Of a stretch of 64,000 bases of DNA, positions 1 through 64,000 are shown in pieces. Position 1 is the stretch's first letter. Each line of letters begins with the position of its first letter. The notes beneath the pieces were generated by a model. It was not told where the DNA came from. It was given only the letters and a program-made list of their open reading frames with translations, and did no database searches. The translations under genes and the position numbers were made by a program. Origin of the DNA: Limnanthes douglasii subsp. nivea (lineage: Eukaryota > Streptophyta > Magnoliopsida > Brassicales > Limnanthaceae); assembly GCA_036936605.1 (NCBI GenBank), contig JAUPFV010000003.1, forward strand, positions 152,056,997 through 152,120,996, read 5' to 3'.

Positions 1-755
1 AGAAACTTCAGATGGGGGGTCCAACAAAGCTTCAATTCACGGAGGGAGGCTAATCCGGCTCATCGCCAGATTCGCTCAAAGCAAACACTAGACCATACCT
101 CGGTGCGTGGAGGGTGGTCCGACTGGGCATCCACAGGAAGTTGTTAGAAGGGGTTTCAATGTCAGAACCCTAAGTTTGTGTATGATTGCCGACGTTTTCC
201 AGCTTTCTCAACATGAGCGTTCTGTATTGGAGTAGTAAGTTGGCTCTCATTAGGTCACCATGGTGAGGAGAAACATCTGTACTGTATTGGCGATGACAGT
301 TATCATTTCCATATTGATCTTAGAAATTACAGTTATCATTTTCATACTTGGTGTCTCTTAACGTTATCTGCATTGTTGTTTCTGTATTTGATGTTTTTAT
401 ATTATGGATTCTTTTTCCCTTCAATTGTTATCAGAGCCTGTGTTGCAGATCACTCGAACGCAAATGCGAAGAAGCAGAGGGCTTCAATCCTACATTTTTA
501 AAGAAGCAGAAGGATTAAATCCTACTTTCTAAAGAAGCAGATACTAAAGAAGCAGATGAATTCAATCATATATTCTTAAAGAAACAGTCAAGTTCAATGT
601 TAAGGGGGAGAATATTGGATAAACATTGAACTTGAACACAGTTATCATTTCCATATTGATCTTAGAAATGACAGTCATTATTTCTCTTTCTCTAAACGTT
701 ATCTGCATTGCTGTTTCTGTATTTTCTGTTTTATAGTAGGGATTTTTTCCCTTCA
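1..755 (+). mobile_element. Internally deleted Copia-type LTR element (TRIM-like), 5' edge off window
   Basis: Positions 1-423 match the solo LTR at 22317-22868 from about its 132nd base onward, so this is a 5' LTR whose first ~130 bp lie before the window. It ends CCCTTCA, followed by an initiator-Met tRNA primer site. Only about 175 bp of internal sequence (repeats of AAGAAGCAGA and TCAATCCTAC) separate that site from a polypurine tract, TTAAGGGGGAGAA (600-612). A 3' LTR follows at 613-755; its first base pair is mutated (TATTGG instead of TGTTGG) and about 400 bp of its middle are missing. It ends TTCA, then GAAAT (756-760), the same five bases that flank the solo LTR in the paralogous copy. 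No gag or pol is present. The element is therefore non-autonomous, or a deletion derivative of the Copia family. Confidence 0.8.
426..437 (+). other. Primer binding site, initiator-Met tRNA
   Basis: TGTTATCAGAGC differs at one base from the usual plant Copia primer site TGGTATCAGAGC and lies two bases after the LTR end. It fixes the LTR boundary at 423. Confidence 0.75.
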
Positions 756-760
756 GAAAT

Positions 761-2140
761 AAGGTAGCTGTATACCAACTCATCAACACTTTAAATATAT
801 TTACACACAATGCAACATTTTCACCGCTTTTAAGCATTAGTAGCAGATATGTTAATAAAAAGGCAGAGGTTGCTATATATATAGAACAACTACATGGAAA
901 TGTAAGTAATACTACGAAGATCTAGAAAAGAAAAAACTTTGAGCAATTCACTAGTAATATTTTCTACTCGCACTAGTAATATTCACTGTGATTTGTCTTC
1001 CTCGGCTGCTGCAAAACGTTTGCTTGAGTTGAGGCTTACTGTAAGTGTTTGTGTTTGCCTACTACTACATTTTTTTTCTCTCTATTGAATTGAAAGTGGA
1101 GAGTGATATTATTTTTTGGGATTCTCTCCTAATTGTTGAATTTCATGTATTCTGAAGTTACTTCATCTTTACCTGCATTTAATTAAGATAATGTTCTTTT
1201 TTATATATATTTGGTACTTAATTCTTCTCTTGAATAGATACTGATAAAAATCAACTTTGTTGGGATAAGTTGTTTAAATTAGTATGTGAATTGTCCCTCT
1301 CCGTAATTTAGGATGCTAATAAAGAAGGCGGAAATCCTGAATAAATAGTGTTATGTTCACTGGTTGCACGAGTTTAAGGATTGGATGGATCATTCATCTT
1401 AAAATTCAGTTGATGTGGTTATGTATACTTGGGATTCTCAACATGAGAAACTGAATATTATCAAAAGCAAGAAAAGTCATAAACGTCATGAAGAAATATC
1501 AGGGTATCCTTCTGACTATTGATGACATAACAGAGACCAAGTCAACCTCAGCTCATCTTGTGTCACCACCTCATTACCAAGAAGGCATTTTGCATCAACG
1601 CCACGATTTAGTTGAAGAATTTTTGCAGCTATCACCAGATTAATATTCAATGGCATCATCTGACAGTACTAGCTGCAGTGAAGATGAATTCTATGATTTT
1701 TGACAATCAATATAATATCCAGTGATGATCAGCCAGTGAACCAACAATATCTTAACACGCGCCAGCAATACTATTTCTTATCATCAAGTGATTCTGAGGA
1801 TGACACTTCTTATTAAGTTGGAGTAACTCGTGAGGGTGAGCCTCCTCCTGGAGGGTCATTCTTGTGAGAATAGAAGCAGAAGGTAACCTAAGAAAAAAGT
1901 AATTTCCTTATCGGCGGAGAATAGTATTCTTTTTTATAATCAAACTCAAAGACAAACTCAAAATTTAGATATTTTTTGAACTGGTAATGTAGATGTATGA
2001 GGAGGCGTTTCTTCCCATAGTTATTGACAAGTGACGGAATGGTTATTGACAAGTGAAGGGGAAGACACTGAGATGATTGATGTTGGTGTTGGTATCTGCT
2101 GGAATTTGAGCCCATCGAGAGCATGATTTAAAAGACTATT
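761..2140 (+). pseudogene. Decayed multi-exon host gene fragment, copy 1 (unrecognised)
   Basis: The stretch has several exon-like blocks joined by GT...AG signals. One block, near 1005-1037, reads SSAAAKRLLELR. A block near 1350-1460 reads HWLHEFKDWMDHSS. A serine/acid-rich block near 1560-1700 reads HQRHDLVEEFLQLSPD and SSDSTSCSEDEFYDF in copy 2. Frame changes between blocks and stops inside them show it is dead. Copy 1 has an additional stop (TAA at 1639-1641) where copy 2 reads TCA. The HEFKDWMDH and acidic-serine pattern recalls plant leucine-rich-repeat or nischarin-like proteins, but that is memory of style only and I do not name the gene. The LTR insertion at 756 sits directly at its 5' side. 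Confidence 0.45.
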
Positions 2141-2600
2141 TTGAGATGCATGTTGCTGATTCTCGAACCCAAAAGCGTGTAGCCTTTATATACTAGAGCA
2201 AGATTCTTGGTACAAATATTCCAAAGACATGTAGGCTTTATTTGTATTTAATATTTTATTTAGTCAAAATTATGGTTAGTTTATAAATTTGAAAAATGTT
2301 AGTTGTTAAAAATTGATATTTATAAAATTTGTAAAAACCATTTTTATTAAAATTAGATATTGATTTTTTAGACGGGTTAAGTAATGATATTTGTTAAGTT
2401 AGAAATTGTTAAATACATTAATAAATATTTTTAAAAATATATTTATCGAATTCGGAAATGAAAACAAATTATACTTAGATATCACTTGAAATTAACAATT
2501 GGATACGAATATAACATTATTGTGTCAGTAAATCAGCCGATCTTCTTCGTTTTTAACTGAATTGGAAGATAACATTATTTTGCCACTATATTGTCTCAGT
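2141..2600. other. AT-rich intergenic sequence
   Basis: No coding potential or repeat structure seen. Nearly identical to 24241-24700 in the second copy of the segmental duplication. Confidence 0.6.
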
Positions 2601-3270
2601 AGCTTTACATCTTGCAGGTAGGCGTTATTTCCGGACTTTAATCTTAAAAGCAGTTACTTTATATTCTCTTGCCTCTTGCCTTTTAATATCCATGTCGTCT
2701 TTATCGGTACGGAGCAATAATGGTGTCCTCTTTTCGGTGACGTCTCGTTTTCTCTTGTTTGAAATATCCGACTGCTTTTTTTATGAAATGGTCGATATGT
2801 GTCTTTCGTCGGTTTCGTCTGGTTTCCAAAAGTTCGCAAGGGAGAGATTCGCTCCAGAATAAGATTGCGATCCTCAAAACATCTTACACTAGTCTATCAG
2901 ATATTGGTAAGAGTCAGGTTGGAGGTGTCCGAGTGGTTCTCGGTTGGTTTTCAACGGAAGAGATCATATCTAATCAGAAGTTGTTATCAGCAAATCGATT
3001 GCCGATTTGAAGGTTTCAAAGTGACACTGTTATCCGATGCCTTGCCGCAATCAAGATTTCATCGAATATGATAAATCTAAACCTTGCCGACTATTGTATT
3101 TCACCATGTCCATTCTGCATCTCATTATGTTTCTTCATCCGAGGTATTCGGTCCTTTTTTGCAAAGCTTGTGAAAGTGGCCACAGATAAGGTTATGGTCA
3201 CACCGTCAACGCTTACGGTAATAAGGAATTATCCTCCCACAAGACCATCGTCTAAATCAGTGTAAGTTTT
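2601..3270 (+). other. Sequence upstream of LINE ORF2, short open frames only
   Basis: Lies directly 5' of the LINE endonuclease start. It contains only short overlapping open frames, and their boundaries differ between the two duplicate copies because of indels. It may be remains of the LINE 5' region or ORF1, but I see no zinc knuckle or other diagnostic motif. Confidence 0.3.
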
Positions 3271-3276
3271 ATTTTT

Positions 3277-5499
3277 ATGTATATTGCTTCTTGGAATGTG
3301 TGAGGTCTTAATGATCCCATTAGGAAAAAAAATGTTACCGATTTCATAATTAGTAATAATATTTCATTTTTAATTTAAGTCTAAACAAAAGCCCAACTTT
3401 TTAAAGTCGACTCTATTATTAGGTATATAGTTCCTTTCTGGCATGTTATTACCAACCACTCGTCTCATCCCCTAGGAAGAATTTGGATCACCTGAAATCC
3501 TAGTGTAATCACCATTACTATAATTTCCCAATCCCCCTAGTCCATCAATTGTATGGCTAGATGTCACAATTACAGTGCTATCTACGCCTCGTTCAAACTC
3601 ACTGCTATCTACGCCTCGTTCAAACTCACTGCTATCTACGCCTCGTTCAAACTCACTGCTATCTACGCCTTTAATGATGTCCAGGACCGTATCCCCCTTC
3701 GGAATGATCTCATTAAAATCTCCATCGAAGATAACCACATCCCCTGGGTTTCCCTTGGAGATTATAACGCGATTCGTCACACGGAGGAGCGTCTTGGCTC
3801 CTCCGATTCTTGGACCTCTTCCATTGATGATTTCAATATCTGCTGCTACTAATGTGATCTCACTGACCTTTGATCATCTGGTTTCCCATTCACCTGGATT
3901 AATAAGCAACCTGCCCACCCCATCCTTTCTAAAATTGATCGCGTCTTAGTTAACCCAGATTAGGATGATCTATTCCCTATGTCCAAGGTCCATATTGGGT
4001 ATCTTCGTACGTCTGATCACACTACTGTTACCCTCAATATTGGGCTTCCTAAACCTAGAAGGAAAAAACCTTTTCGTTATTTCAACATCTGGCAGTCTCA
4101 TCCCCAGTTTAAGGACATTGTTCTTAATAGTTGGAATCGCACTACTTTCTCTAGTGGTATGAGGATGGTCTCTGATAAACTAGTTCGGCTGCAATCTGAA
4201 TTAGCTTTGCTTAATCGCAAGGAGTTTAGTGACATTTCCTCCAGAGCCTTGGATGCTCAAAATTGCTTGTTCGAGGCTAAATATAACCTTGCCTCTGATC
4301 CCCTAAACCCTGATCTTGTATCTAAAGAAAAACAGGCTTCTGAGTCTTTTATTTTCTTAAGTCGAGCGGAAGAATCCTTTTTAAAACAAAATTCTAGAGA
4401 AACCTGGATTAAACTCGGTGACGGGAACAAAAAATTCTTTCACAACAGTATTAAACCCAGGCTTTTCCGCAACAAAATTATCTCGATTTCTAATGAGTTT
4501 GGGGCCACTATCTCTTCTCCGGCTCGTGTCTCCAAAGCTTTTGTAAACTTTTTTGAGAATTCTCTTGGTTCAAAGTATTCGACTATCTACCCTGGTCTTG
4601 AAAAGGTTTCCTCTCTGATTTCTGCAAAAGTCAATGCTGCTGATAAGGAATCAATGATCCGGGAGATATCCTATGCTGAACTTAAATTTGCCCTTTACAG
4701 TATTGACAGCGACTAGTCCTCTGGCCCCGATGGTTATAATTCCAGTTTTTTAAAGTCAAACTGGAATATTATGGCCTTAGATATCTGTAAGAGTGTCCAA
4801 GAGTTCTTTCTCACCGGAACCTTATTTGAACCATGGAATGCCACCTCTATCGCTCTTATCCTAAAAATTGATTCTCCTTCTCTGCCTGCTGACTTTAGAC
4901 CAATTGCCCTTTGCAATGTTGTCTACAAAATTATTTCCAAAATCCTGGCCAATATAATCAAAATCGCTTTCCCTTACCTTGTAGACTCTTCTCAATCATT
5001 GTTCGTTTCTTATCCCAAGAACTTCTTAAGGGATATAATAAAAATGGTAGAGGAAAAAGGGTTGTCCTTAAAATTGATATTATGAAGGCCGCCAATAATG
5101 TTCGCTGGCATCTCATTCTTGACATTTTAGTTGCGATGCATTTTCATGAGAAGATGATCACTTGGATCGTTAAGTGTTTTTCATCTCCCTCGTATTCCAT
5201 TATTATTAATGGAGACCTCCAGGGAAATTTCAAAGGCAAAAAAAGCCTCAGACAAGGTGATCCCCTCTATCCTCTTCTTTTCATGCTTGTTATGCAAGTG
5301 TTGTCTGGTCTGGTCCACAGTTCCCACTCTCTATAAAGAGGGCGGCCTTGGGATTCTAGATTTAAAAACCTGGAATCAAGTTGTCGTCCTTAAGCAACTT
5401 TGGTCAATAGTCACTAATAAGAATTATGGAAGTAATAGACAAAATAGAACAATAATAGACACCAGAGATGACGAGCGACGACTTGACAATATGAAATGA
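3277..5499 (+). pseudogene. L1-type LINE ORF2 relic (endonuclease plus reverse transcriptase), copy 1
   Basis: ORF2 begins MYIASWNV, followed by a stop and GLNDPIRKK, the usual start of a plant L1 apurinic-endonuclease domain. PWVSLGDYNAIRHTEERLG (about 3746-3802) is endonuclease motif material. From 3979, 245 residues lead into the reverse transcriptase: SSGPDGYN after a TAG stop at 4714, FRPIALCNVVYKIISKILA (about 4893-4950), then in another frame KIDIMKAANNVRW and LRQGDPLYPLLF (5248-5283). The YADD-containing part is missing: the frame jumps at about 5335 to GGLGILDLKTWN, which belongs to the zinc-ribbon region after the RT. The relic therefore has internal stops, at least one frameshift and a large 3' internal deletion, and it is not mobile. 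It lies in the duplicated segment; copy 2 has lost most of this body. Confidence 0.85.
3577..3669 (+). repeat. 27-bp tandem repeat, about 3.4 copies, inside the LINE
   Basis: The unit GCTATCTACGCCTCGTTCAA plus ACTCACT occurs at 3577, 3604 and 3631, with a partial fourth. Copy 2 of the duplication has only a single diverged unit at the same place, so the expansion followed (or contraction affected) only one copy. The unit is a multiple of three and does not break the frame. Confidence 0.9.
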
Positions 5500-6640
5500 A
5501 GATTGGAAGTACATCTGCTAGGTTTTAAGTAGCCTTAAGAGATTTACTTCCTAATCGAACTTAAACCGGCTTGTATCACAAGCCATTTCAGACTAACTCA
5601 TCAATCACAAGCCAAAAAAATAAAAGAACCATACTACTACTAACTGTAAATCTCCACACAAAATAACAAATTCTATCTTATTATTGTTACAGCCTATATA
5701 GACAATCAATGTAATATACTAAATAAGCTTTTGAAGAATAAAATTTAGAAACAGTAATTCTTAACCTAAATTTGTCTTCCTTCCTCTTACTAACTAGGTA
5801 TTGTAATCTATATTTTGTTAGGTATTTGGTGATAAGGATTGGGATCGGTTTGTTTTTTCTATTTGGAATAGGGCAATGAACTGGTCAAATATATTAATGA
5901 CGTATGTGTTGTTTATTATTATCTTTTAGGAATTATATGTATATAGTTGCAGTCTATATTTTGTCAGGTACTCGGTGATAAGGATTGCGATGTTCATACT
6001 AAAACGATAGAGAGGATCCGTTTGTTTTTTATATTTGCAGTGCCATCTTGACTCCGAGAGATTACTTGGTGTTTTAGGGCAATGAAGTGGTCAAATATGT
6101 GAAACTGCTTAAATGACTTTATTGTTATATTACAAGTAGAGTAAAAGTTATACTATGAATATATGAAATATTAATAAACACACTGCACCAAAAAGAACCA
6201 AAAACATTATGCTAATGGTCCAACTTTTATTCCATTTCCGAAGATCCTCTTGTTTCTCTTTAATTTAGGTATGGATGGAGCGGGAAAATCTTTAAAGTCA
6301 GGGATAAATGTATTATTTTAGATTTTTTTAAAGGTGGTTATATGAATATAGGGTTAAACAAGTGTGAAAGACCTAATATTAACAGATGTTGAGACGAAGA
6401 CAATAGATAAGAAAAGCCATCATGTTGAATCTGTATAACAAATATATAGATGACAGTGATAGATAGGTTTTGCAGTAGAATGCAGAAAACGTCATGAAGG
6501 CCCTGCTCGGGAATGCCTAGCTAAAGAAACAAACCATAAGAGGCCTAATTTGTAATCTAATTAGATGGCGTGCGTAGTTAAAGTAATATAAGCACGCAAT
6601 TGTTTTAGTCACCTTGGTTTGGTTTGAGCCATCTCTCAAG
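5500..6640. other. Noncoding spacer between LINE and MULE, copy 1
   Basis: AT-rich, no convincing gene. Homologous to about 25936-27220. Copy 2 carries an extra ~70 bp (about 26085-26160) that copy 1 lacks at about 5578. Confidence 0.6.
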
Positions 6641-6649
6641 AATAATTAA

Positions 6650-9600
6650 GAGGAAAGAATCCCTAAATACCCACTCAACTATGAAATACTAAAATGGTAC
6701 CCGTTTTTGGACTAGTTTCATAAAATACCTAGAGCCATATTTGGGACAATTATACCCTCTAGGGTATAAAAGAGGTTGTTTGGTTGAAACCCACTTTTTT
6801 TACACCTTCTAATCAGACTTTTAGGTTCCAGTTCACCCACTTTCATATTTCTAAATTTGAGGAGAGAGAAACACGTGAAACAAGAGGGAACCCAAAAGAC
6901 TTTTTTGAAACCAAACCAAACCGGCGACAACTAACCGGCGACTACTAACCTTCGTTCCGATCTTTCAAGCAACCACCGGCGAGCCTCCTACTGTAACGAA
7001 GTATCCGTCGAACCAAACCGTCGAACACTGTCTCTGTTCTTCATTACTCTTCGAACCGAACCAGGTATCCGTCTACCACTGTCTCTGTATAAGCTTCGCC
7101 GGAATACGTTTAATACTCCGGTAGTTAGAATACTCGGTTTTTTTACATTGATAGTCCATGCTGTCTGACGTTTAATACTCCGGTAGTCAGTAAGGGTATT
7201 TCGTACTGTTGCTCGAACGGACGATGTTATTTGATAGTTGTGTTGGTAGTGCTGCCCGACGCCATAGATTTGTATGTGGCCTGGTTGAATCATAAACGTG
7301 TAACGTCGTCTATCGTAGCTATAGGGTTGTTGTTCTAACCGTTGTGAGTTTACGTAGGTTTGTTAGACATCTAGTAATTTGGGTTGCATTATCTATCGGG
7401 GTCTGTTAATAGTTTACCTGTCCGACGCCATCGATTTGAACCTGGCCTGGTTGAATCGTGAACGTGTAACGTCGTCTATCGTAGATATAGGGCTGTTGTT
7501 CTAACCGTTGTGAGTTTACGTAGGTTTGTTAGACATCTAGTAATGTGGGTTGCATTATCTATCGGGGTCTGTTAATAGTTTACCTGTCAGACAGCACGTC
7601 TAGGGGAGTAGTATATGATTCTGGTCACTTCTAGCAATCTTCATAATGCAGTGAGGTATAGGATGTTGTGTAGTAACTTGGAGAAGTGCTGTCTCGTAGA
7701 GTTTCCGTATATACTGGCTGCTTAGTTTTATTGTTTTAGTTACCATGGTATTACTAACTAGCTTATTATGTAAACGTTAACAGGTCAAAATGACAAAAAC
7801 AGGAGTATTCTACAGGTCGGGGTTGGTTACCATAATCAACGTACTGAGATGGGATATAATTAAAGATGAACACATCGAGGCTGCTCGATGAACCCCTTTC
7901 TATACCTTCCTTAAAACCTCGTTCGACTTGAGGAACGAGGTTCTGAAGCTTAAAAAGTTCCACTACTTGATCGAGGCAATTTTTGGTTTATACGATGTTA
8001 GATGGAAGGCTTTTAAGATTGGACGGAAGCATGTAAGGCTGACGAAGAAAGATGTTAAGGCGATCTTTGGCCTGAAACACGGTAACGAAGAGATACCGAT
8101 GAGCAAATCAGGCGCATTTATTGCTCGGTACGGTGATGGAGCTGAGTTAGATTCGATTCTGATGAAGAAATATTTTTTGAGCCCAAGGACGAGGAGGAGC
8201 GGGCCAACAAACGACAAATCAGTTTCCAATGCGTTGATAAAGGTAAAGAGTCTGTTAGAATGTAGTTGTTTTTTACTTTATGCTGCAGGATGTTAGCAGT
8301 ATATTACGTTGGTGTTTGGTTTTATGCATCTAGCAATGTCTGGGATCATATCTATCAATGTCTTATTAGGGGTAGATGTCTTTAATTGTTATTTCTGTAT
8401 TCTTTGTATGATTTTGTTTATTTTTGTAGGAAGCGATCGAGAAAGCAGTCATTGAAGGAGGGGAGGATGAAACGAAGGATGTTGCTCGGCTCCTGATACT
8501 TTTCATATGCTCGACACTATTCTTTTCAGTGTCGGGCGACGTAGTCGGGTGGACAGCAATATTCTACATGGAGAATCTTGAAAAGATAAACGACTATGAC
8601 TGGTTTGGAGACATCTTGGAGAAGCTTCACAAATCACTGGACAAATGTATTAAGGCCGGGCATCCTGCAAGAGTTATCGGATGCGTTGCTCTGCTTTTTG
8701 TAAGTACAGTGGGTTATGATCAACATGTCTGTTACGAAACTGTTTTTTTTAATGGTTAGTTATGTTCTCTGCAGCCATTTCTTATGGAGCATATTTCGAT
8801 GAATGTCGACATACCAAGGCCAAACATAATCCCTAGATGTTACAAGTGGTGGGGACTAGAGGGCAAGGAGTCGACATTCGAAATGATCCAGATGGTAAGT
8901 GAGCTCAGGGACGATCAGGTATGTAACGCACCTATCAATGTCCATGTTGTAGTATCAAACAAATCACATACACACGGTTCTTACAAACAAATAACAACCA
9001 TAAATATTAGAACAAAAAAATAAACATATATATCGATAAAAATATCAAACAAATAGCATACCATGTAGCATAACGTCATAACTTCAATATGTTCATGGAT
9101 CATAATTGTCTGTAATTCGCAGTAGTGATTATCATATTGTGCTGCTCAATGTATATTATATTGTATTTCTTAGGTTGTGGGCGGTGAGTTGGTGTTTTCA
9201 GTGTCTGAATGTTTTGTTTATGGAGTAAATGATTTGCGGAGGCAGTGCGAAGTTGCTGGAGAAACAAGCGAACAGAGGAGTAGGAAAAGAAAGAAATCTG
9301 TTGCGAACAGAAGTACAAGAAGGAAGGTAGATGACGGAGCTGGAAGTAAGAAGAGAAGACGTTCGATGACTGAGGTTGATGATGATGTTACATTGGGGGA
9401 ATTCATTGTGGAGAGGAAGACAACAGTTGGTAAAAACAAAGGGGAGAGGTTGAAAAACAAAAACAAACGTAGGTCTAGTATTATTCCAAGCTTTGGAGGG
9501 CTGTCGCAGTCGGTGCTGCGTGACAACAACAAGCTGAAAAAAAGAAGCCGGTTGTGCCGGTTGAAAGTTGAAAACAAGCGGCTTAAAACGTCGCTTGAGG

Positions 9601-12600
9601 AAATAAACGAAGAGGTTAGTGTTACTATGTTTTTTAAGTACTAATAACCTCTATGTATTGGTTAAAATGAACATATGAAATGTATAGATGTTGTTTGTTA
9701 GGAGCATCATTATAATTGATTTAGCAAACGTAAATATAAGTTTTCTATCAACGATAATATGCTGTATCTATCATTCTTAAAATAATGTAACTATTTCGTA
9801 TGCTCGTTTGATTCAGGTGGAAAAGTTGAAGAAAGATTTGGAGGACCTGAAACACAAGCTGGAGGTGGGAGGTGAAATAGTGGATGGTGAGGATGACCAA
9901 CTGCTATTGACCTTATCAATGCCATTTTTCCGTATTGATGAGGATGATATTGAAACCGTGGATGCAAACGTTGCTGAGAAGGTGGTTAAGGAAACATTTG
10001 TTTACAGATCTCGGAGGCATGGATTTGTTCCGAAGAGGAACCAAACAGTTTCTGACATAGAAAAACCAACAGAAGAAGAGGATGTTCATAGGGAGACAAC
10101 AGCAAAAGAACAACAGGAGCTTGACAAAGGTGTGGAAAAAGACAGGGACGTATCGGAGGAGGAGAAGGAATAAGTTGATGGAGGGTGTGTTTAATCTGAA
10201 ACACGTGTTGAACCAATGCAAGAGAGTACTACACAAGAAGCTATTGTTGTCGATGTGTCTAGGAAGCCGAAAGGGACTACAATTACTGGTTGTGACGCTG
10301 GTAATGAGAAAGGGGAGGTGGCAGAAGAATTATCACCCCTAACTCATGTTGTCGGTGCGCAAAATGAAGTTTTGGTACCTGCACAGGGACCCGGAGTTGG
10401 AAACAACGAGGTTGAATAACAGCAGCTGATTGTGGACAGAATTGATTTGTTGGACGAAGGTTCCAACGAAGGAACAAAAACAATGAAACAACAGTTGGAG
10501 TAGTCGCCAGAAACAGTAGATCAAGGACAGAATACGGAGAAAGCTGAGGAGGAAGGAGAAGATGACATAGTAGCAACTGCCTTAATGGAGATTGCAGCCA
10601 CAGAACTACAGGGTCCAGAACCTGTCTGTCATAATGTGGTGGAGAATGTGGCTGAAGATGTAAGTGGATCTTAACATCCTTAAGATTCATAAATTGTCAT
10701 TAATTATGTTTTGGCTTGTTTTGGAATGCTTTAAACTTTAGGTTGGAAAACATTTACAGTATCTGGGTTGTTTTTTGTATGAAAAAGTTGGTTTGACAGT
10801 ATCTGTGTAGTGTAAGACACGATTTGAATGATTGTCTCAATGAGTATTAGTTGATGCATGTTTGAAAAATCGAAAACCCAATATGTATATGTTAAAATAT
10901 ATATAGAATACCGTATGCATTGCAAACAAATCGCATTCCAAGATAGACGTAAATAGCGTAGATCGTTATTTGAATATCATCTATCAGTGATATTTGTGCT
11001 AATCTCGCAATGTATGGTTTCCAATATTCTAATGTTATGTTATTAGGAAGCGGAAACAGCGGAGCCTGAAGACACACGACAATCTAATGTAAAGACATTG
11101 GCATTCACTGGGATTGAAAAAGCAGCAAAGTGCGAACAACTATCGCAAGCTGTCTCTCCATTAAAGGTGATACCAATTATCAACGGAGAAGATCAATCCG
11201 CAGAGAATATTGAAAAAGTGTCACAGGTTGAGCCATCTTCGTACGCAACACCACAACAACAGAAAGCAACATCTAACGATCTGATTGTCCGATCAGTTAC
11301 ACCGTTGGCTGAGGATAGCTTTGTAGACTGCACTCTATCATTTTACGCAGAAGTTGACAAGGCTGTTGGAAATTCAAACGAGAAGAGACGTACAATGGAC
11401 TCCATCGAGGAAGAACATACAGACGTTGACGTAAGTAGATATCTTGTATTATCAATAAACCTTATTAAAGTAATGTTAACAGTTTAATATGATGCTTTAT
11501 TTTAGGTTCCCGTTGATGAAATGCCTGGGTTCAACTTACTTACTCCGACGCAGGTTCAACAACAGTAGACTGAAGTCGTAGATTGGTCGTTCCCGACAGA
11601 GACAACGGAACCGATCAATGTCAGTGAGTACGAGAAGGTGCTGAAACTCAAATAGGTAGAACAACAAGAAGATCCAGAAGTATGGTACTTGCCAACAACA
11701 GAGTTTTCATACATGCTTTCCATTAGTGTGTCAGAGATAATGGAACTGCCTAACGAAACTCAAGTTGACTTCAAGGTAATAAGGTTTCAGGTTGTATCTA
11801 TCATAGTAAAATTGTTAGTCTAGCAATGTGTCTATGTACGTCTAGCAATATTAATATGTAGCATATATCAATGTGTCAACCAATAAACCGTTGGTTATTC
11901 TTTTCAGTAATTGTCATTCAACTGATTTGAGCTTGTAATTGTGTTTTGATAGGTAATAGATGCTTGGATATATAAGCTCTTAGGGGATTCAGATTGGAAA
12001 GTCCCTCTGAAAGGGTTTGATGATAAGTATTCATTTCCCGTCAACGCCATTCAAATAACTGGGATTGCAACTGTAAGTTCCCAGGGAATTATTTGTGTTA
12101 TATTGGAAACATCTACTTCCTGTAGTAATGACTTAAATTTACAGGAAACACTGGCTATCAAGGGAGATTTCTCTGTCATTGTGGACAATGTTTTTGAAAC
12201 AATGAAACCAGAAACATATGTTGCATTTGTTCCCCTTTTTACCGTAAACACGGCCGGCGTGAACCACTGGACGGTCCTGGTTATAGACGTGGAGAATGGG
12301 GTTGTCAGAAGCTACAACCCACTGTTGTCGTGGAGCAAACACATTCCAGATAAGAAGAAAAACACAGCCGATGCTCTGGTAAGGAATTTAAATGCCAAGT
12401 AACCTATTTTGGTTGTATATCTAGCAATTTCGAATACTATATCTATCAATGTATATAGTAATACATAGCAATGACTGCTACTCGTTAATCGCATAGTACC
12501 TATGGATTAATTGATTTTGCAGCTGACCTATTGCATGAAGAAAAAATACATACCTTATGTAAAAGTTGGATACAAAATAAAGACCGTGTTAAATATCCCA

Positions 12601-12658
12601 CAGCAAAAGAAGGACAGCCTTGACTGCGGTGTTTTTGTTTGTAAGTACTTAGAAGACA
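6650..12658 (+). mobile_element. Left part of a VANDAL-like MULE, truncated, copy 1
   Basis: This is the paralogue of 27230-33240 and starts after the same nine bases AATAATTAA (6641-6649). It contains the left subterminal region with ACCGGCGA motifs (about 6920-6985), two near-identical ~150-bp intergenic blocks (about 7270-7420 and 7440-7590) and most of a ULP-like gene. Homology to copy 2 stops at about 12658, in the exon that carries the catalytic Cys, so the transposase and right end are absent here. Short TCTAGCAAT / CTATCAATG motifs are scattered through introns. Confidence 0.85.
7790..12656 (+). pseudogene. MULE-borne ULP1-like gene, copy 1 (about 10 exons, last exon truncated)
   Basis: Exon 1 starts at the ATG at 7790 (MTKTGVFYRSGL) and encodes a DUF1985-like block (KAFKIGRKHVRLTKKDVKAI). 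The central exons give a basic, NLS-like region (SRKRKKS, GSKKRRRS at about 9285-9360), a short coiled coil (LKVENKRLKTSLEE) and an acidic low-complexity middle. The C-terminal exons resemble a ULP1 cysteine protease: GVNHWTVLVID (His block, about 12260) and DSLDCGVFVCKY (Cys block, about 12613-12648). Stops are visible at 7889 (TGA), 10171 (TAA), 10501, 11566 and 11653 (TAG). Most of these positions are open in copy 2, so the two copies decayed independently. Splice signals are still mostly GT...AG. Homology ends just after the Cys block. Confidence 0.8.
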
Positions 12659-12659
12659 A

Positions 12660-12956
12660 CATAGATAGATATATTATACTAAATATATATTATACTAAAT
12701 AAATTAGATATTAATCTAATTTATTTCCTGTAACACCCCACATGTATGACAACATAGAGAATACATGTATTTGTAATACTAAATGTGTGGAAATTGGCTG
12801 TTTTGAAACCAGCATTGTTCATGCCACATAATTTTAATACAAACAACAACAGACTATATGTGCCATGAACTATGCAGCCCCGTTAAATCTTTTAAGCCTA
12901 TATATTCGAGAGCTCAACAAAGTAAATTTAGGTGCCATAAAATCTTTGTGTTTGCA
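12660..12956. other. Breakpoint and short AT-rich spacer
   Basis: After the MULE homology ends there is a short AT-rich run (ATATATTATACTAAAT repeated) and then about 230 bp that look like the 3' flank of the adjoining minus-strand F-box/kelch fragment. No other feature seen. Confidence 0.5.
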
Positions 12957-13312
12957 TCATGCTTGTAGAACTAGACAGTGAACTACCTCACTTTTAAGCA
13001 GGTTCCGACCAGCCAGGCTTGACAAAAGATTCGTAACTAAAGTCTTGAATTGCCCTTTTTCTACTAGTGTTTCCCATAGATGTTCATTGTTGGTATCTTT
13101 CCCACAATCGGATTTAGAAACATCAACGAGCGATATACTCATGTTATGACGGACAATGCAAAGTTTACCATTTAACGGAACAAGAGCTGCTACTTCTAAA
13201 GCTCGATAAATTTCCAAACGTGTCTTACCGTCAATGTGTATGTTCCAAGAATCAGTCGCTTCATCGTAAACTCTAAGTTTGCAGCCGTCTTTGCTGTTGG
13301 AATTTCTATCCT
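12957..13312 (-). pseudogene. 3' fragment of an F-box/kelch-repeat protein gene
   Basis: The minus strand encodes about 118 residues to a stop. The fragment begins in mid-protein with DRNSNSKDGCKLRVYDEATD and continues SWNIHIDG, AALVPLNGKLCIVRHNMSIS, LVDVS, then GKGQF-like (EKGQFKTLVTNLLSSLAGRN) and ends HCLVLQA. Alternation of W-x(n)-L/V..NGKLC-I blocks is typical of the last kelch blades and C-terminal tail of plant F-box/kelch proteins. There is no F-box and no start codon. The 5' edge runs straight into Copia-type sequence at about 13313. It is a gene fragment captured or stranded by rearrangement, with no in-frame stop in the part that remains. Confidence 0.7.
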
Positions 13313-15621
13313 TCTGCTTCTGCTAAACCTCGGATTTTTAATCCGTCTGCTTTAGAATGTAGGATATATATACACACAGAGAAAACAAAGTTTTTCTTAT
13401 ATAAACTTGATGTTTCATTTCATAATTGAATATCTTAAATACAATCAAAGATAAATAACGGAAACATAAACTGAAAAAAAAAACTGCCTGTTCAACTGCA
13501 TGTTCAACTGCCTGTTAAACTTCTTCGAACTGCTTCTATATCAGTTTTACCTTAACTTATTTTATCTATCAAAGGCATGTTTGGCATTGCTGTTTTTCCA
13601 GAGTTTGAACTACATAATTTAACGTGACATTTCTCTCCCTCAATTTTGTAGTCAATGCATCTTCCAACACCAATTTCTTTACTTAACATTTCAAGTCTCT
13701 CTCTGCTCAAGGGTTTTGTTAAGAGGTCTGCAAGTTAATTCTCTGTTTTGACATAATCTACTTCAAAACCCCCTTTCAGCAAACACTCTCTTATGAAGTG
13801 ATATCTCACATCAATGTGTTTACTTCTACGGTGAAACACTGGAGTCTTTGCAAGTGATATTGCAGACTTGTTGTCAATCTTAATCACAACGCCTTTAGAC
13901 TTTTCTCCAGTCATCTCCTCCAACAGATTCCTCAACCAAATGCCTTGACAGACACCAGTAGTGGCTGCTACATACTCAGCCTCGCATGAAGACAATGCTA
14001 ATATTTTCTGTTTTTGTGACATCCATGTAATGGGACTCTTTCCTAACAAGAACAGAATACCCGATGTACTTTTTCTATCATCAACATCAACTTCTCCTGC
14101 TAGATCACCATCAATGTATCCAACTAACTTGAAATTTTCAGCCTCACATACTTCATACACACAACCCAAATTTAAAGTACCTTTGATGTACCTCAAGATT
14201 TGTTTTACAGCAGCGAAATGTTTCATGGATGGCCTTTCCATGAACCTACTTACAACTCCTACTGAGAATGCTAGATCATGCCTCGTATTCACCAAGTAAC
14301 GCAAGCTGCCAATGATACTGCGATACAACGTCGCGTCTACAAGTGGGTTCTCATCTTCTGTGCACAGTTTCATGCGTGAATCCATGGGGATTTTGCACGG
14401 TTTACAATCCTTCATATTCACCTTCTCCAATATCTTCAAGGCATAGCTTGACTTACATAAACTGATGTAGCCTGGTCTCTGAAGAACTTGAATTCCAAGA
14501 TAATAACTCAATAATCCCAAGTCACTTATATCAAACAATTTTTTCATCTGTTGTTTGAACTCTAGGATTCCTGCAATTCTTGTACCTGTGATTATTAGAT
14601 CATCTACATAGACCCCAACAATTTTAGTTTCATCCTTCACACGTCTCTTATACAAAGAATGCTCTAATGGACATTTCTCAAATCCAAGTCTTTGGAAACA
14701 TATGTCTAGCTTAGCATTCCAAGCTCGTGGAGCTTGCTTCAGGCCATAAAGAGCTTTTCTAAGCCTCAAAACCTGATTTTGCTTTCCTTTCTAAACAAAT
14801 CCCGGTGGTTATTTGACATAAACTTCTTCTGTCAGATCTCCATTCAAGAATGCTGATTTGACATCCATATGATGCACTTGCCATGAATGTTGAGCAGCCA
14901 TAGCTAAAATCACTCTCACTGTTTCCATTCTTGCAACAGGGGCAATAACTTCATCAAAGTCAATACCTTTCTCTTAAACATATCCTCTGGCCACCAATCT
15001 AGCTTTGTGTTTCACGACTTCTCCATCTGGATTCTTCTTTACTTTGAAAACCCATTTCAGACCAATCGCTTTGTGACCCCTAGGAAGATCTGCAAATTAC
15101 CATGTAGCATTCCTCTTAATCGACTGAATCTCCTCTCCCATCGCATGATACCACCGTTCATCTGTCGTGGCTTCTTCATAAGTGGTTGGTTCTTCAGCAG
15201 ACAGTAAAATCACATCATCTTCTCGTATAGATTCAACTTCGATTTCATTTGTTTCTGCACATATTTCCCTTAATGTCCTAAACTTTTTAGGTTCTTCCGA
15301 CGATTCATCAGAGATTGTTTGAGAATATGATTCTTGATTTAAGACATGATGTAGATTCTGATTTACATCCATACCAGGTTTAGGAGTCAATTCTCCGTCT
15401 GAGTGAGAAAATTGATTTTAAAATTCCGATTCGCCTATGAAATCCTGGACACATATAGTGAATTTGTTTCCTTGATTTTCTGCCATGCTTCTATCTTCCA
15501 TTATATCCCAGTTCCAAGCTTCTGATTCTCGAAAAACAACATCTCTACGAGTGACAAGTTTCATAGTTTCTGGACAAACAAACCGATATGCCTTTGCACG
15601 AGATTCGTATCCCAAAAACAC
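13313..15621 (-). pseudogene. Truncated Copia retrotransposon (reverse transcriptase / RNase H side)
   Basis: On the minus strand, 15621-15418 reads FLGYESRAKAYRFV (end of the integrase region), 15390-15097 holds EEPTTYEEATTDERWYHAMG (RT start), and 14769-13735 reads [26 protein letters not shown] (the RT active-site aspartates), DLGLLSYYLGIQV, then RNase H with [20 protein letters not shown] and DNKSAISLAKTPVFHRRSKH. Stops and frame changes occur near 15420, 15097 and 14790. Gag, protease and most of integrase are missing: the homology is cut at 15621 exactly where the inverted peptide-locus block begins. It belongs to a different Copia lineage from the element at 57-62 kb, judging by the many differences in RT. 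Confidence 0.85.
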
Positions 15622-15890
15622 TTAATAATTCTATAGATGAGTATAAAATTAGGAGTTAAATTTTATACTCACTTAATTTATAAATAATTAATAAAGTATT
15701 TAAAGTTTACAAGTTTAAATTAAAAATACATTATTTATGTCTTTAAAAAAATACAAATATTGTCCATATAAACCTAAACGAGGCTTAAAATTATCACGAA
15801 TACAATAAGTGGTAAATGGTATTAGTAAAATGTGGAAGTGTGTTTTAATTTAATAGATAACTATTAGACAAAATATTTATATATTTATAT
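15622..15890 (+). repeat. Flank repeat, left copy (inverted relative of 48230-48445)
   Basis: About 260 bp from AATTCTATAGATGAGTATAA to the TA-rich tail is repeated at 17845-18070, on the other side of the 25-bp array, and in inverted orientation at about 48230-48445 and 54210-54440 in the peptide-gene cluster. Confidence 0.8.
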
Positions 15891-15899
15891 AATATATAT

Positions 15900-17815
15900 A
15901 TATTCGTCGAGAACCATGAATTGAATTCGAATTGAGAATCATGGATCAAATGTGAAATGAAAATTATATGTTAAATGTGAACTGGGAATTATTTTTTTAA
16001 ATATAAACTGAAAATTATTGGTTAAACACGAATCGACGAACCATTTATTATTTCTTAATTGAGAATTAATGGTTAAATATGAATCACAAATCACGAGTTA
16101 AACGCAAATTAATAATCATTTGTTAGATCTAAATTGAGAATAATAGGTTAAATATGAATCATAAGTCATGTTTAAAATCCGAACAAAAAATCAAGGTTAT
16201 ATACGAATTAAGAATCATGTATGAACAATGAATCGTGTATGAAATTCAATATGAGAATCATGAGTTAATTACAAACCCAAAATCATTGGAAAATACGAAT
16301 TGAAAATCATGTGTTAAATCTGAAGAGAGAATTATATGTTAAATCTGAATTGAGAATTATTTGTTAAAGATGTGAATCGTGAATCATTTATTAAATCCGA
16401 ATTGAAAATCAATTGTTAAATATGAATCACGAATCAAGGGTTAAACATGAAAGATGAATCATTTTTTATATCAAAATTGAGAATCATCTGTTAAATACGA
16501 ATCACAAGTCATGTGTTAAATCCAAACAGAGAATCACGGGTTGAGTTTGATCTGAATAGCGTTTGTTAAATACAAATCACGAATCAAGTGTTAGATCCAA
16601 ACTGAGATACAAGGGTTATATATGAACTGAGAATCACGTATGACCTTAGAATCGTGTATGAAATTTAATTCGAGAATCATGAGTTAAATGCAAACTAGGA
16701 ATCATGGGTCAAATGTGAATTAAAAATCATGTGTTAAATTTGAGAATCATTTATTAAATTCGAACTAATTTTTTTTATTAAGAAACACAAATCATCTTTT
16801 AAATCCTAATTGAGAATCAATGGTTAACTATGAATAACAAATCACGGGTTAAAAGCGAATTAAAGACCATTCATTATATCTATATTGAAAATCATAGGTT
16901 AAACGTGAATCACAAGTGATGTGTGTTAAATCCGAACACATAATCAAGGGTTAAATCCAATCTAAGTATGATTTGTTAAATGTGAATCATGAATAAAGTG
17001 TTAAATCCAAACCGAGAATCAAAAGTTATATAAGAACAGTAAAAGTGTATGAAATTTAAACTGATAATCATGAGTTAATTGTGAACTGAGGATTATGGGT
17101 CAATTACAAATTAAAAATCATGTGTTAAATTTAAATTGAGAACTATGTGTTTAATCTGAACCGAGAATTATTTCTTAAACTCGAATCGTGAATTATTTAT
17201 TAAACCTGAATTCAGAATCAAGGGTTAAATAAGAATCATAAAGCACGAATCATAAAGCACGAGTTTAACACGAATAACATATAATTTGTTATATATAGTA
17301 TGATAATCATAGGTTAAATGGGAATCACAAGTCATGTGTTAAATCCAAACATACGATCAAAGGTTAAATCTGATCCGCGTATCATTTGTTAAATACGAAT
17401 CACAAATTAAGTGTTAAATCCAAATTGATAATCAAGGATTGTACACGAACGAGAATCGTGCATGAGTAATGAAGCGTGTATGAAATTCAAACTCAGAATC
17501 ATGAGTTAATTACGAATTGAGAATCATCGGTCAAATGAAAATTAAAAAATCATATGTCGAATATGACTAAGAATCATTTGCTAAATATGAACTCAGAATT
17601 AATGTGAATCACGATTCATTTATTAAATCTGAGTTGAGAATTAGTGGTTAAATATGAATTTAAACGTGAATGCCATATTAAATTTTTATCTAAATTGAGA
17701 ATCATATATTAATTTTGAATCACAAGTGATATGTTAAATCCGAACAAAGAATCAAAGGTTAAATCCGATTTGTTACATGCAAATCATGAATCAAGTATTA
17801 AATCCAAAGGTGATT
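15900..17815 (+). repeat. Degenerate 25-bp tandem array (about 75 units)
   Basis: The whole stretch is built from a diverged unit of about 25 bp with a consensus near GTTAAATATGAATCACAAAT followed by CATGT. Register is easy to see at 16070-16200, where successive units start GTTAAATATG, GTTAAACGCA, GTTAGATCTA, GTTAAATATG. Units differ from one another by many substitutions, so the array is old. It is bracketed by two direct copies of the flank repeat. The homologous place in the minus-strand cluster lacks any array, so it arose in, or inserted into, this inverted block only. Confidence 0.85.
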
Positions 17816-17844
17816 CTTTATGCATTAAAAAAATTGATATTTTG

Positions 17845-18070
17845 TATTATACTCACTTAATTTATAAATAATTAATGAAGTATTTAAAGTTTACAAGTTT
17901 AAATTAAAAATACATTATTTATGTATTTAAAAAAAAAACAAATGTTTTCCATATAAACCTAAACGAGGTTTAGAATGATCACGAACACAATAAGTGGTAA
18001 ATGGTATTAGTAAAATACGGAAGTGTGTTTTAATTTAAAAGATAACTATTAGAAAAATTATTTTTATATA
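17845..18070 (+). repeat. Flank repeat, right copy
   Basis: Direct copy of 15640-15890 with scattered substitutions. Continues into the peptide-locus intergenic module that is inverted relative to 44-54 kb. Confidence 0.8.
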
Positions 18071-18074
18071 TATA

Positions 18075-18400
18075 TAAACCATATGTAAACATCATCACGA
18101 AAGTTATAAAACAAATTGTCATAATAGTCGATATATACTATGTTCATAAATGATAAAAACAATTAAACCATGATGTAAAGTGATACGAGAAATCCTTGTC
18201 AAATGTGATACCAAAATAATAAAATATTATCGAAAAAGATATAGGACTGTTTGGATTACGAAGTCTTTTGTTTTTTAGAATTTGATCTCAACACAAATAA
18301 AAAACCAAACAGTTTGAGGTCCAAGAACAAAGAAAATCTAAATTTAAACAACTTTAAAATTTCTATTTATATTATAGTCATAAATTATATATTTTATTAA
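18075..18400 (+). repeat. Peptide-locus intergenic module, inverted copy
   Basis: Reverse-complement relative of 44130-44400, 45530-45790, 47640-48120, 52030-52290 and 53610-54110. It contains the uninterrupted SINE target (AGTGATACGAGAAATCCTTG at about 18179), so this copy predates, or never received, the SINE insertion. Confidence 0.8.
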
Positions 18401-18709
18401 TAAATTTTAAAATATAAGTACATAAAATAATAAATGAAATCAAAGTCTAATTGTTTTACTCAAGTTTTAAATTAAACCATATTTAGATTGTTTTCTCCTT
18501 AATAGTGTATTTTTCAATAAAAAAGTATCGATAGCTAAAATAACACATTATTTATATATATATATATACATATATTTCATTATATAATCTATTTTGTAAT
18601 TTTAAACAAACCATCATTCAAAACTAATAATCTTTTAAATACACAATCTCTATATTAATACTGAGTTCGATAAAATTATGAGTTTCTCCCGATGTCGTCT
18701 ATATTGATT

Positions 18710-18711
<2 letters not shown>

Positions 18712-18768
<57 letters not shown>
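18712..18768. repeat. (TA)n microsatellite
   Basis: Pure TA dinucleotide run of roughly 55 bp. Related TA runs occur at 44401-44418, 47266-47280, 48150-48203 and 54120-54200, at comparable points of the other locus copies but with different lengths. Confidence 0.95.
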
Positions 18769-18772
<4 letters not shown>

Positions 18773-18779
18773 TTTACTC

Positions 18780-19490
18780 TGAATATTGGTTTGAAGAATA
18801 TTGGTGAAGGTTGTGACATAAACATTTCAGAATTGATTAGTTGTCATAGTTTCAAATTAAAAATGGATTTAAAAGATGAAATAATGTATGTTGAGTAGAG
18901 TAATAAATATATGTCATTAAAGACATGCAATAAAACATATTTTTAGATCGTCGACTAAATAAATTGTATAAATATGTATTATGGTGGTGCTATACCAAAA
19001 AGGGAAGTTCTTTGTATGACCCTTATTAATTTGGATTTTGGTTCCTTTTGGTATATTTTTAAGGAAAAAAAAACTTACTCTGGTTATATTTTGACCGAAC
19101 AAAATATAGATAAGTATGTTTTAGTTATGTTTTCATTTGAACACCAATGGATAAGTATGTTTTAGTTATGCTTTCATTTGAACACCAAACATGCAGTATT
19201 CTATCATTTAGATGCAGTAGTTGTTAGGGAAAGGGTGCAAGAGATATATTAATGCAATCCAATAAACGAAACCTAATAATTAAATAAATATATATATAAT
19301 TTGTGGTACATAAAATGGATTTTTTTATGTTTTACTTAGTATTTGACATTTAGTCAAATTTTCCAAATTTATTTCTAATATTTACCTATACATTTTAAGC
19401 ATGTTTTCATATTCTACTATATTTACATAAATAATATCTGCTTGAATATGACTACTTATTTTTATTGGTTTTATCCAATGATCATTTTTT
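18780..19490 (+). other. Upstream region of the inverted peptide pseudogene
   Basis: Homologous, inverted, to 46550-47260 upstream of the minus-strand genes. It ends in AACTATAAATATGACA (19491-19506), the counterpart of the TATA box of the functional-looking copies. Short open frames here are not conserved between copies and look fortuitous. Confidence 0.55.
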
Positions 19491-19560
19491 AACTATAAAT
19501 ATGACACAAATGTATTTCATATATGTACTATAAACTAAGTCTAAAACGTAGAGGATACAA

Positions 19561-20110
19561 ATAGATAATCTTAACGTTTTGTTATGTTTAGTGTTGATAC
19601 TTTATATGTCTTCGTGCTCTAAACGTAGAGGTAACCAGGCCTATCCAGCAAGAAGCATCGTGCTTTGATGGATAAAGAACAAATGATATTATATCAAGCA
19701 TATACGAGGCCGCATCTTAATGTTTCAAAAAGAACATTTCCATGCGGACCTAATAGGGGTCACAATACCCATCAACCAACCGCGTATCTTACTGTTTCAA
19801 AAAAAATAGTTCCAGGCGTACCTAATAAGAGTCACAACACCCATCCACCAACAGTGCATCTTACAGTTTCATAGATAAAAGTTCCAAAAGTTACAAATAA
19901 AAGTCACAATACCCATCCACCAATAGCGAATCTTATTATTTCAAAAAGAATAGTATCAGGCAGACCCATTAAAAGTCACAATACACATCAACCAACTGTC
20001 AATCTTACTATTTCAAAAAGAACAGTTCACAGGCGGACCTAATAAGATTCACAATACCCATCCACCAATAGTGTATTTTAGTTTGTGTTCAGAAAGAAGT
20101 AGTTCCAGGC
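19561..20110 (+). pseudogene. Decayed CLE/IDA-like peptide polyprotein gene, inverted copy
   Basis: The frame begins with ATA in place of the ATG used by paralogues (IDNLNVLLCLVLILYMSS, the signal-peptide region), then shifts by one base near 19650 before MDKEQMILYQAYTRPHLNVS. The 24-residue units that follow are diverged: RTFPCGPNRGHN, KIVPGVPNKSHN, then a TAG stop at 19873, IKVPKVTNKSHN, RIVSGRPIKSHN, RTVHRRT and a last broken unit near 20085. Start loss, frameshift and stop make it a pseudogene. It is the most diverged member seen and is on the opposite strand from the six genes at 44-56 kb, so it is either the remains of an ancestral locus or an old inverted duplicate. Confidence 0.85.
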
Positions 20111-20159
20111 CGATCTAATAAGCGTTAAGAACCTCAACAACCAAACGTCAGCATAAAGA

Positions 20160-21360
20160 TATTAATCTATATAAGCATGGATTAAATTTATGATTTTTTT
20201 GTTATTTATTCTAAACTTATAATGAATAATGGGGAGATTTAATGGTCTGTGATTCATAATTCTCATAATTACTCTAACTTTGTACGCGAACAAAAAATAT
20301 ACAAGACAAATAATTTTAAAAAATATACAGGTATAAAAATATCTAATAACTTAATAATCACAAAATGTAAATATGAAAATATATAATTAAGTTGTTAAAA
20401 AAATAATTTTAAAAAATATACATAGATAAATAATTTAAATGATATAAATAAAAACTTAATTATCATAAAACATAATTATTAAAATATACAATTTAATGGT
20501 TTTTGTCCCATTTGCATGTCGGCAAAAAATAATAATTCTATAGTATAAAATTAAGAGTTAAATTTTAGACTAACTTAATTTACAAATTTAAAAGTAACTG
20601 AAGTATTTCAAGCTTACCAGTTAAAATTAAAACTACAACATCTATGTATTTGAAAAAGAAAGAACACGATTTGAAAGAGTTTCACCAATTTATTTTTTGA
20701 AGGTATGTATATTTTTTTTCTTTTGAAATTTTATTATTATTTTGATATTAAAACACTTGTTAATCAATATTTTTTTCTAATGTGATTTGTGGTCATTTAG
20801 GAAAGTGAAAATACATTTACTTAGTTTAACGATAATATATATGTAAATATTTGTTAGTTTTTTTAAATAAAATTATATATTTATATTATAAATTATGTTT
20901 AATAAAAAATTGATTTTAATTTTATATAATTTTTACATAAATTTTTTATTTTATCTATATATATTTAAAACTATTCTTTATATACAACAATTGAATTTAT
21001 TTCCATCCATTTTTCAAAAATATATTTTATACATTTATCTTTTGAAATATCTTTTATATATTAAATGATTTTGTTATATTTTATTTTTTAAAATATCTTT
21101 CAAAAATAATATATTAATATTTTCATCTATGTGTTAAAAATATGTTTTATATAGTAAATTGTATTTATTTTCATTTATTTTTCAAAAATATATATTTTTA
21201 TAACAATTTTTATTTACTTTTATGTAAATTTTAAAATATTTTTTTAAGATATTAAATTTGGTTTTGTTATATTTTATTTAATTTTATATATCTTTTAAAA
21301 ATAATATATTAAGATACATCAAGATTTATTGTTAAATATATATATATATAATAAAACCAA
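20160..21360. other. Very AT-rich sequence
   Basis: Mostly A/T with many TTTTAAAATAT-like runs. 20520-20640 is an inverted relative of about 48450-48560. No gene or ordered repeat seen. Confidence 0.6.
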
Positions 21361-21364
21361 GGAT

Positions 21365-21597
21365 TAGTGTTTCTTCAAGTAGCTCCAAAAATAATAATAT
21401 GATTCATCCTAATCTGATTGCCTCTATATCAAGACCTAATGATGATAGTTTAGAATTTCATTTGAATGGATATATAGTGAGTGATCCAGAATACGCTAAC
21501 TTATTGAAAATTCTGATAGTAATGTTAGAGATAAAATTTGACGAGAATTTTAGCCCCCCTTACTTCAATTCCTAGATCCGCCACTAATGGGCGCTAT
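21365..21597. mobile_element. Possible end of a hAT-like DNA transposon
   Basis: The right edge, read on the minus strand, is TAGTGGCGGATCTAGGAATT followed by GAAGTAAGGGGGGCTAAAAT. This resembles the terminal sequence of a common plant DNA-transposon type with GGCGGATCTAGGA-style ends. The plus strand just inside has a short open stretch (HLNGYIVSDPEYANLL) of unknown meaning. I could not find the other end or a target duplication, so this is tentative. Confidence 0.3.
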
Positions 21598-21819
21598 GGT
21601 GAAAATCTCGCGGAAAGTCCCGGAGAGATGTCGGAGACGGAGGCAGTTAAGATGTGGGTTGATGAGCAAGTTAATTACCATTATGACTCAAATACTTGTG
21701 ATGCAGGAAAAAAGTGTGGTCATTATATTCAGATTGTGTGGAGCGACTCGGTTCGTTTAGGGTGTGGCAAATCCAAGTGTAGTGATGGTGGGACGTATAT
21801 CATGGTTTTTATAACATAA
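21585..21819 (+). pseudogene. PR-1 (CAP superfamily) gene fragment
   Basis: The frame reads TNGRYGENLAESPGEM, AVKMWVDEQVNYHYDSNTCD, GKKCGHYIQIVWSDSVRLGC and GKSKCSDGGTYIM before a stop. These are the CAP motifs YGENLA, the SNTC segment, CGHYTQVVW and VRLGC...C..GG of plant pathogenesis-related protein 1. The signal peptide, the first ~60 residues with the first His, and the C-terminal CNYxPPGN tail are absent. The 5' edge abuts the possible transposon end. It is a truncated relic, although the remaining frame has no internal stop. Confidence 0.8.
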
Positions 21820-22311
21820 AAGTTAAGACTAGTTCTCGTAGAGAGATTTTTTTTATAATAGTCTTATACATAAAATTTGTGCTTATGTGAAAGTAAGTTT
21901 CTTCACATGTCAAACCATATTAAATCCCTATCATATTTTCTGCCATTTAGTTCATCCACTAAAAAATCTTCGATGATGGTCCTTTAACTATTGAAAATCT
22001 ATAAATTTAGTCCCCGCAAGTGATCTTCTCTCTGACTCTTCCATGCATTTTTGTATCACATATAGTCCTTTGACTTTTAATTCCATTTTTACCCCTAGAA
22101 TTTCATTTTTTTTCTTCTTAATACAGTCTCCTCTTATCACTTCTCCTTCTTCTTTATAAAACCAAACCTCTTCTCTCTTCTCTCGCTACCCTTTTAGATA
22201 TGCGTGTTTGCCAAAATAACAATGCGATCTTTCAATCTAAATGCAGCCATAATTCTTACACAATCCGTTTTGTGGACTACTTTTTTCAGTAAAGAACCTA
22301 AGATCATTGAC
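21820..22311. other. Spacer before the solo LTR
   Basis: CT-rich tract near 22110-22190; no convincing gene. It ends with the left target duplication GAAAT (22312-22316). Confidence 0.5.
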
Positions 22312-22316
22312 GAAAT

Positions 22317-22868
22317 TGTTGGATAAACATTGAACTTGAACACGCGTTTATATTAGTTATTAAAACAGTTACTAAGATAAGATCAAACCTTTAGTAATTT
22401 GTCTATATAAGAGACAAACCGTGTACATTGATCTTAGAAATGAGAGAAGAAACTTCAGATGGGGGGTCCAACAAAGCTTCAATTCACGGAGGGAGGCTAA
22501 TCGGGCTCATCGCCAGATTCGCTCAAAGCAAACACTAGACCATACCTCGGTGTGTGGAGGGTGGTCCGACTGGGCATCCACAGGAAGTTGTTAGAAGGGG
22601 TTTCAATGTCAGAACCCTAAGTTTGTGTATGATTGCCGACGTTTTCCAGCTTTCTCAACATGAGCGTTCTGTATTGGAGTAGTAAGTTGGCTCTCATTAG
22701 GTCACCATGGTGAGGAGAAACATCTGTACTGTATTGGCGATGACAGTTATCATTTCCATATTGATCTTAGAAATTACAATTATCATTTTCATACTTGGTG
22801 TCTCTTAACGTTATCTGCATTGCTGTTTCTGTATTTTGTGTTTTATATTAGGGATTTTTTTCCCTTCA
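22317..22868 (+). mobile_element. Solo Copia-type LTR with intact target duplication
   Basis: The LTR runs TGTTGGATAAAC...CCCTTCA (552 bp), flanked on both sides by GAAAT (22312-22316 and 22869-22873). There is no primer site, internal region or second LTR. At the paralogous place in copy 1 (1-755) there is a two-LTR element with the same right-hand GAAAT. The simplest reading is one insertion before the segmental duplication, then LTR-LTR recombination in this copy only. Confidence 0.9.
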
Positions 22869-22873
22869 GAAAT

Positions 22874-24250
22874 AAGGTAGCTGTATACCAACTCATCAAC
22901 ACTTTAAATATATTTACACACAATTCAACATTTTCACGGCTTTTAAGCATTAGTAGCAGATATGTTAATAAAAAGGCAGAGGTTGCTATATATAGAACAA
23001 CTACATGGAAATGTAAGTAATACTACGAAGATCTAGAAAAGAAAAAACTTTGAGCAATTCACTAGTAATATTTTCTACTCGCACTAGTAATATTCACTGT
23101 GATTTGTCTTCCTCGGCTGCTGCAAAACGTTTGCTTGAGTTGAGGCCTACTGTAAGTGTTTGTGTTTGCCTACTACTACATTTTTTTTCTCTCTATTGAA
23201 TTGAAAGTGGAGAGTGATATTATTTTTTGGGATTCTCTCCTAATTGTTGAATTTCATGTATTCTGAAGTTACTTCATCTTTACCTGCATTTAATTGAGAT
23301 AATGTTCTTTTTTATATATATTTGGTACTTAATTCTTCTCTTGAATAGATACTGATAAAAATCAACTTTGTTGGGATAAGTTGTTTAAACTAGTATGTGA
23401 ATTGTCCCTCTCCGTAATTTAGGATGCTAATAAAGAAGGCCGAAATCCTGAATAAATAGTGTTATGTTCACTGGTTGCACGAGTTTAAGGATTGGATGGA
23501 TCATTCATCTTAAAATTCAGTTGATGTGGTTATGTATACTTGGGATTCTCAACATGAGAAACAGAATAGTATCAAAAGCAAGAAAAGTCATATACGTCAT
23601 GAAGAAATATCAGGGTATCCTTCTGACTATTGATGACATAACAGAGACCAAGTCAACCTCAGCTCATCTTGTGTCACCACCTCATTACCAAGAAGGCATT
23701 TTGCATCAACGCCACGATTTAGTTGAAGAATTTTTGCAGCTATCACCAGATTCATATTCAATGGAATCATCTGACAGTACTAGCTGCAGTGAAGATGAAT
23801 TCTATGATTTTTGATAATCAATATAATATCCAGTGATGATCAGCCAGTGAACCAACAATATCTTAACACGCGCCAGCAACACTATTTCTTATCATCAAGT
23901 GATTCTGAGGATGATACTTCTTATTAAGTTGGAGTAACTCGTGAGGGTGAGCCTCCTCCTGGAGGGTCATTCTTGTGAGAATAGAAGCAGAAGGAAACCT
24001 AAGAAAAAAGTAATTTCCTTATCGGCCGAGAATAGTATTCTTTTTGATAATCAAACTCAAAGACAAACTCAAAATTTAGATATTTTTTGAACTGGTAATG
24101 TAGATGTATGAGGAGGCGTTTCTTCCCATAGTTATTGACAAGTGACGGAATGGTTATTGACAAGTGAAGGGGAAGACACTGAGATGACTGATGTTGGTGT
24201 TGGTATCTGCTGGAATTTGAGCCCATCGAGAGCATGATTTAAAAGACTAT
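22874..24250 (+). pseudogene. Decayed multi-exon host gene fragment, copy 2 (unrecognised)
   Basis: Paralogue of 761-2140 with the same exon-like blocks. It retains a 116-residue open frame (23464-23814) ending SSDSTSCSEDEFYDF that is interrupted in copy 1. The HWLHEFKDWMDHSS block lies in a different frame from that tail, so this copy is also frameshifted. Confidence 0.45.
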
Positions 24251-24700
24251 TTTGAGATGCATGTTGCTGATTCTCGAACCCAAAAGCGTGTAGCCTTTAT
24301 ATACTAGAGCAAGATTCTTGGTACAAATATTCAAAAGACATGTAGGCTTTATTTGTATTTAATATTTTATTTAGTCAAAATTATGGTTAGTTTATAAATT
24401 TGAAAAGTGTTAGTTGTTAAAAATTGATATTTATAAAATTTGTAAAAACCATTTTTATTAAAATTAGATATTGGTTTTTTAGACGGGTTAAGTAATGATA
24501 TTTGTTAAGTTAGAAATTGTTAAATACATTAATAAATATTTTTAAAAATATATTTATCGAATTCGGAAATGAAAACAAATTATACTTAGAGATCACTTGA
24601 AATTAACAATTGGGTACGAATATAACATTATTGTCTCAGTAAATCAGCCGATCTTCTTAGTTTTTAACTGAATTGGAAGATAACATTATTTTGCCACTAT
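24251..24700. other. AT-rich spacer, copy 2
   Basis: Near-identical to 2141-2600. Nothing else seen. Confidence 0.6.
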
Positions 24701-24709
24701 ATTGTCTCA

Positions 24710-25260
24710 GTGGCTTTACATCTTGCAGGTAGGCGTTATTTCCGGACTTTAATCCTAAAAGCAGTTACTTTATATTCTCTTGCCTCTTGCCTTTTAATAT
24801 CCATGTCGTCTTTATCGGTACGGAACAAAATTGGTGTCCTATTTTCGGCTACGTCTCGTTTTCTCTTGTTTGAAATATCCGACTGTTTTTTTTATGAAAT
24901 GGTCGATCTGTGTCTTTCGTCGGTTTCGTCTTTGAAAGACGTCTCAACCGCCATCAACACGGTGAAGTGTCTGGTTTCCAAAAGTTCGCAAGGGAGAGAT
25001 TCGCTCGAGAATAAGATTGCAATCCAGAATAAGATTGCAATCCAGAATAAGATTGCGATCCTCAAAACATCTTACACTAGTCTATCAGATATTGGTAAGA
25101 GTCAGGTTGGAGGTGTCCGAGTGGTTCTCGGTTGGTTTTCAACGGAAGAGATCATATCTAATCGGAAGTTGTTATCAGCAAATCGATTTCCGATTTGAAG
25201 GTTTCAAAGTGACACTGTTATCCGATGCCTTGCCGCAATCAAGATTTCATCGAATATGAT
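24710..25260 (+). other. Sequence upstream of LINE ORF2, copy 2
   Basis: A 162-codon open frame (24710-25198) exists here, but the paralogous stretch in copy 1 does not keep it, and it contains copy-specific tandem repeats. I see no recognisable domain. Copy 2 carries about 50 bp (around 24930-24975) that copy 1 lacks. Confidence 0.3.
25010..25063 (+). repeat. 18-bp tandem repeat, three copies
   Basis: The unit AATAAGATTGCAATCCAG occurs at 25010 and 25028, with a third, slightly different one at 25046. Copy 1 has a single unit (about 2860), so the expansion is specific to this duplicate. Confidence 0.9.
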
Positions 25261-25460
25261 AAATCTAAACCTTGCCGACTATTGTATTTCACCATGTCCA
25301 TTCTGCATCTCATTATGTTTCTTCATCGGAGGTATTCGGTCCTTTTTTGCAAAGCTTGTGAAAGTGGACACAGATAAGGTTATGGTCACACCGTCAACGC
25401 TGGAATAAGGATTTATCCTCCCACAAGACCATCATCTAAATCAGTGTAAGTTTTATTTTT

Positions 25461-25935
25461 ATGTATATTGCTTCTTGGAATGTGTGGGGTCTTAATGATC
25501 CCATTAGGAAAAAAATGTTACCGATTTCATAATTAGTAATAATATTTCATTGTTAATTTAATTCTAAACAAAAGCCCAACTTTTTAAAGTCGACTCTATT
25601 ATTAGGTATATAGTTTCTTTCTGTCATGTTATTACCAACCACCATTACTAGAATTTCCCAATCCCTCTAGTCCATCAATTGTATGGCTAGATGTCACAAT
25701 TACAGCCTCTTTAAACTCACTGCTATCTACGCCTTTAATGATGCCCAGGACCGTATCCCCCTTCGGAATGATCTCATTAAAATCTCCATCCAAGATAACC
25801 ACATCCCCTGTGTTTCCCTTGGAGATTATAACGCGATTCGTCACACGGAGGAGCTCTTCCATTGATGATTAAAAACCTGGAATCAAGTGATTGTTCTTAA
25901 ACATCTTTGGTCAATAATCATTAATAAGAATTATG
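25461..25935 (+). pseudogene. LINE ORF2 relic, copy 2, with large internal deletion
   Basis: Begins MYIASWNVWGLNDPIRKK (here the Trp codon is intact, unlike copy 1). The endonuclease piece DNHIPCVSLGDYNAIRHTEE ends at about 25865, where the sequence jumps from ...TCCATTGATGATT directly to AAAAACCTGGAATCAAG, matching copy 1 at about 3830 and 5365 respectively. About 1.5 kb including all of the reverse transcriptase is missing. Short shared bases (GATT/TTAAAA) lie at the joint. Confidence 0.85.
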
Positions 25936-27220
25936 GAAGTAATAGACAAAATAGAACAATAATAGACACCAGAGATGACGAACGACGACTTGACAATATG
26001 AAATGAAGATTGGAAGTACATCTGCTAGGTTTTAAGTAGCCTTAAGAGATTTGCTTCCTAATCGAACTTAAACCGGCTTGTATCATTATTCTTAACACGT
26101 ATGGCTACCCAAATTTCATGTTTATTCAAATTGGCCCAAAAGCCTATTAGCAAACCCAAAAGCCATTTCAGACTAACTCATCAATCACAAGGCAAAAAAA
26201 TAAAAGAACCATACTACTACTAACTGTAAATCTCCACACAAAATAACAAATTCTATCTTATTATTGTTACAGCCTATATAGACAATCAATGTAATATACT
26301 AAATAAGCTTTTGAAGAATAAAATTTAGAAACAGTAATTCTTAACCTAAATTTGTCTTCCTTCCTCTTACTAACTAGGTATTGTAATCTATATTTTGTTA
26401 GGTATTTGGTGATAAGGATTGGGATCGGTTTGTTTTTTCTATTTGGAATAGGGCAATGAACTGGTCAAATATATTAATGACGTATGTGTTGTTTATTATT
26501 ATCTTTTAGGAATTATATGTATATAGTTGCAGTCTATATTTGGTCAGGTACTCGGTGACAAGGATTGCGATGTTCATACTAAAACGATAGAGAGGATCCG
26601 TTTGTTTTTTATATTTGCAGTGCCATCTTGACTCCGAGAGATTACTTGGTGTTTTAGGGCATAGAAGTGGTCAAATATGTGAAACTGCTTAAATGACTTT
26701 ATTGTTATATTACAAGTAGAGTAAAAGTTATACTATGAATATATGAAATATTAATAAACACACTGCACCAAAAACAACCAAAAACATTATGCTAATGGTC
26801 CAACTTTTATTCCATTTCCGAACATCCTCTTGTTTCTCTTTAATTTAGGTATGGATGGAGCGGGAAAATCTTTAAAGTCAGGGATAAATGTATTATTTTA
26901 GATTTTTTTAAAGGTGGTTATATGAATTTAGGGTTAAACAAGTGTGAAAGACGTAATATTAACAGATGTTGAGACGAAGACAATAGATAAGAAAAGCCAT
27001 CAGGTTGAATCTATATAACAAATATATAGATGACAGTGATAGATAGGTTTTGGAGTAGAATGCAGAAAAAGTCATGAAGGCCCTGCTCGGGAATGCCTAG
27101 CGAAAGAAACAAACCATAAGAGGCCTAATTTGTAATCTAATTAGATGGCGTGCGTAGTTAAAGTAATATAAGCACGCAATTGTTTTAGTCACCTTGGTTT
27201 GGTTTGAGCCATCTCTGAAG
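25936..27220. other. Noncoding spacer between LINE and MULE, copy 2
   Basis: Paralogue of 5500-6640. No gene seen. Confidence 0.6.
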
Positions 27221-28370
27221 AATAATTAAGAGGAAAGTACCCCTAAATACCCACTCAACTATGAAATACGAAAATGGTATCCGTTTTTGGACTAGTTTCA
27301 TAAAATACCTAGAGCCATATTTGGGACAATTATACCCTCTAGGGTATAAAAGGGGTTGTTTGGTTTAAACCCACTTTTTTTACACCTTATAATCAGAGTT
27401 TTAGGTTCCAATTTCCCCCACTTTCACATTTCTAAATTTGAGGAGAGAGAAACACGTGAAACGAGAGGGAACCCAAAAGACTTTTTTGAAACCAAACCAA
27501 ACCGGCGACAACTAACCGACGACAACTAACCTTCGTTCCGATATTTCAAGCAACCACCGGCGAACCTCCTACTGCAACGAAGTATCCGTCGAACCGAACC
27601 GTCGACCACTGTCTATGTTTTTCATTACGCCTTCGAACCGAACCAGGTATCCGTCTACCACTGTCTCTGTATAAGCTTCGCCAGAATACGTTTAATACTC
27701 CGGTAGTAAGAATACTCGGTTGTTTTACATTGATAGTCCATGTTGTCTGACGTTTAATACTCCGGTAGTCAGTAAGGGTATTTCGTACTGTTGCTCGAGC
27801 GGACGATGTTAGTTGATAGTTGTGTTGGTAGTGCTGTCTGACGCCATCGATTTGAATGTGGCCTGGTTGAATCGTAAACGTGTACGTCGTCTATCGTAGC
27901 TATAGGGGTGTTGTTCTAACCGTTGTGAGTTTACGTAGATTTGTTAGACATCTAGCAATTTGGGTTGCATTATCTATCGGGGTCTGTTAATAGTTTACCT
28001 GTCCAACGCCATCGATTTGAACCTGGCCTGGTTGAATCGTGAACGTGTAACGTCGTCTATCGTAGCTATAGGGCTGCTATTCTAACCGTTGTGAGTTTAC
28101 GTAGGTTTGTTAGGCATCTAGCAATGTGGGTTGCATTATCTATCGGGGTCTGTTAATAGTTTACCTATCAGACAACACGTCTAGGGGAGTAGTATATGAT
28201 TCTGGTCACTTCTAGCAATCTTTATAATGCAGTGAGGTATAGGATTATGTGTAGTAACTTGGAGAAGTGCTGTCTCGTAGAGTTTCCGTACATACTGGCT
28301 GCTTAGTTTTATTGTTTTAATTACCATGGTATTACTAACTAGCTTATTATGTAAACGTTAACAGGTCAAA

Positions 28371-31300
28371 ATGACAAAAACAGGAGTATTCTACAGGTCG
28401 GGGTTGGTTAGCATAATCAACGTACTGAGACGGGATATAATTAAAGCTGAACACATCGAGGCTGCTCGAGGAACCCCTTTCTATACCTTCCTCAAAACCT
28501 CGTTCGACTTGAGGAACGAGGTTCTGAAGCTTAAAAAGTTCCACTACTTGATCGAGGCGATTTGTGGTTTATACGATGTTAGATGGAAGGCTTTTAAGAT
28601 TGGACGGAAGCATGTAAGGCTGACGAAGAAAGATGTTAAGGCGATCTTTGGCCTGAAACACGGTAACGAAGAGATACCGATGAGCAAATCAGGCGCATTT
28701 ATCGCTCGGTACGCTGATGGAGCTGAGTTAGATTCGATTCTAATGAAGAAATATTTTTTGAGCCCAAGGACGAGGAGGAGCGGGCCAACAAACAACAAAT
28801 CAGTTTCCAATGCGTTGATAAAGGTAAATAGAGTCTGTTAGAATGTAGTTGTTTTTTAGTTTATGCTGCAGGGTGTTAGCAGTATATTACGTTGGTGTTT
28901 GGTTTTATGCATCTAGCAATGTCTATGATCATATCTATCAATGTCTTATTCGGGGTAGATGTATTTAATTGTTATTTCTGTATTCTTTGTATGATTTTGT
29001 TTATTTTTGTAGGAAGCGATCGAGAAAGCAGTCAGTGAAGGAGGGGAGGATGAAGCTAAGGATGTTGCTCGGCTCCTGATACTTTTCATATGCTCGACAC
29101 TGTTCTTTTCAGTGTCGGGCGACGTAGTCGGGTGAACAGCAATATTCTACGTGGAGAATCTTGAAAAGATAAACGACTATGACTAGTCTGGAGACATCTT
29201 GGAGAAGCTTCACAAATCACTGGACAAATGTATTAAGGCCGGGCATCCTGCAAGAGTTATCGAATGCGTTGCTCTGCTTTTTGTAAGTACAGTGGGTTAT
29301 GATCAGCATGTCTGTTACGAAACTGTTTTTTTTAATGGTTAGTTATGTTCTCTGCAACCATTTCTTATGGAGCATATTTCGATGAACGTCGACATACCAA
29401 GGCCAAACATAATCCCTAGATGTTACAAGTAGTGGGGACTAGAGGGGAAGGAGTCGACATTCGAAATGATCCAGATGGTCAGTGAGCTCAGGGATGATCA
29501 GGTATGTAACGCACCTATCAATGTCCATGTTGTAGTATCAAACAAATCACATACACAAGGTTCTTACAAACAAATAGCAACCATAAATATTAGAACAAAA
29601 AAAATAAACATATATATCGATAAAAATATCAAACAAATAGCATACCATGTAGCATAACGTCATAACTTCAACATGTTCATGGATCATAATTGTCTGTAAT
29701 TCGCAGTAGTGATTATAATATTGTGCTGCTCAATGTATATTATACTGTATTTCTTAGGTTGTGGGCGGTGAGTTGGTGTTTTCAGCGTCTGAATGTTTTG
29801 TTTATGGAGTAAATGATTCGCAGAGGCAGTGCGAAGTTGCTGGAGAAACAAGCAAACAGAGGAGTAGGAAAAGAAAGAAATCTATTGCGAATATAATTAC
29901 AAGAAGGAAGGTAGATGACGGAGCTGGAAGTAAGAAGAGAAGACGTTCGATGACTGAGGTTGATGATGATGTTACATTGGGGGAATTCATTGTGGAGAGG
30001 AAGGCAACAGTTGGTAAAAACAAAGGGGAGAGGTTGAAAAACAAAAACAAACGTAGGTCTAGTATTATTCCAAGCTTTGGAGGGCTGTCCCAGTCGGTGC
30101 TGCGTGACAACAACAAGCTGAAAAAAAGAAGCCGGTTGCGCCGGTTGAAAGTTGAAAACAAGCGGCTTAAAACGTCGTTTGAGGAAAGAAACGAAGAGGT
30201 TAGTGTTACCATGTTTTTTAAGTACTAATAACCTCTATATGTTGGTTAAAATGAACATATGAAATGTATAGATGTTGTTTGTTAGCAGCATCATTATAAT
30301 TGATTTAACAAACGTAACTATAAGTTGTCTATCAACGATAATATGCTGTATCTATCATTGTTAAAATAATGTAACTATTTCGTATGCTCGTGTTATTCAG
30401 GTGGAAAAGTTGAAGAAAGATTTTGAGGACCTGAAACACAAGCTAGAGGTGGGAGGTGAAATAGTGGATGGTGAGGATGACCAACTATTGTTGACCTTAT
30501 CAATGCCATTTTGCCGTATTGATGAGGATGATATTGAAACCGTGGATGCAAACGTTGCTGAGAAGGTGGTTAAAGAAGCACTGGTTTACAGATCTCGGAG
30601 GCATGAATTTGTTCTCAAGAGGAACCAAACAGTTTCTGACACAGAAAAAGCAACAGAAGAAGAGGATGTTCATAGGGAGACAGCAGCAGAAGAACAACAA
30701 GAGCTGGACAAAGGTGTGGAAAAAGAAAGGGACGTATCGGAGGAGGAGAAGGAAGAAGTTGATGGAGGGTGTGTTCAATCCGAAACACGTGTTGAACCAA
30801 TGCAAAACAGTACTACACAAGAAGCTATTGTTTTTGATGTGTCTAGGAAGCCGAAAGGGACTACAATAACTGGTTATGACGCTGGTAATGAGAAAGGGGA
30901 GGTGGCAGAAGAATTATCACCCTAACTCATGCTGCCGGTGCGCAAAATGAAGTTTTGGTACCTGCACAGGGACCCGGAGTTGGAAACAACGAGGTTGAAC
31001 AATAGCAGCTGATTGTGGATATAATTGATTTGTTGGACGAAGGTTCCAACGAAGGAACAAAAACAATGAAACAACAATTGGAGGAGTCGCCAGAAACAGT
31101 AGATCAAGGACAGAATACGAAGAAAGTTGAGGTGGAAGGAGAAGATGACATAGTAGCAACTGCTTTGATGGAGATTGCAGCCACAGAACTACAGGGTCCA
31201 GAACCTGTCTGTCACAATGTGGTGGAGAATGTGGCTGAAGATGTAAGTGGATCTTAACATCCTTAAGATTCATAAATTGTCATTAATTATGTTTTGGCTT

Positions 31301-33354
31301 GTTTTGGAATGCTTTAAACTCTAGGTTGGAAAACATTTACAGTATCTGGGTAGGTTTTTGTATGAAAAAGTTGGTTTGACAGTATCTGTGTAGTGTAAGA
31401 CACGATTTGAATGATTGTCTCAATGAGTATTAGTTGATGCATGTTTGAAAAATCGAAAACCCAATATGTATATGTTAAAAAATATATAGAATACCGTATA
31501 CATTGCAAACAAATTGCATTCTAAGATAGACGTAAATAGCATAGATCGTTATTTGAATATCATCTATCAGTGATATTTGTGCTAATCTCGCAATGTATGG
31601 TTTCCAATATTCTAATTTTATGTTATTAGGAAGCGGAAACAGCGGAGCCTGAAGACACACGACAATCTAATGTAAAGACATTGGCATTCACTGGGATTGA
31701 AAAAGCAGCAAAGTGCGAACAACTATCGCAAGATGTCTCTCCATTAAAGGTGATACCAATTATCAACGGAGAAGATTAATCCGCAGAGAATATTGAAAAA
31801 GTGTCACAGGTTGAGCCATCTGCGTACGCAACACCACAACAACAGAAAGCAACATCTAACGATCTGATTGTCCGATCAGTTACACCGTTGGCTGAGGATA
31901 GCTTTGTAGAGTGCACTCAATCATTTTACGCAGAAGTTGACAAGGCTGTTGAAAATTCAAACGAGAAGAGACATGCAATGGACTCCATCGAGGAAGAACA
32001 AACAGACGTTGACGTAAGTAGATATCTTGTATTATCAATAAACCTTATTAAAGTAATGTTAACAGTTTAATATGATGCTTTATTTTAGGTGCCCATTAAT
32101 GAAATGCCTGAGTTTAACTTACTTACTCCGACACAGGTTCAACAACAGCAGACTGAAGTCGTAGATTGGCCGTTCCCGACAGAGACAACGGAACTGATCA
32201 ATGTCAGTGAGTACGAGAAGGTGCTGAAACTCAAACAGGTAGAACAACAAGAAGATCCAGAAGTATGGTACTTGCCAACAGCAGAGGTCTCATACATGCT
32301 TTCCATTAGTGTGTCAGAGATAATGGAACTGTCTAACGAAACTCAAGTTGACTTCAAGGTAATAAGGTTTCAGGTTGTATCTATCATAGTAAAATTGTTA
32401 GTCTAGCAATGTGTCTATGTACATCTAGCAATATTAATATGTAGCATCTATCATTGTGTCAACCAATAAACCGTTGGTTATTCTTTTCAGTAATTGTCAT
32501 TCAACTGATTTGAGCTTGTAATTGTGTTTTGATATGTAATAGATGTTTTGATATATAAGCTCTTAAAGGATTCAGATTAGAAAGTCCCTCTGAAAGGGTT
32601 TGATGATAAGTATTCATTTCCCGTTAACGCCATTCAAATAAATGGGATTGCAACTGTAAGTTCCCAGGGAATTATTTGTGTTATATTGGAAACATCTACT
32701 TCCTGTAGTAATGACTTAAATTTACAGGGAACACTGGCTATCAAGGGAGATTTCTCTGTCATTGTGGACAGTGTTTTTGAAACAATGAAACTAGAAACAT
32801 ATGTTGCATTTGTTCCCCTTTGTACCGTAAACACGGCCGGCGTGAACCACTGGACGCTCCTGGTTATAGACATGGAGAATGGGGCTGCCAGAAGCTACAA
32901 CCCACTGTTGTCGTGGAGCAAACACATTCCAGATAAGACGAAAAACACAGCCGATGCTCTGGTAAGGAATTTAATTGCCAAGTAACCTATTTTGGTTGTC
33001 TATCTAGCAATTTCGAATACTATATCAATCAATGTATATAGTAATACATAATAATGACTGCTACTTGTTAATCGCATAGTACCTATAGATTACTTGATTT
33101 TGCAGCTGACCTATTGCATGAAGAAGAAATACATACCTTATGTAAAAGGTGGATACAAAATAAATACCGTGTTAAATATCCCAAAGCAAAAGAAGGACAA
33201 CCTTGACTGCGGTGTTTTTGTTTGTAAGTACGTAGAAGACATCATTACAAGAGGGTTTGTTCCGCGGGAATATGGAAAGGAAATGCCGGCAGAAACAAGA
33301 GCTAAAATATTTAAGCATTTCATGAATGATCGTAACACAAACAAACGTTGGTAG
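28371..33354 (+). pseudogene. MULE-borne ULP1-like (VANC-like) gene, copy 2, about 10 exons
   Basis: Exons I infer: 28371-28823, 29014-29283, 29358-29501, 29759-30198, 30401-31241, 31630-32013, 32089-32357, 32532-32655, 32728-32961 and 33107-33354. The N-terminus is DUF1985-like (TPFYTFLKTSF, FKIGRKHVRLTKKDVKAIFG). The middle is basic then acidic with a coiled coil spanning an exon joint. The C-terminus is a ULP1-type protease fold: NTAGVNHWTLLVID (His), and KKDNLDCGVFVCKY (Cys), ending TNKRW. The usual catalytic Asp (in a YDS motif) is replaced by Asn in RSYNPLL, in both copies. Lesions include stops at 29133, 29184 and 29430, a one-base loss near 30920, a lost acceptor before exon 8 (AT for AG) and TAG at 32578. 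The N-terminal frame is intact, unlike copy 1. Confidence 0.8.
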
Positions 33355-33359
33355 TATGT

Positions 33360-34490
33360 AGTTTATTTTTTAGTACCCATTTTTATGATTCAGATAAATT
33401 AGGAATTGGTGTATTAGACAACTAATATGATTTCTGTTGGTAGTAGAAGACTCACGTGTAAGCACACATTTTCACATAGATTAGGTTACATCATTCAGTG
33501 TTGAATCTACTAATTTATATATGTTGTATCCGTCAGAGTAGTTTTCAAATTTTTATCAAAGTTTTTATTATTACCTATCAGGCTTGAACTAAAAATCTAT
33601 CAATGTCTACTTGCTTAACTATCAGAATCATAAACAGGTGGTGTATGTAGCTCTATACGAAATTCTTTTGAATCAGGCTTAAACTCAAGTAAATATGAAG
33701 GCAAATGTTTTTCTAAACTACCTTGGCAAATCCCCCATTCGTTGCATGAATCAATTTAATACCTGGGCACATGTCTGTAGTATTTTTATGTTCTAGATAT
33801 GACAGAGTAATAGTAAGTTATATCGCAATATCTACCTTCGTATCTATCAAATATTTAATAAATTATCTATCGTACTTATATCCCAGTATATTGCAATGTT
33901 CACCAGTTTTATCTATCGGGGTTATAATCAAGTAACTATCGTAGTTCGAACTACATATCAGTCAGACCAATTATCTACAATATATGGATGTCCACATGTA
34001 AAAAAGTTTTGTTACGAACCATATAGTACACTTTTACATATTTTTCAGACTAATTATCTAGACCATATAGGTTTTTAATTTTAAATATAATTTATCTAGC
34101 ATTGTAAATTACTCGTAAATTGCATATAACATATTAGTGATGGACGAAATATATATATGGACTGGACGATATGGTTATTGGTAGATGAGTAAAATTAATT
34201 TTTTGAAAGGACTTTTAACCACACCAATTACTCATTAGAAGTAAATGTGTTAAACCTATTGGTTAGATTGAAAGTTGAAAATACAAAGGTAGATGGACTT
34301 GAATGATTACATGCATTTAATAGACGTGTGCCATTAAATTTATGAAAGTAAGTATGGTTGCTAAATGGCACTCAGCTTTGGGCATTGTGTTTTGCTATAA
34401 AAAGAGGGTGATATTTGAACCTATTCCTCTCACACTTCCATTCAAAGCAAAAATAAACCGGAAACTCTAGCCTAAGTTGAAACCAAACCA
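33360..34490 (+). repeat. Noncoding MULE segment rich in CTATC / CTAGCAAT motifs
   Basis: Between the ULP-like gene and the acidic frame, short variants recur in no fixed register: AACTAAAAATCTATCAATGT (about 33590), CTATCAGAATC (33620), TCGTATCTATCAAATATT (33839), TTATCTATCGTAC (33860), TTATCTATCGGGGTT (33909), TTATCTAGCATTG (34089). A TATAAAAAGAG (34396) shortly before the 34500 ATG looks like a TATA box. Confidence 0.65.
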
Positions 34491-34499
34491 CCTTCAAAA

Positions 34500-34864
34500 A
34501 TGGCACCTTCCTCACCTTTCTCACCAATGAACTCCACCGACGACAGCTGGTCAACTGACCACTACGTCGACAACAATGCGTACATCGTACCACAACGTTG
34601 GAGTACTCCGATGATGAAGAAGATGACTGGTCAGTTTGGTCTGAGGACCAAGAAGACCCCTACAGTTCATGGGATTCATGGTCGTTCGACGACAGTTACG
34701 AGTCTGAGGATGAAACACTTCCAAAACGGAAGAGACGTAGGAGCAGTTGCAAGTGGGAAAAAGAAGAGGATGATGATTCAGAGGAGGCAGACGACGAGAA
34801 GTCTGAAGACGAAGAAGAAGAAGAAGAAGAGGAGGAGGGATCTGATGAAGAGGATTCTGACTAG
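34500..34864 (+). pseudogene. Small acidic protein frame in the MULE (possible VANB counterpart)
   Basis: An ATG at 34500 starts MAPSSPFSPMNSTDDSWS, preceded by a TATA-like sequence about 105 bp upstream. A second frame, open from before 34598, reads EYSDDEEDDWSVWSEDQ, then a basic KRKRRRSS patch and a long run of Glu/Asp to EEDSD and a stop at 34862. The composition of the second frame (acidic repeats with spaced Trp) looks like real coding bias, and the first frame looks like its proper N-terminus. The two are out of phase near 34600, so I infer a frameshift or a missed intron. Function is unknown. VANDAL elements carry a small second gene, vanB, but I cannot show homology. Confidence 0.45.
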
Positions 34865-35099
34865 GTTTGAACATGTTGATGTAGTTTCATTTAACTTCTG
34901 GTTTCTATTTCGTTGTTTTTAATGTTTGTTTATGCTCTAGTTGGACTTTAACTTTCACCAACCCTGTGCAGTAGTCTTATTTTTTGACAGGGTTGGTGTA
35001 TTTGGAAGATCTGTAGCAGTGAATGATTTTATCTTAATGTTAACGTTTGATTGCATTTTCCGTTCTGTAGCTTAAACTGGTGGGTTAATTTTGAAATGT

Positions 35100-35630
35100 G
35101 CAACAGGTTAACATATGCTATGTTGCAGTTGACTGAAGCAGTTTTAATTGCAGTTATCTCATAGAATCACATTGTATGAAAACTAAAATATCAGAGTTAG
35201 GTTAACATTAACATACCAGTTTATGTAGACCTAATCTATCAGATGTAAGCTAACTTATCTATCAACCACTGTTTATGTCATATTTACGTCATCAATCTAT
35301 CTGGCTATTAAATAACGAAATGAATCAGGCAGGGGATATTTAAAGGACCTCTTGAACAAATGTAAGTGAGGTATCAGATGGATGTACAGAAAAACAAAAA
35401 ACATAAATTGATGTATCTGACAGATGTAAAATCCAGGATCTATCAATGTTACATGGAGTTTCTATCGGAGTGTAACAGCGTATATAGCAATGTAGCTTTG
35501 AATAAATATCAGAGTCTGAAACAAACAGACATGGTACATATCAATGTTGAAAGTGTACAAAAACATAAGTCAAAAGATAAGGAGTGTTTATCTTTGAGAT
35601 GTAAAATGTTACAAAAAAATCGGTAAAAAA
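35100..35630 (+). repeat. Second motif-rich noncoding MULE segment
   Basis: Carries GACCTAATCTATCAGATGTA (35229), TTATCTATCAACC (35253), CATCAATCTATCTGGCTA (35289), GATCTATCAATGTTAC (35438), ATATAGCAATGTAGC (35493) and CATATCAATGTTG (35537). An open frame at 35366-35626 runs through these motifs and looks fortuitous. This is the 3' flank of the convergent transposase gene. Confidence 0.6.
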
Positions 35631-35633
35631 TGT

Positions 35634-38034
35634 TTAGAACGGAGCATCACATGACCTCCTATTATGCCCCGATTTGAAACATCGACCACAACGGGACTGG
35701 CTGCTGGAAACTTCACCTCTTGATGGAATACGCTTTTTCCTCGGACGCCCAGGTCGTCTTTTAACGTTCGGGGGCATCACCACGGGCTCTCCATCATAAT
35801 CTGAAGTACTGGATTCACCAAACTCTGTTATAGCTGGTATGTTAAATGAATAGCTGGACCGGTAATTCGCAGCACTGAAAAACGGCTCAACCAACGTCAT
35901 AGGATCCTCGTTTAGAGATGCAATTGCATCCAATGCATGAGCGCATGGGAAACATTCTTGCTGCCAAGATTCGCATGTGCATTTGAAATCAAGTATGTTT
36001 ACGACCATGACTCGGTCTGACAAAACCTCAAAATAGGCGACAGAAGACTTGCAAACTAACCATGTCCGACTGCACTGTACATTATCTTTGAACATCTTGT
36101 CAAACTCGAGGCACAAATGTGTGTTCTAACTTAGGCCCTCTCCTAAACGTCGAGACATTTGAGTCATCAGAAGAGCTCTAATCCGGTCGACCAATTCAAC
36201 TATAGGCAGATGGCACAACTTTTTAATCTGGGAATTGAACGATTCAACAACGGTTGATGCCATCGCCCCGTACCGTTTGCCTTTGACATATGCCTGGGCC
36301 CATTTTTCTGGTGGCAGATTTCTTACAAAGTTGCCAATACGCTCACCGCCTTGGCGCAAAAACTGACCATAACGTTCATTAAAAAGTTCCACCGTCGGGG
36401 CATAAGCACAACTCTTAAACATCACTAGTATATTTTGTTTGTAGACTCTGTTAGTATGTTCAAGAGCTTTACTCAAGTTCTGGATAAGATGGAAGATGCA
36501 ATAAGCGTGGTAGTCAGTAGGATAAAGAGTTGCGACAGCGCTAATAATACCAGCATGGCGGTCTGAAATGAAAATTATTTGGCGCCCTAACAGATGAGGT
36601 TTTAAACTTTCCAAAAACCAAAACCAGTTATCCGAGTCTTCACTACCAAATATACCAAAAGCTACGGGGAAGAGACCTGAAACGGAAACGATAAAGTTGA
36701 AAACAGCACTACATCGACAGGGGTAACGGACCCAAATAACAATGTATATTAACATATCTATTAGACTAAGGAAATCCTGTGTAATAATCAACGTAGCACA
36801 TTATAAAATGCATAAATGGCAATGTCACATAACTAAGCTATCAATCATAAATAACTAAAACAGCACGGTATGTAACCTAATCTATTAATCAGTGCAAGAA
36901 AATCGCAATCTATGTGAACCTATCTAGCGGACTAAACGTATATTGAAACAATGGACTGGCCGTTGTTTCCATATTTTGCCACTGCTGAAAGCAACACGCC
37001 ACCATGCTTCCCTGTTAGGTGGGTTCCGTCAACGTACAGTAGAGGGCGGCAGGAATGGAAACCCTGAAGACACGCCCCAAACGCTATAAAACAGCGACGG
37101 AAAACATTGTCGGGAGCCAAATCCAAATGGTAGTCCGTAGTAATGTCACGACTTTAGAGTCTCTTGAAGTATGCTTTTAGCAATCCGAAAGAGGTATTGC
37201 TATCTCCAAATACAACACGACGGGCCTTCTCCAACGCATTCCAAGATAGACGATATGAAATGTCTAAACCGTAGTCTTGCTTGATGGTGGACTGTATAGT
37301 CTTAGCTGTTACGGATTGGCAGTTCCGTAGAGAGTCGTGAATTTCATCAGCAATCAAATCGGAGGACAGATGCCCGCTTTTCTTCTTTGTGAATACGGGA
37401 CTGCACGTATGGGTACTGAAAAATTCTTTTAATTGTCATCAAACCGGTCTTAGAATCAACAGAAGCATAAAGCCTCCATTTGCAGCCGCCCGAATCTTTG
37501 TTTACACAATAAACGGTGATCTTGCTAAAGGTATTGTGCATGTACCTAAACACAAAACCGTTCTCTAATGCATACCGGGATAAGGATAACCTCAGACCTT
37601 GAGCCAACACCGATGATAGCTTCTGCCCATCCAGTTGTAGCTAGATGCCTTTTTTGGGGGGTTAAAATGGCCAAACAGCTACTGCTTTCACCGCTAGTTC
37701 GTTGCATATGAGAGGATTCTTCGAACAGTTGAACAGGTTGTTTACGTTTAATGGCGGAGCCTTTATCAACAACATGTTCTTCGATAGGAAAACTAACACT
37801 CTTCAGACGCTCAACATCAAGGTAACATTCCAACCCAATAAAATCGGTCTCCTTATTAAACATACAATTATTCTGAGAACCGCAAGACTATGTAATGCTG
37901 TAGTTGCCTCGAACAAGCCCTTGCCATGTCTCCTCAACGTACTGTTGAAAAGACTCGTAGTTTTCGAATTCGGACAGCGGAACAATAGCTATTTCCGTCC
38001 CAAATTTGAAAATGCAAACTTTTGGTTTCGACAT
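35634..38034 (-). pseudogene. MULE transposase (VANA-like / MuDR family), decayed
   Basis: The minus-strand start at 38034 reads MSKPKVCIFKFGTEIAIV. A TAG stop follows at codon 49 (37890-37888), after which the same frame continues. Next come the MuDR-type block ENGFVFRYMHNTFSKITVYC, NKDSGGCKWRLYA, then GLDISYRLSWNALEKARRVV, and a TAA at 37156. The MULE core shows GFHSCRPLLYVDGTHLTGKH (first Asp) and IIFISDRHAGII (second Asp). A SWIM zinc finger CTCESWQQECFPCAHALDAI lies at about 36000-35925 and a C-terminal zinc knuckle CGRCFKSGHNRRSC ends at about 35640. Frameshifts are visible near 37590 and 37365, and one intron (about 36677-36955) interrupts the core. I did not place the third acidic residue. 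It is inactive in this copy. Confidence 0.85.
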
Positions 38035-38099
38035 TGTGTACCCTGAATTGTAGGAGTTTTGGTTAGTTTTTTGTAGGGCAGAGTAGAACAGCTGAATGT

Positions 38100-38660
38100 G
38101 TTACTGATATAAGTAAATGGTTGAACACATCTAGCAATATCCCGTAACTAACATATCAGGGTGTATGCATTCGTGGTCTATTTTTCAACACATCTAGCAA
38201 AATGTCATAACTAAACTATCAGAGTATATGAAGTTATGGTCTATTTTCCAACACATCTAGCAAACTATTATAGCTAACATATCAGGGTGTCTGCAGTCAG
38301 AGGAAATGGTTAAAACATCTAGCAATATCCCTTAACTAACATATCAGGGTATATGCATTCGTGGTCTATTTTCCAACACATCTAGCAACATATAATAGCT
38401 AACATATCAGGGTGTATGCAGGCATGGGATGTGGTTGAACACATCTACCAATATCCCGTAAGTAAACTATCAGGGTATATGGAGTCAGGGTGTAATTTCC
38501 AACATATCTAGCAAAATTTAATAACTAACATATCAGGGTGTCTGCAGTCAGGGGATATGGTTGAGCACGTCTAGCAATATCAAGTAACTAAAATATCAGG
38601 GTATATGCACGTCTACCTATTATAGCTAACATATCAGGGTGTATGCAGTGATCTAGCAGC
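38100..38660. repeat. Tandem array carrying the CTAGCAAT motif, about 9 units of 60-70 bp
   Basis: The unit is close to ACACATCTAGCAATATCCCG + TAACTAACATATCAGGGTGT + ATGCA and a variable tail (TCGTGGTCTATTTTCC or GTCAGGGGATATGGTTG). ACATCTAGCAA-type starts lie near 38126, 38190, 38254, 38313, 38378, 38450, 38505 and 38567, with a decayed last unit near 38610. Two alternating tail types give a higher-order pattern. It lies just upstream of the transposase start at 38034. Confidence 0.85.
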
Positions 38661-39649
38661 CTCTACCATACATTAGCAGGTGACAAATCGCAGAGTTTAA
38701 TACACACAAATCGCAACCTATATAACAGAGGTCGAAGAATGAATTTTTTTACCAGAATGTTATCGGAGCCGGTATCGATGGTTTGAATGGACCAGAACGA
38801 AGATAGTAATAGGTTTCCTGCCATTAACGTACATTATATACAAGTCTATAATCGATTTCGAAAATAGAAAACGATTTTGAAACTGAAAACTAAGGTCAGA
38901 AACTGACCTGAAAGCTGTAACGTTGAGCTCCGATAACAGTGCTTAGGAGGCTGATAAACGGTGCAAAATCAGAGGTAGGAGGCCGAGTCGACGACAAATG
39001 AATGAGCTAGGAGACTATCTCTGTAACTGACGGCGTCGAACCGGAATTCCAGAGTTCGCCGGTTATCGGAGCTAGGAGGCTGACCGTTGTTTCAAATGAA
39101 GGTGTTTATATGTAATCTTCGGTCGAGCTGGTAAGTAATAGTTGCAACAGAGCACCGGTGGAGATGGTGGGGCTGGTACGATGGTGGTTCGAAAACCGGC
39201 TGACAGTGAACGGAAGTAAGGTTCGATGGTGGTGATATTAGAATTCGTCGGTGAGTTCGCCGGTGAGTTCGTCGGTGACTTCGCCGGTGGTTAGTATGTA
39301 ATCGCCTGTGGTTAGTATGTAATCGCCGGAATAAGTGTAATCACGCCGCCGTTTTTTTGAAAGAAGAGACATTCTTGAAAAATGGGTTGTTTGTTAGGTC
39401 AGGAGAGAGGAGAGAGAGGGGCTAATAAATTCAAAATTCAAAAATAATAAAGAAGGTGCTGAAGCCAAAAGGAACCATTTTTCACAAATTAACCCTTATA
39501 TACTATGTTGAGGGTAATTATGGTATTAAAAAAATAAGGTATTAGAAGTGGATATGTTTGATGAAATGGGTAGTAAGTGAGCATTAACCCATTTTTCGGT
39601 ACTAGGTTGTAATAGGTTTGGCTAAAAGGTACTTAGTGTGTCATTTCCC
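38661..39649. other. Right subterminal region of the MULE
   Basis: Noncoding. Around 39235-39330 there is a cluster of GCCGGTGAGTTCG / TCGCCGGTGGTTAGTATGTA repeats. Read on the minus strand these give ACCGGCGA and related ACCGACGA motifs, as at the left end (6920-6985 and 27500-27560). Ends at 39649 before the right target duplication. Confidence 0.65.
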
Positions 39650-39659
39650 AATAATTAAT

Positions 39660-40012
39660 TAATTAGGAAATAATGCGATAAATAATAAATTTATAGATTT
39701 GTGAGAAGAAAGTTGAAGCTTCCAACTGCTCCACCTAACAATCACAACTGGTCTCTTTAGATACTTATTTCAACCAATCAAAAGTATATATTTTCTCGGT
39801 TTTTACCCTAATAACCAATCACAACTTGTAAGATTGGAAGCATGCACTTCAGAATTTATAGCAAAATTATGATGCTAAAGTTAAAAAAATAGAAACTTTG
39901 AGATGGTTATTAACAAAGTAATAAGTTTAAGATACACTTACAAAGTATTCTTGGCCAAGAGGTTGATTCGAAGGCACGTAAAGATCTTTGAAATTTTCAA
40001 CTTCGGGAAATT
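39660..40012. other. MULE right flank
   Basis: AT-rich host or older transposon DNA. Nothing further identified. Confidence 0.5.
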
Positions 40013-40168
40013 TTGTTTTTATATTAGGGATTCTTTTTCCGTTCAATTGTTATGAGAGCCTGTGTTGCAGATCACTCGAACGCAAATACGAAGAAGCAGA
40101 GGGTTTCAATCCTACATTTTTAAAGAAGCAGAAGGATTAAATCCTACTTTCTAAAGAAACAGATACAT
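40013..40168 (+). mobile_element. Fragment of the TRIM-like Copia element (LTR end, primer site, start of interior)
   Basis: Matches 395-545: the LTR end TTTTTCCGTTCA, a primer site with one more change (TGTTATGAGAGC, 40048-40059), and the interior with GAAGCAGAGGGTTTCAATCC. Neither complete LTR nor polypurine tract is present. It is a third, independent remnant of the family at 1-755. Confidence 0.8.
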
Positions 40169-40515
40169 TCTTCCCATAATTTGGATCTTGCTTCTCTTCT
40201 TTTGGAAATTCGATAAGTAAGAGGAGTCGGTCCAGAGTGATGATATATCTTTATCTTGCTGGAATTTACTTTATTGATATCCGACCTATGGTACAAAACT
40301 CAGTAAACAGAAAAGGGTTGCAACGAAGTAATAAATACACATTAGAAGATAAAACAACTTAAGAAGTGTTACTTATACTAACCTCCAATTTCTTATTGTT
40401 AAACTTAATTAGGTATCCCAAATATGAAATAGTTACAAGTATTAAAGATAATTTATGTGAAAGCCAAATTAATAGAACTAAACAAAGCTCAACAATCAAT
40501 TTAAAAAAATTATTA

Positions 40516-42250
40516 CCTTAAATTTGTCAGAATTGAAATGCTCGCAAAGGTATATCTGGTCGTGCATATTTTCACCAAGCATCTCGATAAGTGGATTGGC
40601 TATTGCATCCTCCTTATCTTTCCATAATTTGTAGTGTGCATGAAGCATGCATTTCCAATCAGCATATCGTGATCTGAAATAGCGGTTAATGCTATTTGCA
40701 GTATCACTATGCTAAAAATTAATAACAAAGGTATCCTACAAAAAAAACATCAAATATCATATAGTTAGCTAACTCAAATTTTATTCGTTACGTGTTGTTA
40801 TGAATCCATTCTCAAATATCTTAACTAACATTTAAACTAAAACTTGTTAACAAAATTAGAATAGAACTAGTTAGTTTTCTAAGTCAATTTAAGATTTAAA
40901 GACCATCCAAAATTCCCTTTCTCGTTTCCTTCTCACTTTCTTGCAATACTTGGAGAAGCAATTGATTTCATCCAAAATAATAGTAGAAAGAAGCGATACA
41001 TATTAGAAAAAAAGATACAAGTTACAATACAAGAACATCAAAAAATGCTTCTACAGTATCTAAATGAATGTGTGGTGCTTCTGTAGAGTGGTGTGTGTAG
41101 GATGAGTTCAAAAAGATTGAGAAGGTTCAAGGCATTGACGTTGGTTGTGAAGAAAGTGTTGAGCCAAGGTGCTGCAGTGGAATTTCTAGTGGCTTATACA
41201 AGGATTCAAGACTCGATCCACTAATACACAGAACATCAAAAATTTCGAAAAGTACTTGTAACTGTGCCTACAAAGACATCTGGAGCTACTTAATTTTCCT
41301 ATAGGTCTATAGAAATACAAAACAATTCCTGTAACTGTGCCTACAAAGGTATTTGGATCTACTTGATTCTTATTTAGTTTTAAGTTGATATAAATACAAA
41401 AAATGTTTTTATCTCAAATAAAAACAACTAAAAGCTGTTAACAATTAAAAATATTGAGAAGGTTCAAGGCATTGGAGTTGGTTTTGAAGAAAGTGCTGAG
41501 CCAAGCTGCTGCAGCGGAATTTCTAGTGGCTTATACAAGGATTTAAGACTCGATCCACCAATACGCAGAATATCAAAAATTACGAAAAGTACTGGTAACT
41601 GTGCCTACAAAGACATCTGGATCTACTTAATTTTCCTGTAGGTCTATAGAAATACATAGAAATGCATGTAACTGTGCCTATAAAGGTATCTGGATCTACT
41701 TGATTCTTGTTTAGTTTTAAGCTGATATAAATACAAAAAATGTTTTTATCTCGAATAAAAAAAAACTAAAAGCTGTTAACAATTAAAAAAAATGCAGAAA
41801 TCATATATTTTAACATACTTGTAGCGTCTGAAAATAATGTTAAATCGAAAACCATTGTTACCTGAAGCAGCTCATACATCATATCTTCTGGAATTTCTTT
41901 CCATGACCGTGCCATCGTTGGACATCTTGTCCGGACTATGACCCCAATTACATGAGATATGTCATAGTCTAACTCTTGCGTTGCCGCTCCTTTATGAATC
42001 TCGGAATACTTGTATTCGACACGTGGTTTTTCTTGATAATCTGAGGGCACGATATTTTCCACGCTTTTTTTTGCCACTGTAAGTGAATTGACAGGTCCAC
42101 TATATGCAGATAAAGCTTTGGGACGTGCACTAAAGACCAGTTTTTATTCAGGAAAAACCAATCCCTCTGATGCAGGAGTCTCAGGAGTAGTGTCAGATCA
42201 CATGACGCGATCAGAGTTTGTAAGAAATGGTAGTATTATTGCTAAAACTC
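40516..42250 (-). pseudogene. Transposase_24-type (plant Ptta/En/Spm-associated) gene fragment
   Basis: Minus-strand exon at about 42250-41865 reads AKKSVENIVPSDYQEKPRVE and TMARSWKEIPEDMMYELLQ before a GTAACA donor. An upstream TAA-type stop (LVFPE*KLVFSARP) breaks the frame near 42145. A second exon at 40713-40516 reads SINRYFRSRYADWKCMLHAH, then NMHDQIYLCEHFNSDKF before GTAATA. The R.R.W..IP.....L and W...LC..F.S..F pattern with a Y.DWK.LH.H. block is that of the plant Transposase_24 family found near En/Spm elements. The roughly 1.15 kb between the two exons contains a 337-bp tandem duplication. Downstream exons are not found. Confidence 0.65.
41116..41790. repeat. 337-bp direct tandem duplication
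   Basis: ATTGAGAAGGTTCAAGGCAT starts at 41116 and again at 41453. The two copies are collinear to their ends (AACTAAAAGCTGTTAACAAT) with scattered substitutions and small indels. Within each copy the phrase GTAACTGTGCCTACAAAG is itself repeated. It lies in the presumed intron of the Transposase_24 relic. Confidence 0.9.
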
Positions 42251-43560
42251 CTGATAAATATCAAATTAATTCAACTATATTCTATTAAGTCAAAATTATT
42301 ACAAAGGTATCTTACATTACTAATCGCAATCATTATGTAATAATCAAGCATTATTGAAAACTTCTCATAGGAAATTCAGTTCAGTATAAAGGAAAGCTAG
42401 AATAACAAATACGTGATATATGAACTTACTAAAATATAACATTATTCTGTTCTATTGCAAGTCAAATTAGAGACTACCGTATGACCTACTCAGCCTACTG
42501 ATATGGCGACCACCATATAAACCTACTGCTATGAACCTGAACCTATTGTTATGAACCTGAATCTATCGATACAAATGTACAAATATGAACCTACTTATAT
42601 AAATCTAGTGATGTGAACCTACTAGTATGGAGACTATCGTACGGATGCGCTAATGTATCTAAAATTAGGGCCGGATCTGATAGACTCTTTGTCTCACCCA
42701 AAGTTGACTCATCTGGAATTCTGCCGCCCTGCATATTAGCTATACTTTCAATACATTTTTAGGACTTGTAAATGTCTAACTACTATATCCAATGCTTTAT
42801 GGTATCTGCGGTGAAGCATATTTTCAATAGGAAAAAAGTTTCAAAGCTCAATGGAACCCTGTAGATGTGGCTAGAGACTCTTGCAATGCTGCAAAAATGG
42901 AAAGTCCTAGCACAGTTCTATCAAATAAAGGTTAATTATCCTTAGTAAACAATACTTTAATACTTTACTCCTGTTTTCCAACTCCGTTGATAGGATTATA
43001 TTAACATTATTTACAATGTACATAATCTAACGAGGCTCATCCGATCCCTGACATTAAGTGTTTTATAAGGCGTGAAGCTCTTACTACAAAAAGTGAAGCA
43101 CCTCATAAAGTTGAAGTAAAAACTTCTAAGGCTATAAGATTATGATGTTCAATTGCAAGTAAGCAAACAATGTGAAAAAGAAATCAACTTTAAACATGCA
43201 TTTGTCTCAATTACTATACAGAATTGATGTCGTCCAGCAAAATGCTCACGTTTCTATTAGGTTCTCTTCCTCCAACTACGAATCAACACAAAATGCTCAC
43301 TTTCTATTAGGTTCTCCAGCTACGAATCCTTCTCTCTGGCAGGAGAAATTTAGCGAACAAAAATTGGGAGAAAAGAGAAAAAATGAAAAAAGAGGTTTAC
43401 GAGAGGATAGGTAGATAAAAAGACCCACGTCTGGAGTATTTAATGAAAACAAGAAACTATTATTATACACTTTAAAAGAAAATTTCAATTGTTGGCGCAA
43501 AATTTTCAATTCTTGACGCAAAATTTCAAAGTATAATAAGGAAAGCGAGGGAAAGAAATT
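42251..43560. other. Noncoding stretch with a short GAACCTACT repeat
   Basis: 42475-42650 contains many variants of TATGAACCTACTGATATG, spaced 15-25 bp apart (for example near 42515, 42530, 42588 and 42612). The rest, including the open frames near 43172-43520, has no recognisable domain. Confidence 0.5.
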
Positions 43561-44120
43561 ATAATATCAAGGGATAAATTTCTTTTTTTTCTAATAACAT
43601 TTGATTACTATAGCTCATCCTTTTATTAATTAAAAAGTTATTTGTTTAAAAGTGAAGATATTAATTTAATACCAATTTTAGAAATATTTTTTCTAATTTA
43701 TAATTATTTTTTAGGATATTTATTTTACAAAATATCAATTTTTTTTAATGAACCTAATAATTTTAGATTGGGTTGAATGGTAATTACTATATCATATAAA
43801 AGTATTATTCAAATTTTTTATTCCAAACTCTAAAAGTATATAAATAATTTTTTTTATCTTTTCGATTCTTTATTTAAAATTTCTTGAAATTTTTTAAAAT
43901 AAAATTTGATATAAATTACTGAACTTACCACTTGTATTTTTAATTTTGTATGAAAACTTAAAGATGATTGATTATATCTTATTCAATATAGTCTGTGTAT
44001 TTAATTAATAGCTTAGACTAGTGTTGTTTTATTTAGCAAAATCAATCTTAATATCAATTTTATATAAAAACGCTAGTAAGATCTTAAATAACTAATAAAG
44101 TTATCAACATTATAAAATAA
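43561..44120. other. AT-rich spacer
   Basis: No gene or ordered repeat seen. Confidence 0.5.
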
Positions 44121-44124
44121 AATT

Positions 44125-44420
44125 TGTTTAAATTTAGATTTGCTTTGTTCTTCGACCTCAAACTGTTTGGTTTTTTATTTGTGTTGAGATCAAATTCTAA
44201 AAAACAAAAGACTTCGTAATTCAAACAGTCCTATATTTTTTTCGATGATATTTTATTATTTTGGTATAACATTTGACAAGGATTTCTCGTATCACTTTAC
44301 ATCATGGTTTAATTGTTTTTATCATTTATGAACATAGTATATATCGACTATTTTGACAATTTGTTTTATAACTTTCGTGATGATGTTTACATATGGTTTG
44401 TATATATATATATATATAAT
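44125..44420. repeat. Peptide-locus intergenic module with empty SINE site
   Basis: Carries GTTTAAATTTAGATTTGCTT through ATCATGGTTTAATTGTTTTT. The SINE target GGATTTCTCGTATCACTTTA (44281-44300) is uninterrupted. Confidence 0.8.
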
Positions 44421-44813
44421 TTGTCTAATAGTTATCTTTTAAATTAAAACACACTTCCGCATTTATGAACATAGTATATATCGACTATTATGAACATAGT
44501 AATTCTCGTATTTACTTTTGTGATTATTAAGTTATTTGATATTTTTTAAAATTCTATGTATACGTATATTTTTTAAATCATTTGTCTTTGTATATTTTTT
44601 GATCGGGTGCAAAATTACAGCAAGGATGAGAATTATGAATCAAAAACCATTAAATCATCGCATTATTGGTTAAAAATTTAGAATAAAATTAAAAATAAAT
44701 AAAAAATCATAAATTTAATCCATGATTATATAGATTAATATGTGTACAGTGACGTCCGTTGTTGAGGATCTTGTCGTTAATTGGATGTGCTTGGAACTGC
44801 TGCTTTCTAAACA

Positions 44814-45525
44814 CTAACTAAGATGCGATGTTCGTGGATGGGTATTGTGACTCTTATTAGATCCGCCTTGAACTGTTCTTTTTGAAACAGTAAGATGCGC
44901 GGTTGGTGGATGAGTGTTGTGACCCTTATTGCGTCCTCCTAGAACTGTTCTTTTTGAAGCAGTAAGATGCGCTGTTGGTGGATGGGTGTTGTGACTCTTA
45001 TCAGGTCCCCCTGGAACTGTTCTTTTTGAAACAGTAAGATGCGCGGTTGGTGGATGAGTGTTGTGACCCTTATTGGGTCCTCCTGGAACTGTTCTTTTTG
45101 AAACAGTAAGATTCGCTGTTTGTGGATGGGTATTGTGACTCTTATCAGGTCCGCCTGGAACTGTTCTTTTTGAAAACAGTAAGATGCGCGGTTGGTGGAT
45201 GAGTGTTGTGACCCTTATTGGGTCCTCCTGAAACTGTTCTTTTTGACACAGAAAGATGCGCTTTTGGTGGATGGGTGTTGTGACTCTTATCAGGTCCGCC
45301 TGGAACTATTCTTTTTGAAACAGTAAGATGCGTGGTTGGTAAATGATTGTTGTGACCCTTATTAGGTCCTCCTCGAACTGTTCTTTTTGAAACAGTAAGA
45401 TGCGGCCTCGTATATGCTTGAGATAATATCATTTTTGCTTTATCCATCAAAGCATGATGCTTCTTTGTTGGATACGCCTGGATACCTCTACTCCTACAGC
45501 ACCAAGACACATAAAGTATCAGCAT
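44814..45525 (-). pseudogene. CLE/IDA-like peptide polyprotein gene 1 (8 units, frameshifted)
   Basis: The likely start is the ATG at 45525: MLILYVSWCCRSRGIQAYPT. Its upstream part is not the signal-peptide sequence of the paralogues but the intergenic module, so the 5' end was replaced by rearrangement at codon 1. Eight 24-residue units follow. Their 12-residue cores are RTVRGGPNKGHN, RIVPGGPDKSHN, RTVSGGPNKGHN, then after a one-base insertion near 45176 (TTTTC for TTTC) RTVPGGPDKSHN, RTVPGGPNKGHN, RTVPGGPDKSHN, RTVLGGRNKGHN and RTVQGGSNKSHN. The last ends HLS and stop. The linker THPPTAHLTVSK ends in a basic SKR site before each core. Family role: secreted peptide hormone precursor. The frameshift separates units 1-3 from 4-8. 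Confidence 0.8.
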
Positions 45526-45900
45526 TATAAAATAAAATTTGTTTAAATTTAGATTTTCTTTGTTCTCGGACCTCAAACTGTTTGGTTTTTTATTTGTGTT
45601 GAGATCAAATTCTAAAAAACAAAAGACTTCGTAATTCAAACAGTCCTATATCTTTTTCGATGATATTTTATTATTTTGGTATCACATTTGACAAGGATTT
45701 ATCGTATCACTTTACATCATGGTTTAATTGTTTTTATCATATATGAACATAGTATATATCGACTATTATGAACATAGTATTTCTCGTATTTACTTTTGTG
45801 ATTATTAAGTTATTTTATATTTTTTAAAATTCTATGTATATGTATATTTTTTAAATCATTTGTCTTTGTATATTTTTTGATCGGGTGCAAAATTACAGCA
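45526..45900. repeat. Peptide-locus intergenic module, fused to gene 1
   Basis: Same module as 44125-44420, with the SINE target slightly changed (GGATTTATCGTATCAC) and empty. On the minus strand a frame stays open from 45639 into gene 1, so a fused protein with about 38 extra N-terminal residues is possible if a non-ATG start is used. Confidence 0.7.
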
Positions 45901-46098
45901 AGGATTAGAATTATGAATCAGAAACCATTAAATCTTCGCATTATTCATTAAAAATTTAGAATAAAATTAAAAATAAATAAAAAAGCATATATTTAATCCA
46001 TGATTATATAGATTAATATGTGTACAGTGCCGTCCGTTGTCCGTTGTTGAGGATCTTGTCGTTAATTGGATGCGCTTGGAACTGCTGCTTTCTAAACA

Positions 46099-46479
46099 CT
46101 AACTAAGATGCGCTGTTGGTGGATGGGTATTGTGACTCTTATCAGATCCGCCTTGAACTGTTCTTTTTGAAACAGTAAGATGCGCGGTTGGTGGATGAGT
46201 GTTGTGATCCTTATTGGGTCCTCCTGGAACTGTTATTTTTTAAACAGTAAGATGCGCGGTTAGTGGATGAGTGTTATGACCCTTATTGGGTTCTCCTGGA
46301 ACTGTTCTTTTTGAAACTGTAAGATGCGGCCTCGTATATGCTTGAGATAATATCATTTTTGCTTTATCCATCAAAGCATGATGCTTCTTTGTTGGATACG
46401 CCTGGATACCTCTACTCTGACAGAACCAAGACACAGAAAGTATCAGCACTAAACATAACAAAAGGTTAAGATTATCCAT
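46099..46479 (-). pseudogene. CLE/IDA-like peptide polyprotein gene 2 (3 units, stop after the first)
   Basis: The start at 46479 gives an intact signal peptide, MDNLNLLLCLVLILSVSW then FCQSRGIQA, followed by the spacer YPTKKHHALMDKAKMILSQA. Unit 1 is RTVPGEPNKGHN. The next linker ends LTV and TAA where paralogues have TCA (Ser), near 46240. Beyond it are ITVPGGPNKDHN and RTVQGGSDKSHN with the usual HLS end. As it stands the gene could still make a 79-residue single-motif precursor, which is the normal length and layout of a one-domain CLE gene, so it may not be dead. Confidence 0.75.
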
Positions 46480-46533
46480 TTGTATCCTCTACGTTTTAGA
46501 CTTAGTTTATAGTATATATATGAAATACATTCG

Positions 46534-46546
46534 TCTTATATTTATA
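46534..46546 (-). promoter_or_regulatory. TATA box of gene 2
   Basis: CTATAAATATAAG on the minus strand, about 55 bp upstream of the ATG. The same element occurs upstream of gene 5 (about 53106-53118) and, slightly changed, of the inverted pseudogene (19491). Confidence 0.6.
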
Positions 46547-46549
46547 GTT

Positions 46550-47635
46550 AAAAAATGATCATTGGATAAAACCAATACAAATAAGTAGTCATATTCAAGC
46601 AGATATTATTTATGTAAATATAGTAGAATATGAAAACATGCTTAAAATGTGTAGGTAAATATTAGAAATAAATTTGGAAAATTTGACTAAATGTCAAATA
46701 GTAAGTAAAACATAAAAAATCCATTTTATGTACCACAAATTATATATATTTAATTATTATGTTTCGTTTATTGGATTGCATTAATATATCTTTTGCACCC
46801 TTTCCCTAACAACTACTGCATCTAAATGATAGAATACTTCATATTTGGTGTTCAAATGAAAACATAACTAAAACATACTTATCTATATTTTCTTCGGTCA
46901 AAATATAACAAGAGTAAGTTTTTTTCCTTAAAAATATACCAAAAGGAACCAAAATTCAAATTAATAAGGGTCATACCAAGAACTTCCCTTTTTGGTATAG
47001 CATCACCATAATACATATTTATACAATTCATTTAGTCGACGGTCTAAAAATATGTTTTCTGCATGTCTTTAATGACATATATTTATTCCTCTACTCAACA
47101 TACATCATTTCATAAATCCACTCAGTTCTATCGATCGAATAACTAATAAAATATTGATCTTTTAAATCGATTTTTAATTTGAAACTATGACAACTAATCA
47201 ATTCTGAAATGCTTATGTCACAACCTTCACCAATATTCTTCAAACCAATATTCAGAGTAAATTTATATATATATATATATTCGTCCAATCAATATATACG
47301 ACATCGGGAGAAACTCATAATTTTATCAAACTCAATATTAATATAGAGATTGTGTATTTAAAAGATTATTAGTTTTCAATAATGGTTTGTTTAAAATTAC
47401 AAAATAGATTATATAATGAAATATATGTATATATATAAATAATGTGTTATTTTAGCTATCAGTACTTTTTTATTGAAAAATACACTATTAAGGACAAAAC
47501 AATCTAAATATGGTTTAATTTAAAACTTGAGTAAAACAATTAGACTTTGATTTCATTTATTATTTTATGTACTTATATTTTAAAATTTATTAATAAAATA
47601 TATAATATATGACTATAATATAAATAGAAATTTTA
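46550..47635. other. Upstream region of gene 2
   Basis: AT-rich, inverted relative of 18480-19490. Contains a short TA run at 47266-47280. Part of it (about 46920-47530) is missing upstream of gene 5. Confidence 0.55.
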
Positions 47636-47810
47636 AATTTGTTTAAATTTAGATTTTCTTTGTTCTTGGACCTCAAACTGTTTGGTTTTTTATTTGTGTT
47701 GAGATCAAATTCTAAAAAACAAAAGACTTTGTAATTCAAACGCTCCTGTATCTTTTTCGATGATATTTTATTATTTTGGTATCACATTTGACAAGGATTT
47801 CTCGTATCAC

Positions 47811-48030
47811 TTTTTTTTTCGGAAGGAACCCGCAGCCGCTACTCAAAGTGCAATGAGTGCGCACAGGGTAAACCCTCAGTCTGACGCGATAGCCTGCAAA
47901 CCAACGCCAGAAGGTAAACCACACAAGGTGACAGGCTCAGCCGAGAAAGCGTATGTAGAGGGACTTGAACTCATGACCTTTTGGTTATTAGAATGCCATA
48001 CTCAACCAACTCGGCTACCCCCTTGAGGGC
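47811..48030 (-). mobile_element. tRNA-derived SINE, copy in unit I
   Basis: On the minus strand the 220-bp element starts near AGGGGGTAGCCGAGTTGGTT. It has an A-box-like TAGCCGAGTTGG, a B-box-like GAGTTCAAGTCCC, a G/C-rich body and an A9 tail (plus-strand T9 at 47811-47819). Target duplications of 12-15 bp, TTCTCGTATCAC(TTT), flank it at 47799-47813 and 48031-48045. Empty sites are seen at 44290 and, inverted, near 18180. Open frames through it on either strand are not genes. Confidence 0.9.
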
Positions 48031-48141
48031 TTCTCGTATCACTTTACATCATGGTTTAATTGTTTTTATCATTTATGAACATAGTATATATCTACTATTA
48101 TGACAATTTGTTTTATAACTTTCGTGATGATGTTTACATAT

Positions 48142-48149
<8 letters not shown>

Positions 48150-48203
<54 letters not shown>
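48150..48203. repeat. (TA)n microsatellite, unit I
   Basis: Longer in unit II (54120-54200), one of the few differences between the two units in this part. Confidence 0.95.
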
Positions 48204-48208
<5 letters not shown>

Positions 48209-49065
48209 TTTGTTTAATAGTTATCTTTTAAATTAAAACACACTTCCGCGTTTTACTAATACCATTTACCACTTATTGTGTTCGTGATCATTCTAAACCT
48301 GGTTTAGGTTTATATGGAAAGCATTTGTATTCTTTTTAAATAAATAAATAATGTATTTTTAATTTAAACTTGTAAACTTTAAATACTTTATTAATTATTT
48401 ATAAATTAAGTGAGTATAAAATTTAACTCCTAATTTTATACTCATCTATAGAATTATTACTTTTTGCAAACATGTAAATGGGGCAAAAAGTAATAAATTT
48501 GTAAACTTTAAATACTTCACTTACTTTTAATTATTTGTAAATTAAGTTAGTATAAATTTGAATTCCTAGTTTTTTACTCATTTATGGAATTATTATTTTT
48601 TTCCGATAGGTAAATGGGACAAAAATAATTAAATTGTATATTTTAATATTTAGGTTTTGGGATAATTAAGTTTTTTATATATTATTTAAATTGTTTATTC
48701 ATGTATATTTTTTAAAATTATTTTTCTATGTATATGTTTTGTAACAATTAAAGTATATATTTTAATATTTACTTTTGTGATTATTAAGTTATTTGATATT
48801 TTTTAAAATTCGTATATGTTTTAAATCATTTGTCTTTGTATATTTTTTGATCGGGTGCAAAATTACAAGGATGAGAATTATGAATCAGAAACCATTAAAT
48901 CTTCGCATTATTCATTAAAAATTTAGAATAAAATTAAAAATAAATAAAAAAGCATATATTTAATCCATGATTATATAGATTAATATGTGTACAGTGACGT
49001 CCGTTGTCCGTTATTGAGGATCTTGTCGTTAATTGGATGCGCTTGGAACTGCTGCTTTCTAAACA
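48204..49065. other. Intergenic sequence 3' of gene 3
   Basis: AT-rich. 48230-48445 is the inverted relative of the flank repeat at 15640-15890. No gene seen. The 3' flank of the peptide gene contains a decayed extra unit (GAAAGCAGCAGTTCCAAGCG on the minus strand, about 49037-49056). Confidence 0.6.
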
Positions 49066-49661
49066 CTAACTAAGATGCGCTGTTGGTGGATGGGTATTGT
49101 GACTCTTATCAGATCCGCCTGGAACTGTTCTTTTTGAAACAGTAAGATGCGCAGTTGCTGGATGAGTGTTGTGATCCTTATTGGGTCCTCCTGGAACTGT
49201 TCTTTTTGAAGCAGTAAGATGCGCTGTTGGTGGATGGGTGTTGTGACTCTTATCAGATCCTCCTGGAACTGTTCTTTTTGAAACAGTAAGATGCGCGGTT
49301 GGTGGATGAGTGTTGTGACCCTTATTGGGTCCTCCTGGAACTGTTCTTTTTGAAACAGTGAGATTCGATGTTGGTGGATGGTATTGTGACTCATATCAGG
49401 TCCGCCTGGAACTGTTCTTTTTGAAACAGAAAGATGCGCGGTTGGTGGATGAGTGCTGTGACTCTTATTGGGTCCTCCTGGAACTGTTCTTTTTGAAACA
49501 GTAAGATGCGGCCTCGTATATGCTTGAGATAATATCATTTTTGCTTTATCCATCAAAGCATGATGCTTCTTTGTTGGATACGCCTAGATACCTCTACTCT
49601 GACAACACGAAGACCCAGAAAGTATGAGCACTAAACATAACCAAAGGTTAAGATTATCCAT
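49066..49661 (-). pseudogene. CLE/IDA-like peptide polyprotein gene 3 (6 units, early stop and frameshift)
   Basis: The start at 49661 gives MDNLNLWLCLVLILSGSS then CCQSRGI and a TAG in place of the Gln codon, right after the signal peptide. The frame after the stop gives MDKAKMILSQAYTRPHLTVS, then RTVPGGPNKSHS and RTVPGGPDMSHN. A one-base loss near 49379 shifts the frame. In the original phase four more cores follow: RTVPGGPNKGHN, RTVPGGSDKSHN, RTVPGGPNKDHN and RTVPGGSDKSHN, ending HLS. Gene 6 has the same two lesions, so they predate the unit duplication. Confidence 0.8.
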
Positions 49662-49775
49662 TTGTATCCCTTTTGTCGATAAGTAATAGCAATAGCAATC
49701 TGTAGATAACATTATACTACTTTCAATGAAAATATGAGAATACACTATTGACCCAACTTCTGACTTTTTTTTATT

Positions 49776-49885
49776 TTACTCGTTGTGGATAATACCTGAA
49801 CTGACTAGCTTTTGGATATTGTTCATCACCATTGGTTCATGTGTTCCTAAGCATCTTTTGGATTATATTGGAAGTCCGATAGAGC
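49776..49885 (-). pseudogene. Hop/STI1 C-terminal exon fragment, unit I
   Basis: After an AG acceptor the minus strand reads ALSDFQYNPKDA, a TAG, EHMN, then with a one-base shift PMVMNNIQKLVSSGI and a stop. This is the last DP (STI1-type) segment of the Hsp70-Hsp90 organising protein, in which DFQxNPxxAQEHMKNPxV and IQKLVSAGI are characteristic. No other Hop exon is seen. It is an isolated, broken exon. Confidence 0.75.
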
Positions 49886-51069
49886 CTGCAACAACATTCA
49901 TTATCAAGTTACTCACAAAAAAACAAATAACCCTCAAGTAATGGTAGTTATTGCCATTTTATTTACCCGTCTTTTCACTGGATCAGAAATAATGTTTTGG
50001 GTTACAGACTCGAAATAAACAAGAATTTGTGATTAATTGTAACATGTCTCTCCTTCAAATATTTTGGGATAAATGACCACGAATTTTCTCTTTGATTTGA
50101 TAAAAAGTCTACATAATATTTAACCAACACGTGGTCAAATTAAGTGGATGAGAAACCTAGCTACAAAATAGTTGCCATACTAAGTCATATAGTATATGGC
50201 TGACAAATCTAGCTAAAGAGATGAGAAAAATATACAAAACAGATAAATTAACTACCATATAACCGAAGCCACGAGCAACCTGAAACTAGCAAATAGATGA
50301 CTTGTTACAAGTAACGATATACCAAAATAATTGACTTATTACAAGTAACTAACCATACAGTTGTGTGCAGACGGTTTCATGTTAAGGCCCTGCAAATACA
50401 AACATAAAAATCAGTTTATACATATACTTTAATGTTTTTGGCATTACACATAGACTACCCAAGTTTATACGTATTTGCCAAAAGTTCTGAGTGGTAAAAC
50501 AAATCAACGCCTTTCTCATATTGAAATGTTAGCTAAAGTTCATATTGTTCTCTCAATAAGTTATACATAGAAATTTCTAAGCACATAAAGCTAGGTTTGA
50601 ACATAAACCCAAAATACAATAACAACAGCAACAACGATGTTTCATCCATAAACAATAGTAGACATATTAAATAAATGTATAGCCAGAATTAAAATCTTTA
50701 TCTACAAAATTTATCTACAGGCTTACATGTAAAAACTTGTTTGGTTGGTCCAATTTTTTAAACTTCAAAAAAGATGAATTTTCATGATTGAGCCAGAAAA
50801 CTTAATATTTATTTATTAGTATTTTAATAAATTTTCACCAAGAGTTTTAAGTTCACTTTATACCATCATTTTAACCTCAAAAATTGTCATTTTGTATTAC
50901 CCACCCATCAAATTACTTGTCATTCTGTATACAGCTTAAGTTATATATTTGAGTATTAAGCAAACATTTAGAAGAAGTGCACTAAAGTAAACTAATATGG
51001 AGATGGTATCTCTCATCGAATGGATTTCCAGTTCATCAGGAAGTTTCGACAACATGCAAAATAGTTCAC
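49886..51069. other. Intronic or intergenic sequence between relic exons, unit I
   Basis: AT-rich. One short piece with splice-like borders (near 50355-50395 on the minus strand) could be another exon remnant, but I cannot identify it. Identical in layout to 55883-57066. Confidence 0.4.
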
Positions 51070-51159
51070 CTTCAATTGTTTTTCATCAGGATAAGATATT
51101 CTATAAACTCTTTGCGAATTCGCACGATCTTTGCAAGTCCTTCAATAAGCTGATGAAGC
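51070..51159 (-). pseudogene. Threonyl-tRNA synthetase exon fragment, unit I
   Basis: Between an AG acceptor and a GT donor the minus strand reads ASSAY, a TGA in place of Trp, RTCKDRANSQRVYRISYPD and EKQLK. This matches the ThrRS segment usually written SSAYWR...LQRVYGISYP. The upstream exons of the gene lie beyond 57 kb. Here the copy is cut at about 51190 by the start of unit II. Confidence 0.8.
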
Positions 51160-51316
51160 CTGTAAATGGAAATTCAATAATAAAATACACACAAAAGTTA
51201 CTTAATTAAATGTAAATTTAATCCATGATTATATAGATTAATATGTGTACAGTGACGTCCGTTGTTGAGGATCTTGTCGTTAATTGGATGTGCTTGGAAC
51301 TGCTGCTTTCTAAACA

Positions 51317-52025
51317 CTAACTAAGATGCGCTGTTCGTGGATGGGTATTGTGACTCTTATTAGATCCGCCTGGAACTGTTCTTTTTGAAACAGTAAGATG
51401 CGCGGTTGGTGGATGAATGTTGTGACCCTTATTGGGTCCTCCTGGAACTATTCTTTTTGAAACAGTAAGATGCGCTGTTGGTGGATGGGTGTTGTGACTC
51501 TTATCAGGTCCGCCTGGAACTGTTCTTTTTGAAACAGTAAGATGCGCGGTTGGTGGATGAGTATTGTGACCCTTATTGGGTCCTCCTGGAACTATTCTTT
51601 TTGAAACAGTAAGATTCGCTGTTTGTGGATGGGTATTGTGACTCTTATCAGGGCCGCCTGGAACTTCTTTTTGAAACAGTAAGATGCGCGGTTGGTGGAT
51701 GAGTGTTGTGACCCTTATTGGGTCCTCCTGAAACTGTTCTTTTTGACACAGAAACATGCGCTGTTGGTGGATGGGTGTTGTGACTCTTATCAGGTCCGCC
51801 TGGAACTATTCTTTTTGAAACAGTAAGATGCGCGGTTGGTGGATGATTGTTGTGACCCTTATTAGGTCCTCCTCGAACTGTTCTTTTTGAAACAGTAAGA
51901 TGGGGCGTCGTATATGCTTGAGATAATATCATTTTTGCTTTATCCATCAAAGCATGATGCTTCTTTGTTGGATACGCCTGGATACCTCTACTTCTACAGC
52001 ACCAAGACACATAAAGTATCAGCAT
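51317..52025 (-). pseudogene. CLE/IDA-like peptide polyprotein gene 4 (8 units, frameshifted)
   Basis: Counterpart of gene 1, with the same replaced 5' end: ATG at 52025, MLILYVSWCCRSRGIQAYPT. Cores in order: RTVRGGPNKGHN, RIVPGGPDKSHN, RTVSGGPNKGHN, then loss of two bases near 51664 that removes the RT of the next unit, VPGGPDKSHN, RIVPGGPNKGHN, RTVPGGPDKSHN, RIVPGGPNKGHN and RTVPGGSNKSHN, ending HLS. The frameshift is close to that of gene 1 but is a different mutation, so the two genes were hit independently. Units 5-8 keep the consensus better than their counterparts in gene 1. Confidence 0.8.
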
Positions 52026-52400
52026 TATAAAATAAAATTTGTTTAAATTTAGATTTTCTTTGTTCTTGGACCTCAAACTGTTTGGTTTTTTATTTGTGTT
52101 GAGATCAAATTCTAAAAAACAAAAGACTTCGTAATTCAAACAGTCCTATATCTTTTTCGATGATATTTTATTATTTTGGTATCACATTTGACAAGGATTT
52201 ATCGTATCATTTTACATCATGGTTTAATTGTTTTTATCATTTATGAACATAGTATATATCGACTATTATGAACATAATATTTCTCTTATTTACTTTTGTC
52301 ATTATTAAGTTATTTTATATTTTTTAAAATTCTATGTATATGTATATTTTTTAAATCATTTGTCTTTGTATATTTTTTGATCGGGTGCAAAATTACAGCA
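52026..52400. repeat. Peptide-locus intergenic module, unit II
   Basis: Counterpart of 45526-45900. The empty SINE site is at about 52196. Confidence 0.75.
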
Positions 52401-52598
52401 AGGATGAGAATTATGAATCAGAAACCATTAAATCTTCGCATTATTCATTAAAAATTTAGAATAAAATTAAAAATAAATAAAAAAGCATATATTTAATCCA
52501 TGATTATATAGATTAATATGTGTACAGTGACGTCCGTTGTCCGTTGTTGAGGATCTTGTCGTTAATTGGATGCGCTTGGAACTGCTGCTTTCTAAACA

Positions 52599-53051
52599 CT
52601 AACTAAGATGCGCTGTTGGTGGATGGGTATTGTGACTCTTATCAGATCCGCTTGGAACTGTTCTTTTTGAAACAGTAAGATGCGCGGTTGGTGGATGAGT
52701 GTTGTGATCCTTATTGGGTCCTCCTGGAACTGTTCTTTTTGAAGCAGTAAGATGCGCTGTTGGTGGATGGGTGTTGTGACTCTTATCAGGTCCTCCTGGA
52801 ACTGTTCTTTTTGAAACAGTAAGATGCGCGGTTAGTGGATGAGTGTTGTGACCCTTATTGGGTCCTCCTGGAACTGTTCTTTTTGAAACAGTAAGATGCG
52901 GCCTCGTATATGCTTGAGATAATATCATTTTTGCTTTATCCATCAAAGCATGATGCTTCTTTGTTGGATACGCCTGGATACCTATACTCTGACAGCACCA
53001 AGACACAGAAAGTATCAGCACTAAACATAACAAAAGGTTAAGATTATCCAT
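52599..53051 (-). CDS. Intact CLE/IDA-like peptide polyprotein precursor (4 repeats)
   Basis: 150 residues, single exon, no lesion. The signal peptide is MDNLNLLLCLVLILSVSW then CCQSIGIQA (about 27 residues; hydrophobic core 5-18). A 30-residue spacer follows (YPTKKHHALMDKAKMILSQA then YTRPHLTVSK). Four 24-residue units come next. Their cores are RTVPGGPNKGHN, RTVPGGPDKSHN, RTVPGGPNKDHN and RTVPSGSDKSHN, joined by THPPTAHLTVSK-like linkers, ending THPPTAHLS. Compared with the CLE consensus (R.VP.GP[DN]P.H[HN]) the cores keep Arg1, Val3, Pro4, Gly6, Pro7, Asp/Asn8, His11 and Asn12, but have Lys-Gly or Lys-Ser where CLEs have Pro-Leu. The K.HN end recalls IDA/IDL peptides. SKR before each core would suit protease release. 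Expected product: secreted extracellular signalling peptides for an LRR receptor kinase. Receptor and activity are unknown. Confidence 0.85.
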   Translation of the reverse strand: MDNLNLLLCLVLILSVSWCCQSIGIQAYPTKKHHALMDKAKMILSQAYTRPHLTVSKRTVPGGPNKGHNTHPLTAHLTVSKRTVPGGPDKSHNTHPPTAHLTASKRTVPGGPNKDHNTHPPTAHLTVSKRTVPSGSDKSHNTHPPTAHLS

Positions 53052-53105
53052 TTGTATCCTCTACATTTTAGACTTAGTTTATAGTATATATATGAAATAC
53101 ATTCG

Positions 53106-53118
53106 TGTTATATTTATA
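53106..53118 (-). promoter_or_regulatory. TATA box of the intact peptide gene
   Basis: CTATAAATATAAC on the minus strand about 55 bp upstream of the ATG at 53051. It is conserved with gene 2. Confidence 0.6.
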
Positions 53119-53119
53119 G

Positions 53120-53785
53120 TTAAAAAATGATCATTGGATAAAACCAATAAAAATAAGTAGTCATATTCAAGCAGATATTATTTATGTAAATATAGTAGAA
53201 TATGAAAACATGCTTAAAATGTGTAGGTAAATATTAGAAATAAATTTGGAAAATTTGACTAAATGTCAAATAGTAAGTAAAACATAAAAAATCCATTTTA
53301 TGTACCACAAATTATATATATATATATTTAATTATTATGTTTCGTTTATTGGATTGCATTAATATATATCTTGCACCCTTTGCCTAACAACTACTGCATC
53401 TAAATGATAGAATACTTCATATTTGGTCTTCAAATGAAAACATAACTAAAACATACTTATCTATATTTTCTTCGGTCAAAATATAACAAGAGTAAGTAGA
53501 ATTTGACTTATCAATTAGACTTTGATTTCATTTATTATTTTATGTACTTATATTTTAAAATTTATTAATAAAATATATAATATATGACTATAATATAAAT
53601 AGAAATTTTAAATTTGTTTAAATTTAGATTTTCTTTGTTCTTGGACCTCAAACTGTTTGGTTTTTTATTTGTGTTGAGATCAAATTCTAAAAAACAAAAG
53701 ACTTCGTAATTCAAACGCTCCTGTATCTTTTTCGATGATATTTTATTATTTTGGTATCACATTTGACAAGGATTTCTCGTATCAC
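53120..53785. other. Upstream region of the intact peptide gene
   Basis: AT-rich promoter-side sequence. About 0.6 kb present upstream of gene 2 is absent here: the sequence jumps near 53500 into the intergenic module. Confidence 0.55.
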
Positions 53786-54005
53786 TTTTTTTTTCGGAAG
53801 GAACCCGCAGCCGCTACTCAAAGTGCAATGAGTGCGCACAGGGTAAACCCTCAGTCTGACGCGATAGCCTGCAAACCAACGCCAGAAGGTAAACCACACA
53901 AGGTGACAGGCTCAGCCGAGAAAGCGTATGTAGAGGGACTTGAACTCATGACCTTTTGGTTATTAGAATGCCATACTCAACCAACTCGGCTACCCCCTTG
54001 AGGGC
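53786..54005 (-). mobile_element. tRNA-derived SINE, copy in unit II
   Basis: Same element, tail and target duplications as at 47811-48030; I see no difference by eye. It was copied with the tandem unit and is not a second insertion. Confidence 0.9.
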
Positions 54006-54116
54006 TTCTCGTATCACTTTACATCATGGTTTAATTGTTTTTATCATTTATGAACATAGTATATATCTACTATTATGACAATTTGTTTTATAACTTTCGT
54101 GATGATGTTTACATAT

Positions 54117-54119
<3 letters not shown>

Positions 54120-54200
<81 letters not shown>
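54120..54200. repeat. (TA)n microsatellite, unit II
   Basis: About 80 bp of TA, some 27 bp longer than the unit I counterpart. Confidence 0.95.
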
Positions 54201-54205
<5 letters not shown>

Positions 54206-55062
54206 TTTGTTTAATAGTTATCTTTTAAATTAAAACACACTTCCGCGTTTTACTAATACCATTTACCACTTATTGTGTTCGTGATCATTCTAAACCTGGT
54301 TTAGGTTTATATGGAAAGCATTTGTATTCTTTTTAAATAAATAAATAATGTATTTTTAATTTAAACTTGTAAACTTTAAATACTTTATTAATTATTTATA
54401 AATTAAGTGAGTATAAAATTTAACTCCTAATTTTATACTCATCTATAGAATTATTACTTTTTGCAAACATGTAAATGGGGCAAAAAGTAATAAATTTGTA
54501 AACTTTAAATACTTCACTTACTTTTAATTATTTGTAAATTAAGTTAGTATAAATTTGAATTCCTAGTTTTTTACTCATTTATGGAATTATTATTTTTTTC
54601 CGATAGGTAAAAGGGACAAAAATAATTAAATTGTATATTTTAATATTTAGGTTTTGGGATAATTAAGTTTTTTATATATTATTTAAATTGTTTATTCATG
54701 TATATTTTTTAAAATTATTTTTCTATGTATATGTTTTGTAACAATTAAAGTATATATTTTAATATTTACTTTTGTGATTATTAAGTTATTTGATATTTTT
54801 TAAAATTCGTATATTTTTTAAATCATTTGTCTTTGTATATTTTTTGATCGGGTGCAAAATTACAAGGATGAGAATTATGAATCAGAAACCATTAAATCTT
54901 CGCATTATTCATTAAAAATTTAGAATAAAATTAAAAATAAATAAAAAAGCATATATTTAATCCATGATTATATAGATTAATATGTGTACAGTGACGTCCG
55001 TTGTCCGTTATTGAGGATCTTGTCGTTAATTGGATGCGCTTGGAACTGCTGCTTTCTAAACA
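54201..55062. other. Intergenic sequence 3' of gene 6
   Basis: Copy of 48204-49065. Confidence 0.6.
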
Positions 55063-55658
55063 CTAACTAAGATGCGCTGTTGGTGGATGGGTATTGTGAC
55101 TCTTATCAGATCCGCCTGGAACTGTTCTTTTTGAAACAGTAAGATGCGCAGTTGGTGGATGAGTGTTGTGATCCTTATTGGGTCCTCCTGGAACTGTTCT
55201 TTTTGAAGCAGTAAGATGCGCTGTTGGTGGATGGGTGTTGTGACTCTTATCAGATCCTCCTGGAACTGTTCTTTTTGAAACAGTAAGATGCGCGGTTGGT
55301 GGATGAGTGTTGTGACCCTTATTGGGTCCTCCTGGAACTGTTCTTTTTGAAACAGTAAGATTTGATGTTGGTGGATGGTATTGTGACTCATATCAGGTCC
55401 GCCTGGAACTGTTCTTTTTGAAACAGAAAGATGCGCGGTTGGTGGATGAGTGCTGTGACTCTTATTGGGTCCTCCTGGAACTGTTCTTTTTGAAACAGTA
55501 AGATGCGGCCTCGAATATGCTTGAGATAATATCATTTTTGCTTTATCCATCAAAGCATGATGCTTCTTTGTTGGATACGCCTAGATACCTCTACTCTGAC
55601 AACACGAAGACCCAGAAAGTATGAGCACTAAACATAACCAAAGGTTAAGATTATCCAT
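55063..55658 (-). pseudogene. CLE/IDA-like peptide polyprotein gene 6 (6 units, early stop and frameshift)
   Basis: Near-identical to gene 3: start at 55658, TAG after the signal peptide, frameshift after the second core (near 55377). Small differences are visible: AYSRPHLTVS for AYTRPHLTVS, and one linker that restores HPPTAH. The long frameshifted frame after the lesion stays open because the 72-bp unit is a multiple of three. Confidence 0.8.
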
Positions 55659-55772
55659 TTGTATCCCTTTTGTCGATAAGTAATAGCAATAGCAATCTGC
55701 AGATAACATTATACTACTTTCAATGAAAATATGAGAATACACTATTGACCCAACTTCTGACTTTTTTTTATT

Positions 55773-55882
55773 TTACTCGTTGTGGATAATACCTGAACTG
55801 ACTAGCTTTTGGATATTGTTCATCACCATTGGTTCATGTGTTCCTAAGCATCTTTTGGATTATATTGGAAGTCCGATAGAGC
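55773..55882 (-). pseudogene. Hop/STI1 C-terminal exon fragment, unit II
   Basis: Copy of 49776-49885 with the same stop and frameshift. Confidence 0.75.
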
Positions 55883-57066
55883 CTGCAACAACATTCATTA
55901 TCAAGTTACTCACAAAAAAACAAATAACCCTCAAGTAATGGTAGTTATTGCCATTTTATTTACCCGTCTTTTCACTGGATCAGAAATAATGTTTTGGGTT
56001 ACAGACTCGAAATAAACAAGAATTTGTGATTAATTGTAACATGTCTCTCCTTCAAATATTTTGGGATAAATGACCACGAATTTTCTCTTTGATTTGATAA
56101 AAAGTCTACATAATATTTAACCAACACGTGGTCAAATTAAGTGGATGAGAAACCTAGCTACAAAATAGTTGCCATACTAAGTCATATAGTATATGGCTGA
56201 CAAATCTAGCTAAAGAGATGAGAAAAATATACAAAACAGATAAATTAACTACCATATAACCGAAGCCACGAGCAACCTGAAACTAGCAAATAGATGACTT
56301 GTTACAAGTAACGATATACCAAAATAATTGACTTATTACAAGTAACTAACCATACAGTTGTGTGCAGACGGTTTCATGTTAAGGCCCTGCAAATACAAAC
56401 ATAAAAATCAGTTTATACATATACTTTAATGTTTTTGGCATTACACATAGACTACCCAAGTTTATACGTATTTGCCAAAAGTTCTGAGTGGTAAAACAAA
56501 TCAACGCCTTTCTCATATTGAAATGTTAGCTAAAGTTCATATTGTTCTCTCAATAAGTTATACATAGAAATTTCTAAGCACATAAAGCTAGGTTTGAACA
56601 TAAACCCAAAATACAATAACAACAGCAACAACGATGTTTCATCCATAAACAATAGTAGACATATTAAATAAATGTATAGCCAGAATTAAAATCTTTATCT
56701 ACAAAATTTATCTACAGGCTTACATGTAAAAACTTGTTTGGTTGGTCCAATTTTTTAAACTTCAAAAAAGATGAATTTTCATGATTGAGCCAGAAAACTT
56801 AATATTTATTTATTAGTATTTTAATAAATTTTCACCAAGAGTTTTAAGTTCACTTTATACCATCATTTTAACCTCAAAAATTGTCATTTTGTATTACCCA
56901 CCCATCAAATTACTTGTCATTCTGTATACAGCTTAAGTTATATATTTGAGTATTAAGCAAACATTTAGAAGAAGTGCACTAAAGTAAACTAATATGGAGA
57001 TGGTATCTCTCATCGAATGGATTTCCAGTTCATCAGGAAGTTTCGACAACATGCAAAATAGTTCAC
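55883..57066. other. Intronic or intergenic sequence between relic exons, unit II
   Basis: Copy of 49886-51069. No gene identified. Confidence 0.4.
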
Positions 57067-57156
57067 CTTCAATTGTTTTTCATCAGGATAAGATATTCTA
57101 TAAACTCTTTGCGAATTCGCACGATCTTTGCAAGTCCTTCAATAAGCTGATGAAGC
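57067..57156 (-). pseudogene. Threonyl-tRNA synthetase exon fragment, unit II
   Basis: Same sequence as 51070-51159, with TGA for the Trp codon. Here the next exon upstream is still present (57213-57273), so this unit keeps more of the original ThrRS locus than unit I. Confidence 0.8.
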
Positions 57157-57212
57157 CTGTAAATGGAAATTCAATAATAAAATACACACAAAAGTTACTT
57201 ACTTCAGCTCAC

Positions 57213-57273
57213 CTTTAAACACTTAAAAGCTTTCACAAAAGATGTGTTAGGTATATGTGGCCCATGACATAAA
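57213..57273 (-). pseudogene. ThrRS exon, 3' half, split by a Copia insertion
   Basis: The minus strand reads LCHGPHIPNTSFVKAFKCLK before a GTGAGC donor. It joins, across the Copia element and its TTTAT/ATAAA duplication, to ITVYRCGPLVD at 62484-62556. LCRGPHIPNT is a signature of the ThrRS second additional (editing) domain. Confidence 0.85.
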
Positions 57274-57789
57274 TGTTGGCGGAAAATATAAAAATAACAC
57301 TCTCTTTAAAACAAACAAACAACTTTGATATAGATAGAAAAGGAGAAATATTACAAAACACTCTTACAACTCACACTAGAAGAGAAAATATTTTTCTAAC
57401 ACTCAAGAGAGCATTCTTGTCTCTCTTTTCTCTCACTCTAATTTTCTCTCTAACTTTGATTCTTGGTGTGTTTGTGTGATCCTCTGGATGGTGGGAGAGC
57501 TCCACTATTTATAGGAATATAGTGGAGACAAAGATCCACCATCCAAGAGGCTTTTGGATACTAACACACTCAACATCAATACTACACTCAAAGTTAAGGT
57601 GTTTCTTACACTCAATCTAAAGGTGTGTCTTGCACTCAACCTAAAGAAGGTCTTACACACAATCTCCACTACTAAATAAATATTAATTTATTTTGTTCTA
57701 GAATACACTTTCTAGATGGGCCTTATTAAGTGGGTTGGACCCTTTAAGTGGGTTGGGCCCTTTAAGTGGATCAAGTTTATGATCCAACA
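57274..57789 (-). repeat. 3' LTR of the Copia element
   Basis: 516 bp. It holds the family's TATA-like CTATAAATAG (about 57508-57517, minus strand) and polyadenylation-region sequence. The pol frame's last codons run into it. Confidence 0.9.
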
Positions 57790-60080
57790 CTCCCCCTTAA
57801 ACTTGATCCCGTGACCCCTAGTAGTTTCCTTAACCGTTTGAAGTCTTCGCTTTTCAGTGGCTTGGTGAAAATATCAGCAGCTTTTTTTTGCGTCTTCACA
57901 TATTCAACTTGCACATCCTTTCTTGAAATACACTCCCTTATGTAGTGGTAGCGGACATCTATATGCTTGCTTCGATCATGGAATACTGGATTCTTGGCTA
58001 AGGCGATTGCTGACTTATTATCGACATAGACCTTAGGTGGCTCATGTTGTGTTAGGTCTATCTCCTTCAATAGATTTCTAAGCCAAATTGCATGACTAAC
58101 ACAGGTAGTGGCAGCAACATATTCTGCCTCACAAGTGGATAATGTGACTATCGGTTGTTTCTTTGACATCCATGTGAAAGCAATGTTTCCCATGAAGAAT
58201 ACAAATCCAGTAGTACTCCTTCGATTGTCTATGTCTCCACCCCAATCACTATCGCTATACCCAACAACTTTATAATCATTAGAAATGGAATAGAGTAATC
58301 CAAAGTCGATTGTACCGTTCAGATAACGAAGGATTCTCTTTGCAGCCTTGAAATGAGTTGTTGTTGGAGATTCCATATAGCGACTAACCAATCCAACTGC
58401 ATGAAGAATATCTGGTCTCGTACAAGTTAGATAGCGTAGGCTACCCACCAAACTTTTGAATAATGTTGGATCTACACTTTCTCCTTCTTCATGCTTGGAT
58501 ATTTTGACTCCAAACTCCATAGGTGTGCTTATCGAGCTACAATTATCCATGTTAAACTTCTTGAGGATATCTTTTGCATAGCTTTCTTGTGAGATGAAAA
58601 TTCCATCTTTTTGCTGCTTAACTTCAATGCCAAGGTAGTACGCCATGAGCCCCAAGTCTGTCATCTCGAATTCCTTTGTCATCACTTCTTTGAATTTATT
58701 AAACATGTTTGGGTTGCTTCCAGTGAAGATCAAATCATCCACGTAGAGACACACAATCAAAATATCTCCATCTTTGATCTTGGTGTATAGAGCGTGCTCG
58801 TACGGACATTTGTTGAAGCCATTCTCTTGGAAATACTTTTCGATTCTACTGTTCCATGCCCTTGGTGCTTGTTTTAGCCCGTAAAGAGCCTTCTTTAGCT
58901 TCAACACCCTGTCTTCGTGTCCTTTGACCTCATAGCCTAATGGTTGTTGAATGTAGACTTCTTCTTCAAGGATGCCATTTAGAAATGCTGACTTTACATC
59001 CATTTGTTGTATCTTCCACTTGTTTTGAGATGCCAAAGAAATTATTAGTCTAATAGTTTCCAATCGGGCAACGGGGGCGAATACCTCATCATAGTCAATT
59101 CCGGCCTTTTGACTATAGCCTTTTGCAACAAGCCTCGCTTTGTGTTTTTCAATCTCCCCCTTAGCATTTCTCTTGGTTTTGTATAACCATCTGACGCCTA
59201 TTGTCTTGCACCCTTTGGGAAGTGAGGTGAGTTCCCATGTGTCATTCTTCTCGATGGCTCTAATATCTTCATCCATCGCGTCTCTCCATTGTTTCTCTTG
59301 TGCAGCTTCTTGAAATGTCACTGGCTCACAATCAGCAAAGAGACAAAATAGTGTAATGTTATCCAGTGGTTCGGTTACCTCATAAATATCACTAAGGCTT
59401 CTTGTACGTTCCACTGCTCTCTCATTTTGACTACCATTTGACGATGATGAAGGTGGCGAGTCTCCATGAGTGGTTGATGTTGGTGAGGCATGTTGGGTAG
59501 CAACATATTCTGATTGCTCATTTGGTGTCTTCTCATCTTCTTCAATTTGGGGGAAAAATGTGAACTCATTTGTATGAGACCCAAAATTCCATTCGCCTTC
59601 TTCATCAACTATCACGTCTCGGCTTATCACAACCTTCTTGTTGTTTGGGTTGTATAACTTGTAGCCTTTGGAACTTGAATCGTAACCGATGAAGATAAAA
59701 CTTTTACTTTTATCATCGAGTTTGGTTCGTTGTTCGTCTGGTACATGGACATGAGCTACACTTCCAAATACTCTCAAGTGGGAAATTCCTGGCTTTCTTC
59801 CACTCCACGCTTCTTGTGGTGTCTTTCCCCAAACACTTCTTGTTGGAGATCGGTTGGACAAGTAAACCGCACATGCCACTGCTTCCGCCCAAAAATCCTT
59901 AGGCAGTTTCTTACTTTTGAGCATGCTTCGCGCCATATCAAGGATTGTTCTGTTCTTCCTTTCTGCCACACCATTTTGTTGAGGTGATCTAGGAACTGTC
60001 AAGCGGCGACGAATTCCATGTGCTTCACAAAACTCTAGGAGTTCATTGGATGTGAACTCCCCTCCTCGGTCAGATCTCAT
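57777..60080 (-). CDS. Copia polyprotein, second part: integrase C-side, reverse transcriptase, RNase H
   Basis: An open frame of 767 codons. It starts within integrase ([15 protein letters not shown], then [14 protein letters not shown] with the catalytic Glu region). The reverse transcriptase contains [29 protein letters not shown] and the active-site [11 protein letters not shown]. RNase H shows [14 protein letters not shown] and [20 protein letters not shown]. The frame is full length and free of stops to its end in the LTR. It is one phase off the first part, at a run of nine A on the minus strand (about 60104-60112), so the polyprotein cannot be made in one piece unless ribosomes shift there. 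Lineage is Tnt1-like by motif style. Confidence 0.9.
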
Positions 60081-61870
60081 GGCTTTAATCTTATTTCCGC
60101 TCTTTTTTTTTCCAAAACTGCTTTGAACTTCTTAAATACTCCAAAGACTTCAGATTTCTGTTTCAAGAAGTATACCCACGTTTTTCTTGAAAAATCATCG
60201 ATAAAGAGAAGGAAGTAGTTACTTTTACCTAGAGAGCTCGGCTTGATTGGACCACACACATCGGTATGAATAAGCTCGAGAGGTTTATTGGCTCTTGACT
60301 CTGAATCGTTTGGAAAACTTTTTCTGAATTGCTTTCCAAGTAAACATCCTTCGCATAACTGGTCAGGATGATTGATACACGGTAACCCTCTCACCATTTC
60401 CTTCTTTGACAATAACTCTAAACTTGAAAAGTTTAGATGCCCAAATCGAACATGCCATAGCCACGACGAATCTTTGTAACACGCCTTAAGACACTTTGCA
60501 ACATCATTTTGAATATTCAAAGGAAACATTCTATTCTTTGACATTTGAACTTTAACAATTAAATCCCCTTTTGCATCTCTCATAAAAAGACTATAATTTT
60601 TCATATGAATATCATAGCCTTTTTCTAGAAGGTGTCCCAAGCTTAAGATGTTGTTTTTCATGCTAGGTACGTAATAAACATTTGAGATCATTTGGTGACT
60701 ACCATCTTTTGCACGAATAAGAATGTTACCTTTTCCTTTCACCGATATTTTGCTATCATCTCCAAAAGAGACATTTCCACTCACGGCTTCATTGATCTCT
60801 ACAAACATGCTTCTTTTCCCACACATATGATTGCTTGCACCGGTGTCAAGATACCAAGTGTTTTCTTGGCCTTCATTAGTGGTTTTGTATGTTAGTAGTA
60901 ACATATCTTTCTCCTCCGTCTTCTCTTCCACATAGTTGGCCTTCTCCTCAACTCTATTGTTGGGGCCTCTACATTCTGAAGCATAATGTCCAAATTTTTG
61001 ACATCTATAGCATTGGATTTGAGATTTATCATACCTCGAGTTCGGATTTCGTCTTCCACGACCTCGTGTTGAGCTTTCTCGTTTCTCGTAGTTGTAGTTG
61101 GAATTATTGTTGTTGTAATTCCAACCACGTCCACGTCCATGATAACCACCTCGTCCGCGGCCTCTACCTCTTCCTCGGCGACGTTGGTTTCTATCATCGT
61201 CTTGACTTGCATGCATGTCCTTGAGTTCTAATTTGAGGAGTTTCTCGGTGATCTCTTGCTTCTTCTTGTGCTTTTCTTCGTAGGCTTGTAATGATCCTTG
61301 GAGTTCTTCAATCATCATCTTCTCCAAGTCTTTAGTTTCCTCAATCGTCACGACGATGTGCTCAAATTTAGGATCCAACGAGCGGAGTATTTTTTCGATT
61401 ACTCTCACATCTTCTAACTTCTCACCATTTCTTTTTAATTGATTAGAAACGGTTGCTACTCTTGAGAAATATTCCGATATAGATTCGGACGCTTTCATAT
61501 GTAAGGATTCAAATTCACCTCTTAATGTTTGGAGACGTACCTTTTTCACCTTTTCGACTCCTTTGTAAGAGATTTGTAATTTCTCCCACACTTGCTTGGC
61601 GGAAGATGCGCTTGAAATTTTTTCGAAGCCATCATCATCTAATGCTTGATAGATGAGGAAGAGAGCTTTTTTGTCTCTCTTTCTTGAATCCTTCAACGTT
61701 GTTTTCTCCTCTTGAGCAAGATTTGCTTCATCTTCGGGTTCGTCAAAACCTTTTTCGACGACATCCCACACATCATGTGCTCCAAGAAGAGCTTTCATCT
61801 TGATACTCCAATTGTCGTTGTTATTGTTGTTGAGTGTTGGAACTTGGAAGGATGATACACCATTTTCCAT
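60077..61870 (-). CDS. Copia polyprotein, first part: Gag, protease, integrase N-side
   Basis: 597 codons from the ATG at 61870 ([20 protein letters not shown]). Gag has the UBN2-type region ([16 protein letters not shown]), an Arg/Gly-rich stretch and a zinc knuckle [14 protein letters not shown]. The protease active site is [13 protein letters not shown]. The integrase zinc domain is WHVRFGHLN...CEGCLLGKQ, followed by [10 protein letters not shown] with the first catalytic Asp. The frame ends prematurely a few codons after an A9 tract in integrase. In relatives the frame runs straight on into the second part. Confidence 0.9.
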
Positions 61871-61951
61871 ATTTTTAAATATGTTGAATATTTAAAAACA
61901 AAATTTCCAATATGTTGAAAATTTAAAAACAAAATTTTGGAAAGAGCTTGT

Positions 61952-61964
61952 GGCTCTGATACCA
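61952..61964 (-). other. Primer binding site of the Copia element
   Basis: GGCTCTGATACCA on the plus strand, i.e. TGGTATCAGAGCC on the coding strand, is the initiator-Met tRNA site, three bases from the 5' LTR. Confidence 0.9.
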
Positions 61965-61967
61965 CTT

Positions 61968-62483
61968 TGTTGGCGGAAAATATAAAAATAACACTCTCTT
62001 TAAAACAAACAAACAACTTTGATATAGATAGAAAATGAGAAATATTACAAAACACTCTTATAACTCACACTAGAAGAGAAAATATTTTTCTAACACTCAA
62101 GAGAGCATTCTTGTCTCTCTTTTCTCTCACTCTAATTTTCTCTCTAACTTTGATTCTTGGTGTGTTTGTGTGATGCTCTGGATGGTGGGAGAGCTCCACT
62201 ATTTATAGGAATATAGTGGAGACAAAGATCCACCATCCAAGAGGCTTTTGGATACTAACACACTCAACATCAATACTACACTCAAAGTTAAGGTGTTTCT
62301 TACACTCAATCTAAAGGTGTGTCTTGCACTCAACCTAAAGAAGGTCTTACACACAATCTCCACTACTAAATAAATATTAATTTATTTTGTTCTAGAATAC
62401 ACTTTCTAGATGAGCCTTATTAAGTGGGTTGGACCCTTTAAGTGGGTTGGGCCCTTTAAGTGGATCAAGTTTATAATCCAACA
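61968..62483 (-). repeat. 5' LTR of the Copia element
   Basis: 516 bp, about five differences from the 3' LTR (for example AAATGAGAA against AAAGGAGAA, and GATGAGCC against GATGGGCC). Confidence 0.9.
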
Positions 62484-62556
62484 ATAAATCGACCAAGGGC
62501 CCACATCTATATACAGTAATAGTTTTGTCGGCAGGCAAATCGTTTATAATTTCAGC
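62484..62556 (-). pseudogene. ThrRS exon, 5' half, split by the Copia insertion
   Basis: After an AG acceptor the minus strand reads AEIINDLPADKTITVYRCGP then LVDL, and runs into the LTR. This part has no lesion of its own. Confidence 0.85.
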
Positions 62557-63234
62557 CTGAATATAAACTCCATAGAGTCGACATGAGATTACAGAATAAA
62601 GTAGGAAAAATAGATAAACAAAAATAAGAAAAACTATACAAATCCAAACAACTTAAAATGTTGCTCTTCCTCAATGAGGACAATACATGTATAGCACTGT
62701 AGGAACTGATCATATCTTTATATAGAACTACTACTTATACTAATGGTCTGGAAATTTAAAGTTACTCCATTTGTTACTTTTACCACAAGTGTGTGTGCCT
62801 AAACAGTAGCTATATGCACAGGATGGACCTTATATAAACTGACACAAACAGTAACTATATAAACATGATAGACCATGTATAAACTGACTTTTGTATTCAC
62901 ATTATCATTGATAGGGATGCAACAGATAGTCTAGCTTGATGTTCGTAGACCACGCAACAGTTCCAGAATCACATGTATCATCCATGATGAAGAAATGTTT
63001 TAACATAAACAAATGCATAACCCATTTTTAAATGAGAAGAAGCAGTGCAGCCTCTTCAATCGGCTTAAAATTCTTATCATTCAAGCCCTAATCTCCATAA
63101 AACACATCATAATGGAAACCCTACAAAGCCATTAATAAACCTGATGTGACTGAAGTTCAAAGTAAATATGATAAAAGACACTATTAGTGTCTCCATTAAC
63201 TAAAAGGAAGTTAAATGCGAGGATTTATCTATAC
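62557..63234. other. ThrRS intronic sequence
   Basis: No further exon recognised with confidence between the 62.5-kb exon and the one at 63235. The expected segment between PCTAKGKG-type and AEIINDLP-type sequences is missing or too diverged to see. Confidence 0.45.
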
Positions 63235-63294
63235 CTTTCCTTTAGCTGTACAAGGTCGAATATAGAGCTTGCAACCAAACATCTGCTCAAATGG
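63235..63294 (-). pseudogene. ThrRS exon (MFGCKL segment)
   Basis: The minus strand reads PFEQMFGCKLYIRPCTAKGK between AG and GT. It corresponds to the start of the ThrRS second additional domain (EQxFGCKLCIGPC). Confidence 0.75.
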
Positions 63295-63391
63295 CTGAAT
63301 TCAACACATTAACATAGACAAAAAACCAATTAACCCAATAAAACCACGTAAATAAACAGAACAAATCAATACAAATATCAAATAAAACTAC

Positions 63392-63628
63392 CGCGCCAAG
63401 AATATGAGCACTGTAATGCCATAAACTATCACGACCTTCATCAGAGTCGAATTTGTACCGCTTAAGCACACAGTCCCCTCCAACGGCCTGTTCATATCCC
63501 ACAAAACTCTATCCACCAAAGAAATCAATGTTGTCTCAGCCAAACCCTTGGATATCTCAATGGCCATGTCGTATGGAGTTGACAACCATATTTTACCTTC
63601 TTTCTGGTTTTCATCTTGCAAAGTAATC
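63392..63628 (-). pseudogene. ThrRS exon with TGS domain, frameshifted
   Basis: The minus strand reads ITLQDENQKEGKIWLSTPYD, MAIEISKGLAETTLISLVDR, VLWDMNRPLEG. A one-base change of phase then occurs near 63480, after which GDCVLKRYKFDSDEGRDSLW and HYSAHILGA follow. These are the TGS domain and the HSSAHILG start of the next domain of threonyl-tRNA synthetase. Together with the TGA in the downstream exon and the Copia insertion, this shows a dead locus. A functional ThrRS must lie elsewhere in the genome. Confidence 0.85.
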
Positions 63629-63669
63629 CTAACCAAACAAAAAACAGAAAAATCAAACAAACTCCCCAA

Positions 63670-63954
63670 TGTAACATTTTATTAAAATTTATGTGGCATC
63701 AAAACTATTACATAAATGATGAGAGATATGTAGGGAAAAGGTCCCTAAAAACAAAGAAGCAGATAGAGATACAAACAAATATATATAAAAACACTTATAT
63801 AAACAGGCAAGTGTGGAAATGTAACTTTCATTTCAAATATCAATACACGGGTTTTCTTCTTATATAGAAGATACAGACTAACTATTAGATCCTATCTAAA
63901 TAACTGCCTAATGACTTATATTAAACACGTCATAAGTTCAATGTGTATCCAACA
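63670..63954 (-). mobile_element. 3' LTR of another Copia element (interior off window)
   Basis: On the minus strand it reads TGTTGGATACACATTGAACT...AATGTTACA, 285 bp. It contains a TATA-like TATATAAG and has the same first bases as the LTR family at 1-755 and 22317, so they are related. It is preceded by a polypurine tract AAGGGGAGAA (63955-63964). The element lies to the right of the window. Confidence 0.8.
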
Positions 63955-64000
63955 TTCTCCCCTTAACATTGAACTTGTGATCATTCTCTATTGTCTGATT
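63955..64000 (-). other. Polypurine tract and 3' interior of the right-edge Copia element
   Basis: AAGGGGAGAA on the minus strand adjoins the LTR. Upstream interior sequence (TGATCACAAGTTCAATGTT) continues out of the window. Confidence 0.7.

Follow-up and report, generated by a model that had tools for sequence, protein, structure and literature searches.

The window, by which we mean the whole stretch of 64,000 nucleotides analysed here, carries on its minus strand an open, intronless frame encoding 150 amino acids, with its ATG at 53051 and a stop codon that ends at 52599 (Table 1). The preliminary description of this DNA had placed a precursor gene at exactly these coordinates, leaving the strand, which is minus, unstated. 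The protein opens with a hydrophobic stretch, MDNLNLLLCLVLILSVSWCC, whose mean Kyte–Doolittle value of 3.05 across 12 residues predicts a signal peptide on the basis of hydropathy alone. This is followed by a spacer of ~33 residues containing TKKHHALMDKAKMILSQA and then by four units in which the tripeptide SKR recurs at residues 56, 80, 104 and 128, an exact 24-residue spacing, the arginine of each SKR being residue 1 of a core. The spacer, the four 24-residue units and the SKR at each core had all been described earlier and are all found again in the 150-aa frame.

Cores 1–3 fit the R-x-V-P-x-G-P-[DN] front, while core 4 has serine at position 7. All four have lysine at position 9 and HN at positions 11–12, and position 10 is Gly or Ser except in one unit, where it is Asp. 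The two core types originally listed are matched by two of the four cores, the other two being variants, and the reported Lys-Gly or Lys-Ser at positions 9–10 holds for the lysine throughout but not for the unit with Asp10. HN is followed by THPP, or by THPL after core 1, and no unit, the last included, has a basic site on the C-terminal side of its core.

Table 1. The 150-aa gene, its component parts and the related loci in the window
Feature	Position	Strand	Remarks
Multi-CLE precursor gene, intact, 150 aa	52599..53051	-	Open, intronless frame
Predicted signal peptide, ~residues 1–22	52986..53051	-	From hydropathy
Spacer (variable domain)	52887..52985	-	TKKHHALMDKA..ILSQA motif common to sister arrays
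Core 1 RTVPGGPNKGHN	52845..52880	-	
Core 2 RTVPGGPDKSHN	52773..52808	-	
Core 3 RTVPGGPNKDHN	52701..52736	-	
Core 4 RTVPSGSDKSHN	52629..52664	-	
TATA-box-like CTATAAATA	53111..53119	-	Start 68 nt 5' of ATG; same in intact copies
Related locus, broken	51317..52025	-	Units split across two frames
Related locus, broken	55056..55550	-	Two frames
Related locus, broken	49059..49553	-	Two frames
Related locus, broken	46099..46479	-	In-frame stop between units
Related locus, broken	44814..45525	-	Two frames
Diverged inverted locus, not intact	19668..20042	+	Cores e.g. RTFPCGPNRGHN

The window also holds Copia-type retrotransposon frames (gag, integrase and reverse transcriptase; 57777–61891, minus strand), flanked at 57.6 and 62.3 kb by tandem-repeat stretches with the same consensus units, like an LTR pair, and a Mutator-like (MULE) transposase fragment (36126–36800, minus strand). 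Similar open-frame blocks at ~7.9–12.4 kb and 28.4–33.4 kb (plus strand), offset by ~20.6 kb, suggest a segmental duplication. A stretch with tRNA-like A and B boxes occurs twice in identical form (47962–48017 and 53937–53992, minus strand) and probably belongs to a SINE of tRNA origin that was duplicated along with the array of family loci; ARAGORN identified no tRNA in the window and Rfam, at gathering scores, returned nothing there. In addition, a secreted protein of the CAP/PR-1 type is represented by a fragment (PF00188; 21535–21819, plus strand), and a 27-nt tandem repeat within an open frame (3472–3873, minus strand) encodes SEFERGVDS.

Seven loci of the precursor family lie in the window. 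That at 53051→52599 is the sole intact one among them, where we call a locus intact if MDNLN and the final AHLS lie at the two ends of a single frame. When the assembly was searched at the DNA level, at least 86 matches were obtained (40 of 65 candidates scored), all of them between 151.74 and 152.56 Mb on the 334-Mb contig C223. The finding is thus larger than first noted: an array, not a single gene. We read 152.057–152.310 Mb (253 kb) continuously except for four bases and counted 269 core-like 12-mers, allowing four mismatches at most. The minus strand carries 252 of these, and the most frequent cores are RTVPGGPDKSHN (100), RTVPGGPNKGHN (75) and RTVPGGSDKSHN (28). Within these 253 kb there are 43 loci, 20 intact, 16 not intact on the same strand and seven not intact on the opposite strand, with the repeats most often spaced 2.6–3.3 kb apart. 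Two loci counted as not intact (152190729 and 152265612) are open but have different ends, at least one further open copy lies beyond the 253 kb, at 151769381–151770268, and a diverged branch whose proteins start with MVNFN has 153-residue frames open at three places.

The intact genes contain one unit (five genes), four (two), eight (four), nine (two), ten (three) or 11 (four), encode 13 distinct proteins between them and differ in length only by whole 24-residue units. At 78 aa the one-unit genes have the classical single-CLE layout, while the longer genes combine two core types in recurring orders, for example ABBBABBBAAB in four genes. Of the two main types, one has N8 together with G10 and the other D8 together with S10. 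The TATA-like CTATAAATA has an identical sequence and lies at an identical distance from the ATG in 20 of 20 intact copies, and in 18 of the 20 the 1.5 kb of upstream DNA is 97.8–100% identical (median 99.1%), indicating that expansion or homogenisation of the array is recent. Several copies also have the 72-nt repeat open in a second frame, and for this reason we rejected an open frame by itself as proof of a gene.

Evidence on the identity of the family comes from elsewhere in the same genome. A protein search gave at least 161 matches (150 of 317 candidates scored) and revealed diverged relatives in two other arrays. Among the matches listed, E-values range from 1.9e-27 to 2.1e-24 in the 178-Mb array (C223, 177.90–180.05 Mb) and from 1.8e-20 to 6.4e-19 at the 246-Mb places (C112, 245.9–246.45 Mb), with at least 22 and at least 28 gene starts, respectively. 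The units of the 178-Mb genes examined read SKR[LV]VPSGPNPQ[QE]SPDSP, the first unit having Gln9, and those of the 246-Mb array read SKRLVPSGPNPSHPTLPDMISN. At least 15 and at least four additional gene starts among the matches listed fall on the small contigs C520 and C216; these genes are of the 246-Mb type and the contigs may represent unplaced or alternative parts of the 246-Mb array. The same type is further represented by five dispersed loci on C1, C112 and C223, of which the one at 90.35 Mb on C223 has a degraded appearance.

The sister arrays and dispersed copies have the N-terminal region and the SKR-spaced repeats in common with the window array: when the window protein is aligned with a 178-Mb sister by BLASTP, 63 of 148 aligned positions are identical (43%), signal peptide and spacer included. 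Since the sister units, SKR[LV]VPSGPNPQ[QE]S and SKRLVPSGPNPSHP, also SKRVVPSGPNPQQS, are near textbook CLE and follow this shared N-terminal region, we take the window gene to be CLE by descent, which upholds the earlier CLE assignment. Judged by its sequence, it is a member of a multi-CLE prohormone family, a kind of gene already known. The arrays differ at the end of the core. Proline remains at position 9 in the consensus of the sisters, R[LV]VPSGPNPQ[QE]S and RLVPSGPNPSHP, whereas the window array has Lys9; the sister cores end in QQS/QES or in SHP, which retains the His, whereas the window cores end in HN.

Relatives in many flowering plants are reached through the sister arrays. Database searches gave no match to the window protein at E ≤ 1e-3 (2,069 candidates) and none to five single-unit forms at E ≤ 10 (2 candidates). 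With a profile built on six aligned rows drawn from the three arrays, two of them from the window array, 57 proteins were recovered at E ≤ 10 when 7,990 candidates were scored. The best match is from Cinchona (3.8e-23), others are from Sesamum, Craigia, Heracleum and Euphorbia, and the named sources are mainly dicots; compared directly with Cinchona P0003, the window protein gives an E-value of 1e-7 in that single comparison. Homology searches can therefore miss a branch of this family, queries from the window array having found nothing where the profile that included the sister arrays succeeded. The core pattern occurs at least twice in 40 of the 57 relatives, once in 14 and not at all in three, so that the preliminary description was right to say that some plants have multi-CLE precursors, a statement that can be widened. 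Four of the 42 relatives examined out of 57, from pear (P0028), apricot (P0042), Sesbania (P0023) and Vanilla (P0031), have RLVPSGPNxx-type cores together with cores ending in PLHH or PLHN, and P0028 and P0037 have array-like cores beside RQVPTGPNPLHH- or RKVPDAPNPLHN-type cores within one precursor. The occurrence of both kinds of core in one precursor ties the type to canonical CLE. The precomputed Pfam accession PF27922.1 is attached to 26 of the 57 relatives, one of them a mango sequence annotated as CLE10-like (P0053). With the window protein as query, neither Pfam nor PDB sequences gave a credible match, nor did Pfam with the one-unit form, for which PF27922.1 was not reported; a legume test with Nodulin_late (PF07127) gave no match, and the controls were likewise without one.

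In three proteins, P0055 (Buddleja), P0059 (Dillenia) and P0056 (a jgi source, on a 23.6-kb contig), an IDA-like stretch and a CLE-type core share one frame. The stretches, SGPNKQHN, SGPSKQHN and SAPSRRHN, lie 16, 17 and 13 residues, respectively, from the CLE-type core, which reads RLVPSGPNPLHN, or RLVPSGANPLFS in P0059. The remainder of the frame resembles a gene-model chimera in P0055 and P0059; a natural precursor combining IDA and CLE is possible in these three cases.

How far the window cores themselves resemble CLE peptides was assessed with three profiles, made from the 12 distinct motifs printed in Table 2 of PMC2254619 (A), from 65 cores of database proteins cut by a pattern that already requires VP.G[PS][ND] (B) and from 27 Arabidopsis peptides (C). 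The window cores score 20.8–23.1, 12.2–22.7 and 23.4–27.6 bits with A, B and C, while the maxima among 54,533 stop-free background 12-mers, taken from the six frames of the window with the family loci masked, are 9.7, 2.5 and 9.1 bits; none of the 54,533 reaches any window core with any of the profiles. The profile comparison proposed in the preliminary description thus went in favour of CLE for all four cores. In leave-one-out scoring, 0 of 12 members of A, 0–3 of 65 members of B and 1–5 of 27 members of C score below the window cores, the cost to which comes largely from positions 9 and 10.

Pro9 is present in all 12 distinct cores of Table 2 of PMC2254619, in the available text of that paper, and Lys stands in its place in all four window cores. 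The other CLE characteristics given in the same text are a length of 60–120 aa, a motif within the last third and a basic pI; the predicted pI of the window protein, 10.1, agrees with the last of these, its 150 aa and repeated motif do not agree with the other two, as is also the case for other multi-CLE proteins, and the 78-aa copies agree in length. Across 124 cores of the 57 database relatives, position 9 is Pro in 76, Arg in 15, Asn in nine, Gln in eight, Gly in five, Ala in four, His in four and Ser in three, and Lys is absent. AtCLE43 has Arg9. Because position 9 varies among the relatives and Lys is never one of the variants, the change to Lys9 seems to go one step beyond a relaxation of this position that the multi-CLE branch had already undergone.

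Other families of signalling peptide were considered and rejected. The IDA/IDL signature, S[GAV]PS followed by [RK][RK]HN in the accessible part of PMC4526919, fails in nine core types and in the whole window protein. The K.HN end is alike, but the window cores lack the SGPS core and the Arg/Lys before HN, and the precursor differs. What had been proposed as one option, a CLE/IDA intermediate, is thus a matter of resemblance, with precursor kinship lying with CLE. By the signatures in the same source, PIP/PIPL membership is contradicted by the lack of both SGPS and a C-terminal GxGH from the window protein, and CEP membership by the lack of a C-terminal SPG[IV]GH.

We consider it probable that the gene encodes a four-unit precursor of a tandemly amplified multi-CLE branch, predicted to be secreted, cut at SKR and to provide signalling peptides of CLE type. 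The repeat anatomy, the array, the intact copies of 1–11 units and a common origin with R[LV]VPSGPNP-type precursors are matters of observation, and the repeat anatomy and intact frame support the original view that an intact precursor of several CLE-type peptides, with basic sites, is encoded here. Secretion is predicted from hydropathy alone, and cleavage would take place N-terminal to, or at, the basic SKR site. As there is no basic site C-terminal of the cores, C-terminal trimming could leave either a 12-mer ending in HN or a ~16-mer that includes THPP. Each precursor would in this way release several CLE-type peptides of ~12–16 residues, presumably with hydroxylated prolines, and these would signal via CLE-type LRR receptor kinases. 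Gene number multiplied by unit number would raise the dose of N8/G10 and D8/S10 peptides, both coming from the same precursor; signal amplification has been proposed as a use of multi-CLE genes in the available text of PMC2254619. Compared with Pro9 CLEs, Lys9 with Gly/Ser10 would alter receptor preference or strength.

The alternative that survives best, though we judge it unlikely, is that the array is a satellite-like relic, a CLE gene caught up in a ~3-kb tandem repeat and multiplied by unequal exchange, whose open frames are simply young and yield few or no functional peptides. That 23 of the 43 loci are not intact, that upstream DNA is near-identical and hence points to recent expansion or homogenisation, and that a second repeat frame is open in several copies, so that an open frame proves little, all speak for this explanation. 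Against it, the 20 intact copies retain start, spacer, SKR sites and TATA box, their lengths change by whole units only, and the diverged MVNFN branch is open too.

Patterns of substitution bear on the same question. For the units we counted distinct nonsynonymous and synonymous changes relative to the consensus, rather than events on a tree, and applied eight binomial tests, uncorrected for multiple testing. One count left out incomplete units, which made up 20 of 137 in the intact genes and 14 of 113 in the other loci; counts over all minus-strand units of the window array took in the 253 kb together with L029 and L031–L033, those for the 246-Mb type 11 loci with L057 excluded, and those for the 178-Mb array five loci. 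In the window array there is no signal of purifying selection: the 20 intact genes give a ratio of 8/4 and the minus-strand units as a whole 45/11, neither significantly different from the neutral 2.74, and such ratios near or above neutral are what a relic would be expected to give. The core of the 246-Mb type, in contrast to a relic, has 22 nonsynonymous to 19 synonymous changes against a neutral 2.44 (P 0.014, the lowest of the eight uncorrected tests), and that of the 178-Mb array lies in the same direction with few changes (3/3, P 0.22). Sister-array frames have also stayed open over deep divergence: dN/dS in the N-terminal part (67–70 codons, stop-containing codons skipped) is 0.22–0.33 between arrays in six pairs, with dS saturated, two further pairs being incalculable, while pairs within the window array range from 0.16 to >2 on few changes each. 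The dN/dS check proposed at the outset therefore came out mixed: low between arrays, with that saturation of dS, and without a purifying signal inside the array. Function is, on these sequence comparisons, reasonably supported for the family and no more than possible for this array.

A bolder version of the multi-CLE precursor reading is that the array sets dose and that its product is a hybrid ligand, in which a CLV3-like RTVPxGP front is joined to an IDA-like K-x-HN tail and which, in N8 and D8 versions coming from a single molecule, would address shifted or dual receptors. We regard this as doubtful; if true, a new class of ligand has arisen in one lineage. It is very improbable that a CLE precursor with an IDA-like end now acts as an IDA/HAESA-type ligand: the C-terminal K-x-H-N, the GPNK.HN also seen in the IDA-like stretch of Buddleja P0055 and the dependence of HAESA–SERK1 binding on Lys66/Arg67 and the C-terminal Asn69 of IDA would speak for it, but HAESA does not bind IDA extended past Asn69 and discriminates against CLV3 (available text of PMC4848090 for these binding properties), and here HN is followed by THPP with no basic end mark, no core has S[GAV]PS[RK][RK]HN, Gly, Ser or Asp takes the place of IDA Arg67 and the precursor is kin to CLE.

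In most CLE genes the precursor contains a single peptide. Multi-CLE genes have been published from rice, wheat, legumes, radish, B. napus and pennycress (accessible parts of PMC2254619, PMC4526924, PMC5570945 and PMC11172632). Legume MtCLE14, MtCLE22/26/27, LjCLE32/33/46/47 and GmCLE37a/b are, like the genes described here, multi-CLE prepropeptides, with 3–9 units, those of Medicago and Lotus having repeats of 24–35 residues and lengths of 116–347 aa; Medicago and Lotus are credited with four such genes each and soybean with two, compared with 20 intact genes in 253 kb here (available text of PMC5570945 and PMC4526924). In the Brassicaceae, RsCLEm1/2, with eight tandem CLE domains, and BnCLEm3, with five, likewise have a signal peptide and short spacers, and according to PMC11172632 a meristem role of CLEm has been reported in B. 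napus (Han 2020); for radish the available text of PMC11172632 gives two CLEm genes and reports no array, whereas the present family forms one. CLE75, CLE76, CLE30, CLE31 and CLE68 of rice, wheat and Medicago similarly have 2–6 regularly spaced cores, but every core printed for these five proteins from three species has Pro9 in the accessible text (PMC2254619), where the window cores have Lys9.

Multi-CLE genes are thus known, and it is such an array, with Lys for the usual Pro, that is unusual. Six core strings were found in no paper of an openly licensed library, in which we likewise found no large multi-CLE array and no Lys9 core, the available text of a pan-angiosperm study (PMC12661658) included. 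What is new here is the copy number and the derived core, in which Pro9 has been replaced by Lys and position 10 is Gly or Ser, Asp in one unit. Taken together, these results reveal three poly-peptide CLE arrays in one genome, each with a different core: two mostly retain Pro9 with an altered HN end, and the window array retains HN with Lys9. The genome therefore allows one to ask, as in a natural experiment, which parts of a CLE ligand tolerate change, how poly-ligand precursors are processed and whether hormone level is set by the dosage of genes and units.
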